Positions 1-64,000 of a DNA stretch of 64,000 nucleotides are shown here, in pieces (within the stretch, counting starts at the first letter, position 1; each line of letters opens with the position of its first letter). The notes beneath the pieces were generated by a model that worked only from the letters and a program-made list of their open reading frames with translations, ran no database searches and was not told the origin of the DNA. The position numbers and the translations under genes are program-made. The DNA lies in contig OZ035963.1 in NCBI GenBank assembly GCA_964034945.1, forward strand, positions 60,671,182 to 60,735,181, read 5' to 3'. Source of the DNA: Chrysopilus asiliformis. Taxonomy: Eukaryota; Arthropoda; Insecta; Diptera; Rhagionidae.

Positions 1-1440
1 AAAAGTTATTTAGGATATGATTCTACATAAAACTCCCATACATCAAAATCCGATTGGAATAAATTTTAAAAAATCTTGTTGGAAAGTGGAATTTTGGTAC
101 AACTGTTCGAATTTTGATACGAATATCACCATCTCCAATGATTGCCAGATTGGCAATTATAGCTTTTGTTATGTTTGTGTAAGAGGCCGGTCAAAAAATA
201 CGTCGCAAACGGAGATAAATGTGTCCTACAAAAAATTGTTATATTTGAGACAGTGGACTTTTTTGTAATGATAGAGAGAATTAAAAATAGGAGGAATTTA
301 TCCTAGAATTTTGGGAAAATTTTCTATTTTTGGGCAAGAATTCTCTCTTTTGGAGTCATTACAAAAAATCTCATTGCTTCGTATATTATATTTTTTTTGT
401 AGGAATCTGTCCTATTATTAAAGGAGTAGCCTTTCTAAAAAAATCATAGATTGTTTTCCAATCTGTTACATAAGAGCCTCTCTGCAAATGTGATTTAATT
501 CTATTTAACAATTTTCACGTGATCACAGCAACAGAGGGCTAAAAATTGAAAAAAAAATGGTTGGTTTTTATTCATAAACTAGATCAAGTAATAATCGGGA
601 ATTTTAAAGTGTTTAGAAAATGCCAGATGCAAAATTCGGTTAAAATTTCTTTGAAAAAACATTTTGAATTTCATTAGTATTATGAAGCAAATTATCATAA
701 AAATAAATTGCAGTTTTTGGTTACTTTTTCTCACACAAGAGCTTTAACCGATTAGATTGAAATTTTCATTGTAAGGTCTACAAGATGTTTTCAAAAATTC
801 AGAATGTTTTTTTTTGGATTTTTGAAATTTGATAATTGTGATGTAAGAACATAGTTTTTTTCAGATTTTCCGTCACATAACAAAAACCATCAACCACTTG
901 TAAATATGCAAAAAATTAGTATTAAAATTACATAAAAAATCTTGTAATTATCGACTGCCAACAATTTTGTAATACGAATAATCACTCTGTAAAATTGGCG
1001 CGCAATTAGAACAGCATTCCGCTGTTTAGGAAATTATACCTGAATAAATGACACACAATTATTTAATTGTAATAAAATTATGAATTTTAATTATCGACAT
1101 TAATTGGTATGTTTTATTTATTTAGATTTTTAAAAGTGGAATTTACGTACATAAATCGATATTCAATTTAAAAATTCCAATAAGATCGGATTAAAAGAAA
1201 ACTTTTTAATCGGAAATTATTATTTTGATCTCTACATTGTTGAAAATTGTAGAAATTAGAAAGGAAATAATAAACTTGGTTATTTTTTTAGAGGAAATAA
1301 GTGACGCTAGGGCTAGCAAAGTAGAATTGGTTTTTTAAACAAGACTTGCATGTTTTTAGGCTAAAAACTTCATATTTATAATGTCCGAATGCGGAACGCA
1401 AAAAATGGGCTTTTATTTAAAAAAATGTAGTAAACATAAC
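1..1440. other. AT-rich non-coding sequence
   Basis: No exon, RNA gene or repeat with clear ends is visible here. Open frames are short and have no coding character. It is probably intergenic or deep intronic. Confidence 0.5.
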
Positions 1441-1722
1441 AAAAGCTATAATTGCCAGTCCATTTTTGCCCATTAACGAACTTAGCCTCGCATTTTACGA
1501 AAAACGAATCTGCGCAAAATTTCAAGTATCTAGCTCAATCCGTGCGCCCGCAATCCGCGCCACAGACGGACGGACAGACGGACTTGCAAAAATTAAATAT
1601 TTTTATCATTCTAAACACACTGGTGTAATTCATTTTTGTGTGTGATAACGGGATCTTGGCGTTACAAACGGTAAGGCAAAGTTAGTATACCCTTTGGTTT
1701 CACCATACGGGTATAAAAATGG
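1441..1722. repeat. Decayed dispersed repeat with GACGGACGG run
   Basis: The stretch contains a GACGGACGGACAGACGG block near 1564 and ends with facing TATACCC and GGGTATA motifs (1686-1716). This arrangement is typical of the 3' parts of old non-autonomous insect elements. No target duplication was found, so class and ends are uncertain. Confidence 0.35.
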
Positions 1723-1800
1723 AAAAAATAATTTCGCCCAACTGTAGATCCAGCTTTGGGTGGGGCACAGGATCCAAACGAATGATAAAATATGAAGTAA

Positions 1801-2291
1801 CTAGCTTGCATACCCTTTGTTGCCGGGTTAAGTTTTTCCAATTTTTTTTTTGATGGTCTATGTTGGAGCTAAACTTTAGGCCAATCGGCTCGGTAGTTTC
1901 CCCGCGAAAGGGTAACATAGAGGAAGAGCTAAGTTTCGAGATCACTTTACCCCCTACCCTTACTCCCCCCCACCACTCGGGTTACTTTTTAATGGGTCTA
2001 TGCTGGGGCTAGACCCCCGTCGAACATCTATGCCAAATTTCAGGCCAATCGGTTCAGTAGTTTCCCCGCGAAAGGGTAACATAGAGGAAGAGCTAAGTTT
2101 CGAAATCACTTTACCCCCCTCCCCTTATTCCCCACACCCCTTGCGCTACTTTTCCGTATGCCTATGTTGGAACCAGAACTACCACAGACACTCATGCCAA
2201 ATTTCAAGTCAATCGGTTCAGCCGTTTTTGCGTGAAAGAGGAACAGACAGACAGACAGACAGAACCAACTCATTTTTATATATTAGTATGA
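1801..2291 (-). mobile_element. Non-autonomous Helitron-like element, copy 1
   Basis: Read on the minus strand it begins with TC (TCATACTAATATATAA) preceded by A, and ends with CTAG followed by T, as expected for Helitron insertion between A and T. A short CCCGG...GGG hairpin lies just before the CTAG. It contains a degenerate GACA run (2247-2265). A segment of about 180 bp is duplicated inside it (roughly 1861-1972 and 2041-2140). A second copy lies at 55445-55767. It resembles the Lep1-type short Helitrons of insects. It has no Rep/helicase gene. Confidence 0.65.
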
Positions 2292-4337
2292 TTGATTGAA
2301 TCTTTTAACTTAAATGTGAATTTAACTTAGTTTCATAACAAATTTCACCTGCGGCGCATGATATTTTTCCTAAGAATTTTGCATGAAGATTCACGAAGAA
2401 AAGTTCTTATATTCAAAGCCAGCAAAAGTTTATGGCTATTTGAGGCGTTGAGAGCAAGAGTGGCCCAACCCACATGTCGAAATAGTGAATTTTTTTGTGT
2501 TTGAATCACTATTGCGAGTGAGTTTTTAGATAAAAATGTCTGGATGCACAAAAGAACATTTCAACATTGAGTAACAAAGTCCACACCATTTTTTTTCAAA
2601 AATTTACAGTCAATAATAGTACAAATGTGGAAAAGCTTCAAAATTTCGATTATGTGGCTTGGGCCACTTTTGCTTTCAACGCCTCATTTATAGTTCTGAT
2701 TTTAGGCACATTTATTATGGCAGGGGTTGCGAAATGCGCTTATTTACATTAGGTACTATTATTATTTTCTTTTAATTCAATTGCATGTTGTTTCTCGAAA
2801 AAAAACTCCTTGATAAAGTTATGAGGTAATTACAACGTTTTCACAAGCATTTAAATATGATTAATTGTGCTACCTTTAAGCATTGCAATGTTTGATCGCT
2901 ATTGAATTTTATTGAAAAAAAAAAAAACAAAAATATAATTAATAATGGAATCAACAATATTTGTATTCAAATCAATTTACTTTAATTATATCATTAAAAA
3001 AATGTTTTTCAAGTTTGAATTAATTTACATTTGAATCAATTTGCTTTGATACTAGCATCATTGGTATCTCAATACATAAGCATTTTTTTTTCTCTAAAAG
3101 TGCAAAACGAAAACGAATGAAAAATCACGCATTTTATCGACTACCAACCATAAATTGCTTAATTTAACAATAAATATGAAATTAGATACATTTCGGGGCA
3201 ATTTCTAAAATCTTCGCAATTAAACGCTAATTAACGCCACACCAAAAGTGTGTGTTTGACTAGTTTTCCGGGAGTCAATTTTCAAGATTTCCATATATGA
3301 TTCATGTGTGAATAATATAACGAACGCCATATAATTAGCATCACACAATTTAAATGAACAGCGCAAATAATGTCGAAAATAATTGATTTTTTTTCCAAAA
3401 AAAAAAGATATTTGGGGCATTTTTAAATTAAACATCGGTTAAAGATCTTGTTATTATCACCAGCATACGATTTCGGAAAATAGATAAATTATGTTCAGCA
3501 TGAAAGAATCTTGATACGAAATTCAGTCATGGTGTCCGTGTATTTTATTTGCAACTCAAAAGTTTACCCAAGATACTTTGAATATTTACCGTATTTATGA
3601 TATTCTACCGAACACATCGCCCCAAACAACTCATCATCGTTTTGTAAATATAAGAAATTTTTATGGATTTATGGGACTTTGATTTATTGCTCGTAAATCC
3701 GTAACAGAAACTTTTTAAATCGTTTGCATTATATTTTACGTACATATTGTTCTTTGGTGTATAATCCGTACAAGTGGATAGACTACTTATGATTTGTGTT
3801 ATCAATTTTCCACTAAAAGTGCTAACATGTGATTGATGAGGACGGACTTGTTATTATGGACTTGAGAAAAAAAAATCTTTACAAAATAAATCTGTTTGAT
3901 GTCTGCAAGTGCAAGGTGTTTTTTATATAATTTTTTAATCCCTAAAAAGGTGCAATTTATGCAAATATCATTTATTCCGAGGTGAATTTCATTGTAGGTT
4001 AGCTAGGGTCAGTGCCATGTCTTGACGAGTAATCCTAGAGACGGATTTTTGCCTGCGGCGCATATTTTTTTTCGTATTTTGCAAGTTTTCCTTATTAGAA
4101 GGTGCAATTTATGCAAATCAACAAAAGTTGCATCAATGGAGCACAGAGACTTAAGCCCAACTTAAATTGTTTAAGCTCTGATAGTTTTTGGTCATAAGTA
4201 GGCTAACTACGTCTTAAATTCTTGGGAAAAGCACGTGCAAATGGTCATGAATTGAAAAAAAAATACTCAAGACCAACCTCCATAATATAAAACTTTTTCA
4301 ATCGTGATTGTATTTTACTTCATGATCAAATAATTCC
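2292..4337. other. AT-rich non-coding sequence
   Basis: No gene recognised. Two copies of a short dispersed motif around CCTGCGGCGCAT occur near 2350 and 4051. Several short open frames lack codon bias and similarity. Confidence 0.45.
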
Positions 4338-4556
4338 GTCGATATTTTCAAATACGTAAATATTTTTCACAATTTTTAAAATTTTTCATTTTATTTGTTG
4401 ATTTATTGGAAAAATTTCCCTTAATTTTTTTCAAATATGTAAATATTTTTCACAATTTTTAAAATTTTTCATTTTATTTGTTGATTTATTGGAAAAATTT
4501 CCGTCAATATTTTCAAATACGTAAATATTTTTGAAAATTTTTAAATTTTTCATTTT
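4338..4556. repeat. Tandem repeat, about 82-bp unit, 2.6 copies
   Basis: The AT-rich unit starting TTTTCAAATACGTAAATA is repeated at about 4345, 4428 and 4509. The first two copies are nearly identical and the third is cut short after TTCATTTTA. Confidence 0.8.
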
Positions 4557-6224
4557 AAATTTACTTGCACAACCAATTGAAACAGTTGCTGAAAAGGCGC
4601 GAGCCTAGGGCTCCCGATTTAAGGGGGCCTCAAAATCGAAACTTTAATAGGACTTAAACCGGAAGCGGCTACCGTCGGCTCGGCTACCGGAAAGCTGTGT
4701 CCCCGAAATTATTTTTTAACGCCATACAAAGCTCTAGAATTGAGCCATTCATGACGGTATAATCCACAAATTTGTATCACCTTTTTTTTTTAAATTAGTA
4801 ATTGGTCATAAAAAACTTCGCCTGCGGTGCATTCGTCTTTAGTAGTTTTTATAAAATCTAATTTAACTTTTCATAAGAGGGCATGAACATTTTTAAAGCC
4901 TTGAATTAGAATATGCTCCGAAAAATGTTGGAGAACTTAGAGCCTCAAATTGTCAAGGGCGTTGAAATTTTTCCTGCGCCTAGGGCCGCAGATTGTCTAC
5001 ATGTAAAAATGTTTGTCTGCGGCGCATTTTATTTCAATAATTTTAAGTTAAATCGTATTCTAGCCAAAAAAAATCTGCTGCGGCGCTTTTATTTGAGGTA
5101 TTTCATAATATTTTATTTTAACTTTGTATCACATTTATCCGCCCCCACCCCCCTCTCCAAATCACATTCTTGGTGCGTCATTGGGCGGAAGCATTCAATT
5201 TGTTCGGCTGTGTGGACGTAACTACAAATTTTCACCCGCCTCCTTTTCTTGGAACCTCGTTTTCCGGACTACGGAAAATTAAAATATAACCAAAAAATTC
5301 CACTTTTTATGACGTGAAAATAAATTAGAACGACTATTAACGTATTGGAAAATTTTGTTCATAAATATAACCAATCAGCTATTAATCCAATCTAATTTTT
5401 TTGGGAAAAATCTTTTTCTTATCACTTTCGATGCTGATGACGGAAATTTCCGTGAATTTGCGTAAAAAAATGCGACCGGTAGCGAATGTGTTAATTTCAT
5501 AATTTTTATTTTTATCACTAATTAATTAACCACCTACATATTTATAAAATATCGAAAGATTTTTTGCCATTCAAATATTCCCAGTAGAGTATTATCCAGT
5601 GCTTAATTTTCCTTTTTATTTCCTTGATTTTGACGGTGTTGTCGTTTTTCTGCATTAACGTCGTATTCCAAGCTTGATTTGAATATTTTCCTTGTGCTTT
5701 TATTTTTAAAAAAAAACTTTCAAAACTTTTTGATTTATTTCAAATTCACATTTGCACAGCATTAAAATGCAAAAATTTTATTTTTTGGATATTTTTTTCA
5801 CACACGTGATTCGAAATTATTGGAATTGCGTTTGAATTTTAAAACGTAATTGCGATATAAATGATTGAAATTCGCATTAACGTCAGTGTCGTCTTATTCG
5901 AAATTCATTCGAACGAAATTAGTCAAAATGTAACAATACTCCGTTAATTTGATTGCGTTAATTGTTAAAATTGTAAAAAAACCGAATGTTTAAAAGTACG
6001 TTTAAAATTTCTAACCGTTCGTTAATATTGAAAGTATGGTCCCGCTCGGATGTCTTCTCTAATACTGTTTCATTGATCAAAATCACCCTATCCAGAAGTA
6101 GGTACCATAACTGAATTAAAAAATAAATAATAAAAAACATACATTCACCGACACAGTGGTGAAAAAATCCATAACAAAATCAAATCAAATCAAAAGTGAG
6201 ATGATTCTCTGACCACAACATGGC
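4557..6224. other. Non-coding sequence with scattered short repeats
   Basis: No gene recognised. CCTGCGGCGCAT-like motifs recur near 4815, 5013 and 5078. No intact ends were found for a mobile element. Confidence 0.4.
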
Positions 6225-6250
6225 ATTATTATTATTATTATTATTATTAT
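6225..6250. repeat. ATT microsatellite
   Basis: An uninterrupted run of ATT triplets, directly readable. Confidence 0.9.
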
Positions 6251-6559
6251 AACATGGAGGAGTAGATCAGATCAAAATCCGTGCCCAGTAATCTCATTTC
6301 GCCAACGAATTAACAAATCAAGTGAATTGAACACAAATCAAATAATGGATCCTTCACAAAGTCAACGTTTAGCGGTCACACTAAAGTAAAGTTGGCCGAT
6401 TGTCCAGTGGTTTATGTCGGGTTGTCGGCCAGTCTACATCCATATATCTCACCATTGATGATCATTTCGTAACAGAGAAGAATAGCCAAAGCCAACATTC
6501 GTAATCATCAGCAGAGCACGGTGATGGTGTGTCTACATGAAAAAAAAAACTTTATACTA

Positions 6560-6731
6560 CAGTAGAATCCCGATAATTCGTATTTCAAGGGACCAGCAAA
6601 TTCATACGAATTAGCGAGATATACGAATTATCGGGGTACGAATTATCGGAATTTTTTCAAGGGACCAGCAAATTCATACGAATTAGCGGGATATACGAAT
6701 TATCGGGGTACGAATTATCGGGATTCTACTG
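6560..6731. mobile_element. Tc1/mariner-pogo type MITE
   Basis: The 172-bp element starts CAGTAGAATCCCGATAATTC and ends with the inverted form, and is flanked by TA on both sides (6558-6559 and 6732-6733). The CAGTAGAA end and TA target are the signature of pogo/Tigger-like elements. The body consists of two tandem copies of an approximately 75-bp unit, so the whole element is a nested palindrome. It has no coding capacity. Confidence 0.75.
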
Positions 6732-7202
6732 TACTATAAAAATACGATGTGTAACTGAAATCACATTTGAATATAGTCGAGTTGAAGACCCTTGAAACGA
6801 TCTGGAAAGAAACAACCAACGGTTCGTGAAATTCTGGCTGTGGCCATTTGGTAATCATGTAGGGATTTCTATTTCGAATTTATGTTTTGTTGTGATAAAG
6901 TCGCATTTCTTTTTTATTCATTTTTAAATAACGTCTTTTGTTACGTTATTATTAACAGAATAATACAAAAGTTCCCAGAATATTGTTAAAATCGAAAGAA
7001 ATACAATTTGATTGTGTTGAAAAGTCTGTTACTAAATTTTGAGTAAACGTTCTAATTTTTTAGAAACGGTTTAAAATTGTAAATTTAAATATAGTACCTA
7101 CTCACTACGGGTTTTTACGTCTGTAACTGTAAAACCGACTTTGGTATACAAAAATTTCACAAAATTGATCAAAATTGATGAATTATCGTATAGACGTGGA
7201 GA

Positions 7203-7221
7203 GGGGGGGGGGGGGGGGGGG
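7203..7221. repeat. Homopolymer of G
   Basis: Nineteen consecutive G residues. Such tracts recur in the centre of a MITE family elsewhere in the window. Confidence 0.85.
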
Positions 7222-7255
7222 TAGGGCTCAAGAAACTTCAATCTTTAAAAACAAT

Positions 7256-7700
7256 AGGGCTATTCACTCTTTATCGTAGTTAATCGTAAACTCGTAGAAT
7301 CGTAAATAAAATCGTAGTTTTTTGACAGTTCTCCATACAAATTTTTTTACGACGAAAACTACAATCTACCACACCCGAAGGTAGGTAAAATCGTAGTTTT
7401 TGTCGTACTTCTAATAAAGTGAGGTTAAGGCATGTTTTGTGACATGTCAACTTGGTGCCAATTCTAAAATGGACATTGGAAAAGCAAGTAAATTAAAGTA
7501 TTTATATGATTTAGTATAAATTAAGAGTTAAAAAATGCTTTAAACAATTTAGGTAAAGAAAATAAATAAAAGAGTCCAAAATTTACGACAAAACCCACAA
7601 CCTCTAGTAAAGTGCTGCTCACGCTTCGTTGTACTTTTCCATCGTAGATGTGCAGTACAATCTACGATTTTACTATCTACGATCAAGAGTGAATTGCCCT
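7256..7700. mobile_element. MITE with 24-bp terminal inverted repeats
   Basis: The left end AGGGCTATTCACTCTTTATC pairs with the inverse of the right end (AGGGCAATTCACTCTTGATC) with two mismatches over 20 bases. AAT flanks both sides and may be a 3-bp target duplication, which would fit the PIF/Harbinger group. The motif AATCGTAGTTTTT is repeated inside. There is no open frame of note. Confidence 0.65.
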
Positions 7701-8118
7701 AATATCTTCAAATTTTCAGTCTCCTAAATTTTTTGGTCGTTGAAAAATTTTAAACAAATATATTTCCATTTTCACGTTTCCCAATTTTCAGTCACCTAAA
7801 TTTTTTGGTCATTTATTTTAAGAAAATGTATTTTGATTGTTACGGTTGCCCACCAACAGAATCTTTGGATGCCTCGCCGATTGAACCCTTCAAATTTTTG
7901 GTGGCACACAGAAGATTCAAAAGCGGTTCGATTCTTGGCAGCTGAGGAGAGAAGGGCAATGTTTCTATTAATCTTGTACACTCCTTCGCGAAAAATTGTT
8001 GCGGGTGTCTTAAAATCAGGATATTTTTAAAATTTAACACGTTGGCTACCAGCCAAAAAAAAACGCTTACTCCGCTAGTATACACTGGGAAAAAACGCAA
8101 AAATCATTTCTGTACTTT

Positions 8119-8282
8119 GTGAGTCACCAGTGAACACAAGATCAATACAGACAAAAACAAACGAATCGAATAAAATATAACGGTAAAAAAACCCCTTTGT
8201 ACCGCACGAGCGACTGCACTCAACCATGGAACTTGAGAAACTGACGGTAATGATAATAGTGTGTGTACACCGGTGACTCACA
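8119..8282. repeat. Small inverted-repeat element
   Basis: The arm GTGAGTCACCAGTGAACACA (8119) is mirrored at 8263-8282 with a few mismatches. The enclosed 120 bp is not coding. Probably a tiny MITE. Confidence 0.5.
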
Positions 8283-9148
8283 CGTGTTAAGATTATTTTT
8301 AGAGCACGGATTTGTAGAATTCCTAAATGTGCACCACTGCTTGTTCTTTTCACATAAAGTATTTTCATTTTCGGACGGAACCATAATATTACAAGACTAT
8401 CCCAAAATTTTACCGCCAATTTATGATATGATAGTTAAACGATAAAGAACGCGTGATTTGAAAAGTCTCGTGTTTATTCCGCGCACGAATTTTTAATACC
8501 AATGCAAATCATAATCACATCAAATGCAGTTGATTAATTCAATTGATTCAACAAAATGATAAAATAATCCAATAATATAATAAAGCAATGGTTCAGTTGA
8601 ATTAAGATAGTATTATTTCATCTGAACAATAAATCGTCATGAAAAATTGCCTTGGGCGAATTTTCCCAGATAAATCTGCATACTCGCAATGTTTATTGAA
8701 TATTTACTTAATAATACCTTCAGGTAATTCATAATCTGTGATTACGTTGCATTGGATGTGCAGTAGCAATTACGTTTTTGTTTTTATGATACCCTTTAAT
8801 GAGAATTTAAAGACATATTTTTTTTTTAAAAAAAAACAAGCTTTTGAAGTCGGGTAGAATGGGACACATTCACCACTGCTTTTTTTTACTAAACTTGCAA
8901 TCCGAAAAATTAGAAAAAAATATATAATTACCATCTGACATCTCTGAAAGTCATTACAAAGTTTGACAAAACTTTTGCAGGGTGTAGTTGGGTTAAAGTG
9001 TAATAAAAATAAATATTTTGGCTGCAAGTTATTCTATTTTTCATTTAAGACCCCACACGAGGGGTAGTATGTTAGATCAATTTGGCCAAAATGGCGTCTA
9101 CCGGCTGCCATTTTGTTTTTTCTGCATAGACCTCGATTACACGCGCTT

Positions 9149-9242
9149 AAATGCGTTTCTACAGCACATGAATTAATTTTCACTCCTCCAAACGCACGAA
9201 AATGCGTTTCTACAGCACATGAATTAATTTTCACTCCTCCAG
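9149..9242. repeat. Direct duplication, 52-bp period
   Basis: About 41 bp beginning AATGCGTTTCTACAGCACAT are repeated exactly 52 bp downstream (9201). A recent local duplication. Confidence 0.8.
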
Positions 9243-10560
9243 TTTAATTCATTCCCTCCAACATTAATGCAAAGTTAAATTGGACAAAAAAAAATTGTTA
9301 GAACCGAAAATATTTTTTCTCTCCATGATTTGTCACCGACATCTTTATTTAAAAGTCTTTTTTCCCATTTTTAATAAAATCCATCATTAAAACGTAAAGT
9401 AAATCAAAATCACATAAAATTTAAAAGATTTTAATAATTCCTAGTTTGGGTTTTCTTTTTTTTTTTATTATAATTTCTTCTAAATGTATTTTTCTTAACT
9501 TGTTTTCACTTACATTATTATTGAAATTGATCTCAATAGTACCTTACCATTAGTAATCGTACAGTTACTGTTTTTTTTTAAATTAAAATCAATATTTGTT
9601 CCATTTTTATTTTATTATAACAGCAAGAAACATTAAAATTTAAACAAACCATAGCAAACAAATTTAAAGTTAATTTTAAACTAGTAACTTTTGTAACAGT
9701 TTGAAACGTTTTTAGATTTCGCAAGGAAAATATTATTTCATAAAAATGTTTTAAAATACGCTAATTAAATATCTCAGATGCTAGAAAAATAATAATAAAA
9801 GGCGCATGATTTGTCTGTGAAAAGAAAAATGTTTTTTTTTTTTGCTTTTCTTTTTTAGTTAGTATTTATCTAGAGGAATTTTAAATCTAGCGTTTATTTG
9901 TTAAAGCAAATTAGGATTTTAATCACTATTTTATGTTTATTTTAAATGATTATGTGTTTTAAAATAAAAACTAGAATAAAAGTTAAGCCACAACATTATA
10001 ATATAATGTTGTGTTATGATAAGGTTTACACACTCGCCAAATAGAAATCTAGGAAACAAACTGCAGTTTTTAACACAATCTCGAGAGAAAAGACAAAAAA
10101 TCCCTATAAAAAAGATATTTATCTCTTATAAATATTGATTTGGCGAGGATTTCAAACTACTTTCATTCTCCTCTTAAATTAAACTATTGAAAGTGGAATT
10201 CAAAATATGGCAGAAGATTTTTTTTGGTGTTAATCTCGGCTTTCCTAGCGATCTCTTTTATTCCTACAACTGTGTAGACCACTGTTTTGTTTAATAAATT
10301 TTTCAAACTAATTTTTTTTGTAGCTCTAAAAAAGCCACCGGCTCAGCATTTTTGCCGTAAACAATACGAAAAATTGAACTTTGTTTCCGTTAAACTTAAT
10401 AAATATAGGCAGGTTTTTGTAACACTTCTTTATTTAGATTCCTTTGGTGACATTTTAAATAATATTAACACAAATTAACGCAAGGGAAAACAGTCAAGCA
10501 ATAACAAAAAGCAAAAAAAACGGGGTTTGTCACATTTGGTAAAAAAATAAAAGCTCTTGG
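9243..10560. other. Very AT-rich non-coding sequence
   Basis: No gene or bounded repeat seen; many poly-A/T runs. Confidence 0.45.
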
Positions 10561-11016
10561 CTGATTCTGATAGACTTGCTACACAACAAATGTCACGCGA
10601 ACTAAGGACCTATCATGGAATAAGATCGTAGTCGTAACGATCCGAAATTGTGTGTTGTTGTTAGTGTTTTCTACTAAAATAATCCATAATAGGCCCCCAA
10701 TTTGGCTGGAATTACGTTTGCTTTTTCCCATTTTATTTATCTTTCACCCCGATTGCGAGTGTCGTGTCGTTTTACGTGTTGTTGTTGGTAGAAAAACACT
10801 GACAACAACACGTAAAACGACTCTTGTCAAAAACGATACGACACTCGCAATCGGGGTGAATATTTGGTTAAAAATATTGCAAATACACAACTTTTTAATT
10901 AAGAAAATTCGTATTGAAAATAATTCATGACATTTGCGAGAGAAAACGTCGCAGCCACAAGTTGCGATTCGAAGGAGAGTCGCGTCAATTTAAGTTACAA
11001 GTCTATCAGAAATGAG
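10561..11016. mobile_element. Hairpin-centred MITE, copy A
   Basis: The ends carry inverted forms of TTCTGATAGACTTG (10565 and 10998-11012). The centre (10745-10858) is a long palindrome bounded by CACCCCGATTGCGAGTGTCG and its inverse. Sequence on both sides of the palindrome also matches the flanks of the copy at 49.6-49.95 kb, so the mobile unit is about 450 bp, not just the hairpin. One arm of this copy has lost about 17 bp (GACAAGAGTC region). It has no coding capacity. Confidence 0.7.
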
Positions 11017-11072
11017 ATGTAAATTTCCCGGGAATGACAAGTTACGGAGAAGACATTCATGAAACGTGTAAA

Positions 11073-11242
11073 AAGGTCTGCTCATAAAATATATCACGCT
11101 AATTTTGTGCCTTTTTGGATCCCCTCTTGCCTTTCGTCGTGTTTTTTACAACTTTTTGTATGGGATTTCATGTTTCTTTTATACCAAAGTCAACCCTCTT
11201 CCCCCTCCGAAATGCGTGACATATTTTATGAAAAACCCTAAA
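11073..11242. mobile_element. TGTCCATAAAATACGTCA-family MITE, degraded
   Basis: The left end CTCATAAAATATATCACGC and right end GCGTGACATATTTTATGAA are imperfect inverted repeats, around a C/T-rich core. Same family as 38474-38615 and 54807-54954. Confidence 0.5.
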
Positions 11243-12283
11243 GCGGGATTGAAGAACTTGTAACAAAACAAAAGATCTTGTCTGCAGCGAAAAAAAAAAC
11301 GAATCAAAGGACATCCTCGGGGAATGGTAAAAGGGAATATTTGTAAAATGACTTTGGATGAACGCAAAAATACAAATTAAAATAATTCAGGAAATTTATT
11401 TTTTTTTATATTACACATTTAAGAACTATAAAGGTTATTATTATTTCTTGTTCAAGTTAAAACAATAACAATCATTCATTCAAAGGACACTTATACAAGC
11501 AGCAAAAAAAATCAATTCTTAAAAATTATTAAAAAGAGAGAGAAAATTAAAACGATAAAACACTAATCATATCGAAAACAAAATAAAGGGGAAAAACATA
11601 ATCCAACTCAAGCTGATTGCTTTTTTTTATTAAAACTCTTGTGTTATTTACTTTTTTTTAAATTAGAAAATTCCACTTTGATTTCATTTAAAATGAATTT
11701 TTTTTTTTAAATATATTCTCGTGCATTATTTTAACAAAATCTCATCATGTTACCGTTTTGAGTTTTAATTTTTTTCTAATAAAAATTCATCGAAATGTTT
11801 TTTTATTGACACTTCATTTTTTCTTAAATAATCAGTAATAATATAAATATTTCTTTAGCATTTTTTTATGTATTAATTTTTCTCTTTTTGTTTTATGAAA
11901 AACACATTATTAAACATTATTTATAAATTTTTATTTCTCTCTTATATATTTTTTCATCTTCTTTTCTTTAAAGAGTGTAGATTTCAAAGCACAAGAATTT
12001 GCATTTTTTTAAAATTTCAATAAATATTGTATTTTTTCTTATTCACAATAAAATAAAAAAAAGTTGTTTTCCAAAAAAAATTTGTAATTGAGAACAGAAG
12101 AAAATCGTTTTTTTACATAGGGATTTCTATTTCTGTTTGTAAAATTTAACTAATAGTATTTTGTATTGATTATATTTTTCTTTTTGTATGATTCTAAAAG
12201 TTTTAAATTTTTTTTCTTTATCATAATGTTTCCTGCATTTAATCTTAATTTTTTTGTAGTTGTGATTTTTTTTCCATTAGAAA
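11243..12283. other. AT-rich flank downstream of ariadne-1
   Basis: Non-coding. It may include longer 3' UTR variants of ariadne-1 (minus strand), but no diagnostic element was found. Confidence 0.35.
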
Positions 12284-12289
12284 TTTATT
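12284..12289 (-). terminator. Candidate polyadenylation signal of ariadne-1
   Basis: AATAAA on the minus strand, 13 nt after the stop codon. This is unusually close; other AT-rich signals lie further downstream, so the 3' UTR may be longer. Confidence 0.4.
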
Positions 12290-12302
12290 CCGCGTTTGTT
12301 TA

Positions 12303-13410
12303 TCAATCTGTGTAGTCCCACCAGGTTTTTTCGTATCCTTCATGGACATGATCTAATAAGACTTTGCGTCGTTTTTCACAATACCTAAAAAGGGAAGATT
12401 GATTGTTTATAAAATTTTTAATATATCTTTCATTGTTTTTTTTAGATAACCAAAATGGAGTTTCACGGAAGTCCGTTAAAAGCTGAAGCATAGCTCTGGG
12501 TGGCAAGAGTAATTAAGTAATTGGCAAGAATTTTTTTTATTTTTTATAGTTCTAGCCAGAGCTTAGCGGAAGACCCTTTAATGAAGTACAGCTCAGGATG
12601 GTCGGAAGAACAAGAGGAGATGTCGGTTTATGTTCTCCTTGAACTTCTGCGGGTTATAGTCCGGGGGGAACACATCGGATGGTAAATCGTTCCAAAGTCT
12701 TGTTATTCGCGGAATAAAGGAACCCCTAAACTTTACTGTATGAAAACAGGGAAGCTCAAGGAAGAAGTCCTTGCTGCACGATAGAGTCTATGGAAAACAT
12801 ACCGTGGAGGAATAAGTTGGGAAATATCGGTGGAACATTTCCCATGGAAATATCTATAGACTATGCTGAATACCTCAACAGAGCGACGATACTCGAGAGA
12901 CGGTAATAAATCTGTCAAAGACTTGTCTCCAAATAGTTGAATCGCACGTTTTTCAATTCGGTAGATTTTGAGCACGTCAATTGGACCGAAATATTTTTTG
13001 CAGCGTTCCAGAAAGCTTAGGCACTGCGATGCTAAGAGTAATTAGGAAATCGTCATTCGCCCATGTGTTGGCAACATGTGTGCACATGGTCGAAAATAGA
13101 ATTCAAAGGACAAAATGTCAATTTCGGAGCTTTCCCGATAAAAAGTTGGCCCTTTTCGAGAATTTTTGGTACGTAATTTTATACTCCCGACGCGTGACGT
13201 ATTTTATGAATAGCCTCTTCAAAATTTGCCAGCTTTAATCATAGATACATGTATTCGATGGTAAGTTGTTCAAAAGTTTTATTGTTCGTAGAACAGAGTA
13301 GTTCAGAATATAAATAACGTTAGGAGAAACTTATCGTAAAAAGCGTAAAATTGAGATGCAAAAGATTCAAAAGTAAAAGCAGTAGGGTAGCAGGGAGGTT
13401 AAGGAAGAGG

Positions 13411-13444
<34 letters not shown>

Positions 13445-16400
13445 GAATGAACGAAGGCGAACAAAACATTTTTAGGACTGAACAATTTCTAAAATGTGTG
13501 ATTCTTGAAATTTTATGGATTTTTGTTTTCGTTGAAAGTTTTGGGTGCGCTCAATTTTGAAAGGATTTATAATTGGAGAAACGCTGTTCGGTTTGAAAAA
13601 AAAGTTTTGCCAAAGGCGCATTTTTTTTTGAAGATGATGTCCTAAGAGATGTCCATAAAATACACTTGGAGGGGGTGGTGGGGTCTGCGTGGTTTTCAGT
13701 CCTAAAAATGTTTTGTTCGCCTTCGTTCACCCCCCCCCCCTCATCATTCAAAAAATCATGACGAAAGGAGAGGGGAGACCGTAAAGACAGAAATTAACGT
13801 GACATATTTTATGGACGCCCCTAATAGCTGAATCACACTAACGATTACTTTTGCGATGGAGGCTACGATTCGCCCTTTCGGCCAATGAGAGCACAGCTGG
13901 CTACGATTGCGGCTACGATTGCCAGTTTAGAGTTGAGTCTAATTGGTCGAAAAGGCCAAGCGTAACCTCAATCGCAAAAGTAATGGTTAGTGTGATACGG
14001 CTATAAGGCCCCTAAGAATTAAATCAACCACAAAAGAATATAAATTCCATTCTCACCTATACTTATCCTGTACTTTTTGTTTAATATCAGTTAAATTTTC
14101 TGATGTTATATCACGTTCCAAATATTCTGACAATGTTTCAGTTGCCGTCTCCAAATCCTTTTGGTTATCCTCGAATATCAACGATTGATTATTCTTCCTC
14201 AGATAGTACGCAAAAACATACGTACACATTAATGTCTGGCGGCATTGACAAAGTATGTCAACAGCCTTCTTTAAAAATTGAACCTGCATGTTTCGAAAAA
14301 GAAAAGAAGAAATTCATCATTAGAAAAAATTCGACTATGAAATGAAATTCGGTAAAATGAGACCTCGATCCATGACATGTTATGCTGTTGCATTTCTTCC
14401 ATTTTATGCTTAACGGATGCATATAATTTGTTTTCAAATTTAAGTGATTGCATATGATTCATATAACGATTGTAATAGTGAAGGTATCTGAAAATACAAA
14501 CATGAGAAGAATTCGTAATGGCGTGCCGGTATATTAGAAAATCCTACCTAGCCAGCGATGACCTTAATTTCTCCTGTGCATCACGTGCCGCCCGTGCCTC
14601 GTCCTCATCGTAACGATTGCAATTATACCAGGAGGAGCCGTGCGGCTCCCATGAACCCAAACACACCCAACAGAAATCATGTTTGCAATTTTGATTTTTG
14701 CATACCATATGATTGCAGCCGCCATCCTTTTCGATTGTAACGTTGCATTTTGGGCACTCTTTAGTATTAGCAGCTATCCAGTTTGATGTTTCCGAATCAT
14801 CGTCACATTTCTTAATCCATTTCTTAAGTAAATTACATTGAACTGGATCGTGCCAACTTTCGCCGCAATCGAAACAAAATGTGTGACCGCATTTGCAGGC
14901 AACTGGACGGGCTTCGACACATGATACTTTTATGGCATATGTGCAATCCACTGATGGACACCATCGTAGTAATCTATTGCACTGTAAACAATTTAAAATC
15001 GTAAGTGGAACAAATAAAAATTGCAATAAAATCGAAATTTTTGCCAATTGAAAAAATCAATCTCGTCTCACCTCTACAAAACTGTTTGTTATTAGATGCT
15101 GATATTTAACTTTGACTCTTTGATCTGGTACAAGTTTCATAACCGCCACATCATCGACTAAAATATCACAATTATGTGCTGCACACGCTATTGATTGGCC
15201 AAGTCCCTCCTCCATGATTTTCGTTGTCAGATAGCCACCCCAGCACTGAAAACAAAATCTATGGCCGCATTGTAGACCCGTCATTCGCTGGAAATTTCAG
15301 AATGCATGCTTTTTTTTTAGTAAAACAATCGAAAGAGAAATGTTTTGATAATATTTACCTCTGGCGGAAATAATAAAAAGCATATTTCGCATTCCTCAGT
15401 TCTTGATTCCGTTTCTGAACGTGCGTCCTGTAATAAATTATTGTTTTTAAAGTTTGATTGTTTTAATTAAACACTGGCTAAGATTAATTTTGTGCATTTC
15501 AGGCGCGTTTGCGCGTATTATTCTTAAAAAAATCAATTGTGATTAGCCTATTTAATCTCAAGAAATTCAGGGACTTTAATATTCTTTAAGGCGCTTTTAC
15601 ATCTGATACTTTAGTTTGCGAATTTTATTCTACAACGCCAAATTCATGTTGCTACGACATAAAATTCAGAAATTCATTCCTGAAAGATTTTAGAACTGGA
15701 ATTCTGAAAAAAATTCGCAGAGAAGTTCAAGAAAAACTCGCAAGTGTAAACAGGGACTAAGTCTCTGAATTTCTTGCGCACAAACGGCGCTGAATTAACA
15801 AGAAATACAGTAGACCAATTCATCCTAATATTTTAGATCGCGATCAGACACGCATTGCGTGGCCTTTTATTAAAATTCCACTTGCAGGCAAATTTTTCCC
15901 ATGCATTTTGGCCTAAGATATTAGAAAAGTTCTGACAAATGCTGTATCCACGGGACATTTCAATGGCAAGCCGTTAAAAAATCGCCATTCAGGAATTACT
16001 TTGTTAAAAGACCCCCACTAAACGCATGTCGCTAGTTTAAAAGCTAATTAACCTTCATCAGAGTCAGCTTTATTAGCTTCCGCACTGGCTAATGTGATTT
16101 TTGTAGGAACGGATTTAAGCCAATACTTTAGAAATAGCTTTTAATAAACTGTTGATACACCGAAAGACATTTTTCGAATGTAAAATGAATGAACAAACTT
16201 ATTGTCGACCATCTGAGGCCACGGCGGGAAGGGGTTGCAGTATAAAAATACTTTGTTAGAGACAAGGTATACCAATTACGTTACGTTGCCGCATGCAACC
16301 CGACAAATTTAAACGTTTTCCCTTACACAAATGGTCTACATATATTTGCATAATCAAACAAAGAACAAATAACGAGTATGCAAATATAAACCTTATGTAA

Positions 16401-19400
16401 AAGGAAAAACGTCAAAAATTGTTTCATCATCATCGTCCTCGGCGCTACAGCTCTTGAAGAATCTGGGCCTCCTCTATTGAGGTTTCATAACAATTTCTTC
16501 CCTGCTTTGCACCTACAGTTTTACATGGATTGCGAACCATGGTCTAGATTGCTATCACGGCCTCTGTGATAGCAATCTAGACCATCACAGAGGTCGTGAT
16601 AACAATCAAGAGCAAACGGCGACTATCACTACTCATTTCGTAAAGGTGCCACTCCACATGAGTAAATGCCGGCGAAAACCTCTCGATAGCAGCTACTCGC
16701 AAATGGACACGTCTCTGAGAGTCGCTCGCAGACACTCGCAAAAACTCGAGAGCTAGTTTCTGCGAGCTGTCAAAAGTTATTCTACTCTCTAGTGGACACG
16801 CCTCCACTGAACTATCGGAGAGTAACTCGCCAGATACGAACAGCGTTTGAATTTCGCTAGTACCTCTCGAGAACGCTAGAAGCTAGAAGCTCGATTTCGC
16901 TAGTAGCGATAGAAAAATCGACGAAATTAACTCTTAAATGGACAACCTCCTGCGAATAACTCTCGGGAGTTTTTGAATTACTCGCGTATTTACTCTCATG
17001 TGGAGCACCTTGAACCACCAACCTCCGGAATACGGTCCAAGTACTTTACCACTTGGACTACGCTGGAAAAGTTGTTTGGCTGTCCTTAAAAAACGTGCAA
17101 TACAACATTGCAACGCAGTTGGTATGCCAAAACTCGTATTACAGTAGAACCTGAAGTGCGTTCACAAATCCAAGCGTTTGCAAACCGAAACGCATGTCCA
17201 AAAATCCAAAAAATCCAAATTTTGCTCACAAATTGCGACATTGCTCACGAACCTAGAGTTTTTGTGTAAAAACTGAAAGTAGTCCACAAACCGAAATGCC
17301 ATCGTGTTACGTATTTATTTTTTACTTAATCGAAAGCTAGACACAGCGAAAAGTTTATTTATTTTAACATACCTTTGATTTTTCGATTAGCATTTGCTTA
17401 TTGAATGGATTGACGACGTGCGCCTCCCGGAAAAGTCTCTCCTTATTCTTTTCATCAAAGTATCTGTCTATGAGTTTCTCTTTGTCCCATTTAAAATGAT
17501 TTAACAAGATTCGTGTTATTGTCTGTGGCAGCTAAAATGAAAATAGAAGAAAAATCTATTAAATATTGTCATTGATTTGGCTTTCAGTTTTTGTTATTCA
17601 AAGTCAATTCCAAGGCCCTTCTATTCAACAAAATTGAGGAAATTTTTATGAGTCAGAACAATAAATGGCAGAGCTAAAGGAAGACTCAATTGTTGCAAAA
17701 TGCTTCTAGGATTTCTCGCAAAATAGATCCCGATTTTCAAATACCTAAAAATCCTATATCCGATATTTTTGTCGTGTGAGCCCAATTTCTAAAGAAAAGG
17801 TCGAAAGATTTTTTTTTTTGCAAAAATCGTGGTATAAAAAAGACTAAAAACAGATATGGGTGAGATTGGGCCACTAGTTTACAACATTCTACATGCTTAC
17901 TAACGCAATGCGCGCCTGGTGGGCCGAGATTGGGCCGCCAGGCGCGCATTGCGTTAGTAAGCATGTAAGAATGGTGCTAAAATGGCAATTTTAGGCTTTA
18001 AAACGCGCACGAACCAATGTGGGAGTTTACAACGCAGTGTATTTCAATTTAGTTTTTTATTACTTGCTTATTTTTACTCAAATCTACGTCGACACGCGAT
18101 GAAATACTAGTTTAAGGGTGTAATACTAGATTAAAGGTGACCAGTTCGGTATCATTCTGCATGCTTACCAATGAGGTGCGCGCCTGCACTTACCTGGTTT
18201 GGATTGCGACATTTGAAGGATTTTCGCCGTTTGTTGGCTATGAACTGCGGTATTGTGATGGCGGTATTCAAACTCATACAAATAATCGCGAAAAGCATGA
18301 CGAGGGAAGCGTAGAGGGGTGAGGGTTTGAAAAAACGAAAATTGGCGTGAATAATTTTATAAACTTTTTGAAAGACAGTAGAATTGGGCTTTTTTGTTGG
18401 CTAACATTTTGATCTCACTCCTATTGTCTCGTCCAGTTTTGCATTCCAATTCTCTTCGCGTCCTGGTCAACGCCGTCTTGCCATCTGGGGTTGGGCCTTC
18501 TTCGCCCTCGTCGCCTTGTTGTTAATAACCTACCGCAGAAGATTTTCCGAGCCGGGTCACTCGCACTCATTCGAGTGCCTGCTCTAGCCATTCCGGAAAC
18601 TTTCCATTCTACCCACGAAAACTAAAACGTAATGCAGGTCTGGGGGTCTGGTAACAAACGGGCGTTTGTTTGTAAACAATTTTAAAATTTTCTTAAAATG
18701 ACACGAACTGTTCTACAGACAAAGTAACAAATATAAACGAATAATAACGACTGTGAACGCTTTAAAGCGTATGTTTGTGAAACATTAGAATGGTCAATGC
18801 GTTTTTCAGCAAATAAAAACAAAATAGGAAGATTGAATTCCGTAAAATTCTCAGAAAACACACAAATTTATTGAAAAGAAATTAAAGCCCTCCTCACACT
18901 CTTTCATAGATTACATATTGGGATTTCCAAATGATTGCCCTTACGTTGAAATACCAAATTTCGCCAGTTTGGCGCATTGATGGCTAGCTATTTTTATGCT
19001 GACTAAGAATGTTTATTTATGTGAAATTGTCTCGTTTAGCAGAAATATTCCCGCAGTCAACCAAATCGGTGAAACATTTTTTTAAATTATTTTTAGATAA
19101 GAAATCAAGTGAATTTCGATACGATTTGATTTATTGATAAGTAGATTTTTTCCGAATGATATTTTAAGAATATTAGTAGTTTTTTGTCACCGATAATCTC
19201 GACTTTTATTACTCGCATTGAAGTAAAATAAAATAAAACAACAATGACTCACTTTTTGCCTTGAATTAGCAAAGAAAATGTGGGTTTTAAGATTAAAACG
19301 GCAATTGGCAGTTTCACGTTATCAACATCTAAATGCAGTTGAATAGAGGGTTGGCTTCTGATTCGTGTTTCAACCGTGGTGCAGTTTTTCCCCGAGACAC

Positions 19401-20146
19401 AACACAAAATGTTTAAAAATAAAACCGTGCCTGATTTGGTCCTCGCGTCCCCCTTGGAGTAATTATACTTTTGGCCATGGCGTCATTGACTTTGTTTTGT
19501 GCTTTTGCTTTTGTTTGTCAATGCAGGATTTTCAATATTTTTGATTCTCCGCATAGAGAAAGAATTGTTTTAAAAAAAACGATATTCGAAATCAGCTGAT
19601 CAGGCCAGCCGTGGCGTGAGACAACAACAATGAAGGAATTCAATCGCTATTTGACGCCTCAAGGTTGTTTTGTCACGGACACGGTTTGAAAGAAAGGTTG
19701 AACTTCAAATTGCCACTATGGTGGCGGGGATGTAGGGACGAAAAAGACGAATCCAAGCTAGAGATGTGCTACACGCCAAACGAACAAATGATTACTCATC
19801 TGTCGATTAACGTATGACTTTTTAGCGAGCAGTAATTTCCCATTATTACGATTTTCTTCGTCTTAATGGCTGGTGTGTTGACCTAGACTGGCAAATCGCC
19901 CCAATTTCACGACGGAGTCTCACTCTAACTTTAGTTTCTACTTACAGTGAGAACGATGTTTACTTCATTGATGATGTCGACCATGTGCAGAACAATTTGA
20001 TCCGTAGTTAGCACTTCGTATGCGTATTCCTCGGGCTCCATTTGTCTTTCCCTGGCCGCAATATCAACTTCCATCGCAAAGTCCTCGTCGCCGCTGGAAA
20101 CGTTCCCCGAGTCGACATTGTCGAAATTTTCCTCATCCGAATCCAT
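12303..20146 (-). CDS. ari-1: Ariadne-1, RBR-type E3 ubiquitin ligase (8 coding exons)
   Basis: Transfers ubiquitin from an E2 via a catalytic cysteine. Coding exons in order: 20146-19946, 17531-17373, 15427-15359, 15287-15072, 14981-14548, 14487-14364, 14283-14057, 12384-12303; all joins are GT-AG and keep frame, giving 503 codons plus stop. The protein has an acidic start ([14 protein letters not shown]), a UBA-like segment, RING1 starting CEICF (about residue 133) and continuing [10 protein letters not shown], an IBR ([16 protein letters not shown]), RING2 ([19 protein letters not shown]; catalytic Cys about residue 304) and the Ariadne helical domain ending WWDYTD. Cys/His ligands look intact. 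The ATG at 20146 is chosen because a GTG two codons earlier is not a credible start. Introns 1, 2 and 7 are large and filled with mobile elements; the other four are 60-90 bp. In flies the protein acts with UbcD10; that is family knowledge, not seen here. Confidence 0.96.
12531..13030 (-). pseudogene. 3' fragment of a non-LTR retrotransposon (Jockey/CR1-like)
   Basis: On the minus strand the frame reads [20 protein letters not shown] and [20 protein letters not shown], then after a frameshift [20 protein letters not shown] and [13 protein letters not shown]. This is the typical C-terminal end of insect LINE reverse transcriptases. It ends in an A-rich tail at about 12531. It lies inside the last intron of ariadne-1, on the same strand. 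A second degraded copy lies at 42520-42840. It is truncated at the 5' end and broken by a frameshift. Confidence 0.8.
13411..13740. repeat. Inverted repeat with a G33 / C11 run
   Basis: A run of about 33 G (13411-13443) is followed by about 45 bp that reappear inverted at 13695-13740, next to a run of C. The right arm sits inside the MITE at 13643-13825, so the left arm is probably a broken second copy of that element. Confidence 0.6.
13643..13825. mobile_element. TGTCCATAAAATACGTCA-family MITE
   Basis: The left end GATGTCCATAAAATACACTT pairs with the right end GTGACATATTTTATGGACG. The core is G-rich then C-rich, as in the other copies. It lies in intron 7 of ariadne-1. Confidence 0.6.
13827..14001. 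mobile_element. MITE with 30-bp terminal inverted repeats in ari-1 intron 7
   Basis: GCTGAATCACACTAACGATT at the left matches the inverse of the right end (GCCGTATCACACTAACCATT) with three mismatches; pairing continues through TACTTTTGCGAT. TA flanks both sides. The centre repeats GGCTACGATT. It ends only 56 bp from exon 7. Confidence 0.7.
15497..15794. mobile_element. Old MITE in ari-1 intron 2
   Basis: The left end TTCAGGCGCGTTTGCGCGTA pairs loosely with the inverse of TGCGCACAAACGGCGCTGAA at the right. An inner pair, CAAGAAATTCAGGGACTT (15559) and its near inverse at 15759, supports the inverted structure. No clear target duplication. Confidence 0.5.
16540..16584. repeat. Short perfect hairpin in ari-1 intron 2
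   Basis: TGGTCTAGATTGCTATCAC and its exact inverse are separated by 7 bp. A third, partial copy of the arm follows at 16585-16608. Confidence 0.8.
16643..17011. mobile_element. MITE with AAGGTGCCACTCCACATGAG ends in ari-1 intron 2
   Basis: The right end is the near inverse (AAGGTGCTCCACATGAGAG). The interior carries many scattered ACTCGC and TCTCGAGAG motifs in both directions, so it can fold extensively. Non-coding. Confidence 0.65.
17890..17967. repeat. Perfect 30-bp-arm hairpin in ari-1 intron 1
   Basis: TACATGCTTACTAACGCAAT and ten further bases (17890-17919) reappear exactly inverted at 17938-17967. A diverged third copy of the arm lies at about 18157-18190. Probably the remains of a MITE. 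Confidence 0.8.
18421..18615 (-). pseudogene. C-terminal scrap of a LINE endonuclease-reverse transcriptase
   Basis: An open stretch of 64 codons on the minus strand reads [20 protein letters not shown] and then [11 protein letters not shown] and stop. This matches the RPxxRWxDxVxxDxxxxGxxxW end motif of many non-LTR retrotransposon proteins. A shorter scrap of the same segment lies near 59952-59993. It sits in intron 1 of ariadne-1. Confidence 0.7.
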
Positions 20147-20500
20147 CCTCACTTTTCCGCTGCTTCCACTCTGCTATATCCTGTAAATATTTCACGCTTC
20201 TCGATTTCTGCTACGCGATTTTTTAATGTCTTCTCGAGTTCGAAACAAAGTGCTCGCCAATCTCGTTTCGAGGGCACTTTTCCGTCGCGTCGCTTTTGTT
20301 TGTCGTTTAGCGAAGCGCCACTGACTTTCCTCGGACTTCACGGATTGATAAAATCAACTGCGACTCGCAATCGAGTGGAAAATAGAAAAATATTCCGAAT
20401 TTTCCTATTGAAAAATGAAAACGCGAAATGACAGAAAGTGGTGCCAGATTTCGGAAGTTCAGTACGATGGGAAATTATTTGTTACCGTTTTTCCTTCATC
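20147..20500 (-). promoter_or_regulatory. Probable 5' UTR and promoter region of ariadne-1
   Basis: The sequence just upstream of the ariadne-1 start is clearly richer in G and C than its surroundings up to about 20450. No TATA box or sharp initiator can be named. The overlapping plus-strand open frames have no recognisable content. Confidence 0.4.
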
Positions 20501-21105
20501 GCATTTGAGTTTTCCAAATAATTTGTACTGTTTACGATTGAAAATCACTGTAAAACAAAACATATAATCAACATAATTTCATTGTCATTTAAAACTTACA
20601 AAAACAAAACAAAATCACGACTAAAACTCAGCATTTACAAAAGTTGTGAAACTCAAACTTAGTGCAAATCTTCATTTTAATTTAGTTAGAATAAGTTAAA
20701 TTTAGATACGACCACGAGATCGTTTTGAAATCAATTAAAATAGTAAAACCACCTCCAAAGGTTTAAGATACCCATCGGGCTCTCTTTAAATACTGGGAAA
20801 TCCCCAGCAAGACAGACGACACGAAATCAATTCTGAAAATGCGTTGCTTTTTCTGCCGGTAGTCGACGCTAGTTTTTTAATGATGCTGCCATCTAGTGGA
20901 TAAATTTTTTCGAAATTTCGTTGAAAAAATTTGAAAGTTTTATTTTTATTTCAAAATTCTGATTTCTGGATGTTTAAATAGGATTAAAACTGAGTTTCTC
21001 ACACAATAAATGCACTAAAGATAGTAAAGATGAAAAATTTCTGATATATGATTGTAAAATATGTACCATACTTTTTTGAAAAAATTTTGGTCGAATGTAA
21101 AAACC
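20501..21105. other. Non-coding spacer
   Basis: AT-rich; no gene or bounded element seen. Confidence 0.4.
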
Positions 21106-21113
21106 GAACGAAA

Positions 21114-24100
21114 ACCGATGTGAAGTTACCGACCAAGTTAGCGAGCAACTTTTTTCACTTACTTGCCGCTAGGGGCGCTGCTAGTCTAGCCAATGAAATT
21201 CCTACAAATACAACATAACTACCAAAATCAAAACTTATCTGCAGTTTATTTAATTATTTTAAATTACTTGTTCCGATGGGAAAATAAATATAAATTGAAT
21301 ATTTATGAATTGTTTCATTTGAAAAAACCCTCGATCAGCTTTTCTTCCGTACTGATCGAGTAAAAAAAACTTTTTTTTTCAGGTATTAAATATGGAATAT
21401 TTAATTCAAATTGATATTTCTCGAAAACAAGAAATATCAATGGATTTAAATTTTAACAGTTTGTAGTCCTCCTCAAGGGCTTTCTATCGGCGCCACCCCT
21501 ATATCCAGGTCACTGGGAATAAGGGAGAAATTCCCTTTTTTGTGGGACACTATACAAATTTGTATGGAAAATATCCAATTTTCAATCAAATATTTCTCGA
21601 AAACGAGAAATATCAATAGATTTAAATTTTAACAGTTTGTAGGCACTGCCAAGGACTTTCTATTAGTACCACCCGCATATCTGGGTCACTGGGAATAAGG
21701 GAGATATCAACCCTTTTGTTTGTTAAAATAGCCTTATACCAAAATTCATGGCGCGGATATGTCGAATCTTTCAAATTACATTTGAGTGGTTGAGAATTAC
21801 ATTTGTCTGGTTATGTCTTAACAGTGTCGCATAGAATTTAAAACCTTTTGTACAACGCAAAAGATATTTTTTCGCGAATCAGCGTAACAAAAAACATTTG
21901 AGTGATTTAAAATTACGTTTGAATGGTTTTTCTTAACCCGTGTCGCATGGAATGTAAGACCTTATGTGCAATGCAAAAGGGGTTTTTTTGCGAATCAGCG
22001 TAACAACTACTTGAACACTAGAAATTCCCGCCAAAATGAAAATAAATTAAATTTGCAATATTCCAAATTTTAAGTAAAGGAAAATGCTTCGTTTTTAAGC
22101 GTATCTATTTTGCAGGTATTTTGCCGTAAAACAAGTAAAAGATCTGTGAAGAAAACGGCCTGGGAACGACGAAAATCACCGAAAATCTGACGGTGCCCAC
22201 AGAAAGGGAAATTTCTTTTTTGATTTTCCTATTTTCTTCCCATTTAATGGATAAAATTACATAATAATTAGCATTTTCAAAGCGATTTTGCATTTTCTAA
22301 TCAAATCCCACAATTTGAAATAAAAATCTTTCAAAAAACTATAAAAACTCATTGAATGAAATCAAGTTTACATTCAATGTTCATTTGCTTGTTTTCTCCT
22401 GTGAAAATTTTTTCGATTTTTTTAACAGAATTTTTTGATTTTCCAAACGACTTTACCTAGAGATCTGAAATTTTGCACAAATGCAAGTAACGTAAAGAGA
22501 AAGAATTGGTAAAAAAATGGGGAAAATCGGATAACTACTTCCCCTCTTCCCGCTGAAAATTGAAGTTTTTGGCGATTTTCTCGAAAACGGTTAACCACAT
22601 CAAAAAAGTTTCAAAGAGAAAAGTGTTTAGAATACAATTTTACATAATTCGGCCATATATCATAAATTCAACCAACCGACATTTATGATGTTTTATGTCG
22701 CTCAAAGATTTTCGATTTTCTTTGAAGATTTTTTCCATTGCAGATTTGCCTGAAATCATTTTTTTCAAAAATTCATATCTTTTGACCTGTTTATCGTAGA
22801 TGCACACTCTTTATAGCAAAATGTAGAGAAATTGTCTGAAATTTTCAAAAAAAGGATCGCGAGAAAAAAATTTTATGTAATTTTCTCAGGGCGAAGAAAA
22901 GATTCAGTAAATTCGAGAAAACTCCTTTTTTGGTTACTTTTTTTAATGAAATTTTTTACTGTTAGATACTAAATATAATTCTCTACAGCTTATTTAAAGA
23001 CATAAAGGTAAAATTTCAAACTGTTTTCGTGTTATGAACCGAAAACTAACCCGTAGTGGAAGAAATTTTATTGAAAAATTTAAAAAGGGGAAAAGGGTGG
23101 TCAGATCGAATTTTGGTATATGGCCGAATTATGTAAAATTGTATTCTAAACACTTTTCTTTTTGAAACTTTTTTGATGTGGTTAACCGTTTTCGAGAAAA
23201 TCGCCAAAAACTTCAATTTTCAGCGGGAAGAGGGGAAGGAGTTATCCGATTTTCCCCATTTTTTTACCAATTCTTTCTCTTTACGTTACTTGCATTTGTG
23301 CAAAATTTCAGATCTCTAGGTAAAGTCGTTTGGAAAATCAAAACATTCTGTTAAAAAAATCGAAGAAATTTTCACAGGGTAAAACAAGCAAATGGACTTC
23401 GAATGTAAACTCGATTTCATTCAATAAGTTTTTATAGTTTTTTGAAAGATTTTTAATTCAAATCGTGGGATTTGATTAGAAAATGCAAAATCGCTTTGAA
23501 AATGCCAATTATTATGTAATTTTATCCATTAAATGGGAAGAAAATAGGAAAATCAAAAAAGAAATTTCCCTTTCTGTGGGCACCGTCAGATTTTCGGTGA
23601 TTTTCGTCGTTCCCAGGCCGTTTTCTTCACAGATCTTTTACTTGTTTTACGGCAAAATACCTGCAAAATAGATACGCTTAAAAACGAAGCATTTTCCTTT
23701 ACTTAAAATTTGGAATATTGCAAATTTAATTTATTTTCATTTTGGCGGGAATTTCTAGTGTTCAAGTAGTTGTTACGCTGATTCGCAAAAAAACCCCTTT
23801 TGCATTGCACATAAGGTCTTACATTCCATGCGACACGGGTTAAGAAAAACCATTCAAACGTAATTTTAAATCACTTAAATGTTTTTTGTTACGCTGATTC
23901 GCGAAAAAATATCTTTTGCGTTGTACAAAAGGTTTTAAATTCTATGCGACACTGTTAAGACATAACCAGACAAATGTAATTCTCAACCACTCAAATGTAA
24001 TTTGAAAGATTCGACATATCCACGCCATGAATTTTGGTATAAGGTTATTTTAACAAACAAAAGGGTTGATATCTCCCTTATTCCCAGTGACCCAGATATG

Positions 24101-24662
24101 CGGGTGGTACTAATAGAAAGCCCTTGGCAGTGCCTACAAACTGTTAAAATTTAAATCTATTGATATTTCTTGTTTTCGAGAAATATGTGATTGAAAATTG
24201 GATATTTTCCATACAAATTTGTATAGTGTCCCACAAAAAAGGGAATTCCTCCCTTATTCCGAGTGACCTGGATATGCGGGTGGCGCCGATAGAAAGCCCT
24301 TGAGGAGGACTACAAACTGTTAAAATTTAAATCCATGGATATTTCTTGTTTTCGAGAAATATCAATTTGAATTAAATATTCCATATTTAATACCTGAAAA
24401 AAAAGTTTTTTTTTACTCGATCAGTACGGAAGAAAAGCTAATCGAGGGTTTTTTCAAATGAAACAATTCATAAATATTCAATTTATATTTATTTTCCCAT
24501 CGGAACAAGTAATTTAAAATAATTAAATAAACTGCAGATAAGTTTTGATTTTGGTAGTTATGTTGTATTTGTAGGAATTTCATTGGCTAGACTAGCAGCG
24601 CCCCTAGCGGCAAGTAAGTGAAAAAAGTTGCTCGCTAACTTGGTCGGTAACTTCACATCGGT
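21114..24662. mobile_element. Foldback transposon with 1546-bp terminal inverted repeats
   Basis: The ends read ACCGATGTGAAGTTACCGAC and its exact inverse. GAACGAAA immediately flanks both sides (21106-21113 and 24663-24670): an 8-bp target duplication. The arms are 21114-22659 and 23117-24662, equal in length and nearly identical, around a 457-bp centre. Each arm contains internal tandem duplications: one of about 180 bp (TTTCTCGAAAAC...GGTCACTGGGAATAAGGG) and one of about 120 bp (GCGAATCAGCGTAACAA). A 62-codon open frame appears identically in both arms, but nothing suggests it is translated. Long modular arms fit foldback elements; an 8-bp duplication points to the hAT or P superfamilies. 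No transposase is present. Confidence 0.88.
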
Positions 24663-24670
24663 GAACGAAA

Positions 24671-25385
24671 ACTTATTACAACAATTACCTGAACCAACAA
24701 TTTCGTGAATTACAAATTAGAAAATGCAAGTTAGAATCACAAATCAATTACAAATTAGAAGACACAACCCTGCGCTTTGTATTTGTGAGAAAGCAGGGAT
24801 GTATTAATAGGGTGACCATACGTCCCGGAATGGCCGGGACAGTCCCGCATTTAGGCAATGGGTTGCTCTTTTTGTTCGAAAATTGCTCGATCTAGATTTT
24901 AACTCGAATAGAAAAATTGGATTAATTTTTTCTAACAAATTTGTTTTGAATTCGTGGCACAGCCAAGAATTCGCCATAAGTATTATAATTTGTCAAAAAT
25001 AGAAAAAATAATCGCTAAAAATGCAAAAATAACTACTTCAACTGGGTTATGCATTAAATCACTATTTTTTTCGCCTGCGGCGTATTTTTTCATCAATGTT
25101 CCACAAATAGCGGATATATTTCAAAAGATTTCACCTGCGGCGTCATTATTTATCGAATGTATACTAAGTGTGACGTATTTCAATGGATAAGAAAGATGCG
25201 ATTTAATGAAGGAGTGAAAGAGAGGAAACAATTAGTTTTCATTCATACTTTCTTTAAAATATTGAACTAAAATTACATGGATTGTAAATAATTTAGTTGA
25301 TTATAACTGTTTAACTCCAAATTAAATTTATGTAAGGTTAACGGCTAGTTTTGAAAATCCTTGCAAATAGCATTGGCCTTAATTT
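24671..25385. other. Non-coding spacer between the two giant inverted repeats
   Basis: No gene seen. Two CCTGCGGCG motifs occur at about 25074 and 25133. Confidence 0.4.
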
Positions 25386-28300
25386 GCCAATTATAGCTAT
25401 CAAAAATGAAATCAATTGCAAGCAAGATTTTTACACACATTGAAACAAGAAAAATTGACGTAATAAAAAAATCAATATTTAAGAAAAATGTAAAAAAAAA
25501 CTTATCATACCACGTGTCAATGCTTCCACTGCTTTCCGTCGCGATCAAGCATGGATTTTCTCTTAAAAAAACTACAAACGTCATACAAATTGAATCTTAT
25601 GCGTCAGAAAATATAAATAAATCGATAGATTTTACGACTTTAAGGGCAGCAAGGAAAACAACCTGACAAATAATATGTACATATGTCCAAAGGTCAGAGT
25701 AGGGGAAAGTTTAGAGCAAAAATTTGATCTCGCGCGACGAATTATCATTCCCAAATCTGTAATTAATCATGAAAGCGTCATTGAAATTAATTAGCAATTT
25801 AGCATTAGTGCGAGATAGTGTAGTTGTGCGCCTTGAATGAATGAGTATAGTTTTCCCGTTCCCACCATTTGCCATATGTAAAATTATAGGGTAAAATTCA
25901 CACACACATCCGCAATGCTCGGCTCTTTGGATTTTTGCAAACAAAAGAAAGAACTAGGCAGCCTCTTGCCAGGCCCCGGCACAGTTAAGTCATAGCGAGC
26001 AGCGTGTTTTCATTTCGTCGTATCGTATTTTTATTTCATTTTTACTAGGTGTTCCCCCCTACCCTAAATTTTATGTTGGCTCCGTTTCACGTTTCTATTT
26101 ACTTCTTCAGTGCACACCACATTGTTGTTGTTGCTATTTATTAGAAAAAAGTTTCTCCATTTTTTTTATGATTTTTCTAATTATTTTTCGTTTTTTTTTA
26201 CACATTCCAGTTTTCTGCATGTTTTTGGCCATGGATTCCAACAGATGCGGTCTATATACGGACGTACCCACTATATAAACCCTTGGGCTTGAATTTCATG
26301 TAGATCTGCTATTGCCCTGTTTTATACAATCAACGGCAATTTCTATGTGTAGATAGGAATTGTATATAACTTAATAAGCTTCAAAAAATTTAAGCCAGCG
26401 TTTTTTTTTTCTAAAGATTGTACATAAGTCATGCATGACATAGCGAAGAGTACATAGAATTTTGTGTGAAGTCGATTGTTTAGCATAACCTCTGATGTGG
26501 ACATAAAATATGATGGTAGAAAAAACTATGTACAAAAGTATGTATTGATAGCAAGCCTTTTTACAAAATGATGAAACAGCATATACCGATGGAGGGGGTT
26601 CTTTTTTCATGTTAGAAAGAGATAAAACATGGCATGATTTTTTTAAAATTCTGATAAAATTAAAAAAAAACCAGCGAAAACCGGAAATGGGTAGAAAAAG
26701 TAATTTTAAATAATGGAAAAATCTAGAAGATCACAAGTAAATTATTGTGCAATTAAAAAAGATGATTTATAATTTTTATATTTGTTTTTTTTTTCTTACA
26801 GTGGAAACTGGTTATTTCAAATTGAATATTTTTGGATCTCGGGTTTCATAATTTGGTTAGTAGATAGAAATACTATTTTATGCTGAGCTCATTAGGAATA
26901 ATTTTCTTAAAACTTTGTAATACACAAGTGCTAATAAAAAGGCTATTGTTTGCAGGGTGACCACACATCCCGGATTATTGAATTTTTGGAACACGGAAAC
27001 GACGATCAGTTAATATGCAAAACTTCATCGTTTGAAGTTTGACCTGCGGCCCATTTTTTCGACGTATTTTTACCTAAAGCGCATATATCTTAATCTATTT
27101 TGCCTGCGGCGCATTTTTCTCGGTTGTTATTTTCATGTTGTCTATAAAATATTCCAAGCTAAATTCTTCCTTTTGAACCTCTTATCCCTCTCGTCATGCT
27201 TTTCACGATTTGTTGTATGAGATTTAGGTAATACCGTAAACCCCCTGACCACCAAATGTGTGACGTATGTTATAGACAGACCCTAACGACCAATCCGATA
27301 TAAGTACTGACAAAATTATGAAACCCGAGATCCAAAAATATTCAATTTGAAATAACCAGTTTCCACTGTAAGAAAAAAAAACAAATATAAAAATTATAAA
27401 TCATCTTTTTTAATTGCACAATAATTTACTTGTGATCTTCTAGATTTTTCCATTATTTAAAATTACTTTTTCTACCCATTTCCGGTTCTCCTTGGTTTTT
27501 TTTTGAATTTTATCAGAATTTAAAAAAAAAAATCATGCCATGTTTTATCTCTTTCTAACATGAAAAAAGAACCCCCTCCATCGGTATATGCTGTTTCATC
27601 ATTTTATAAAAAGGCTTGCTATCACCTATCAATACATACTTTTGTACATAGTTTTTTCTACCATCATATTTTATGTCCACATCAGAGGTTATGGTAAACA
27701 ATCAACTTCACACAAAATTCTATGTACTCTTCGCTATGTCATGCATGACTTATGTACAATCTTTAGAAATAAAAACGCTGGCTTAAATTTTTTGAAGCTT
27801 ATTAAGTTATATACAATTCCTATCTACACATAGAAATTGCCGTTGATGGTATAAAACAGGGCAATAGCAGATCTACATGAAATTCAAGCCGAAGGGTTTA
27901 TATAGTGGGTACGTCCGTATATAGACCGCATCTGTTGGAATCCATGGCCAAAAACATGCAGAAAACTGAAATGTGTAAAAAAAACGAAAAATAATTAGAA
28001 AAATCATAAAAAAAATGGAGAAACTTTTTTCTAATAAATAGCAACAACAACAATGTGGTGTGCACTGAAGAAGTAAATAGAAACGTGAAACGGAGCCAAC
28101 ATAAAATTTAGGGTAGGGGGGAACACCTAGTAAAAATGAAATAAAAATACGATACGACGAAATGAAAACACGCTGCTCGCTATGACTTAACTGTGCCGGG
28201 GCCTGGCAAGAGGCTGCCTAGTTCTTTCTTTTGTTTGCAAAAATCCAAAGAGCCGAGCATTGCGGATGTGTGTGTGAATTTTACCCTATAATTTTACATA

Positions 28301-28787
28301 TGGCAAATGGTGGGAACGGGAAAACTATACTCATTCATTCAAGGCGCACAACTACACTATCTCGCACTAATGCTAAATTGCTAATTAATTTCAATGACGC
28401 TTTCATGATTAATTACAGATTTGGGAATGATAATTCGTCGCGCGAGATCAAATTTTTGCTCTAAACTTTCCCCTACTCTGACCTTTGGACATATGTACAT
28501 ATTATTTGTCAGGTTGTTTTCCTTGCTGCCCTAAAAGTCGTAAAATCTATCGATTTATTTATATTTTCTGACGCATAAGATTCAATTTGTATGACGTTTG
28601 TAGTTTTTTTAAGAGAAAATCCATGCTTGATCGCGACGGAAAGAAGTATTGACACGTGGATTGATGAGTTTTTTTTTGTTTTTTTAAATATTGATTTTTC
28701 TTATTGCGTCAATTTTTTTTCTTGTTTGAATATGTGTAAAAAATCTTGCTTTTAGTGATTTAATTTTTTTTATAGCTATAATTGGGA
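25386..28787. repeat. Second giant inverted repeat, arms about 1.48 kb
   Basis: The left arm (about 25386-26865) and right arm (about 27305-28787) are inverted copies around a centre of about 440 bp. Inner parts are nearly identical: a 77-codon frame at 25711-25944 (minus) has the same translation as 28231-28464 (plus). The outer hundred bases are diverged and I find no target duplication. The centre holds a TGTCCATAAAATACGTCA-type MITE (27134-27297). Part of the arm exists as a diverged single copy at 30880-31570, so this may be an inverted segmental duplication and not a transposon. Confidence 0.8.
27134..27297. mobile_element. TGTCCATAAAATACGTCA-family MITE in the inverted-repeat centre
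   Basis: The left end TTGTCTATAAAATATTCC pairs with the right end GTGTGACGTATGTTATAGACA. A CCTGCGGCGCAT motif lies just upstream at 27106. Confidence 0.5.
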
Positions 28788-30336
28788 AATTAATAATACT
28801 ACATATTTTTTTCAGGAAAAAATCCATGAAATATTTTACATTAGTAATTATCCGTGTTGCATTTAATCGTACTCTACTGTACATGGAATCGAACCAAACA
28901 AAATAGTTTCAGATCTCAATTACCGATAACTTTCAGTTTTCTAGCTGAAATTTAACTTATTTGTTGTTTACAACCACTAGCAACTGTTTCGAAATGTGGT
29001 TGCCGCCATTTTGAGAGCAGCTGGAGTATGCGTATTAAACCTTAGAGGCACAGAAAAATAGCAAATATTTTCACCCTACCGGCACTCGAAAAAAAAATTT
29101 TTTTTTTGATTTTTTTAGTGGTGCCATTTTAAAGTATCATACGGCAATGAAAGACGGTTTAATTGGTGGTACAATTTTGATACCACCGTGCAGTATTTGT
29201 TACAAAAAAGGTGGTACATCGCGTGTACCACCAAGCCTTTAAGTGTTAAACACTTAAAAAAGTGAATAAAACACTATTAGTAAATAACTGAAGTTATGTT
29301 GGTCCGAATTACTATTAAAAAACGAAATGCTTTTAAATATTTGGCGCCTTGAAATTCCGGTTGTTGTGATGCCCCGTTCTTGTTTTAACTTTTTCAAGAA
29401 ACCCTGGTGTGGAAACACTGTCCTTAACGAAGGTCCTTAACTTTTCGATCGTTATAGGATTTAAATTTTTTTTTCAGTATTTTAGAACGATTCTTTGTGC
29501 AATTTATGATAAAACATTTTCAAGCTAAAATTAGCGTTCTATTATGCACCGGCCTTAAAAAGAAACATTTGAAAAATTAGATAAAAACTTTTTTTATAGC
29601 TTGATAAAATTTTAATGGTTGATTATTTCTTTATGCATTCTTTTCCAATTCAGATTTTTTAAAAGAGAAAACTGGCAATTCACCAGTACAACGTGATGTA
29701 GGAATGTGTCGACGAATAAGTTTGTGTAGGAGTGAAGTTGCAAAGAAAAAATAAGTAAATAATATTAAATTACGTCATAATTCATAATTTTAGTGTGCTG
29801 AAATGGAAAGAAAAAAATGATAGCAGAAAATAATACAATGCAAGATCATTACAAAAGCTTTATCCTGAATAAAATTTGTATTTTCCTCACAAATCGATGC
29901 AAAGTAATTTTGAAATTAACAGAAAAAAAACGTTCATCTATGAAAGAGAAATTTAAGAAAATTATCGATCATGATGTTTTCCTTTATTACCTACCAATTT
30001 TCTACAATCTCTTGTCATCTGTTCGTTTAAAAAGCTAATATCCTCAATTGTTTGTTTTATTTGCGAAGAATGTAAATAAAATTTGCATAAAATGTCATAA
30101 ATAAATGCAAATATAAATAATATTAGACAGGAGAAAGTGGAAACGGAACAACGGATAGTGGAGTTACCTAAGAGCAAGGAAGAAGTAGCTAACGAACATA
30201 ACAGAATACAGTTGATTATGACGGGACGATGCGACGGGAAATAATACTGTTATTGCTGCTGTTTGCTTGTATTCTATTTACAGCCAGCGCACACAATGCT
30301 GTTTATATAATGGGCCATAAATATTGAAAGGCTCCC
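28788..30336. other. Non-coding spacer
   Basis: AT-rich and without a recognisable gene. A small palindrome around GGTGGTACATCGCGTGTACC lies near 29210. Confidence 0.4.
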
Positions 30337-30362
30337 TATATATATATATATATATATATATA
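30337..30362. repeat. TA microsatellite
   Basis: Thirteen TA dinucleotides, directly readable. Confidence 0.9.
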
Positions 30363-30879
30363 AATGCCCCCGAATAACCCTGTAGCTCCTCTTGCAATGG
30401 CATCCCAATTGCGTAGGTGTTCGACGTCTGTACGAACAAGTAATACAGAAACGAAATTTTGTACATGCCACAAACCAGAATTCCCAAATCGAGCAAAACA
30501 AGTTTTGGGTAGTCGCTAAGATCTCAAGGGTGGGGGGAAAGGACGACGAATGGATTTTACAGACCCGATTTTTTTTTTGGCTACAGCTGGAAATTTCGGC
30601 CTAATCCTCGTTCGATTTTGTCGTTTTTCAATAAATGACTTGAGTTATTTACGCTCTGGCCATACCAGACCCAGACATTTGTTAGCGGTTGACCTCGCAG
30701 CAGTCTTTATATACTCATTCCAAGGTACACAGCGTCATGCTTCGTACATAATTCTTTATTTTTTTCAATAGTTTTTTTTACTTGCTGTCGATTACATTAT
30801 GTACAAGCATCGTTTCTATGTTTGAAATCATAATTTTTATAATGGCCACAATGGAAAAGGGGTCGCCGACAGAGACGAT

Positions 30880-31570
30880 TTCGATGGATGGAATTCCGAA
30901 TGTGCTGTATTTTCGCAATATCCGTCCTCAATCGGGTTAATATAATGAAAGTTCAGCTTATGATTAAAAAAAAAACGATTAAAAAAAATCAAAGTAAGAA
31001 AAATGAACGAAAAAAAGATAGAAGAAAAAAAAACCGCTTAAAAAGACTTTTTCCCCCCAGTACCAGCAACAACAACAATGCATTGCGCTGGCAAGTAAAT
31101 AAAAACGAGAAGAAAGATTCCAACGAAATCATAAACGGAAGGTGGGGGCGAGGACGACGGTGGAAACATAGAGCAAAGCAAGCGAAACTCGTTGCTATAA
31201 CCGGGGCCTGGCAAGAGACTACCTTCGTTCTTTTGTTTTGTTTGATAAATCCAAAGACCGATTGCGATAGTGCCGTTGTTGCTGTGTGAGGTTACCCTAT
31301 AGTGTGACTTTGTAAATTTTACTTGTTGAGACACTGGAATGGGTACCACTACCAGTTACCGCTGCTTACACTAAAAATGCTAATTAAGTTCCAATGAGGC
31401 TTAATTACAGATTTTGGAGATTAATTGAATTTTCTTAAATTCTTTTTTATAGCCAGAAACATTTTTTTTTACGATAAGTTGATTTTCCTGATTTTTTTTC
31501 GCAGTCGTAAAATCTGATGATGACGCATGTTTCTTGCACACGTAGGTTGAATTTAGGGTGACGTGTGCAG
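30880..31570 (+). repeat. Diverged third copy of the second inverted repeat's arm
   Basis: Landmarks occur in the same order as in the right arm (27950-28590): A-rich AAAAACGA block, AGCAACAACAACAATG, GGGGCCTGGCAAGAG, TTCTTTTGTTT, TTACCCTATA, CTAATTAA, TTAATTACAGATTT, GTCGTAAAATCT, TGACGCAT. Spacing is similar but the sequence between is diverged. The orientation equals that of the right arm. Retention of short blocks suggests common descent with some constraint. Confidence 0.6.
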
Positions 31571-32489
31571 TTTGGTAGGGAAAACCCGTATAACCGGTTG
31601 TTTGTGAAATCACAAGAAATGGGAATTAGGGACGGAGAGGTATTTTTAGAAGGTATTTGCTTGCTTTTAAGATTTTAAAATTATCGTCCCTTCCTCCCCC
31701 CTCAACCAAGTTTTTGTCGATTTTCTCTTGAGATTTAATCCAGCCGTAAAAATACCTCTGGAATGTTGCTATGTGTGTGCATATGTGGAGGGGAGTGGTT
31801 GGGGAGAGGGGGAGGGGTTATCATAATGGTAGTTCAAATGTATTAAAATATTCGTAAGACTCTGAGGTTGAGCAGTTAGAATTACTCATAAGTACTTAAG
31901 AAAAGAGGCAATGGTTTTTTTTACAAATCGTAGCTTTATACCTCATGATTACAACCGAAATTGTTCTTAATTTGTATAGAATGGTTCTACTGTTAAATTA
32001 ATAACTAAAAAATCAAACTTTTTATAAAATCGGCTTAAAAGATATGGGCGTGTAACAAGCGGGACAGACAGATTACTGTGATTAAGAATCGCCGGGAAGT
32101 GGTAGCAAAACACATTACGCTGAACTAAGTTTGACTATCTGGCACCCCTATTCACGTAAAGCAGCACGTATGTTTAGTAAAACTTTTCATAGGCCTGGTG
32201 ATCGTTTCATCACATCCTTGGGCAAAAAGTGGTGCCAGGTAGAAATTTTCGGTTGAACAATAGCGTGTGTATTCCTAGGTAGCAGATAATTTATTTTTAG
32301 CGATGAAAACGTCATCATGGTAGCTTGACAGTGAGATTCAATTCAACGAGGGGGATTTAAAAAGATGAAAATTAGCGCGACAGTTTTAATGGGCAGCACA
32401 AAACATTAATTGAACATAACTTTTCCATACATCAAAATCCAACCCAACGGAATTACAAAATGCTGTCCAATGCGTCATGGTGAACTTCA
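31571..32489. other. Non-coding spacer
   Basis: No gene recognised; G-rich stretch near 31790-31820. Confidence 0.4.
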
Positions 32490-32660
32490 AGAAGTTAGGG
32501 GAGGGGGGTTTGAAATTTTTTGTCAAAAGGGAGGGGGATATTGAAAATTGGTAGAGAAAGGGGTTAAGAATTTTTGAAAGAGGGGGCGGGGTGGGTTGAA
32601 GATTTTTGAAAGCAGAGGGGAGATTAAAAATTTTTGAAAGAGGGAGGGGGGTTAAAAAAT
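32490..32660. repeat. Degenerate G-rich minisatellite
   Basis: Five or so imperfect copies of a unit of about 30-35 bp built on TTAAAAATTTTTGAAAGAGG followed by a GGGAGGGG run. Confidence 0.75.
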
Positions 32661-33251
32661 ACAAAAACTAGCGTACTGCTAAAATCTATTGAAATTTATA
32701 TTAAAATTCCGTTAGAAAATTTGTGTACTGGGTGTTTTTTTGTTATTGTCTTTTAGCAATGGTTCTTTTCTTTAAGGGTAATTCAGATTATAATTAATAA
32801 TCAATAAACCCATTAATTTTTCCTGTCAAATTTTATATCATGGAATCAACATTTTGAAAGGTCAAACACCGTTAGCGCATAAAAACGGTAGCCTGAAAAA
32901 ACATAATTCCCTAGAGATTTTACTGTTTGAAAAAAAATCCGACTGAGATACGCGTATACATTATGTAGATCGGCAAACTAGGAACTTACGATTTTCAATT
33001 TCCATTAAGCTTCCAGCCCTTGCTTACAGCCTTTTCCCTGTAGGACCCCCTTCCCGGCCGTCCCTACTGGAGAGTAATTTCCGTTGAAACGGTAATAGCT
33101 GGACGACACGGTATCGAGTCGGGTTCGGGGTTTCGGGTGGAGTACGTACACACAAACAGTGTGGGGGGCTAAACTCATATTTTATGCATATACATATCGC
33201 ATATATATATCGAATTATTTCAACGCGGTGAAGAAAATGAGGGCGAATCGA

Positions 33252-33270
33252 GGCCTGGCAAGAGGCTGCC
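33252..33270 (+). promoter_or_regulatory. Conserved 19-bp block GGCCTGGCAAGAGGCTGCC
   Basis: The same block occurs exactly at 28200-28218 and, inverted, at 25958-25976, and with two changes at 31205-31223. It holds inverted TGGCA and TGCCA pentamers. Here it lies 1.2 kb upstream of the glutamine-rich gene. A role as a protein-binding site is inferred from its conservation amid diverged sequence. Confidence 0.35.
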
Positions 33271-33299
33271 ACAATCGCTACACTGCGGTCAGTAGTGTT

Positions 33300-34493
33300 G
33301 GTGGCGTATTCATATAGTATATAGGATGGTATATAAACAAAACACAGTGTAAAAACGGCTATCGGTGAGTCACACACATCGCTGTGGGGATTTTTTTTCT
33401 TTGGGATTTGGGTTTCTTTTCTCTTTTTTTACGATGGTTTCGTTTCGTTTTCGCTGTGTGTACGCGTCCCTCTCACCGCCACGTTCGATTTTACGGCCAT
33501 TCGACTTCTGGCTGTGCCATCAAACACACAGAAACCGCACTAGGGTAATATTCTCTTTCGGGTGCGAGAAAGTCGAACTGAAATTTTTTGTTGAAAAGCG
33601 TTTTCCCTCAGTCAATCGCGTTTTTCGGGAAAAATAGTAACGGATTTTTTAGGAATATATTATTGGACGATAGAAGGATTAACGGTAAAAGGAGGTCATT
33701 TTGGATTAATCACACTGGGATATACATTTTTTTGATGGAAGAACTGTTAACCACGGATAAAACAACAGCAAATCGATTGAAGAATTTTCTCCACACTGAA
33801 TTTTTGGATAACAAAAACGCTATTGGATATCTAATCTAAGTGAAAAACTCAAGTTTGTGCAAGTTTTATGCTGGAATGGAAATACAAAAACACCTTTCGT
33901 AACATTCGTTATTTGTAATTAAATTTTTTTTTATAAGAAAATTAGATTTTTTTTCGTGCTGGACTCCGGTGTGTGTTGGTGCGGTTTATGTACGAAAAAA
34001 AAACTTAGGGAATAAATTCCATTAAAATAAAACATATTTACGGTGCCCAAATATATAGTGTGTGTCTACCACCACAAGCAAAACTACAGAAGATAAATTC
34101 AAATGGTGGGGTAGAGTTTAAAAAAAAACTAAAAGAAAAAAAATTCACACTTGAAGGGTTTTTCGATATCCTTTTTCGGTGCAGAGTTTGAGAAAGTCTG
34201 ACATAGTTTTTTTTCTGTTTTTTTCGGTGCAATTTTTAGGGTTGCCCATTTGATTGCATTTTCTAACCTAAATAAATAGTGGGGTTAGAGGTGAACAATT
34301 TCTCGTCACGCAAGATTTGTTTAATTTCGCATTTTTAAGGAAAGTTTTTTATTTTTAGAAAACCTGCATTTAAAAAACAAACAAATAAGGCAGTATTATT
34401 TAGTGATCACGCGAAATGGATCTCGATCCGTTCTTTCTAAAATAGTGTTTTTCGTATACGCAAAGGCCACAGCGATATTTGCGCGAAAAGACA
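33300..34493 (+). promoter_or_regulatory. 5' flank and probable 5' UTR of the glutamine-rich gene
   Basis: No coding exon is visible before the ATG at 34494. The last 100 bp lead without an in-frame ATG into the start (GACAATG). A TATA-like TATATAAA lies at 33331 but no start site can be fixed; upstream non-coding exons are possible. Confidence 0.35.
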
Positions 34494-37400
34494 ATGTCCT
34501 CGACAGTAGCGCCGCACAGTCAATTGACAATAACATCGGTTAGTTCGGGAGTTCCTCAAATTTTGGCGGGAGGCTCCGCTTCCTCAAATGTCGCCACATC
34601 ATCAGCAGCGGCAGCAGCAGTAGCAGCGGTGGCCGGACAAAATCTACCCGCCGGAACCAGTATTCTTCCAGTTAGTGTGAAAGAGGAACGCCACGATGAG
34701 GCAGAAATCCAGGAGTTGGCCGCAAAAATGGTGGAGGCTCAGAAGGCCGCAATGGCTAAGCAGGCCCAGCAGCAACAACAACAGCTGGTGGGCAGACAAA
34801 TAGCCACGAACGTGGTAGGAATGCAGGGAAACCAGCCAAACATTCTCAACTATTTAACGAGAAAGGGGCCCCAGATGACGGGCGCCAATGGTGTAGCAGC
34901 GACCACCAATGGGGCTGCTGCGACAGTCGGGATTAACGGGAAGACAGCTACAGGCGCAACCAGTGAAAACGGCTCGTCCCCGGGAAATGGGAATGACAAG
35001 AAAACCTGTGACGAAGAAAGCCAAAAGGGTCACTTTGGATGGGCGACATTCGGGAAAATCCACATACCATACATTGCCCGCCAATCGGAGAAGTACTGCG
35101 CTGTTCGAATGGTCGAAATGAAGCTACTGAACAAATATCTAAGCTACCTGCATCCGGACATTTATAGCAGTTGCACCTGTGTCCGAAGCTACTACATAAC
35201 GGAGGCAGAGAGTCGCCTCCTCAACGAGATCAATCACAAACACTGCGATGCACAATTCGGCCGAGAGATGTTCACTCTAAAGGATCTAGTAGTTAGACTA
35301 ACAGACGCTAATAAATTTTATCAATTTCTAGATATTTGCTATAGAAAATTACTAACGGGCAGTAAGAGTCCATCGGATAAATGTGGATTTATTAGGATTA
35401 ACAAAGAATCAGTCGTACCGTATACAGTTCGGGCTGGTGAACAGGTGGTGCCGCTATTCTACTTCGAAGGTGAGACGGAGAATCTTAGACAGAAGGCGGA
35501 CTATCTGTCCGGATGGGATTTAGCGTATTTGAAGTTCTGCTGTAAGGTGCAGGGCATCCGTAATGAATTGTTCTCCAGTGAATCGGTGGCTGTTATTAGT
35601 TTAACCGATATTAAGAGTTACTTTCCGAGTGGCACCGAATTTGAGGACTATTGGCCAAGCAAGGTTGTTGACTCGAATCTACTGATAGCGTCGAAGAGTC
35701 TAAGTAGTTCGAATAATGTCCATTGGACAAGGCAACCGACACAGCCACCGCCAAAAGTATTGAATCCCTCCTCCATGGTTCAGCAACAGCAGCAGCAACA
35801 ACAACAACAGCAGAAAAGCGTCCAACAGCAGCAACAGCAACAGAAATCACGGACTACGGGATATCCAACGAATATACAGAGTGCGCCTAGTATGCAACAA
35901 AGAATGCAATCCGCATCGATGGCTCAGACTGGACTAACAGCTGCTACGGTGCAGGTAAAAATCAATCGAAAATGATTTGCTTGGCTTAAGGGGTTGTTTA
36001 TAAAATACGTTATGGATCTATCAGAAGGGGGGTAGTGGGTTATGTAACAAATTGTTCTGAAAAAACCGAATGAAGGGAAGGCGAAGGGTACGGGAATCGT
36101 TAAAAAATTGACAACGTATTTTATGGGCATTCCATCCTAAGCTCTTGTCTGATTCATTCGATTACTAACCAATTTTTCTTTTGTACAATCACATTTTCAC
36201 ACAAGAATCATCCCAAGTAACACAAGAGGTCGTAAAGTGGATACTGTGACCATAAGGTCAACGAATCTGAGTGAACTTTACAATCTCTTGAGTTACTTGG
36301 AAAAATATCACTTGAATTGTAAAAAAAAAAACAAAACACAATCTCTCAAACCACTTCATAGACATCAATCTTTATCCATGCTAGATTTGTGCAAAAATCT
36401 CTGATATCGTTTAAACCCAAAAATTTCATTGATTGATCAATTCAATTGTTTTAGGCAATTACCAATGGCTGGTCGTTAAATACCCAAACAATTCCGCCAG
36501 GACTTCTTAGCCATGCCCAGACAGAAGCTTTCCGGTTGGCAGCTCAGGTAAATATTCAATTTTCAATTAATTAAACATTTCCTTAACGGTCATAACATAA
36601 TCTACTCATAAGTATTTTCATATTTTGTAGATAATCTCTTTACACATACACATCAAAAAAAAATCCTCAGAATAGTGGCGTCTGTGGAAATTTTGGGTCA
36701 CTTAGCGAGAAATGATTGCTTGCTCCTTGAAAAAATCAAATCTCACATTTATCTTCTGAAGATGATGGAAGATTTGAAGGCATTTTAAAAAGCTTTTACT
36801 CACAATCAACTTGGTGGGGGCGATCTTTAAAACTTTCGAATAACACCTCAGTCCCCCTCCCCCTAATTCTCGTTTCAGTTACGCCACTGCCACAAAAGGA
36901 TTTTCTATAAAAACTCGGTGTAATCCGTGTGTTACGAATTGCAGAATCTTACATACATTCATTTTGTCGGTACAATAGTTCTGTTTTCTTTTTTAGAAAT
37001 CTAATTTACACTGAGCTGGAATTGCCAATAACTCTGATTTCTGGACTTGTGGTTTTTAAGAGATAATTTCATTAAAATGTTTCATTATTAATGATTATTT
37101 GTTGAATTGCTTTCAAATCGCATCCTCTTCTGTAAACCTAAAGCAACACAAAATTTGCGGTCAAAAATTTTGCGCGTCGTAATCAAAAAATTAGGGTTAG
37201 AGATGAACTGGCAGCGGTACTGCGACTCTCACGTCATGAGTAGAGAGACTATAATCTAGAGAGTGGACACCAGCACCTAATAAACTGTACTACTGATTAG
37301 GACAGCCTATTGACTCTAATTTGAACAGTCGATTAGGCCTGTTAGAACAGTATATTAGGCCTGTTAGAAGACCTTTTTTGTCAGATTAGAACAGCCTATA

Positions 37401-40400
37401 TACAATTTTTCAATTTATTAAAACAACTTCGACGTTCCAATTTTTTTTGATACCTCTGACATGAGTTTTTTACTTATATTAACCAATTTCAGTTATTTTG
37501 GCAATTATTTGTAACAATGAATCAAATTTATAAAGTTTTTCGCGCTCGTTTTTCAGCTTGGCGGCCATTTTTACTCGTGCCATTGTCCAGTCTCTAGATT
37601 ATAGGCTCTCTAGTTATGAGGGGCTCTCAGACAATAAAATCAATAACCTGTTATATTTTTACGGCTTTTTTAAGTGGTTAGATTACTGTTTTAAACAAAA
37701 TAAACGGAAATCTTAAGCCTTGAAATTCAGAATAATTTAAAATTCAAAAAAACCACATGTTTGCGCTTTTAGAGGCTGCTCATTAAAAACATGACGGTAT
37801 TTTTAACTTCCTCTTTCTCGTATGACGAAATTTTTGAAAAAAGCTCTCCATTAATTTGGAGTTTGACTGGAATTAGATTTTTTGTGCTAAATTTTGGCTT
37901 TTTAAAAATATAAGCAATGTCTCTTTTTTTTTTATTTATTCTTTCTCCCTGAAAAAGAGACAATAGCGATAGCCAGAAATCCCTTTAACACGTTGAGCGC
38001 CACGTGCTCATCGGTGGTCATTCTTTGAATTACATTCTGGGACCAACATTTTTTTAAATTTATTTTTATTGATTTATTGCAAGTACTACCAATTCCAAGT
38101 AAAATAGGTTTACATCCTGGGACCAAACTTAATATTTTTCAAAGGTCACATTGTCCCACCATCGACATCCAATAATGCCCACCGGCAGGCCCGTAGCCAG
38201 GGGGGGGGGGGCTTGGGGGCTGATGTTTTTTTTCGATATCTAATTTCTTCCCCGAAAAATTTCGAAATTAAATGAGCTGCGTTAAAATAGTCTATTTGTT
38301 GTTATGACACAATCCTGATCAAATTTATCAAATTTGGTGCTGAGAGTTCTAGAACCAAGCCCCCCCCCCCTTCCCCCCGAAACGAAATCCTGGCTACGGG
38401 CCTGCCGGTGGGCACGTGGCGTTCAACGTGTTAAAAATGTTAGTCAGGATTTAAATAAAAAATACGCAATTCTTAAGGGGCTGTCCAGAAAATACGTCAA
38501 ACTTTTAGGGACTCTGCGGTTTTTATAAAAAATCGCGAAAAAGCCTGACAAAGGAGGGGGGGAGGGGGTCGAGAGGTAAAAAGTTGGTGTGACGTATTTT
38601 ATGAACAGTACCTTATGATTGGCGATTTATGATTAAGAAATTAATAATGTATGCCGTAGACCCACCTTTTTCTTGGGGTTGTTTTTGTGGCCCCAAGCAA
38701 TCACCGATCAAGTCGATTTTCATGTAAAGCTAAAACATTCCCTTTGCTGGTTCAAATACAGTTCATATTGGAAATTCGATTTAAGCCGACTTAAGCGGTG
38801 TTTGCTTGTGGCCACAGATGTATTTTTTTATTTTCCGTAGTTTTGCGAAATTACTGTTTGTGAACAGTTTTTGAACAAGAAAAAAAAATCTTCTAGAAAA
38901 CCCCTTAAACATTCCTGGGTTGAGGTTTATTAAATATTAACTGTTAGAAAATTTTTGTCAAGTGAAAAATAATGTGAAAAATTTTCAGTTGTGTTTCAAT
39001 TTTAGTAAAGTCGCGTTTCTTCAATAAAAAAATATGAAATATGCAGGCGTTTTTGAGAAATAAAGTTTTCTAAGTGGTAAAAAAGCGAGTGGTTAGAATT
39101 AAAAAAAAAGTTGCAGATTGATTTTTGTGTCGTGTTAAGATCGATTTTAATCACTGAGAGGATAAATGTGTTCCGAGTTGGCAATATTGAAAGTCGATTT
39201 AAAATCAGAATATTAACATATTTTTCAAACCGGACCAAAATTTTAAAAACTACAGTGGACGTCAGTTATAACGACATTGACGGGACCAAAAAAATTTAGC
39301 CGTTCTATTCAGTGGGTGGGTCTTCATAATATATTGAAAAATATTTTATGGCGAGTTTCACGAAACTTTAAGCGGCTACAAAATTGAGTTATCAGACATG
39401 AAATTCGCTTACTGACTTGATTTAACAGTCGCTAAAAATTTTGTGAAACCCGCTATCAATCTTTATAGCCGGTATGTCGTTATAAACGTTTTCTAATGTA
39501 GTTCGATTTTGGCAAAGAATAAAAAAAAATTTCAATGAAAATTCCATTATTTTTCAATTGATTGATTCGAGAAAAAATATTTTTGGTATTCAAATAATTT
39601 TTTTACATAAAAAATTGAACGCTAAATTAATGATAAAACAATATTGCCAGCAAATGTCGGAACGATACACGCCACACACAATGAATCGGAATGCGAATGC
39701 GCAACAACGGAACCTGACGAATGCTGTTAGTAAGTATTCACCAGAATTGGGGGTTTAATAAAATGTTATTAATAAAAAAGAAAATTCTTTGTCAATTTAC
39801 AGATAGATCAGGTCAGTATTGGTGTATGACCCCACAGGGAATGTTGTATCCCAAGCAGAATAGTAACAACAACAACACTAATAGACAATCGCAGCGACCT
39901 CCAATGGCTGAAAAGAGACGTCGCGATGATAATTCTATAAACATCATAAACAAACGAGGACCCTATCGTTGAAATATTTGAAATTTGGGACCAAAAGCCC
40001 TCAAATTTACGCACAGAAATTAAAAATTATTTTTGTTTTTTCCTAAAACTTCTTTAGAATTAAAAATATTTTTACCAAAAATTGTGATATTTTCTCATAA
40101 TTTTCATATCGCTTATTGTAAGAATTTGAAATGAAGTTAACTAAGGAAGACTTATCAATTAATGATATCTGATTTTTTTTTTGAAAATTTCCTATTTAAA
40201 AAACATTTGCCTAGTCGATTATTACAAATCATATTTTTTCGCTGTGATTGCTTTGTTGTATGCAAAATGAAATAAAAGAGAAGCGAAACTCGCCATAAAC
40301 TTCTTATGGTTTTATGAAAACTTCTTTAAAAACTGGTTTTTGACATCGATTTTTTTTTAAATTATCGTTAAATTCTGTTAAATTTGAATTCACAAAGAAT

Positions 40401-43400
40401 AAAATTAAAGCTAGACATTTATGGGCTCAAGTAAATTGATTGTAAATTAGGTTAAATTATTTTTCAATTAAAATTGATTTTTTAACATGAAAAATTGTCG
40501 TTTTTACTAAGCATGATCCTATGGTTTTACAAGTTTTTTAATTTATCTCGCATTGTGAAAAAGATTTTACGATCAATTTTGTTTTCAATTTTCTATTTCC
40601 AGGCGCACAATCAACAGCAGCAAACGTCGCGATCCACCTATCCCACCCCTTCGAGGTCACAAATGCAAAATCTTATAAACAGTAGACAGCAATACAACTA
40701 CAACAATGCTGGCTTAACAATGCCTGGTATGGGATGTCAGCAAACGCAGCAGCCTCCACCTTTGGTGCGATCCGCATCGCAAAATCAGGCTCACATGTAA
40801 GTATTTTAGCGATTGCTTATTTTTTTTTTTTGTTAATGTAAAATTCATAAACAATCCATAATAATAGAATTCTATTTACCGAGTTTAACTACTATATTTC
40901 TGTAATTTTTGTTTCTTTTAAAAATAATTTTCTACTATTATTATTTATTTTTTATTGAAATTGTATACCTGTGCACGCATGCTAAATGTACAACTATGTG
41001 AGAGAGAGAAAGTTATTTTATCTTCATTAACTTTTATTTCGGTAGAGGTTTTTTTTATCCATTAGAATTAATTTTTTTCCAACTTTCGAAAGCGGCAAAA
41101 CTCTGGGCAAGTATCTACTTTTAACTTTTGTGTAAAATATGTATAAGGGACTGTTCATAAAAGACGTCATGCATTTAATGGTGAAAGGGGAGAAGGAGGT
41201 GAGAATTTTTTGGGCTCAAGTGGGGTCAGGTAGGGTGAAGTGGTCCACGTTTTTATTATTGGCCAAAAAATGGTAAAAAATTGGAATGTTTGCATGATAA
41301 GATAGTGAAATCGCAAGCGCAGGACCTAAGCTAACTTTCTGCATTCACAGATTGACATTCAATTTAATTTTTAGGCATTTATCGAAAACTTTGATTTTTC
41401 GATTTTTTCAAAATGGTAGGGAGAAGTGGTCCACCCTCAAAAACTTTCCAGAAATCGCATAAACATAAAATTAAATGACAAATAAAAGTATAATAATGAA
41501 GTTTGATCAAAAATATGGTTTATTCGAAAGTAACAAATGAGCGTTTGGTCTGTTTTGGCGTTGGTTTCTTGGTGTAGTTGTTAAGCGTCTCTTTCCGACG
41601 GCTTTTTATGCTACTCTAATTCAGGAGAAGTTATAATCGAGCTTCGCATCGATTTTCGGTCACGATTTGAAACACTCAAAATAACTCATAAAAAAACTTG
41701 AAAACACGAAATATGAACATTGACAGGGTGGACTACTTCACCCTACCAAACGTGGACCACTTCTTTCTACCGACGCTATTTTGCGCGGAATGGCGCTGCT
41801 TCAACAATTGTGGGACAAAATGCAGAAATTCGGTGGATTTACAAAGTTCATAATGTAAACAACATTTTAGATTAATTACCTTATTGAAATTGATGAAGAA
41901 TTCGTCAAAATGTTGTTGAATGTGAATACTTGCGAAAACTTTTCACAATGTTCTTTTGGCATTGGTCTGTGAAAGTGAGTAAATATACGTCTGCACACTT
42001 CAATGACTAATAAAAAACAAGCTGTCATCAAGAGCAACCGATGAGAGTTGCATATTCTGTTCTAATGTCACTATTACTAAAAAAAATGGTGGTGGACCAC
42101 TTCTCTCTACGGACCACTTCACCCTACCCGACCCTACGATAAGCACGACTTAGTTTTTTAAGAATAGTACGCGCAATCAGGGCTCAGAATCAAAATCTTC
42201 TGCTGACAAATTATAAATGATAAAAAACCCACTTGGATGCTGAAAGAGCGAACAGTGATGGAAAAGAGGGAGTTTCCGGGAAACGTGCTTTCGATCCTTT
42301 GTATTTAATATCAAGCAAAGAAAATTAAATGAAAATTGGCAGGTTATAAAAAGTAGAGACCTGCTAGAAAGAAGACTAAATTCCGCTCCCGTCACCGAAA
42401 GAGAGCAATTTATGTTCAACTTAAATTATTGAAGTCTCAGAATTTCTACGGTTTAATTAGGCTAAGCGCAACTTACTTTTTTAAGAATAATACTCGCAAG
42501 CAAGCTTAAAGCCTTATCTCGATTAGACATTAATTTTTCAACTTATTCCTCCACGGTATGGTTTTCCTAGACACTCTCGTGCAGCTGAACGCGCGCATGA
42601 TTTCTTCCTTGAGCCTCCCATTTTCGTACAGTAAAGTTTAGGAGTAATTTCATTCCGCGAACAACAAGACTTTGGAACGATTTACCATCCAATGTGTTCC
42701 CCGCCCCCCGGAGTATAACCCGCAGAAGTTCAAGATGAACATAAACCGACATCTCCTTTTGTCCTTCCGATCATCCTGAGCTGTGCTTCGGCATTAAAGG
42801 GTCTTCTCCTAAGCTCTGGCTGGAATTATTAAAAAAAAATTACATTTTTTTTCATGACCTGCCATTAAAGTGTCCTGTGGAGCCAGTATTTGTCAGTGGC
42901 TTGGGCTTGAAATATTGAAATTAGCGAGACGTATTTTATCGAGAGTTATGGGACAAACTGTGGTGTTACTCTTCTATTGACACTATGAGGCTCATAATTT
43001 TATAGCATATTTAAGCTTAGCACACCAACATTTTCGTTTGGTGCGCATTTTTGCGGAGAATTTTACCCTGCGGCGCATTGAGGTTGTTTTTTGGCTTTTT
43101 TACAAAGAAAAAATCCCTCCAAAGAAAAAAACACTTTTTTACAAAGCAAAAATCCCTGCGGCGCAATTGTTTTTGTAGTTTTTCTTATAGAGAATGTTTT
43201 TTAACAGTGTAACCTCGATTTGTAAACTTAATCCGTTCCCGAGGAATATTCACAAATCGAAACATTGTTAGAACTAGGCTTAAAATTAGTTTCCGAACCG
43301 AAATAAATCGAGGTTCCGATCTATTTGAAGTTTCATTTCCATTATCCATACCGTTTATGGGCAGTGGTGTAGTCAGGCTCGATTGAACTTTGGACGGGCG

Positions 43401-46334
43401 TTAAAATTTGATTCTTTTGGGGAAAATTTCAAGGGATTTTTTTTTATTTCGTTGCACTTAAAAATGCGCCGTTCGGCAAAAAAAAAACGTAATTTCGCTT
43501 CCTATAACAGTTAAAAGTAAATATTTTCCCGAGGTAAAATTTAAAAAAATCTAGTAATCTTCAATTTTTTTTTAGTAATCTTTGATTTAAAAAAAAACTT
43601 TTCTAAGCTTATTTTTTAAATGGTGATGTGTGGTGCCTTTAATATTTTTTTTTACCAATCTTTTGTGATTGTCTAGAGAATTTTTGCTTATGAATTTTAT
43701 AATAATTACTTTAATTACACTGTGATGTGTTGGGCATGGCGGTTTTACTAATGCTCACTTTTTAAATAAAAATAAATCTCATTAAATTGTGGTACGCAAA
43801 TCAACATTCAATATCCTAGATACATTATGCGTGTGCAAACTAAATACAATAATATTAATAATAGTAAAGTAAATTACATGAAATAAAAACGAATCAAAAA
43901 AGGAACAAAATTTGAACGAAATTTATATAAACAAATTTCAGAATCATTGAAATTTTCAAGTTTTTTTTAAAGAAAAATGAAACGAAAAAATATTCAAATG
44001 ACAGGAGCTGTGACAAATGAATATTTTTGATATTCAAACGATACGTTATAATGTTTCTAGGTTAGATTGTGCTAGTGGCTCGGCAACTGCTACTCCTGCT
44101 ACTACTGCTATACAACGCTCGACCAGTTATGATCCAAGTTACTCCATAACACAGCAAATAACAATTAATCAAAATCCTATCGTTACCAATCATCAAATCA
44201 GCAACCATTCTACTAACAGTAATAGTCATAATCTCAACCAAAGTAACAATAATAATAATAGTAGCTTCTATAAGAATCATAATTTACCAATGTCTCCGCC
44301 CCCGTATCCATCATATGGCATGACTGGCGCTACTCCTAAATATCCCGAGGCTCCTGTTTCAGCGCTAACGGTGGTTATGTCGAGCCCATCGCCCGCTCGA
44401 GCATCGCCGAAACAGTTGTCTCCGTATGGCATTCATCAGATGCGGCTGAATGGCTCTCCGGTGCAACAAAATCCCCCTAGCCATCATTTTTCATTGCCAC
44501 CAAGTCATAATAATAGCCAATTGCTGCAGCTACGATTACAACAACAGCAACAACAACAACAACAACAACAGCAGCAGCAACACCCACTTCAGGTTCAGTC
44601 GCAAAACATACAAAATCGAAATTACACAAACGCTGCTGTTGATTGTGTTCAAGGTTTAATTTCGCCGCCTGGTGGCAGCTCAACAGAGCTGTTAAATTCC
44701 AGTCGCGGTAGTTGTATTATTAGTACTGATGGCAGCGGTAGCAATATTTCAAACAGTATTAGTAGTAATGATGCTCCCTTGAGTGGCAATAATATCGATC
44801 GTGTAGCTTTCGACCAAATGAAAGAAGCCGTTCGTAAGCTTCAGAATTTGAATCCGTCTCTGTCCGCTTTTGTAACACCGTCAGGCAATCATCATTTTAC
44901 TAACAAAATCATTCCACAAATCCAACAAAATCCCGTCCTTGTACATCAAAATCAATCGCCCTTGATTCCCACAACTCTCCTGCACTCCCCACCCTCCTTC
45001 AGTGCCCGAGAAACGAGCGTTATATACTCTCCTAGTGGTGCCATAAGCACAAATCTCACCGCCACTAGAATGCCACCATCGTACACCAATACCACAACCA
45101 CCCCCAGCCCAAAGGCAGTAATTGATTTATCATCTTCCAATCGAAGGTCAACAGTTGCAGCCGCCAATGCCGCCCTCCATCATCAGCAGCAGCAGCAGCA
45201 GCAACAGCAGCAACAACAACAACAGCAGCAGCAGCAGCAGCACCACCACCAGCAACAACAAACCCAACAACAACGTGCCGCCGAAGCAGCAGCCGCGGCA
45301 GCCTTGCAACATCGTGTAGCAGCAGCGACGGCAGCAGCAGCGGGCATGCAAAATGGCCGAGGGGTGCAGAGCTCCGGCAATACAACACCAGTTTCTGCTG
45401 CTATGCACTTGCAGAGACATGCAGCGGCAGCGGCCGCTACACAACAGCAGATGGATGTGACTCAGAGGCTGACAGTAATTCCGGAGATTCCACCCTCGAA
45501 CGCCCATGTGCCGCCCTACAAGGTCCAGAAGGTCTTTGTCGAGAATCTCATGGTGCCGTGCATCAACATGAAGGCCTACAATGATTCCGATCAGATGATG
45601 ACACTAACAGATTTTCGGGAGTTCTTCTTTGCGAATATTCCGTTAGCGCACTGTAAGCGGTTCATCGAGGCATTGGGATTGGAGATGTACAAGGGCAATA
45701 GGTTGGTATTTTTGATTGTTTTTTATATTTAAAAAAAATAGCGTTGTGTGTTTGAATAATGTTTGAGAAAAAATTGGATCCAAAAATTATTAAAAAGTAT
45801 TAAGTTTGTAAATTTCCAATATTTCACTTCCGCTATCTTTGGAATTTTTGCAGCAATTTTGATCCGGTTTTCCGAGAAATTTTTTTGAATTCCTTACTTT
45901 TTGTGTGTTTCCCCTCCTAAATCGTTAAATCCATTTTGATTCAGCTTTTTTTCTTTAGATACGTTGCAAATCAAAAAAAAAATAGTTCCCCCTCTTCTCC
46001 ACTTACATGTGATCCCTCTCTCCTACTATCTTTTGAACGGTGAAATATACTTGACTGTGGTTTTCACTATTAGACGAATTTACTTCCGAATAAAAAGTTA
46101 TGAATGAAGAGTGGCTGTGGGGAGGAAGCCCTCTTTATTCCTAACTTTTTGAAATAAAATCTTTCTCATTTTAGTCGGCAAATCCAAACGCTGCTGGAAT
46201 ATGGAAAGCCGCAGTCCGAGAACATTCCGCTAATACAAGTACGAGACGTTATGAAATTTATGCCGCAACTTCGCTATATGATGCGAAGTAGCATGCAAGA
46301 TCAGCCTCCGAACAAGAGGACAAGAATAAGCTAG
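34494..46334 (+). CDS. Long glutamine-rich, probably nuclear protein (5 exons, 1182 aa)
   Basis: I do not recognise the family. Exons 34494-35954, 36455-36547, 40603-40796, 44061-45701 and 46175-46334 join in frame with GT-AG borders. The ATG at 34494 (GACAATG) is the first in frame. Residues about 180-400 form an ordered region with many Cys and aromatics (HFGWATFGKIHIPYIARQ, YLHPDIYSSCTCVRSYYI, LSGWDLAYLKFCCKVQGIRN). A second ordered region fills the C-terminus, about 1050-1182 (PPYKVQKVFVENLMVPCINM, FREFFFANIPLAHCKRFIEA, DVMKFMPQLRYMMRSS). The middle is Ser/Asn/Pro-rich with poly-Gln tracts coded by mixed CAA/CAG (35776-35852, 44535-44580, 45181-45270). Such composition is common in insect transcription regulators; a nuclear co-regulator role is inference. 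The end KRTRIS is followed by UAG, after which the frame stays open (separate entry). Confidence 0.82.
35987..36140. mobile_element. TGTCCATAAAATACGTCA-family MITE in intron 1 of the Q-rich gene
   Basis: TTAAGGGGTTGTTTATAAAA at the left pairs with the inverse of the right end (ATTTTATGGGCATTCCATCC). It begins about 30 bp after the splice donor. Confidence 0.55.
36213..36300. mobile_element. 88-bp MITE, CCAAGTAACACAAGAGGTCG family
   Basis: Left end CCAAGTAACACAAGAGGTCG; right end is the near inverse, ending GAGTTACTTGG. Relatives lie at 47399-47467, in the carboxypeptidase intron (52303-52407) and, in part, near 59262-59313. Confidence 0.65.
37241..37612. mobile_element. MITE with 29-bp terminal inverted repeats
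   Basis: TAGAGAGACTATAATCTAGA plus nine more bases at the left match the inverse of 37584-37612 with two mismatches. The interior repeats TTAGGCCTGTTAGAA and similar phrases. Flanking ATGAG/CTCAT sequences may extend the ends. Confidence 0.7.
37989..38430. mobile_element. piggyBac-like MITE flanked by TTAA, carrying a nested element
   Basis: The ends CACGTTGAGCGCCACGTG and its near inverse (GCACGTGGCGTTCAACGTG) are directly flanked by TTAA on both sides (37985-37988, 38431-38434), the target duplication of piggyBac elements. No transposase is present. A second palindromic element occupies its right half. Confidence 0.75.
38177..38413. mobile_element. Nested inverted-repeat element with G and C runs
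   Basis: A 25-bp end (38177-38201, containing GGCAGGCCCGTAGCCAGG) is repeated as a perfect inverse at 38389-38413, with runs of G and C just inside. The CCCGTAGCCAGG end motif is frequent in animal repeats. It lies inside the piggyBac-like element. Confidence 0.7.
38474..38615. mobile_element. TGTCCATAAAATACGTCA-family MITE, well preserved
   Basis: TAAGGGGCTGTCCAGAAAAT at the left; the right end GTGTGACGTATTTTATGAAC and following GTACCTTA is its near inverse. Core GGAGGGGGGGAGGGGG. Confidence 0.7.
39651..39972 (+). CDS. Alternative 3' exons of the Q-rich gene (short isoform)
   Basis: Two exons, 39651-39729 and 39803-39972. The first has the acceptor ATTGCCAG and can follow the exon ending at 36547 in frame (phase 0); it ends A|GTAAGT and continues in phase at 39803. 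The coded tail includes QMSERYTPHTMNRNANAQQ, SGQYWCMTPQGMLYPKQ and a basic KRRRDD before the stop TGA. AATAAA follows at 40271. This isoform would be about 600 aa and would lack the whole C-terminal half. The next exon at 40603 is in a different phase from 39729, so these exons seem to be an alternative ending and not a cassette. Confidence 0.6.
41220..42137. mobile_element. Inverted-repeat element with GTAGGGTGAAGTGGTCC ends
   Basis: The left end GTGGGGTCAGGTAGGGTGAA continues AGTGGTCC; the right end is its near inverse (GTAGGGTCGGGTAGGGTGAA on the opposite strand). The phrase GGTGAAGTGGTCCAC or its inverse occurs about five times along the element. It interrupts the left half of a TGTCC-type MITE (41150-41219). 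No intact transposase frame is visible. Confidence 0.65.
42520..42840 (+). pseudogene. Degraded LINE 3' fragment, second copy
   Basis: The plus strand reads LIPPRYGFPRHSRAAERAHD, then in other frames [18 protein letters not shown], matching the fragment at 12531-13030. It is broken by frameshifts and stops and ends in an A-rich tail. It lies in the intron before 44061. A shorter tail remnant lies near 49240-49293. Confidence 0.7.
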
Positions 46335-47354
46335 GAAACGGGGTGGGGGGCACATAATATGTGCTCCCAAAGTCAAGCTGTTTCTGCATTACAAACAACA
46401 ACATCATCGACCCAATCACAACAACAACAACAACAACACCAGCAACATCAACATCAGTTAGGAAAATCGTCATCGACGCAATCCTCATCGGCAACATTGT
46501 CCGCATCGTCGAAACAACATTCAAGTCACGGCCATAACTTGGGCAGTGCGGCGAGTATGTTAGGCGAATTAACGGGACACGGGCATGGATTATCGAATAG
46601 CGCTAGCTATCATTCGCTATTTGGCGGTATAGATAGCGCTAGCGTTAGTAGTTTGTCTATGCTTAGCCCGACACATTTCGCGCCGGGTGCGCATTCAACT
46701 GTGGGGGCTAACGGTTTCGAATGGCTTTCGCCATCAAAACATGCTTCCCCACCAGCTGTAGAGAAGCGATCCTCATCGTCGTCTTCATCAGCGTCCACTT
46801 CATCCTCCGCCACCCAGGCAACAGGTGTTGTTAATCTATCATCAGCTGACAAAAAGGGTCTGTCATCGTGTCGCTATCAACAGCCGATGCCTGGTCAAGC
46901 GGCTGATGCGCACGCCTTTATGTCCATGTTTAATAATAGTTTGTGTGCAGAAACAGCTTTGGGGCGATCCTCGCACGGTTATGTCGGAGATCATCATCAT
47001 GCATTGGCCCAGCAACATCAACAGCAGCACCAGCAACAACATCCAGCGAGTGCCGGCCATCATCAACAGCAGCAGCAGCAGCAAGCGTCGGGTTCGTCGA
47101 ATGTTGCTTCGTTTGTGAATTCTGCGTTGTCTGCAGCAGCCGCAGCGGCCGCTATTTCCGGTGGAAGTGCTACCGGATGTGCGAATAGCGGTGCTGCGCA
47201 GATGTTTAGTCCGCATTTTTCTACAGCTGCGGCCACTGGACAGCAATATCATTTACAGCAGGGTCACGGTCTCCCATCGCCGACGATCTATCCACCTACG
47301 CCCCCGCCCTCCGCACCATGGATTCATCCGTGGTACGCTGGCGATACTTTCTAG
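46335..47354 (+). CDS. In-frame 339-codon extension after UAG (candidate readthrough domain)
   Basis: Directly after the UAG at 46332-46334 the same frame continues GAA ACG GGG TGG and stays open to TAG at 47352. It first meets an ATG at 46359. The base composition is much richer in G and C than the neighbouring introns and 3' flank. The encoded protein is Ser/Gln/His/Ala-rich with more ordered parts (SMLGELTGHGHGLSNSASYH, GANGFEWLSPSKHASPP) and ends TPPPSAPWIHPWYAGDTF. The splice phase at 46175 cannot skip the UAG without shifting frame. Either ribosomes read through the UAG, giving about 1522 aa, or a second protein starts at 46359. In fruit flies many long, regulated genes use readthrough. 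I see the frame; translation is inference. Confidence 0.65.
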   Translation, partial: ETGWGAHNMCSQSQAVSALQTTTSSTQSQQQQQQHQQHQHQLGKSSSTQSSSATLSASSKQHSSHGHNLGSAASMLGELTGHGHGLSNSASYHSLFGGIDSASVSSLSMLSPTHFAPGAHSTVGANGFEWLSPSKHASPPAVEKRSSSSSSSASTSSSATQATGVVNLSSADKKGLSSCRYQQPMPGQAADAHAFMSMFNNSLCAETALGRSSHGYVGDHHHALAQQHQQQHQQQHPASAGHHQQQQQQQASGSSNVASFVNSALSAAAAAAAISGGSATGCANSGAAQMFSPHFSTAAATGQQYHLQQGHGLPSPTIYPPTPPPSAPWIHPWYAGDTF

Positions 47355-47386
47355 TTTAATTATTGTATAAGTTAGGGACTTTTTTC

Positions 47387-47392
47387 AATAAA
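47387..47392 (+). terminator. Polyadenylation signal of the Q-rich gene
   Basis: AATAAA 33 nt after the second stop codon. Further AATAAA hexamers follow to about 47,900, so longer 3' UTRs are possible. Confidence 0.55.
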
Positions 47393-47398
47393 CGAATT

Positions 47399-47467
47399 TG
47401 CCAAATTCCACAAGAGATCATCAAGTGGTCGTATCGCTGAATTTATGACCTCTTGTGCGATTTGGGT
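47399..47467. mobile_element. Short MITE, AAGAGGTC family
   Basis: CCAAATTCCACAAGAGATCA and its near inverse (ending CTTGTGCGATTTGG) enclose about 30 bp. It sits just after the AATAAA of the Q-rich gene. Confidence 0.55.
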
Positions 47468-48580
47468 TTGTATTTACTATTACTTGTTTATGTAAAGCTA
47501 AGGTAACTATTTTGTAGCCTCAAACATCATATTGACTGTCGCTCTATGTGAAAATAATAAGTATTGTCGTACAATATGAAATATCCTTTATTCTATTTAT
47601 TTAGCGAATAAATAAATCGATGTTAAATAAGGATGACATTAAATCGAATTCCAAACTATTAGAATTTCAAAAAAAAAAAAAAGAAAACATTTAAAATATT
47701 TATGCAGATAGAGATGAGAATACAATACAGAATTTATAAAATGTGAAGTTAAAAATATTTGAAAGATAAGAGAGAAAGTAACTATAATTGGAAACAGTTG
47801 TTTTAATCTACTACTGTACTATGTGCAAAAAAATAATACTAACTAGTAATTAGGTTAAGTAAAATAAAAATCTATGAAAAAATAATCGATAAAACATTAA
47901 TAAAAAAAATATTTATAGTTAATTGAAGAAACAAAAATAAAAAAAGAAAAGAAAAACCTAATGGACTGAAAATATATTTAATTTATCTATAATTTAATGT
48001 TAATATAATATGTCATAAATGAATGTAGTTTATTTTTAAATATGATTATTACTCTGTAAAACATTATCAAAATGCTGTTATTAATTATTATTAGCGAGAC
48101 AATTAGATTTTCACATTTATTACTTGGAAAAAATTTCATGATTAGTATTTTTGATTTTTTGTACGAACAAATTGAGATCAGACGCTTTATTAAGTACTAA
48201 GGAATTCGAAAAAAATACACACACTCTCTCTCTAAAAAAGTAATATATTTTCCGTTAATACTTTTAAAATTATCATTTAGTCGCTATAAGACGTTTAGTA
48301 TTATGTACTCAGTAACTATTTTTTTTTGTTAAAAAAAAAAAGATATTTATTTTTATTATCAATGAAAAATATCCATTATTATTTAAATGCATTTCTCATT
48401 TTAAACAAAAAGAAAAAGAAATTGAAGAGGAAAAGGAAAACAAAAAGAAGAGGTCGCAATATGTTCGTTGCGGCCATAAAGTCATGAAATTTACTCGGCG
48501 ACGATAAGGTCTTGTGCTACTTGACTTGATTGCATGAATTTTTTATACAAAAACAAAGGATAGGCAGAACATTTTAAAAT
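47468..48580. other. AT-rich 3' flank or 3' UTR
   Basis: Non-coding; many AATAAA and ATTTA-like motifs. It may be the distal 3' UTR of the Q-rich gene. Confidence 0.4.
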
Positions 48581-48710
48581 CACCCCGATTGCGAGTGTCG
48601 TGTCGTTTTCGACAAGAGTCGTTTTACGTGTTGTTGTTAGTGTTTTTCTACCAACAACAACACGTAAAACGACTCTTGTCGAAAACGACACGACACTCGC
48701 AATCGGGGTG
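48581..48710. mobile_element. Hairpin-centred MITE, copy B (near-perfect 130-bp palindrome)
   Basis: It begins CACCCCGATTGCGAGTGTCG and ends with the exact inverse. The arms pair for about 57 bp without a mismatch around a short loop (AGTGTTTTTCTACC). Same family as 10561-11016. Right flank AATATTTTG also matches other copies. Confidence 0.85.
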
Positions 48711-49599
48711 AATATTTTGCGGTCAGATTTCTCCATCTGTAGCGTAGCAAAAGAGTAGGGTGGCGCGAGATTGATTTATGATGCAAAACTGTACAAAAGT
48801 ATTGTTGAAAATATCAAAAAGTCTTTGAATTTTAGTCGAGACCACCTTTAATAACGGGAATTTCGATTTCTGCTCTGTGGGCCAAAATCTCTTGTCATTT
48901 TTTTAAAAATATTGAGTGAATATTTCGACAAAAAAGCTCTATTTCCTTGTGCAGATTTTAAAAAACTTTATGGAAGTGGTAAACACTCTTGGCAATGTAA
49001 ATACGCGGCGCATTTTCTACGTATTTTCATTTTAGTCTCAGCTTCAGGGGACAAAAAAATAGCTTTACACTGACGAATTCAGGTAGTAGGAAAAAAATAC
49101 TAGTACTACATAAATATAGCACACTTTAACACGAAAATAAGTTTCTGTACCTTCGATTCATCACCAATTTTATCACTTAGAGAAAATTCGAATTAAAATT
49201 CGGTTCACATTTTGCTTTTTATCAGGGTCGAACTACATAGTCTTCCCCTCTTCCCCTAAGCTCTATCTGGAACTATAAAAAACACAAAAAAAAAGAGGTT
49301 TCATACGTTCGGAATACGGGGGTTTTCACGCAGATTTAAGTTGTCTCCGGAGATCGATTCTCTAAATCAAAAAGGTTCACTCTTTTTGTTCGCTTAGCCC
49401 AATAATGAAGCTTCAAGTTTTTGATCTCCAAAAAATGTTAAATTTTTTGCCGTAGATAGAATATTAGTAAAATATTTGGACTTTTACGAGGCGTACAAAT
49501 TCCAATAATTATTGCGGACATAAAATTTGTAACTAAGCCCTTGCTTAGCTTTTATATTTTGCTTAGCTTTTATATTTAGCTTAGCTTGTGAAATTCTCC

Positions 49600-49950
49600 C
49601 TACAACCCGATTCTGGTAGAAACAAAACTATCCTTCTTCGGATTGCAACTTTCAATTCCAATTCTGCATAATTTGGTAACAACTTTTTTTAAATATGAAT
49701 TTCCTTCATTTAAAAGCTGTGCATTTGTAATATTATTATCCAAATATTCACCCCGATTGCGAGTGTCGTGTCGTTTTCGACAAGAGTCGTTTTACGTGTT
49801 GTTGGTAGAAAAACACTAACAACAACACGTGAAACGACTTGTAGAAAATGACACGACACTCGCAATCGGGGTGATTGATAAATAAAGTGGGGAAAAGTAA
49901 ATGCAGTCGAATCGCTTCGCGTGACATTTAACGTATTGCAAGTTTATCAG
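49600..49950. mobile_element. Hairpin-centred MITE, copy C
   Basis: The palindrome is 49749-49873. The flanks match copy A in inverse orientation: GATAAATAAAGTGGGGAAAA and TTCGCGTGACATTT...GCAAGTTTATCAGGATC on the right, and CCAAATATT with an AAGTTGCAATCCGAAG inverse on the left. This shows the mobile unit extends beyond the hairpin. Confidence 0.75.
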
Positions 49951-50765
49951 GATCATAAACTTAGATCAAGTAAATACCTAAAAAGTCGCTATTTTTTCTT
50001 ATCAAATTTTGAGTTTTTATTTAAAATTGACACTTAAGTGAGGTGTCAATTCAGAATTGTCGCATGTTTCGCTGACTATCGCCTTATTATAATGAACAAA
50101 AATTTTTGAAGACGCCAGTGAGTGTCGCAATAGATGAAATAGTCTTACAAATTTGGTTCACTCTGCCCTACTTCCAACGTTTTCAAAGAAATTCGCAGAA
50201 TGTCCTTAATTACCCCAAAATTTGGATTGAGAACTTAAAAAATTCCTTTTGTAAAAAATTTTCATCTTAAATTTTTTTTTACACCAACCCTGCTTATGCT
50301 TAGTAATTCTGTTTAAAAATGGTGTAATTTTTCTTTGGTATAAGAAGGTTGATTCCAAAGTGTTTGTAAGCACTTCTGTTTTTGAAATAGTTTATTTATA
50401 TATGGCGATATTTTAACCGTAAATGATTGTCTTCAAATTTTAAAAGGTATAAAATTTTTTGTAGGGCTTTTTGGCCATCCGGATTATTTATTTCTTTTTA
50501 AAAGTATGTTTAAATTTACTTAATATTTATATTTATTATCATAAAAAAACAAAGTTCTACACAAGAAAAAAAAAAAAGAATTTATAAAAAACCTTTGAAT
50601 CAAATTCATTCACTGTTATTTATTACACGATAGTAAAAATTTCATGCAATCAATTGTTTCAAAACCAAGTACTGCGCTTATGTATGAACTTTTATAATGC
50701 TCAGTTGACACTAGAAAGTTTCTCAAAAGTTTGATTCTGATTTAAAAAGCAACTGACATTATCAT

Positions 50766-50884
50766 CTCCAATTCTGATAGTCGTGTCGTTTTCGACAAGA
50801 GTCGTTTACGTGTTAGTGATTTTCTATCATCAAAAACGCGAAAAATGACTTGTCGAAAATGACGCGACTATCAGAATCACGATG
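50766..50884. mobile_element. Hairpin-centred MITE, copy D (diverged)
   Basis: TAGTCGTGTCGTTTTCGACA and its near inverse (TGTCGAAAATGACGCGACTA) flank a short loop. The CACCCCGATTGC ends have decayed. Confidence 0.7.
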
Positions 50885-51227
50885 TATTTAATTGTGCTGC
50901 AGTTAGTTGCCAGCTTGTGTTAACTAGCAACGAGCCTAATATCAATTGTGCATAAAAGTTTCAATTTTGTGAAAGAAAATTTCCTTTTCAAACATTAGTT
51001 ACCAAAAAAAAAAAATGATAAATTTTATTTTATTACTGACAGCCAGAATTATCTTTTCCAAATATAAAAAATATTTTTCTTTCTTTAATTTTTAAGTAGC
51101 AAAACTTAAATCTGTACATAAATATTTTTTCTATGGCTATTTGTTTGAAACGAGTATTATTTCTTGTTAAAATTGAATAAAGAAAAAAATAAAATTAAAA
51201 CAGACTTAAACATTTTAGGAATAAAGT

Positions 51228-51233
51228 TTTATT
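51228..51233 (-). terminator. Polyadenylation signal of the carboxypeptidase
   Basis: AATAAA on the minus strand, about 43 nt after the stop codon. Confidence 0.6.
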
Positions 51234-51275
51234 TTTACTGATTTTTTCGGGAAAATTTTCTGAAACTAGGATACG

Positions 51276-52697
51276 TTAAAATCCCAGCTGACTGGCTCCC
51301 TTGACGATACTCGCGATTGCAGCAAAAATCTCCTCTCCTGTGGGGATAATCTCGTCGGCTGGTAGAATAAACAAATCCGAGCTATTTGGCATACCTCGCA
51401 GTTCAAAAGTGAATGTAATCGGGATTTTAGCATCGGTATAAGCCCAATCTTTGCTTCCTCCGCTCGACGCGTAGATTGTTTCATAGATACTTCCGCTCTT
51501 GTAAATTTTCCCGGTTTTCTCGTGAATAGCATTTGCAGCTCGTCGTCCCAATGCGCTCAAGGCCTCGTAATTGGTGACCCTTTCCTTTGTGTGCCCAAAT
51601 GGAAACATAATTAGTTGGGAGTAGGAATGGAGGGCAAAGTAGAACTTGATTTTTTCACTGTCCACGTGGTTTGTTACGAATTCAACGATCCGCTGGGTTT
51701 CCGGTTCACTCTGTGGTGCAGTGCCCGCAAAGTCGTATCTGCACGGCTCTGAACTAGCGCCTATTTCGTTCCAATGACTTGGAAAGTTTCTATTTAGGTC
51801 AACGCCTCGACACATTCCGAATAATCGTCGATTTTTCCGCCACATGCGATCACCGACGAAGCTGTATTTGTAACCGTCTGGATTTACTACAGGAAACACC
51901 AACCAATTGTAGTTTGCAGCCAAGTCTTGTATCCCAGAATCCGTTGAGGTCAAAAGTTGATTAACAATGAATGTAGCAGTCGCTGGAGCGATCCATTCCC
52001 TAGCGTGAATCCCACTTTCAATAAAAATTGACGGGTTATTTGGATTTCTTGCCAATTTTAGGCCATAAATATGTTCTCCTTCGTAACTAGTTCCCATGTC
52101 CAACAATGTAACATCCTGATGTCGTTCGGCAATGAATCTCATCCAATCATTTATGGTTTGAAGGTGAAAATAGTGATCCCAATCGAATTCATCTCCGGGA
52201 GTGTAAATTGGCATTACATGTTGACTTTCCTCGTCGATTTTCTCCTGGAAGTTGTAACTCTGCAAAAAGTAGCCGTTAGAAAAATTTGTTTTGATTGATG
52301 ATTTTTTCAAAGAGGTCACAAAGTGGTCGCAGGGACTACAAGGTAAAAAAGTGACTGAAATTGAAATCGCGATGCCCACTTTGCGAGTTCTTTTGTTACT
52401 TGGGAAATTCACCAAAATTGTATGTCGAACTTCGTAGACTTTCAAAAGATCTGAGATTTGTGCAACTGCGCTGGCTGTTACCATTATGGTAACATTTTGG
52501 TTAACGTGTGTTGCATGACCGTAAAATGTGTACTGGTCGCTATTGGCTTCAATGTCCTGGAATAATTTCAGTTGGTCCTCGGTGTGAATTTCGACATGGT
52601 AGATTCGATAGTTATCGTATCGCGCTTTATTTTCGTGGACCTTTTTGGCCACCGTAAATGTTAATATTGCAAGTAGAAATATCCACGATTTGATCAT
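51276..52697 (-). CDS. Secreted M14 metallocarboxypeptidase (A/B family), likely acid-specific
   Basis: Removes C-terminal residues from peptides; probably a secreted gut or haemolymph zymogen. Exons 52697-52413 and 52259-51276 give 422 aa. The start (MIKSWIFLLAILTFTVA) is a signal peptide; upstream is a splice acceptor (TTTCTTTCAG), so the longer frame before it is not coding. A propeptide follows (YRIYHVEIHTEDQLKLFQDI), then the catalytic domain. In bovine CPA numbering: zinc ligands His69/Glu72 in GIHAREW and His196 in ALHSYSQ, Arg127 in MWRKNRR, Asn144-Arg145 in DLNRNF, Tyr248 in ETIYASS, Glu270 in TFTFELR. All are present, so the enzyme should be active. Position 255 is Lys (GGSKDW) instead of Ile (CPA) or Asp (CPB), which favours acidic substrates. 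The 153-bp intron contains a MITE and is itself open in frame. Confidence 0.93.
   Translation of the reverse strand: MIKSWIFLLAILTFTVAKKVHENKARYDNYRIYHVEIHTEDQLKLFQDIEANSDQYTFYGHATHVNQNVTIMVTASAVAQISDLLKVYEVRHTILVNFPSNKRTRKVGIAISISVTFLPCSPCDHFVTSLKKSSIKTNFSNGYFLQSYNFQEKIDEESQHVMPIYTPGDEFDWDHYFHLQTINDWMRFIAERHQDVTLLDMGTSYEGEHIYGLKLARNPNNPSIFIESGIHAREWIAPATATFIVNQLLTSTDSGIQDLAANYNWLVFPVVNPDGYKYSFVGDRMWRKNRRLFGMCRGVDLNRNFPSHWNEIGASSEPCRYDFAGTAPQSEPETQRIVEFVTNHVDSEKIKFYFALHSYSQLIMFPFGHTKERVTNYEALSALGRRAANAIHEKTGKIYKSGSIYETIYASSGGSKDWAYTDAKIPITFTFELRGMPNSSDLFILPADEIIPTGEEIFAAIASIVKGASQLGF
52303..52407. mobile_element. AAGAGGTC-family MITE inside the carboxypeptidase intron
   Basis: On the gene's strand, CCCAAGTAACAAAAGAACTC pairs with the inverse of GTGACCTCTTTGAAAA near the other end; AGTGGGCATCGC and GCGACCACT also pair. 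It fills about two thirds of the intron, starting 5 nt after the donor GTGAAT. The rest would be an ordinary intron of about 50 bp. Confidence 0.65.
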
Positions 52698-53233
52698 TTT
52701 TATGGCACTCTGAAAGAAAAAGATTTTAAAACAATTTAAAAAAATCTGTTCCGAATAGTATTGTAGCAACGGAGTGAGGCGGAGGTGGCCCAAGATGCAT
52801 GTTTTAGAGGCGTAAAATTTCTTTTCATGATAGAAAATTTAATTGAAAAATCGTGAAAAATCGCAAACAAATCTTCAAATTTTTTCGCCTCCGAATGTTA
52901 CTAACGTTTGTAATGCCACTTTTGTAATGCTGGTATTTTATTGTAATATATTTTTTAAAAGCTCGAAGTTTTCAAATTGAACTCCTTTGTGTTCCGAATC
53001 GGTTTTTCCCGAAAAATAGATCGAATTCGTTAATTTGAAATTCAAAAATCCAGTCAAAAGCGTCAATGAAAAAAAGTAAAATTTTTTAAGCCAATGATTT
53101 TGTGCCTGTGCTAATTTTCATGGGCTTTGAAAACTTAATAGAAAAAGCTTTTACTATTTTTGTGCTTTCAACAAAGTACAGTAATTTTAATTGTATTTAA
53201 GAACGCTCGTTTGACTGAGAAGCGACATTTCTT

Positions 53234-53403
53234 TTTAGGGGTTGTCTATGAGGTATGTGATGCAAATTTTCGCCCTTTTGAAATTCCCCTTCCCACCCTC
53301 CTCTTTTCGCCTTTTCGCTATCTCTGGGATCCTATAAAGTCGTCACAACATTGCAAATCCCCCTCCTTGCAAAATTTATGACGTATTGTCTGGAGAGCCA
53401 CTG
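53234..53403. mobile_element. TGTCCATAAAATACGTCA-family MITE, degraded
   Basis: TAGGGGTTGTCTATGAGGTA at the left and TTTATGACGTATTGTCTGGA at the right, around a C/T-rich core. Confidence 0.5.
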
Positions 53404-53570
53404 AATAATATTAAATCTTCAGCTTTTTTGATCGCGGGTTTTAGTCTCGACGCTAAAAAATGTGCATCGTTTCGCAGAAAATCATTAGAAAAACCTTTTC
53501 GTTTGCATGATGGTGAAAGAGGAACGGTGGGGGGGGGGGGGCTGTTGAAGATGTCTACGCGAACTAAATT

Positions 53571-53660
53571 GTAGTCTTTATATCAATCCCCTTCATCACA
53601 CTTAATTTATGTTTCAAAGTTGACGAAATTCCGACCAACCGTTCTCGAGTTTTGCCGGAA
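53571..53660. repeat. Dispersed repeat, copy 1
   Basis: About 80 bp, including CAATCCCCTTCATCACACTT and GACGAAATTCCGACCAACCG, recur almost unchanged at 55006-55085. Confidence 0.7.
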
Positions 53661-54806
53661 CAAATAAACCAGATTTTGGATTTTGATGCCAACCGGCTTA
53701 GAACGGCCAGAAATATCAAAATTCTACTAAAATTGTAGCATTTAAACAATCTAGCAGACACAATTTTCTTTTTAAAATAGTTTCACTCCTTTTTCATTGC
53801 GGAAAAATAATCTTTTTCTGATCTTTCTCGAATATTTTCATGATTTTCTAACAATACAACAGTTTTCATGATTTTTTTTATCAACGAATTTTGGATTATT
53901 AAATTTTTAAGCAAACTAACTTTAATTTCGATTCAAGTCCACCACAACTTTTCAAATTGACAAATATTTAAAAAAAAATTCTCACAAAAAACTATAACCA
54001 GTATATGTTAAGGTACGAAATCGAAATCAGACTGAGAAGCAGCAGAAGATTGAAATATATTTTTAAGATTCTTTTCCAACATCTTTGTATTGTTGATAAG
54101 AGCTGAAATGCAAATATCATTAAAAATTAATTGAATGTCAAGAGTTCATCTTTATTGTCGATTATTGTTTCCTGAAGGTTTCAATATGTAAAGATAAATT
54201 CTGATTGAACTTGTGAGCAAAAAAATTTAAATTTCTTGATTTACATTCTGTTTGCGATTCGTAAGAAAATTCGTGAAAAGAAGGATTGGAAAATTAAATG
54301 ATTTATTCATTAATAATTTCACATTTGTCAGTCAATATTCGATTGGGGAATCATTTGGGTTTTAAAAATATTTTTAATAATTTTTCGATCAAAAAATCTG
54401 GAAAATTGTGACCAGTAAACATTTTAATTCAAAGTTGTGAAAAAAACCCACTTTACGTGTGATAAGCGAATCGAGGGCGCATACAATAAAATAAGTGCAA
54501 TGTGATTAAAACAACAAAAAAAAATCACAAAAAAAAATGTGCTGGCCTAAAAATCAAAATCTGTGTGCCTTTTCTCGGAAAATGTTACCGATTTTTGTGA
54601 AAATTGGTAAAAACTGTACTTTGAAAGTAGACTACAAGTGTTAAAACGTAAAACGAAACCGTTTTATACCGTGTTTTAAAACTCAAAACGGAATTTTAAT
54701 GCAATACAAATTCAAATTGAAATCGTTAAGCAGTTTTCCTAATCGGAATTTGGTGTATGGAAAAGTTTTTTTAGAAACATATTTTGCTTTACCATTTTTT
54801 TCGATA
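53661..54806. other. AT-rich non-coding sequence
   Basis: No gene or bounded repeat recognised. Confidence 0.4.
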
Positions 54807-54954
54807 GAGGATGTCCATAAAATACGTCACACTTTGAGGAGGGGGTCTGCCGTAGTCTGTACTAAACTGCATACAAAAATTCGTGAAAAAGCGTGCCGAA
54901 GTAATGGGGTTTGAAAGGGCGAAAATCGGCGTGATGTAATTTATGGACAGCACC
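54807..54954. mobile_element. TGTCCATAAAATACGTCA-family MITE, best-preserved copy
   Basis: The ends GATGTCCATAAAATACGTCA and GTGATGTAATTTATGGACAG are inverted repeats with few mismatches, and the core shows the family order: G-rich block, CTGCCGTAGT, TACTAAACTGCATACAAAAA, AAAGCGTG, GAAAATCGGCGTGA. Confidence 0.75.
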
Positions 54955-55005
54955 ATAGCCTTTTTCGAGATCATCTTTAAAAAATTCTTTGTTTGTACCT
55001 CCGTA

Positions 55006-55110
55006 GTCTATATTTCAATCCCCTTCATCACACTTAATTTATGTTTCAAAGTTGACGAAATTCCGACCAACCATTCTCGAGGTTGAGAGACCAGCCGTTC
55101 TCGAGAAAAA
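55006..55110. repeat. Dispersed repeat, copy 2
   Basis: Matches 53571-53660; followed here by a duplicated GACCAACC/GACCAGCC...TTCTCGAG phrase. Probably part of an unidentified non-autonomous element. Confidence 0.65.
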
Positions 55111-55444
55111 CCTCCGATTGAGTGAAAATGTACCGAAAAGTTTCGTAAAATCACATTTACAACATTATTTGTCTTTATAACTTCTTCGATACGACGCACA
55201 GTGTCGATTTTTGCTCTAAAAGTGGTCAAAATTCTGAAACTCGAGTGTTGGTGGAGATAAATTCGTCAAATTTGGAGGAAATATAGTAAAAATATTGGAG
55301 GTTCAGATAAAAGCATTTTTTTTTAAATTTAAGACGTTACTCCAAAAAATTGGAAATTGCGCTATTACTTTTTCTTTTAGACCTCAATTACTTTAAGAAA
55401 ATAAATCTGACCCAAATTAATTATGAAAGATTTTTAGAGAAAAA

Positions 55445-55767
55445 CTAGCTTGCATACCCGTCGTTGCCGGGTTAAGTTTTTTCATTTTTTTTTGATGGTC
55501 TATGTTGGAGCTAAACTTCAGGCCAATCGGTTCAGTAGTTTCCCCGCGAAAGAGTAACATAGCCCAGAAACTAAGTTTCGAAATCACTTTACCCTCTCCA
55601 CTTACTCCCCCCACCGCACCACACTTTTCCGTATGCCTATGTTGGAACCAGAACTACCACAGACACTCATGCCAAATTTCAAATCAATCGGTTCACCCGT
55701 TTTTGCGTGAAAGAGGAACAGTCAGACAGACAGACAGACACCAACTCATTTTTATATATTAGTATGA
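55445..55767 (-). mobile_element. Non-autonomous Helitron-like element, copy 2
   Basis: On the minus strand it starts TCATACTAATATATAAAAAT after A and ends GGGTATGCAAGCTAG before T, with a CCCGGCAACGACGGG hairpin just upstream of CTAG. It lacks the internal duplication of the copy at 1801-2291. Confidence 0.7.
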
Positions 55768-57867
55768 TTAATTTTGTCTTTAATTGAGTGCATAAACATT
55801 TTTCATGAAGTCGATATAAACCAAATAAATTGACTTTTTCACTTTAGTGGTTACAAACTTTTTACGGGGTTTTGTCAATCGAAAAATGCTCGTGCAGATT
55901 TTTATGGGTCTTTACGGCTATGATTTACTTACCAAAAGAAAGGATTTTTGCTGTAGTTTTATTTCAAAGAGGTGTGATGGTGGGCCGAGGTGGGATGTAC
56001 GCTTACCTTAAGTTGGAAAATTGTTGAAAAATAGGGGTTTTTTTTATACAAGCGTAATTTAGTAATCAGATGTTTAGGTACAAGAAGATTGTTTTCCATA
56101 AAACTTCACAAATTTAATCTACTTTAACAGAAAAATTAATTTAAGAGCGTCAAGGAAGTCGTTTTATGATTTTTGATAGTCAGAATCAGTATTTTTTTTT
56201 TGAGAAAAATGAATATTTCGAAGTATTTAAAAATTGCCTAACTTAAGGCACTTATAAAAGGTACTTAAAAAATAAATATATTTTTCTGGCTTTTCTAGTT
56301 GTTTTAGATGGGGGAGGGGTATAAAAATTTATAGCCTAAATTACACACATAAATTACGACAAGGAAGTCGAATTCCTTCGTTCTTGACCCACTGAGCCAG
56401 GACGCCAAATGATGTATTAAATTTTTTTACACGATATAAGGTGCTAAAATTAATTTGTGAATTTCACTATCCGAATGAAACCTAATTTCCGACAAAACTC
56501 TTCAGCTTATCTGATAAAATCAAATACGGTTTAATTGATCAAGATTAGGTCAAGAACTTATTTAATCCAGTCCGCCTCAAGCAATTAATTTTGTGCCAGT
56601 TTTTCCCATCAAGTGCTACACCACTAACGATACATTCGAATAATTGCCGTTGGCCAGCAAAACAAACAGTCTACCTTGTCCGTTTTTTTTCTTTCCTACC
56701 TTTATTCAGAGTACAAAAAAAACTTGTACAATTACCCTCCACTGTTTGTAGATTTTTTTGATACATACTTGGCCGCTTTTTTCTCACGCCTTATCGGTCG
56801 ATCAACAAGTGGGTGAACTTAAGGCAGTAGGCTTTCCTACAGCATTTCCTTAATTACTTTTATGCTGGGAAAATCGGCTACTTGAAAGAAGTCCACCTTT
56901 TCCTCTTAGTTCTGGTTTTCCTTCTGTACCAAAGATTACTTCAGTTCTCTGTGGTTTGTATGCTTACAATTTTTTAAATATTTTTCCTGGGTTTAAAAAA
57001 AACTTATTCCATTTCTTTAATATTTCACAGAGTATTCTTCAGGAAACGCAGAAGTATTTGTGTTGAGACGTTCAAAAGGCGAGTTTCCTTATTTTTATCA
57101 ACAGTTGCCACTGGACGTTTATTCCAAATAAAATTTTTTTCACGTTCTTCTTATCTCTATCTCCGTACTATCCACAAGGTGGAATGTCCTACCAGTTCAT
57201 AGCATTTAATTTTGTTTATTTAAGGGCTTAGCTTAAAGCTAGAGGTGTGCTTTTGTTTTTCGTCCTTTCATTATTTATAAAATTCTAATTTCAGATTTTT
57301 ATCATCCCCTTTCAGAGATTAAAATCTTTTAAAAGAGTCAAAGTTTTATTTTTAATGATGCGTTTTTTATATAATTTTCAAGCTAAGTCATTTTTTAAAA
57401 TCATATTTTTAGTTCATTAAATTGTATTTGATGAATGATATTTCTTTGGGTTGAATCTATAAAAATACTAAGCAGCCCCAGTTTATATTTTAGTTTTTAC
57501 CTTAGATTTAGATTTCGTAATTAATATACAAAATTTCAAAAGAATTTTCGGAGAACCTCTGTTTGACAGGGAAATAGGGTTTAGCAGGTGAAAAGTGTCC
57601 GTGAAAGATGTCTTGTATAATCGTTAAAAGCCGATAAAAATCCCTTCAGGATTGCCGTAGATTGACGGAGAGAGGTTAAGCGTTTATAAGGGGGTAAAAG
57701 GGTTTCCAAGAGGAATGATCTGGATTATGGCGAAACCCGGATCAAAATTCATACAGCGGTTTAAAAGATGTCAGGACAGGGGCTAACAGGGTTTTCCATG
57801 GCAGTTTAGCACATGACACCCCCTTATGATACTAAAAAGCTAACGGTAAAGTTTTATTATAATCAGA
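55768..57867. other. Non-coding spacer
   Basis: AT-rich; no gene recognised. Open frames are short and without similarity. Confidence 0.4.
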
Positions 57868-58027
57868 TAATGGACTTTCCATAAAATATGCTACTTTTTA
57901 GGGGGGAAAATCTGCGATAGTGTGATGGCGGTACTAAACTGCACACAAAAAATTGTTAGAAAGCGTAATGAGGGAAGAGAGGGGGGGGGGGGGGGGGGTT
58001 CGATTAGCATAAAATGACAACCCCTAA
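57868..58027. mobile_element. TGTCCATAAAATACGTCA-family MITE with an expanded G run
   Basis: GGACTTTCCATAAAATATGC at the left and AGCATAAAATGACAACCCC at the right. The core has GATGGCGGTACTAAACTGCA and a G run of about 20 (57979-57998). Confidence 0.6.
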
Positions 58028-59692
58028 CGAATTTAGAGACAATTTTGTGTAAAAACCCCTCTTTTTTCAGCGGTTTTTATTTATTCGGTTGATCCCCGTA
58101 TAAGGCGTACTTTCAGAACGCGATTTCGCACCACTTTCACGTGTTTGTCGAGTAATTCCGTGAAAATGCACAAAACGTGGTCCGCAGTCTGATATAACGA
58201 GGAGAGTTAGGAAAAAAAACGGAATATTTTGTGTCAAAGTTTTAGAGATTCACATAACGTGATTTGTATGACGTGATTTGCGTAACGCGAGATTTTTATT
58301 AAAGAATTATGAAAAAAAAAACTTTTCCTCTGCTTATGTAAGCTCATTTAAGAATTATGTTCATAAACCGAAGCGTTTTTTTTACCTGAAAATAAGTTCA
58401 AAAACCGAAGGTAGCAAAAATCATTTCCATAAGCAAATGCGGAAATCACAATTAAATAAGTTCTTTAAAAGAATCCCGGAAATCGATAAATTCTCTTGTT
58501 TAAACGTAAGAAAACAATCTTGAAAAATATGAAACTTCCATATTTCCAGCATTGATTGCCAAACATTTCTATTGCCAAGCATAATTTAATGTTTACGAGC
58601 GAATTCAGTGACTATTGACTTGTAAATGAAGGCTGATAAAAGGAAAATAAAATAAATATTTTGACACCTGTTCTTAAAAGGGTGTCACCCCTTGAATAAT
58701 TGTAAAAGTTTACCGCTTTAAACGAATTGAACAAAAGCCAAAAGCTTTCAAGTTTTCCCGATGGGTGGTAACGGGGAAGCTGTCCAATTTTTATACGGTT
58801 TGAAAAAAAACCAAGTATTTTTGACAGATTGTGGAAAAGTGCGCATGATTGGAAAAATGAAAACCCCCCTTTTCCGATGGCAAAAGGAATGAATATTTGT
58901 AAGAAGGTGGAAAAGTTTTCGGAAGAAGCAAGAGCAGCTTTTGACATGTGAGGAATTTTTCTAGGTACTTTTGCAAAAAACAGGATCTAAAATTTAAGCT
59001 CAATCAGTCGAGTGGTTTTTAATTTAGCGCTTTCGGGGGCTTTTCGTAAAGTCCGGCTAGTTTTCAACTTTGTGCTTTTAGTTTTTTGGTTAGGAATTTT
59101 TTGTTGTTCTCAATTTTCTTAAAAATTGAAAATTTTTAAAAATGACTCAAATAAGATTTAACAAATAAATCTAAAAACGTGAAAATTCCCAGATTTCGAG
59201 CATTTCCATGTTTTTAGGAAACTGGAAATTAAAAACCAAAAACTAAAAAGTGACGAAATTAGACGAAGTTAAGACGCGACGCCCACTTCAAGACTTTTTG
59301 TGTTACTTGTGAGGTTTGTCTTTACTTCCTTTCAAAAGTTGTAACTTGGAAACCACTCGACCGATTGTGGCGAAGATTTTTTTCTTGAAAGATCGCGTGG
59401 TTTTCTGCCTAGCACCCAAGCAGCACTTTTTGCAACTATGACGCTAGAGGTTGGCATGTCATAGCCATAATCACGAAACTGCAAAAACGTATGTCAAAGT
59501 TCCTCCCCTCCGCACCCCCACCCCTTCGCTCACCTACCTAATTCAATTTGCGAGTTGCATTCTCTCAAGGAACAGAAAGAAGTTCTTTTCTTTTTCTTCT
59601 AGGACCCTACAACTGTTTTTGCACGTTGACCTGCCACACTATCGCTAGACGCGCGGTAATGTCCTCAATTTGCATCCTTATTGATTCTGTTT
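58028..59692. other. Non-coding spacer with repeat scraps
   Basis: Repeated CGTGATTTG phrases at about 58250-58280 and an AAGAGGTC-type MITE scrap near 59262-59313. No gene seen. Confidence 0.4.
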
Positions 59693-59946
59693 ACATTAGG
59701 ACTCACTTTGAGGCGGCACGTCTTTCCTCATTTTTCTGCCGTGTGCACACGGTTCGCTTTATCTGGATTCATAAACCGGTTTCATCAACAAAACTAAACG
59801 ACAGGTTTCAACGACCGGACTCAAAAACCGGTTTGCGACCGATAATTTTAAGTCAATCTAAACTACGTTCGCTCTTTTTGGTTTCCCTCCCCACTGCGTC
59901 CCTCACCATCACGAATGACGTGCCGCCTCAAAGTGAGTCCTAATGT
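59693..59946. mobile_element. 254-bp MITE with perfect 30-bp terminal inverted repeats
   Basis: ACATTAGGACTCACTTTGAG plus GCGGCACGTC (59693-59722) is exactly inverted at 59917-59946. The perfect match suggests recent activity. No obvious target duplication. Confidence 0.85.
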
Positions 59947-59951
59947 TAACA

Positions 59952-59993
59952 CAGTCATTGGCTTCGCGTCCTGGTTAATGCCACCAACTTGCC
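59952..59993 (-). pseudogene. Tiny LINE reverse-transcriptase scrap
   Basis: The minus strand reads GGINQDAKPM, matching the [11 protein letters not shown] segment of the fragment at 18421-18615. Confidence 0.4.
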
Positions 59994-61559
59994 GCAACCT
60001 TTAATTGCTTTTTTTCAGAATTTTTGATTGAGGTTTTTTTTTAGATTTTTCCCTCCCAAGACCAGACACTTTTCAACTTCCCCACAAATGATGTGTCTGT
60101 TGAATGGTGAATGATAAAATTTTTGTTGTAACGTCAAGCTTTCGTATGGATTCTATGGAAAACATCGAAAACTTTCCTTAGCTTTTGATTTGTATCTCCC
60201 TTCTATGTTTTTCTACCCCGTCGTTAAATGTCAATTTCTTGGCAAACTAGATGATGGGTTGAGTTTGTGACCATAGAAATGGTGAAAGCTCTTTTCACAA
60301 TGAAAACTTTTTCCCACGGACGAGAATATTTCTTGTCATACGTTGTCGGGATGGTACATTTGGATACGATTAGAAAAATGTCTATTAATTTGAATTTTAA
60401 CCAAAAATTCACATAGAAATTACTATAGAAATCGATTTAATTGGAAAATGGTGTGTTTTTATACAAAATTCCTGTTAAAATTGTGAAAAATTTCGTACGA
60501 AAATGCGTTCAGTTTTTGTAAATCTCGACATGTATAGAGAAAATATCTAGATGAAGACGGCGGCGGATCCTTCTTCTTCTCATACTCATTTATGGTCGCC
60601 TCATTCGGCTTTTCGTGTCTCTTCACAACATCATTGTCAACGTAAAAGGACTCAACAAATTTTCTTTGTGTATTTCAGTTGGAAATTGCCCGTGTGTGAG
60701 TGCGATTCTAGTGGCTATTTGTCTCGCTAGTAAAAAGATAATAAAATCGGAGAGAAAAATTAGTTAACAACATCGACAGGAAATACAAACCGAGTCATTG
60801 AACTTGTGGAAATAATAGTGGAAAAGTGGTTAGTCCTAATGGATACTGTTTAGTCCTTCATGTTTCTTACACTAAAATCCTAACGAGATGCTAACGAAAA
60901 TCGAATTACACCCTAAGACCATGACTGAATATCCTTAACCCGTTTTTCCACTTGATGAAAATTTCATCCTCGACCTTAACTAGTATACAAGGATAATAAC
61001 AGTAAATGTATTTCAACATTGTCCATTCAACCCGGTATTATCCCCACCACAACCGCGACTAGAATCATTGCCAGGCCCGGTATTGTCTCTGTCGGAGTTT
61101 GCGGGCGGTGGACAATTTTCCAACGTGTCGAAATGTGTGAATGAACTCCCTTGAGAGACTGTAGGAGACAAACTAAGGAAACGATGGAGGGGGGCGGTAA
61201 AGTGATGTTAAACAGGAACTAAAGTACGGAAAACTTAAAAGCGAAACGGCGGAAAATCGAAGAGGTGCGGTGTGTAACGTGATTCGGGGGTGGCTCTTGT
61301 TTCAAAGTATGTGTTTGTTGTTAAATATAGTGTGTCAGGCGTGAAAAAAGGGGTTGAACGGGTGTGGATATGATTCGGGAGTCACTGACTGACTGACATG
61401 ATAAAAAAAATGGTTGTTGTAGGTGGTATTTTTTTTGTTTAAAACCTACTGTTTGTATTTGTTATTCTATCGGTTTTTCCATTTTTGGTGCGGCAAAAAA
61501 CAAGATTTGTTTTTAAAAAATTAAAAATATTGTATTTGTTTTGTATTTGTAGCAAAAAA

Positions 61560-62620
61560 TTATTTGCAATTATGAAGTTTCCTGTTGATGGGCTGTGAAA
61601 CCGTGCAAATGTTGTAAATTATTCCTCGTTCACAATTCAAGTGCGGCAATGAAAATTAAAATGGCTGTTGAGAAGTTTAAAAACCTTATAAATCTATGAG
61701 GAGTCGTAAGCGCTGCAGCAGAAAATCAAAAATTTGAAATTTGGGTATAAAACCCCATAAATGTTAAAAAGTGAAAAGGAAAATTGCTATTTTGTAACAT
61801 GCAATAATCTATAAATTTGTAAAAACCGTGAGTGCGATAGCATAAAATACAAATATTGTTATTCGGATGTAAAACCTTACAAACTTTTGAATTTATCCAA
61901 GGAAATGGCCGTTATTCGGGTATAATGTTTTTCCAAACTCAATAGACTGAGAAAATATCGTTTATCGTTATTAAGGCTTCTGTTGCCGATTGGCTGCAGC
62001 GCCTCATAAATGTTGAAATTCTTTCGGCCGCCTTATAAATGTTGAAATTCTTTCGGCCGCCTCATAAATGTTGAAATTCTTTCGGTCGCCTTATAAATGT
62101 TGAAACTCTTTCATGGTATGTAGTTTTGTAGAATTGCAGATAAGGCAACAGAAAAGTGTTGTTAGTCGATTCCAATTCCCTACAAATGTTGGAATATTTC
62201 CATGCTTGTAGTTGCGGCAGTGCAATTAATGTAAAGTTGCAGGTGCGGCGGTGCAGAAAAGGTACTGGAGCAAAAAAAATGTTGATGGATTGTAATACAT
62301 TACAGATGTTTCAAAACTTTCATCGCCCGAAAACAATCTAAAACTGTAGGTGCGGTAGATAAGAAGAAAATTTGTGTTGTTGGGTTGCAATAGTCAAGAT
62401 TGAATATAAATGCCGATATTTTGTGTTGGGAACAAAGATTTCATATAACGTCTACTGCTGTTGGTGGGTTTAAATGGCATACAAACGTTGTAAATAATTT
62501 ATGGATTGCAATTCGTACAAAATTGTGCGTGCAGCAGTGAAAAAAAAGCTATTAGGAAGGTGCGGTAATGGAGAAGCAAATTGTCACGAAACCTCAATTA
62601 TAAGATCCCAAATTTCGTAC
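61560..62620. repeat. Field of decayed tandem repeats
   Basis: The phrases ACAAATGTTG, GTAAAACC, TTGTTGGGTTGCAAT and GTGCGGCAGTG recur with irregular spacing of roughly 100-140 bp. The freshest part is the 29-bp array at 62001-62113. Confidence 0.55.
62001..62113. repeat. 29-bp tandem repeat, four copies
   Basis: Unit GCCTCATAAATGTTGAAATT followed by CTTTCGGCC, starting at 62001, 62030, 62059 and 62088, with one to three changes between units. Confidence 0.9.
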
Positions 62621-63429
62621 TAAGACGAAGTGATAAAAATAAGAAGAAGACGAAAAAATGCTAAAAAAATATGTGAGAGTAACAAAAATGAAACTAAAAG
62701 TTTTTAAATAAATGTTTTGAAGCGATGCTTCGAATTTGAAAAGATTGCAAGAGAAAAAAATCGCGTTTTTAACGTAAAATATAAAAACTAATTTAATTTA
62801 AATAAAAAAGGTTTGAATGCCTCTTCTAGATAGAATAACAAACCTGCAAAAAATCATAAAAAATAATTGAAAATTGTGTAAAAAAATGTTTGAATAGCTT
62901 AAGATCTCTTGTTTAAAATCGAAAGGTATAATAATTTTGTGATTGTTTTTTTTTCAAACTTTTTTTTCTTCGAACAATTTAATATGGATAATACTTTCTG
63001 AGTGGATCTAAAAGTTCTTCTCGGAATTTTGTTGATTCTGTTATCATAACCTTTCTCAAAATGAATCTTTAATCTAACTCAAAATCCTTTTCCCCTTTAG
63101 TTGCTCTCAAAAATTCAACCTTCGCCATAGAAACCAACAGCTGTTGCATAGAAAACGTAGGACATCCTGTCGTCCTGCTGAATTGAAAAGGATTAGGATA
63201 ATATTTCAATTTGTTTCGAGTGCCACAACTATTACAGTGTTTGATGTTTTAAGAATTGATCCAAACTTTTTGGATGTGGTGAAATGAGAAAATTCAATTA
63301 ATTCGTTGGGAAATTGAAAAAAAAAAAAAAAATCTAGAAAAGGTTGGAAATTATGTTCTTAATGGATCAGTGTGAATTTTTAAATTCAAATCCAATGATA
63401 ATTTTGGAATGTTGATTTTGTGCCTGTAG

Positions 63430-63784
63430 TGCGAGTGCAACAACAAATACTAATTGCGGAAATGGAACGGATGTGGCGAAGGGTTAATCAGGGATTGAGT
63501 AGTCGTTCGAAATCAACCACAATCCAGTCTACGGACACCGCAAGTTCAGCTGGATTTGGAGATCCACATTTGGTCGTGGCGGTGGCTACAAATACTGGCG
63601 GCACCAATAATAATAACAATAATAATAATACTGGTCTGAATAGCAGTACAGGACGACGATTGGCTTCCAGTGGCCAACATCAACATCAGAGTGGTTCCTT
63701 TAGCCAGCATGTAATTAGCACTGCATCTTCGGAAAGGCGGCGACGCAGGAGGAAAAAGAGCCGCCCTCGAAGGAATGGCGAAAG
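63430..63784 (+). CDS. First visible coding exon of an unidentified gene, cut by the window edge
   Basis: The exon follows the acceptor TGTGCCTGTAG and ends AAAG|GTTTGT. The first ATG is at 63462 (GGAAATG), starting MERMWRRVNQGLSSRSKSTT; if so 107 codons plus two bases lie here. The frame is also open upstream of that ATG within the exon, so an earlier start in another exon cannot be excluded. The protein is Ser/Thr-rich, has a run of Asn (63604-63630) and ends in a strongly basic SERRRRRRKKSRPRR stretch that could be a nuclear signal or a membrane-proximal basic patch. I do not recognise the family. The sequence to 64000 is intron. Confidence 0.55.
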
Positions 63785-64000
63785 GTTTGTATAACAGTTT
63801 TGGTGCAATTCAATTTGTATCCAAAATCAAAAAAATATTCAAAAAAATATCAAAAATTTAATTCAATTTGCCAGAAAATTGGGAAAATTCTCATTGGATT
63901 CTTTTAAATGTTTGTTTAGAAACAAACATCCCACTATCGAAAATTATTTAACAAAATGTTTACAGAAAATGCGCTAGAGGCGAAAATATTTGAGAAAACT

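What the first reader, a model, noticed from the sequence alone, without database searches (positions are those of the whole stretch)
46332..47354. Candidate stop-codon readthrough adding 339 residues
The last exon of the Q-rich gene ends AGC UAG GAA, yet the same frame runs on for 339 codons in a region otherwise averaging a stop every few dozen codons. The extension is GC-richer than its surroundings, keeps amino-acid patterns (FEWLSPSKHASPP; PWIHPWYAGDTF) and is closed by a stop followed 33 nt later by AATAAA. The acceptor at 46175 is phase 2, and using the AG of the UAG itself as acceptor would shift the frame, so simple splicing does not remove the stop. A downstream ATG at 46359 offers a dicistronic alternative.
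Basis: partly seen in the sequence, partly recalled or inferred. Interest (0 to 1): 0.88.

Follow-up and report, generated by a model that had tools for sequence, protein, structure and literature searches.

The report
Fly gene read past its stop
A fly gene for a protein with a Ski/Dachshund-like fold carries 339 conserved protein-coding codons beyond its stop codon, most likely reached by ribosomes that sometimes read through the stop, a known trick of flies seen here in a gene of unknown function.

Summary
TAG at 46332-46334 is followed in frame by 339 open codons and a second TAG. The extension is real protein: 15 homologues were found (named ones Anopheles and Glossina), all with the tail LPSPTIYPPTPPPSAPW. 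The stop site is shared: 45 of 154 proteins held end there. Conservation starts at the stop: a Glossina model aligns across it with a one-residue gap, and two sandfly models decode to TAG-G with 10 of 10 determined bases matching the next 15 nt, then 2 of 6. A 10-bp hairpin follows, but synonymous recoding accounts for much of its stability. Its acceptor is poor, and it would delete the last helix of a predicted Ski/Sno/Dachshund-like domain. Best explanation: programmed UAG readthrough (0.80), a new member of a known dipteran class; published lists could not be checked. No ribosome, peptide or RNA-seq data were available.

The parts
34494..35954 (+). upstream coding exon of the gene (N-terminal conserved region); bounds are those of the match
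   Evidence: tblastn with Hermetia P0016 residues 1-481, 67% identity; 883 homologues at E <= 0.001 with the open frame 34446-35975, 120 listed
40663..40797 (+). middle coding exon; bounds are those of the match
   Evidence: tblastn with P0016 residues 525-570 and P0137 residues 566-628
44014..45701 (+). Q-rich exon (open frame from 44014; true start not determined); its 3' part encodes the first part of the Ski/Sno/Dachshund-like domain
   Evidence: tblastn matches at 44971-45702 and 45346-45702; frame joins 46175 in frame
45702..46174 (+). intron
   Evidence: GT at 45702, AG ending 46174; joins residues GN-S-RQ in frame where homologues such as P0016 have GN-R-RQ
46175..46331 (+). last part of the first ORF (end of the Ski/Sno/Dachshund-like domain and the KRTRIS tail)
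46332..46334 (+). first stop codon UAG, followed by G; proposed readthrough site
   Evidence: 45 of 154 proteins held end at this site; TAG-G decoded in Lutzomyia
46335..47351 (+). 339-codon extension: low-complexity, predicted disordered, conserved C-terminal tail
47271..47351 (+). codons of the conserved tail LPSPTIYPPTPPPSAPWIHPWYAGDTF
   Evidence: LPSPTIYPPTPPPSAPW invariant in the 15 rows
47352..47354 (+). second stop codon UAG
46346..46368 (+). 10-bp, 3-nt-loop RNA hairpin (arms 46346-46355 and 46359-46368), 11 nt between stop codon and stem; candidate stimulator
   Evidence: only weakly beyond what the peptide dictates; its 5' arm is not kept in the sandfly
46239..46334 (+). rival: 96-nt in-frame internal intron (exitron) GT...TAG that would remove the stop and 31 residues
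   Evidence: equivalent splice in the Lucilia cuprina model P0141
46359..46361 (+). rival: downstream in-frame ATG, in the 3' arm of the hairpin
   Evidence: not conserved
47387..47392 (+). AATAAA, first poly-A signal after the first stop

Best explanation
The mRNA ends with one long exon holding two in-frame coding stretches separated by a UAG. Most ribosomes stop at the UAG and make the short protein, which ends with a complete Ski/Sno/Dachshund-like domain and a basic KRTRIS tail. Some ribosomes decode the UAG with a near-cognate tRNA, helped by the sequence and perhaps the hairpin just downstream, and add 339 residues of disordered Ser/Ala/Gln/His-rich chain that ends in a conserved peptide. 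Shown by sequence: the open frame, conservation of the extension as protein, the conserved stop site, and conservation directly after the stop. Inferred: that ribosomes read through it, how often, that the hairpin stimulates it, which residue is inserted (glutamine by analogy with dfr), and what the tail binds.
For: Fifteen homologues of the extension with a common tail. Sixteen of 19 proteins bearing the tail end in GDTF. Forty-five of 154 proteins held end at the stop site; several are isoforms or close kin, and the other 109 were not sorted beyond the 19 with the tail. The Glossina fuscipes model P0136, labelled LOW QUALITY, runs KRSRIS-ELSWGG against KRTRIS*ETGWGA with a single gap at the stop. 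Sandfly DNA decoded from P0092 and P0153 has TAG G, and 10 of 10 determined bases of the next 15 nt equal the window's. No AATAAA or ATTAAA lies between the stops. Of the 25 proteins, 17 end at the stop, 3 end before it (P0148, P0149, P0154) and 5 bridge it; the 5 do so by different routes, which I take as gene finders avoiding a real stop.
Against: No ribosome profiling, peptide or RNA-seq data, and no orthologous DNA alignment, so no codon-substitution test. The L. cuprina model P0141 splices out exactly the stop-containing segment, and P0150 of Glossina morsitans leaves the exon at the same or a neighbouring place. The sandfly model P0153 reads on in a frame other than that of the stop and reaches extension-like sequence; unless that model holds an intron or the draft assembly has an indel, the frame is not kept there. 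The sandfly match ends after 15 nt (2 of 6 determined bases in the next 9), so the hairpin's arm is not kept there. The stop context is UAG-G, not UAG-C as in dfr. The hairpin's energy is reached by 102 of 2000 (51 nt), 178 of 2000 (60 nt) and 1045 of 2000 (99 nt) synonymous recodings. Anopheles annotations give the extension as separate genes (P0003, P0007, P0013). PMC5100048 (abstract) finds readthrough more often lost at TAA and TAG.
Confidence: 0.8

Rival explanations
1. Exitron splicing: an internal 96-nt intron (46239-46334, GT...TAG) is removed from some mRNAs, taking out the stop and 31 residues in frame and joining IPLIQ to ETGWGA. The extension is then made by ordinary translation.
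For: Length 96 is a multiple of 3 and the intron is in phase 0. The donor CAA|GTACGA ranks at the 94.8th percentile of 3268 GTs in the window. The Lucilia cuprina model P0141 uses the equivalent junction LVQ|ELGWGG. The sandfly also has in-phase GTs: the aligned CTG|GTGCAG (88.0th percentile, 96 nt), CTG|GTACTG (86.5th, 102 nt) and ATG|GTACGG (97.6th percentile, but only 54 nt to the end of the TAG).
Against: The acceptor AAGAATAAGCTAG ranks at the 40.6th percentile of 3030 AGs, is purine-rich and has several AGs just upstream (matrices recalled). The aligned sandfly donor is weaker and lacks G at +5. The intron would delete the last helix (P0016 residues 736-752) of a confidently predicted domain. 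Of the 5 bridging models only P0141 has this junction.
Confidence: 0.1
2. Dicistronic mRNA: the extension is a separate protein started at ATG 46359 or another downstream ATG by reinitiation or an internal ribosome entry site.
For: An in-frame ATG starts 25 nt past the stop codon. Some homologous open frames begin MCSQSQ or MGA close to this place. Anopheles annotations show separate genes.
Against: The Met is Leu in P0008, P0009, P0010 and P0012 and absent in Glossina and Lucilia, whose first Met lies far downstream and after the shared block PLAPPPP. Conservation (E-x-x-W-G) precedes the ATG. The two ORFs share a frame in Glossina. The ATG lies in the stem of the hairpin.
Confidence: 0.05
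3. The extension belongs to an independent transcript, or to splicing onto a mid-extension acceptor (for example 46817), and the last exon of the first ORF merely overlaps it.
For: A strong acceptor-like site ends at 46817 (99.9th percentile), in frame with GTs at 46239 and 45457. Glossina palpalis and G. morsitans models skip into the middle of the extension (P0011, P0150).
Against: Blocks upstream of 46817 are shared as protein by several homologues (CSQxQ; a W-L block), which such splicing would leave unexplained. The Glossina models disagree with one another.
Confidence: 0.05

Closest known systems
Drosophila dfr/vvl (ventral veins lacking) stop codon readthrough
   Same: UAG stop; a stem-loop just downstream; a long extension (286 residues) that is low-complexity and disordered except near its C-terminal end, conserved in Diptera near the stop and near the C-terminus (PMC8417969: passages; PMC13170385: abstract and sections 19 and 22).
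   Different: Different gene and fold; UAG-G here against UAG-C in dfr; readthrough in dfr is shown by mass spectrometry and antibodies, while here it is inferred.
Drosophila headcase (hdc) readthrough
   Same: First stop read through with help of an RNA structure (as cited in PMC5100048 section 9; the hdc papers themselves were not read).
   Different: Unrelated protein (recalled); the hdc structure is reported to trigger readthrough, here the hairpin is only predicted.
Dipteran readthrough catalogues (353 stops in Anopheles gambiae, 333 in D. melanogaster; PMC5100048, abstract and sections 5 part 1, 9, 13, 22)
   Same: Protein-coding second ORF after a conserved stop.
Ski/Sno/Dachshund-homology domain (human SnoN 3eq5, SKI 1sbx, DACH 1l8r)
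   Different: 13-14% identity and no Ski or Dachshund family among the Pfam matches at E <= 1; a remote relative or fold analogue.

Membership tests
dipteran functional stop-codon readthrough gene (criteria as in PMC5100048) | second ORF evolves as protein | tested here: met
   15 homologues with shared blocks and an invariant tail; protein level only, no codon-substitution score
dipteran functional stop-codon readthrough gene (criteria as in PMC5100048) | coding signature begins directly after the stop, not at an ATG or splice site | tested here: met
   E-x-x-W-G shared by the window, Glossina and Lucilia; sandfly bases match 10 of 10 in 15 nt, then 2 of 6; few species
dipteran functional stop-codon readthrough gene (criteria as in PMC5100048) | first stop codon conserved | tested here: inconclusive
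   position shared by 45 of 154 proteins held; the triplet itself seen in only two species, TAG in both
dipteran functional stop-codon readthrough gene (criteria as in PMC5100048) | frame kept between the two ORFs in orthologues | tested here: inconclusive
   kept in Glossina fuscipes and, if its junction is as inferred, Lucilia; the sandfly model P0153 is in a shifted frame
dipteran functional stop-codon readthrough gene (criteria as in PMC5100048) | no better explanation by alternative splicing | tested here: inconclusive
   96-nt in-frame exitron possible, with a weak acceptor; no RNA-seq; MaxEnt scores not computed
dipteran functional stop-codon readthrough gene (criteria as in PMC5100048) | no conserved in-frame ATG that explains the coding signal | tested here: met
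   Met at 46359 not conserved
dipteran functional stop-codon readthrough gene (criteria as in PMC5100048) | not coding on the opposite strand, not a selenoprotein | tested here: met
   14, 21 and 22 stops in the minus frames; the stop is UAG, not UGA
dipteran functional stop-codon readthrough gene (criteria as in PMC5100048) | RNA structure 3' of the stop (a minority feature, about 10%) | tested here: inconclusive
   -23.2 kcal/mol in 60 nt, equalled by 14 of 7000 sampled stop triplets but by 178 of 2000 synonymous recodings; arm not kept in the sandfly
dipteran functional stop-codon readthrough gene (criteria as in PMC5100048) | footprints or peptides from the extension (supporting evidence) | not testable with these tools
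   no such data at hand
Ski/Sno/Dachshund-homology domain family | fold of the domain | tested here: met
Ski/Sno/Dachshund-homology domain family | sequence profile match | tested here: inconclusive
   no Ski or Dachshund family among Pfam matches at E <= 1 for 37 members

The most novel reading that the evidence does not exclude
The UAG has served since the common ancestor of sandflies and higher flies as a dual switch: ribosomal readthrough gives a long form with the Ski/Dachshund-like domain intact, while occasional splicing that uses the stop's own AG as acceptor gives a long form lacking the domain's last helix, so that one triplet sets three protein forms.
Probability: 0.1. Interest if true: 0.7.

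Novelty: new member of a known kind. Interest (0 to 1): 0.45.

Why it matters
Hundreds of fly and mosquito stop codons are thought to be read through (PMC5100048, abstract). Here the extension is long and its tail is almost unchanged between Anopheles, Glossina and this fly, while Pancsa et al. (PMC4999894, abstract) report a lack of conservation of extensions among orthologous readthrough proteins. The gene is called uncharacterized or given names of unrelated proteins in most of the named records seen, and those records cut it at the stop, list the extension as another gene, or bridge the stop by inconsistent routes. A reporter test is simple.

Tried and rejected
Selenocysteine was rejected because the stop is UAG. 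Antisense coding was rejected because of the stops in the minus frames. Assembly error or pseudogene was rejected because 45 of 154 proteins held end at this site. Phage collection: no match. Scans of viral contigs and genome contigs for orthologous DNA gave 385 and 151 pattern matches and no relative. The Rfam search gave 4 hits, all within the intron region 46068-46170 and below their gathering scores. Pfam gave nothing for the N-terminal exon or the extension, and below-cutoff hits for the Q-rich exon; NCBIfam gave nothing for the N-terminal exon or the extension. PDB by sequence gave only weak hits. Paper searches: three locus names, 0 papers; readthrough with Diptera and Hermetia illucens, 0 papers; three further searches were seen as listings only and not used. 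Passages of PMC3840789 were seen and not used. I could not name the D. melanogaster orthologue, so its presence in published lists was not tested. The splice-site matrices are recalled approximations, so only percentiles within the window should be used.

Rows left out: A1 holds the window and 14 of 15 homologues (P0011 left out because it is fused to the first ORF). A2 holds 37 proteins: 36 of the 120 listed (of 883) homologues plus P0143, picked by hand for length and spread. The alignment uses 6 sequences, with the P0136 and P0141 tails cut by script.
Full report
What is there. The window lies in a 429-Mb genome in which the extension has one match, itself. Its best protein matches are flies: Hermetia illucens P0016, Episyrphus P0017, Condylostylus longicornis P0137 and others. 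The gene in question has coding matches at 34494-35954 and 40663-40797, a Q-rich exon ending at 45701, and a last exon from 46175. Translation of the last exon ends PPNKRTRIS-TAG at 46332-46334. The same frame then runs for 339 codons to a second TAG at 47352-47354, and the first AATAAA after the stop starts at 47387.

Is it more than chance? Composition alone makes an open frame of this length unlikely: 2 of 5000 simulations with the region's own order-2 composition, 0 of 5000 with that of the flanks. Homology settles it. A search of 5.8 billion proteins with the extension gave 15 homologues among 7975 scored candidates. All 15 carry LPSPTIYPPTPPPSAPW, and P0001-P0013 end in GDTF. Four are named: Anopheles bellator, A. 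darlingi, A. nili and Glossina palpalis; the other 11 come from unnamed sources. Further blocks are shared by some of them: CSQxQ near the stop, a W-L block, and DKKxxSSCRYQQ. The rest is low-complexity: Ser, Ala, Gln, Gly and His make up 62%. AlphaFold with 15 rows finds no structure (mean pLDDT 47; block means of 72 and 76 only near the tail).

Where is the first stop in relatives? Forty-five of the 154 proteins held end in K[RK]xR[ITV]S. They include Hermetia, Condylostylus, Episyrphus, Megaselia, Drosophila, Bactrocera, Lucilia sericata, Musca, Stomoxys, Anopheles and sandflies; some are isoforms of one species, so they are not independent. Of the other 109, 19 carry the tail; the rest were not sorted. 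In the search with the spliced protein, 17 of 25 hits end at the stop, 3 end before it and 5 bridge it. The 5 take different routes: P0136 of Glossina fuscipes, labelled LOW QUALITY, simply runs across it; P0141 of Lucilia cuprina splices LVQ|ELGWGG; P0150 of Glossina morsitans reads LVQVPSS; P0011 of G. palpalis reads VRD|SATV; P0153 of Lutzomyia reads the exon in a shifted frame. I read this as gene finders forced to avoid a real stop. Whether any used RNA-seq I could not see, and P0141 and P0150 may leave the exon at the same GT.

Conservation next to the stop. tblastn of P0136 against the window aligns across the stop with a gap of one residue exactly there: KRSRIS-ELSWGGQ against KRTRIS*ETGWGAH. 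The shifted sandfly model allowed a further test. P0092 and P0153 give two frames of Lutzomyia longipalpis DNA, and together they fix it as ...ATC AGY TAG GNA AYG GNG TNG GNG AYG CNA AYG..., assuming that P0153 has no exon junction there. So the sandfly stop is TAG followed by G, as here, and 10 of 10 determined bases in the next 15 nt equal the window's GAA ACG GGG TGG GGG; in the following 9 nt only 2 of 6 do. The frame-0 peptide is thus compatible with E-T/M-G-W-G. The open problem is that P0153 continues in its own shifted frame into extension-like sequence; a hidden intron in the model or an indel in the assembly would explain that, but I could not test it.

Splicing. But GT at 46239 is in phase 0, and GT...TAG is 96 nt long, so an internal intron would remove the stop in frame. 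The donor ranks at the 94.8th percentile of 3268 GTs and the acceptor at the 40.6th percentile of 3030 AGs, by recalled matrices. In the sandfly the aligned CTG|GTGCAG ranks lower (88.0) and lacks G at +5; another in-phase GT, ATG|GTACGG, ranks at 97.6 but leaves only 54 nt. So donor conservation says little either way, and the poor acceptor is the main objection. A strong acceptor-like site ends at 46817 (99.9th percentile), but shared blocks lie upstream of it.

Start codons. ATG 46359 is Leu in P0008, P0009, P0010 and P0012, and Glossina and Lucilia have no Met near there; their first Met follows the shared block PLAPPPP. Internal initiation would not explain why residues before the Met are conserved. 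In Anopheles the extension is annotated as separate genes; for A. nili the two proteins P0013 and P0151 list the same longest contig length, 78106464.

RNA structure. A 10-bp hairpin with a 3-nt loop occupies 46346-46368. Dinucleotide shuffles: 0 of 200 fold as well (46 nt) and 2 of 200 (101 nt). Of 7000 sampled stop triplets on both strands of the window, 14 are followed by 60 nt folding as well, 7 of 1127 when GC-matched; 84 of 7273 have a hairpin of at least 10 bp within 40 nt. Against this, keeping the peptide and shuffling synonymous codons reaches the energy in 102, 178 and 1045 of 2000 cases for 51, 60 and 99 nt, and the 5' arm is not kept in the sandfly. So the hairpin is a plausible stimulator, not a demonstrated one.

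Mechanism. Shown: coding conservation, the stop site, and conservation beginning at the stop. Inferred: readthrough by a near-cognate tRNA, its rate, the effect of the hairpin, and the role of the tail. In the closest studied case, dfr/vvl, a UAG with a stem-loop at +9 to +59 is read as glutamine, at rates up to 50% in one tissue, and adds 286 residues, disordered except at the end, with conservation near the stop and near the C-terminus (PMC8417969, passages; PMC13170385, abstract and sections 19 and 22). Structures are predicted behind 9-10% of readthrough stops against under 1% of others; in D. melanogaster those with structures are richer in TAG, which was not significant in A. gambiae (PMC5100048, section 9).

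Verdict. Programmed UAG readthrough, 0.80. It is a new member of a known dipteran class; the lists behind PMC5100048 could not be opened, so it may already be catalogued. No Drosophila protein carrying the extension appeared among the 25 hits, which suggests, weakly, that it is not annotated there. The unusual points are the length, the near-invariant tail, and the gene being uncharacterised.

Noticed in passing
window 48580-48711: Near-perfect inverted repeat, arms of 62 nt at 98% complementarity with 8 nt between; looks like a foldback or MITE element in the 3' flank of the gene.
   Followed up: partly
window 14544-15056, minus strand: IBR-domain (RING-between-RING) coding exon, ariadne-like by recall.
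   Followed up: no
window 51276-52838, minus strand: Zinc carboxypeptidase gene (Peptidase_M14 with propeptide).
   Followed up: no
P0014 and P0015 (homologues): These two homologues lack the GDTF end and continue PGFMKTPKS[LM]NPFEI after the conserved tail; an unnamed source with an altered C-terminus.
   Followed up: no
P0016 residues 186-391 (model m7401ffc436f2): The N-terminal conserved region shows two further beta-beta-beta-alpha stretches that resemble the C-terminal Ski/Dachshund-like domain by eye, at lower confidence; the protein may hold three such modules.
   Followed up: no
P0087 and P0136 (Glossina fuscipes): Two records for this protein family in one species (ACN2A1_014997 and ACN2A1_011796), possibly a duplicate or a second copy.
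   Followed up: no
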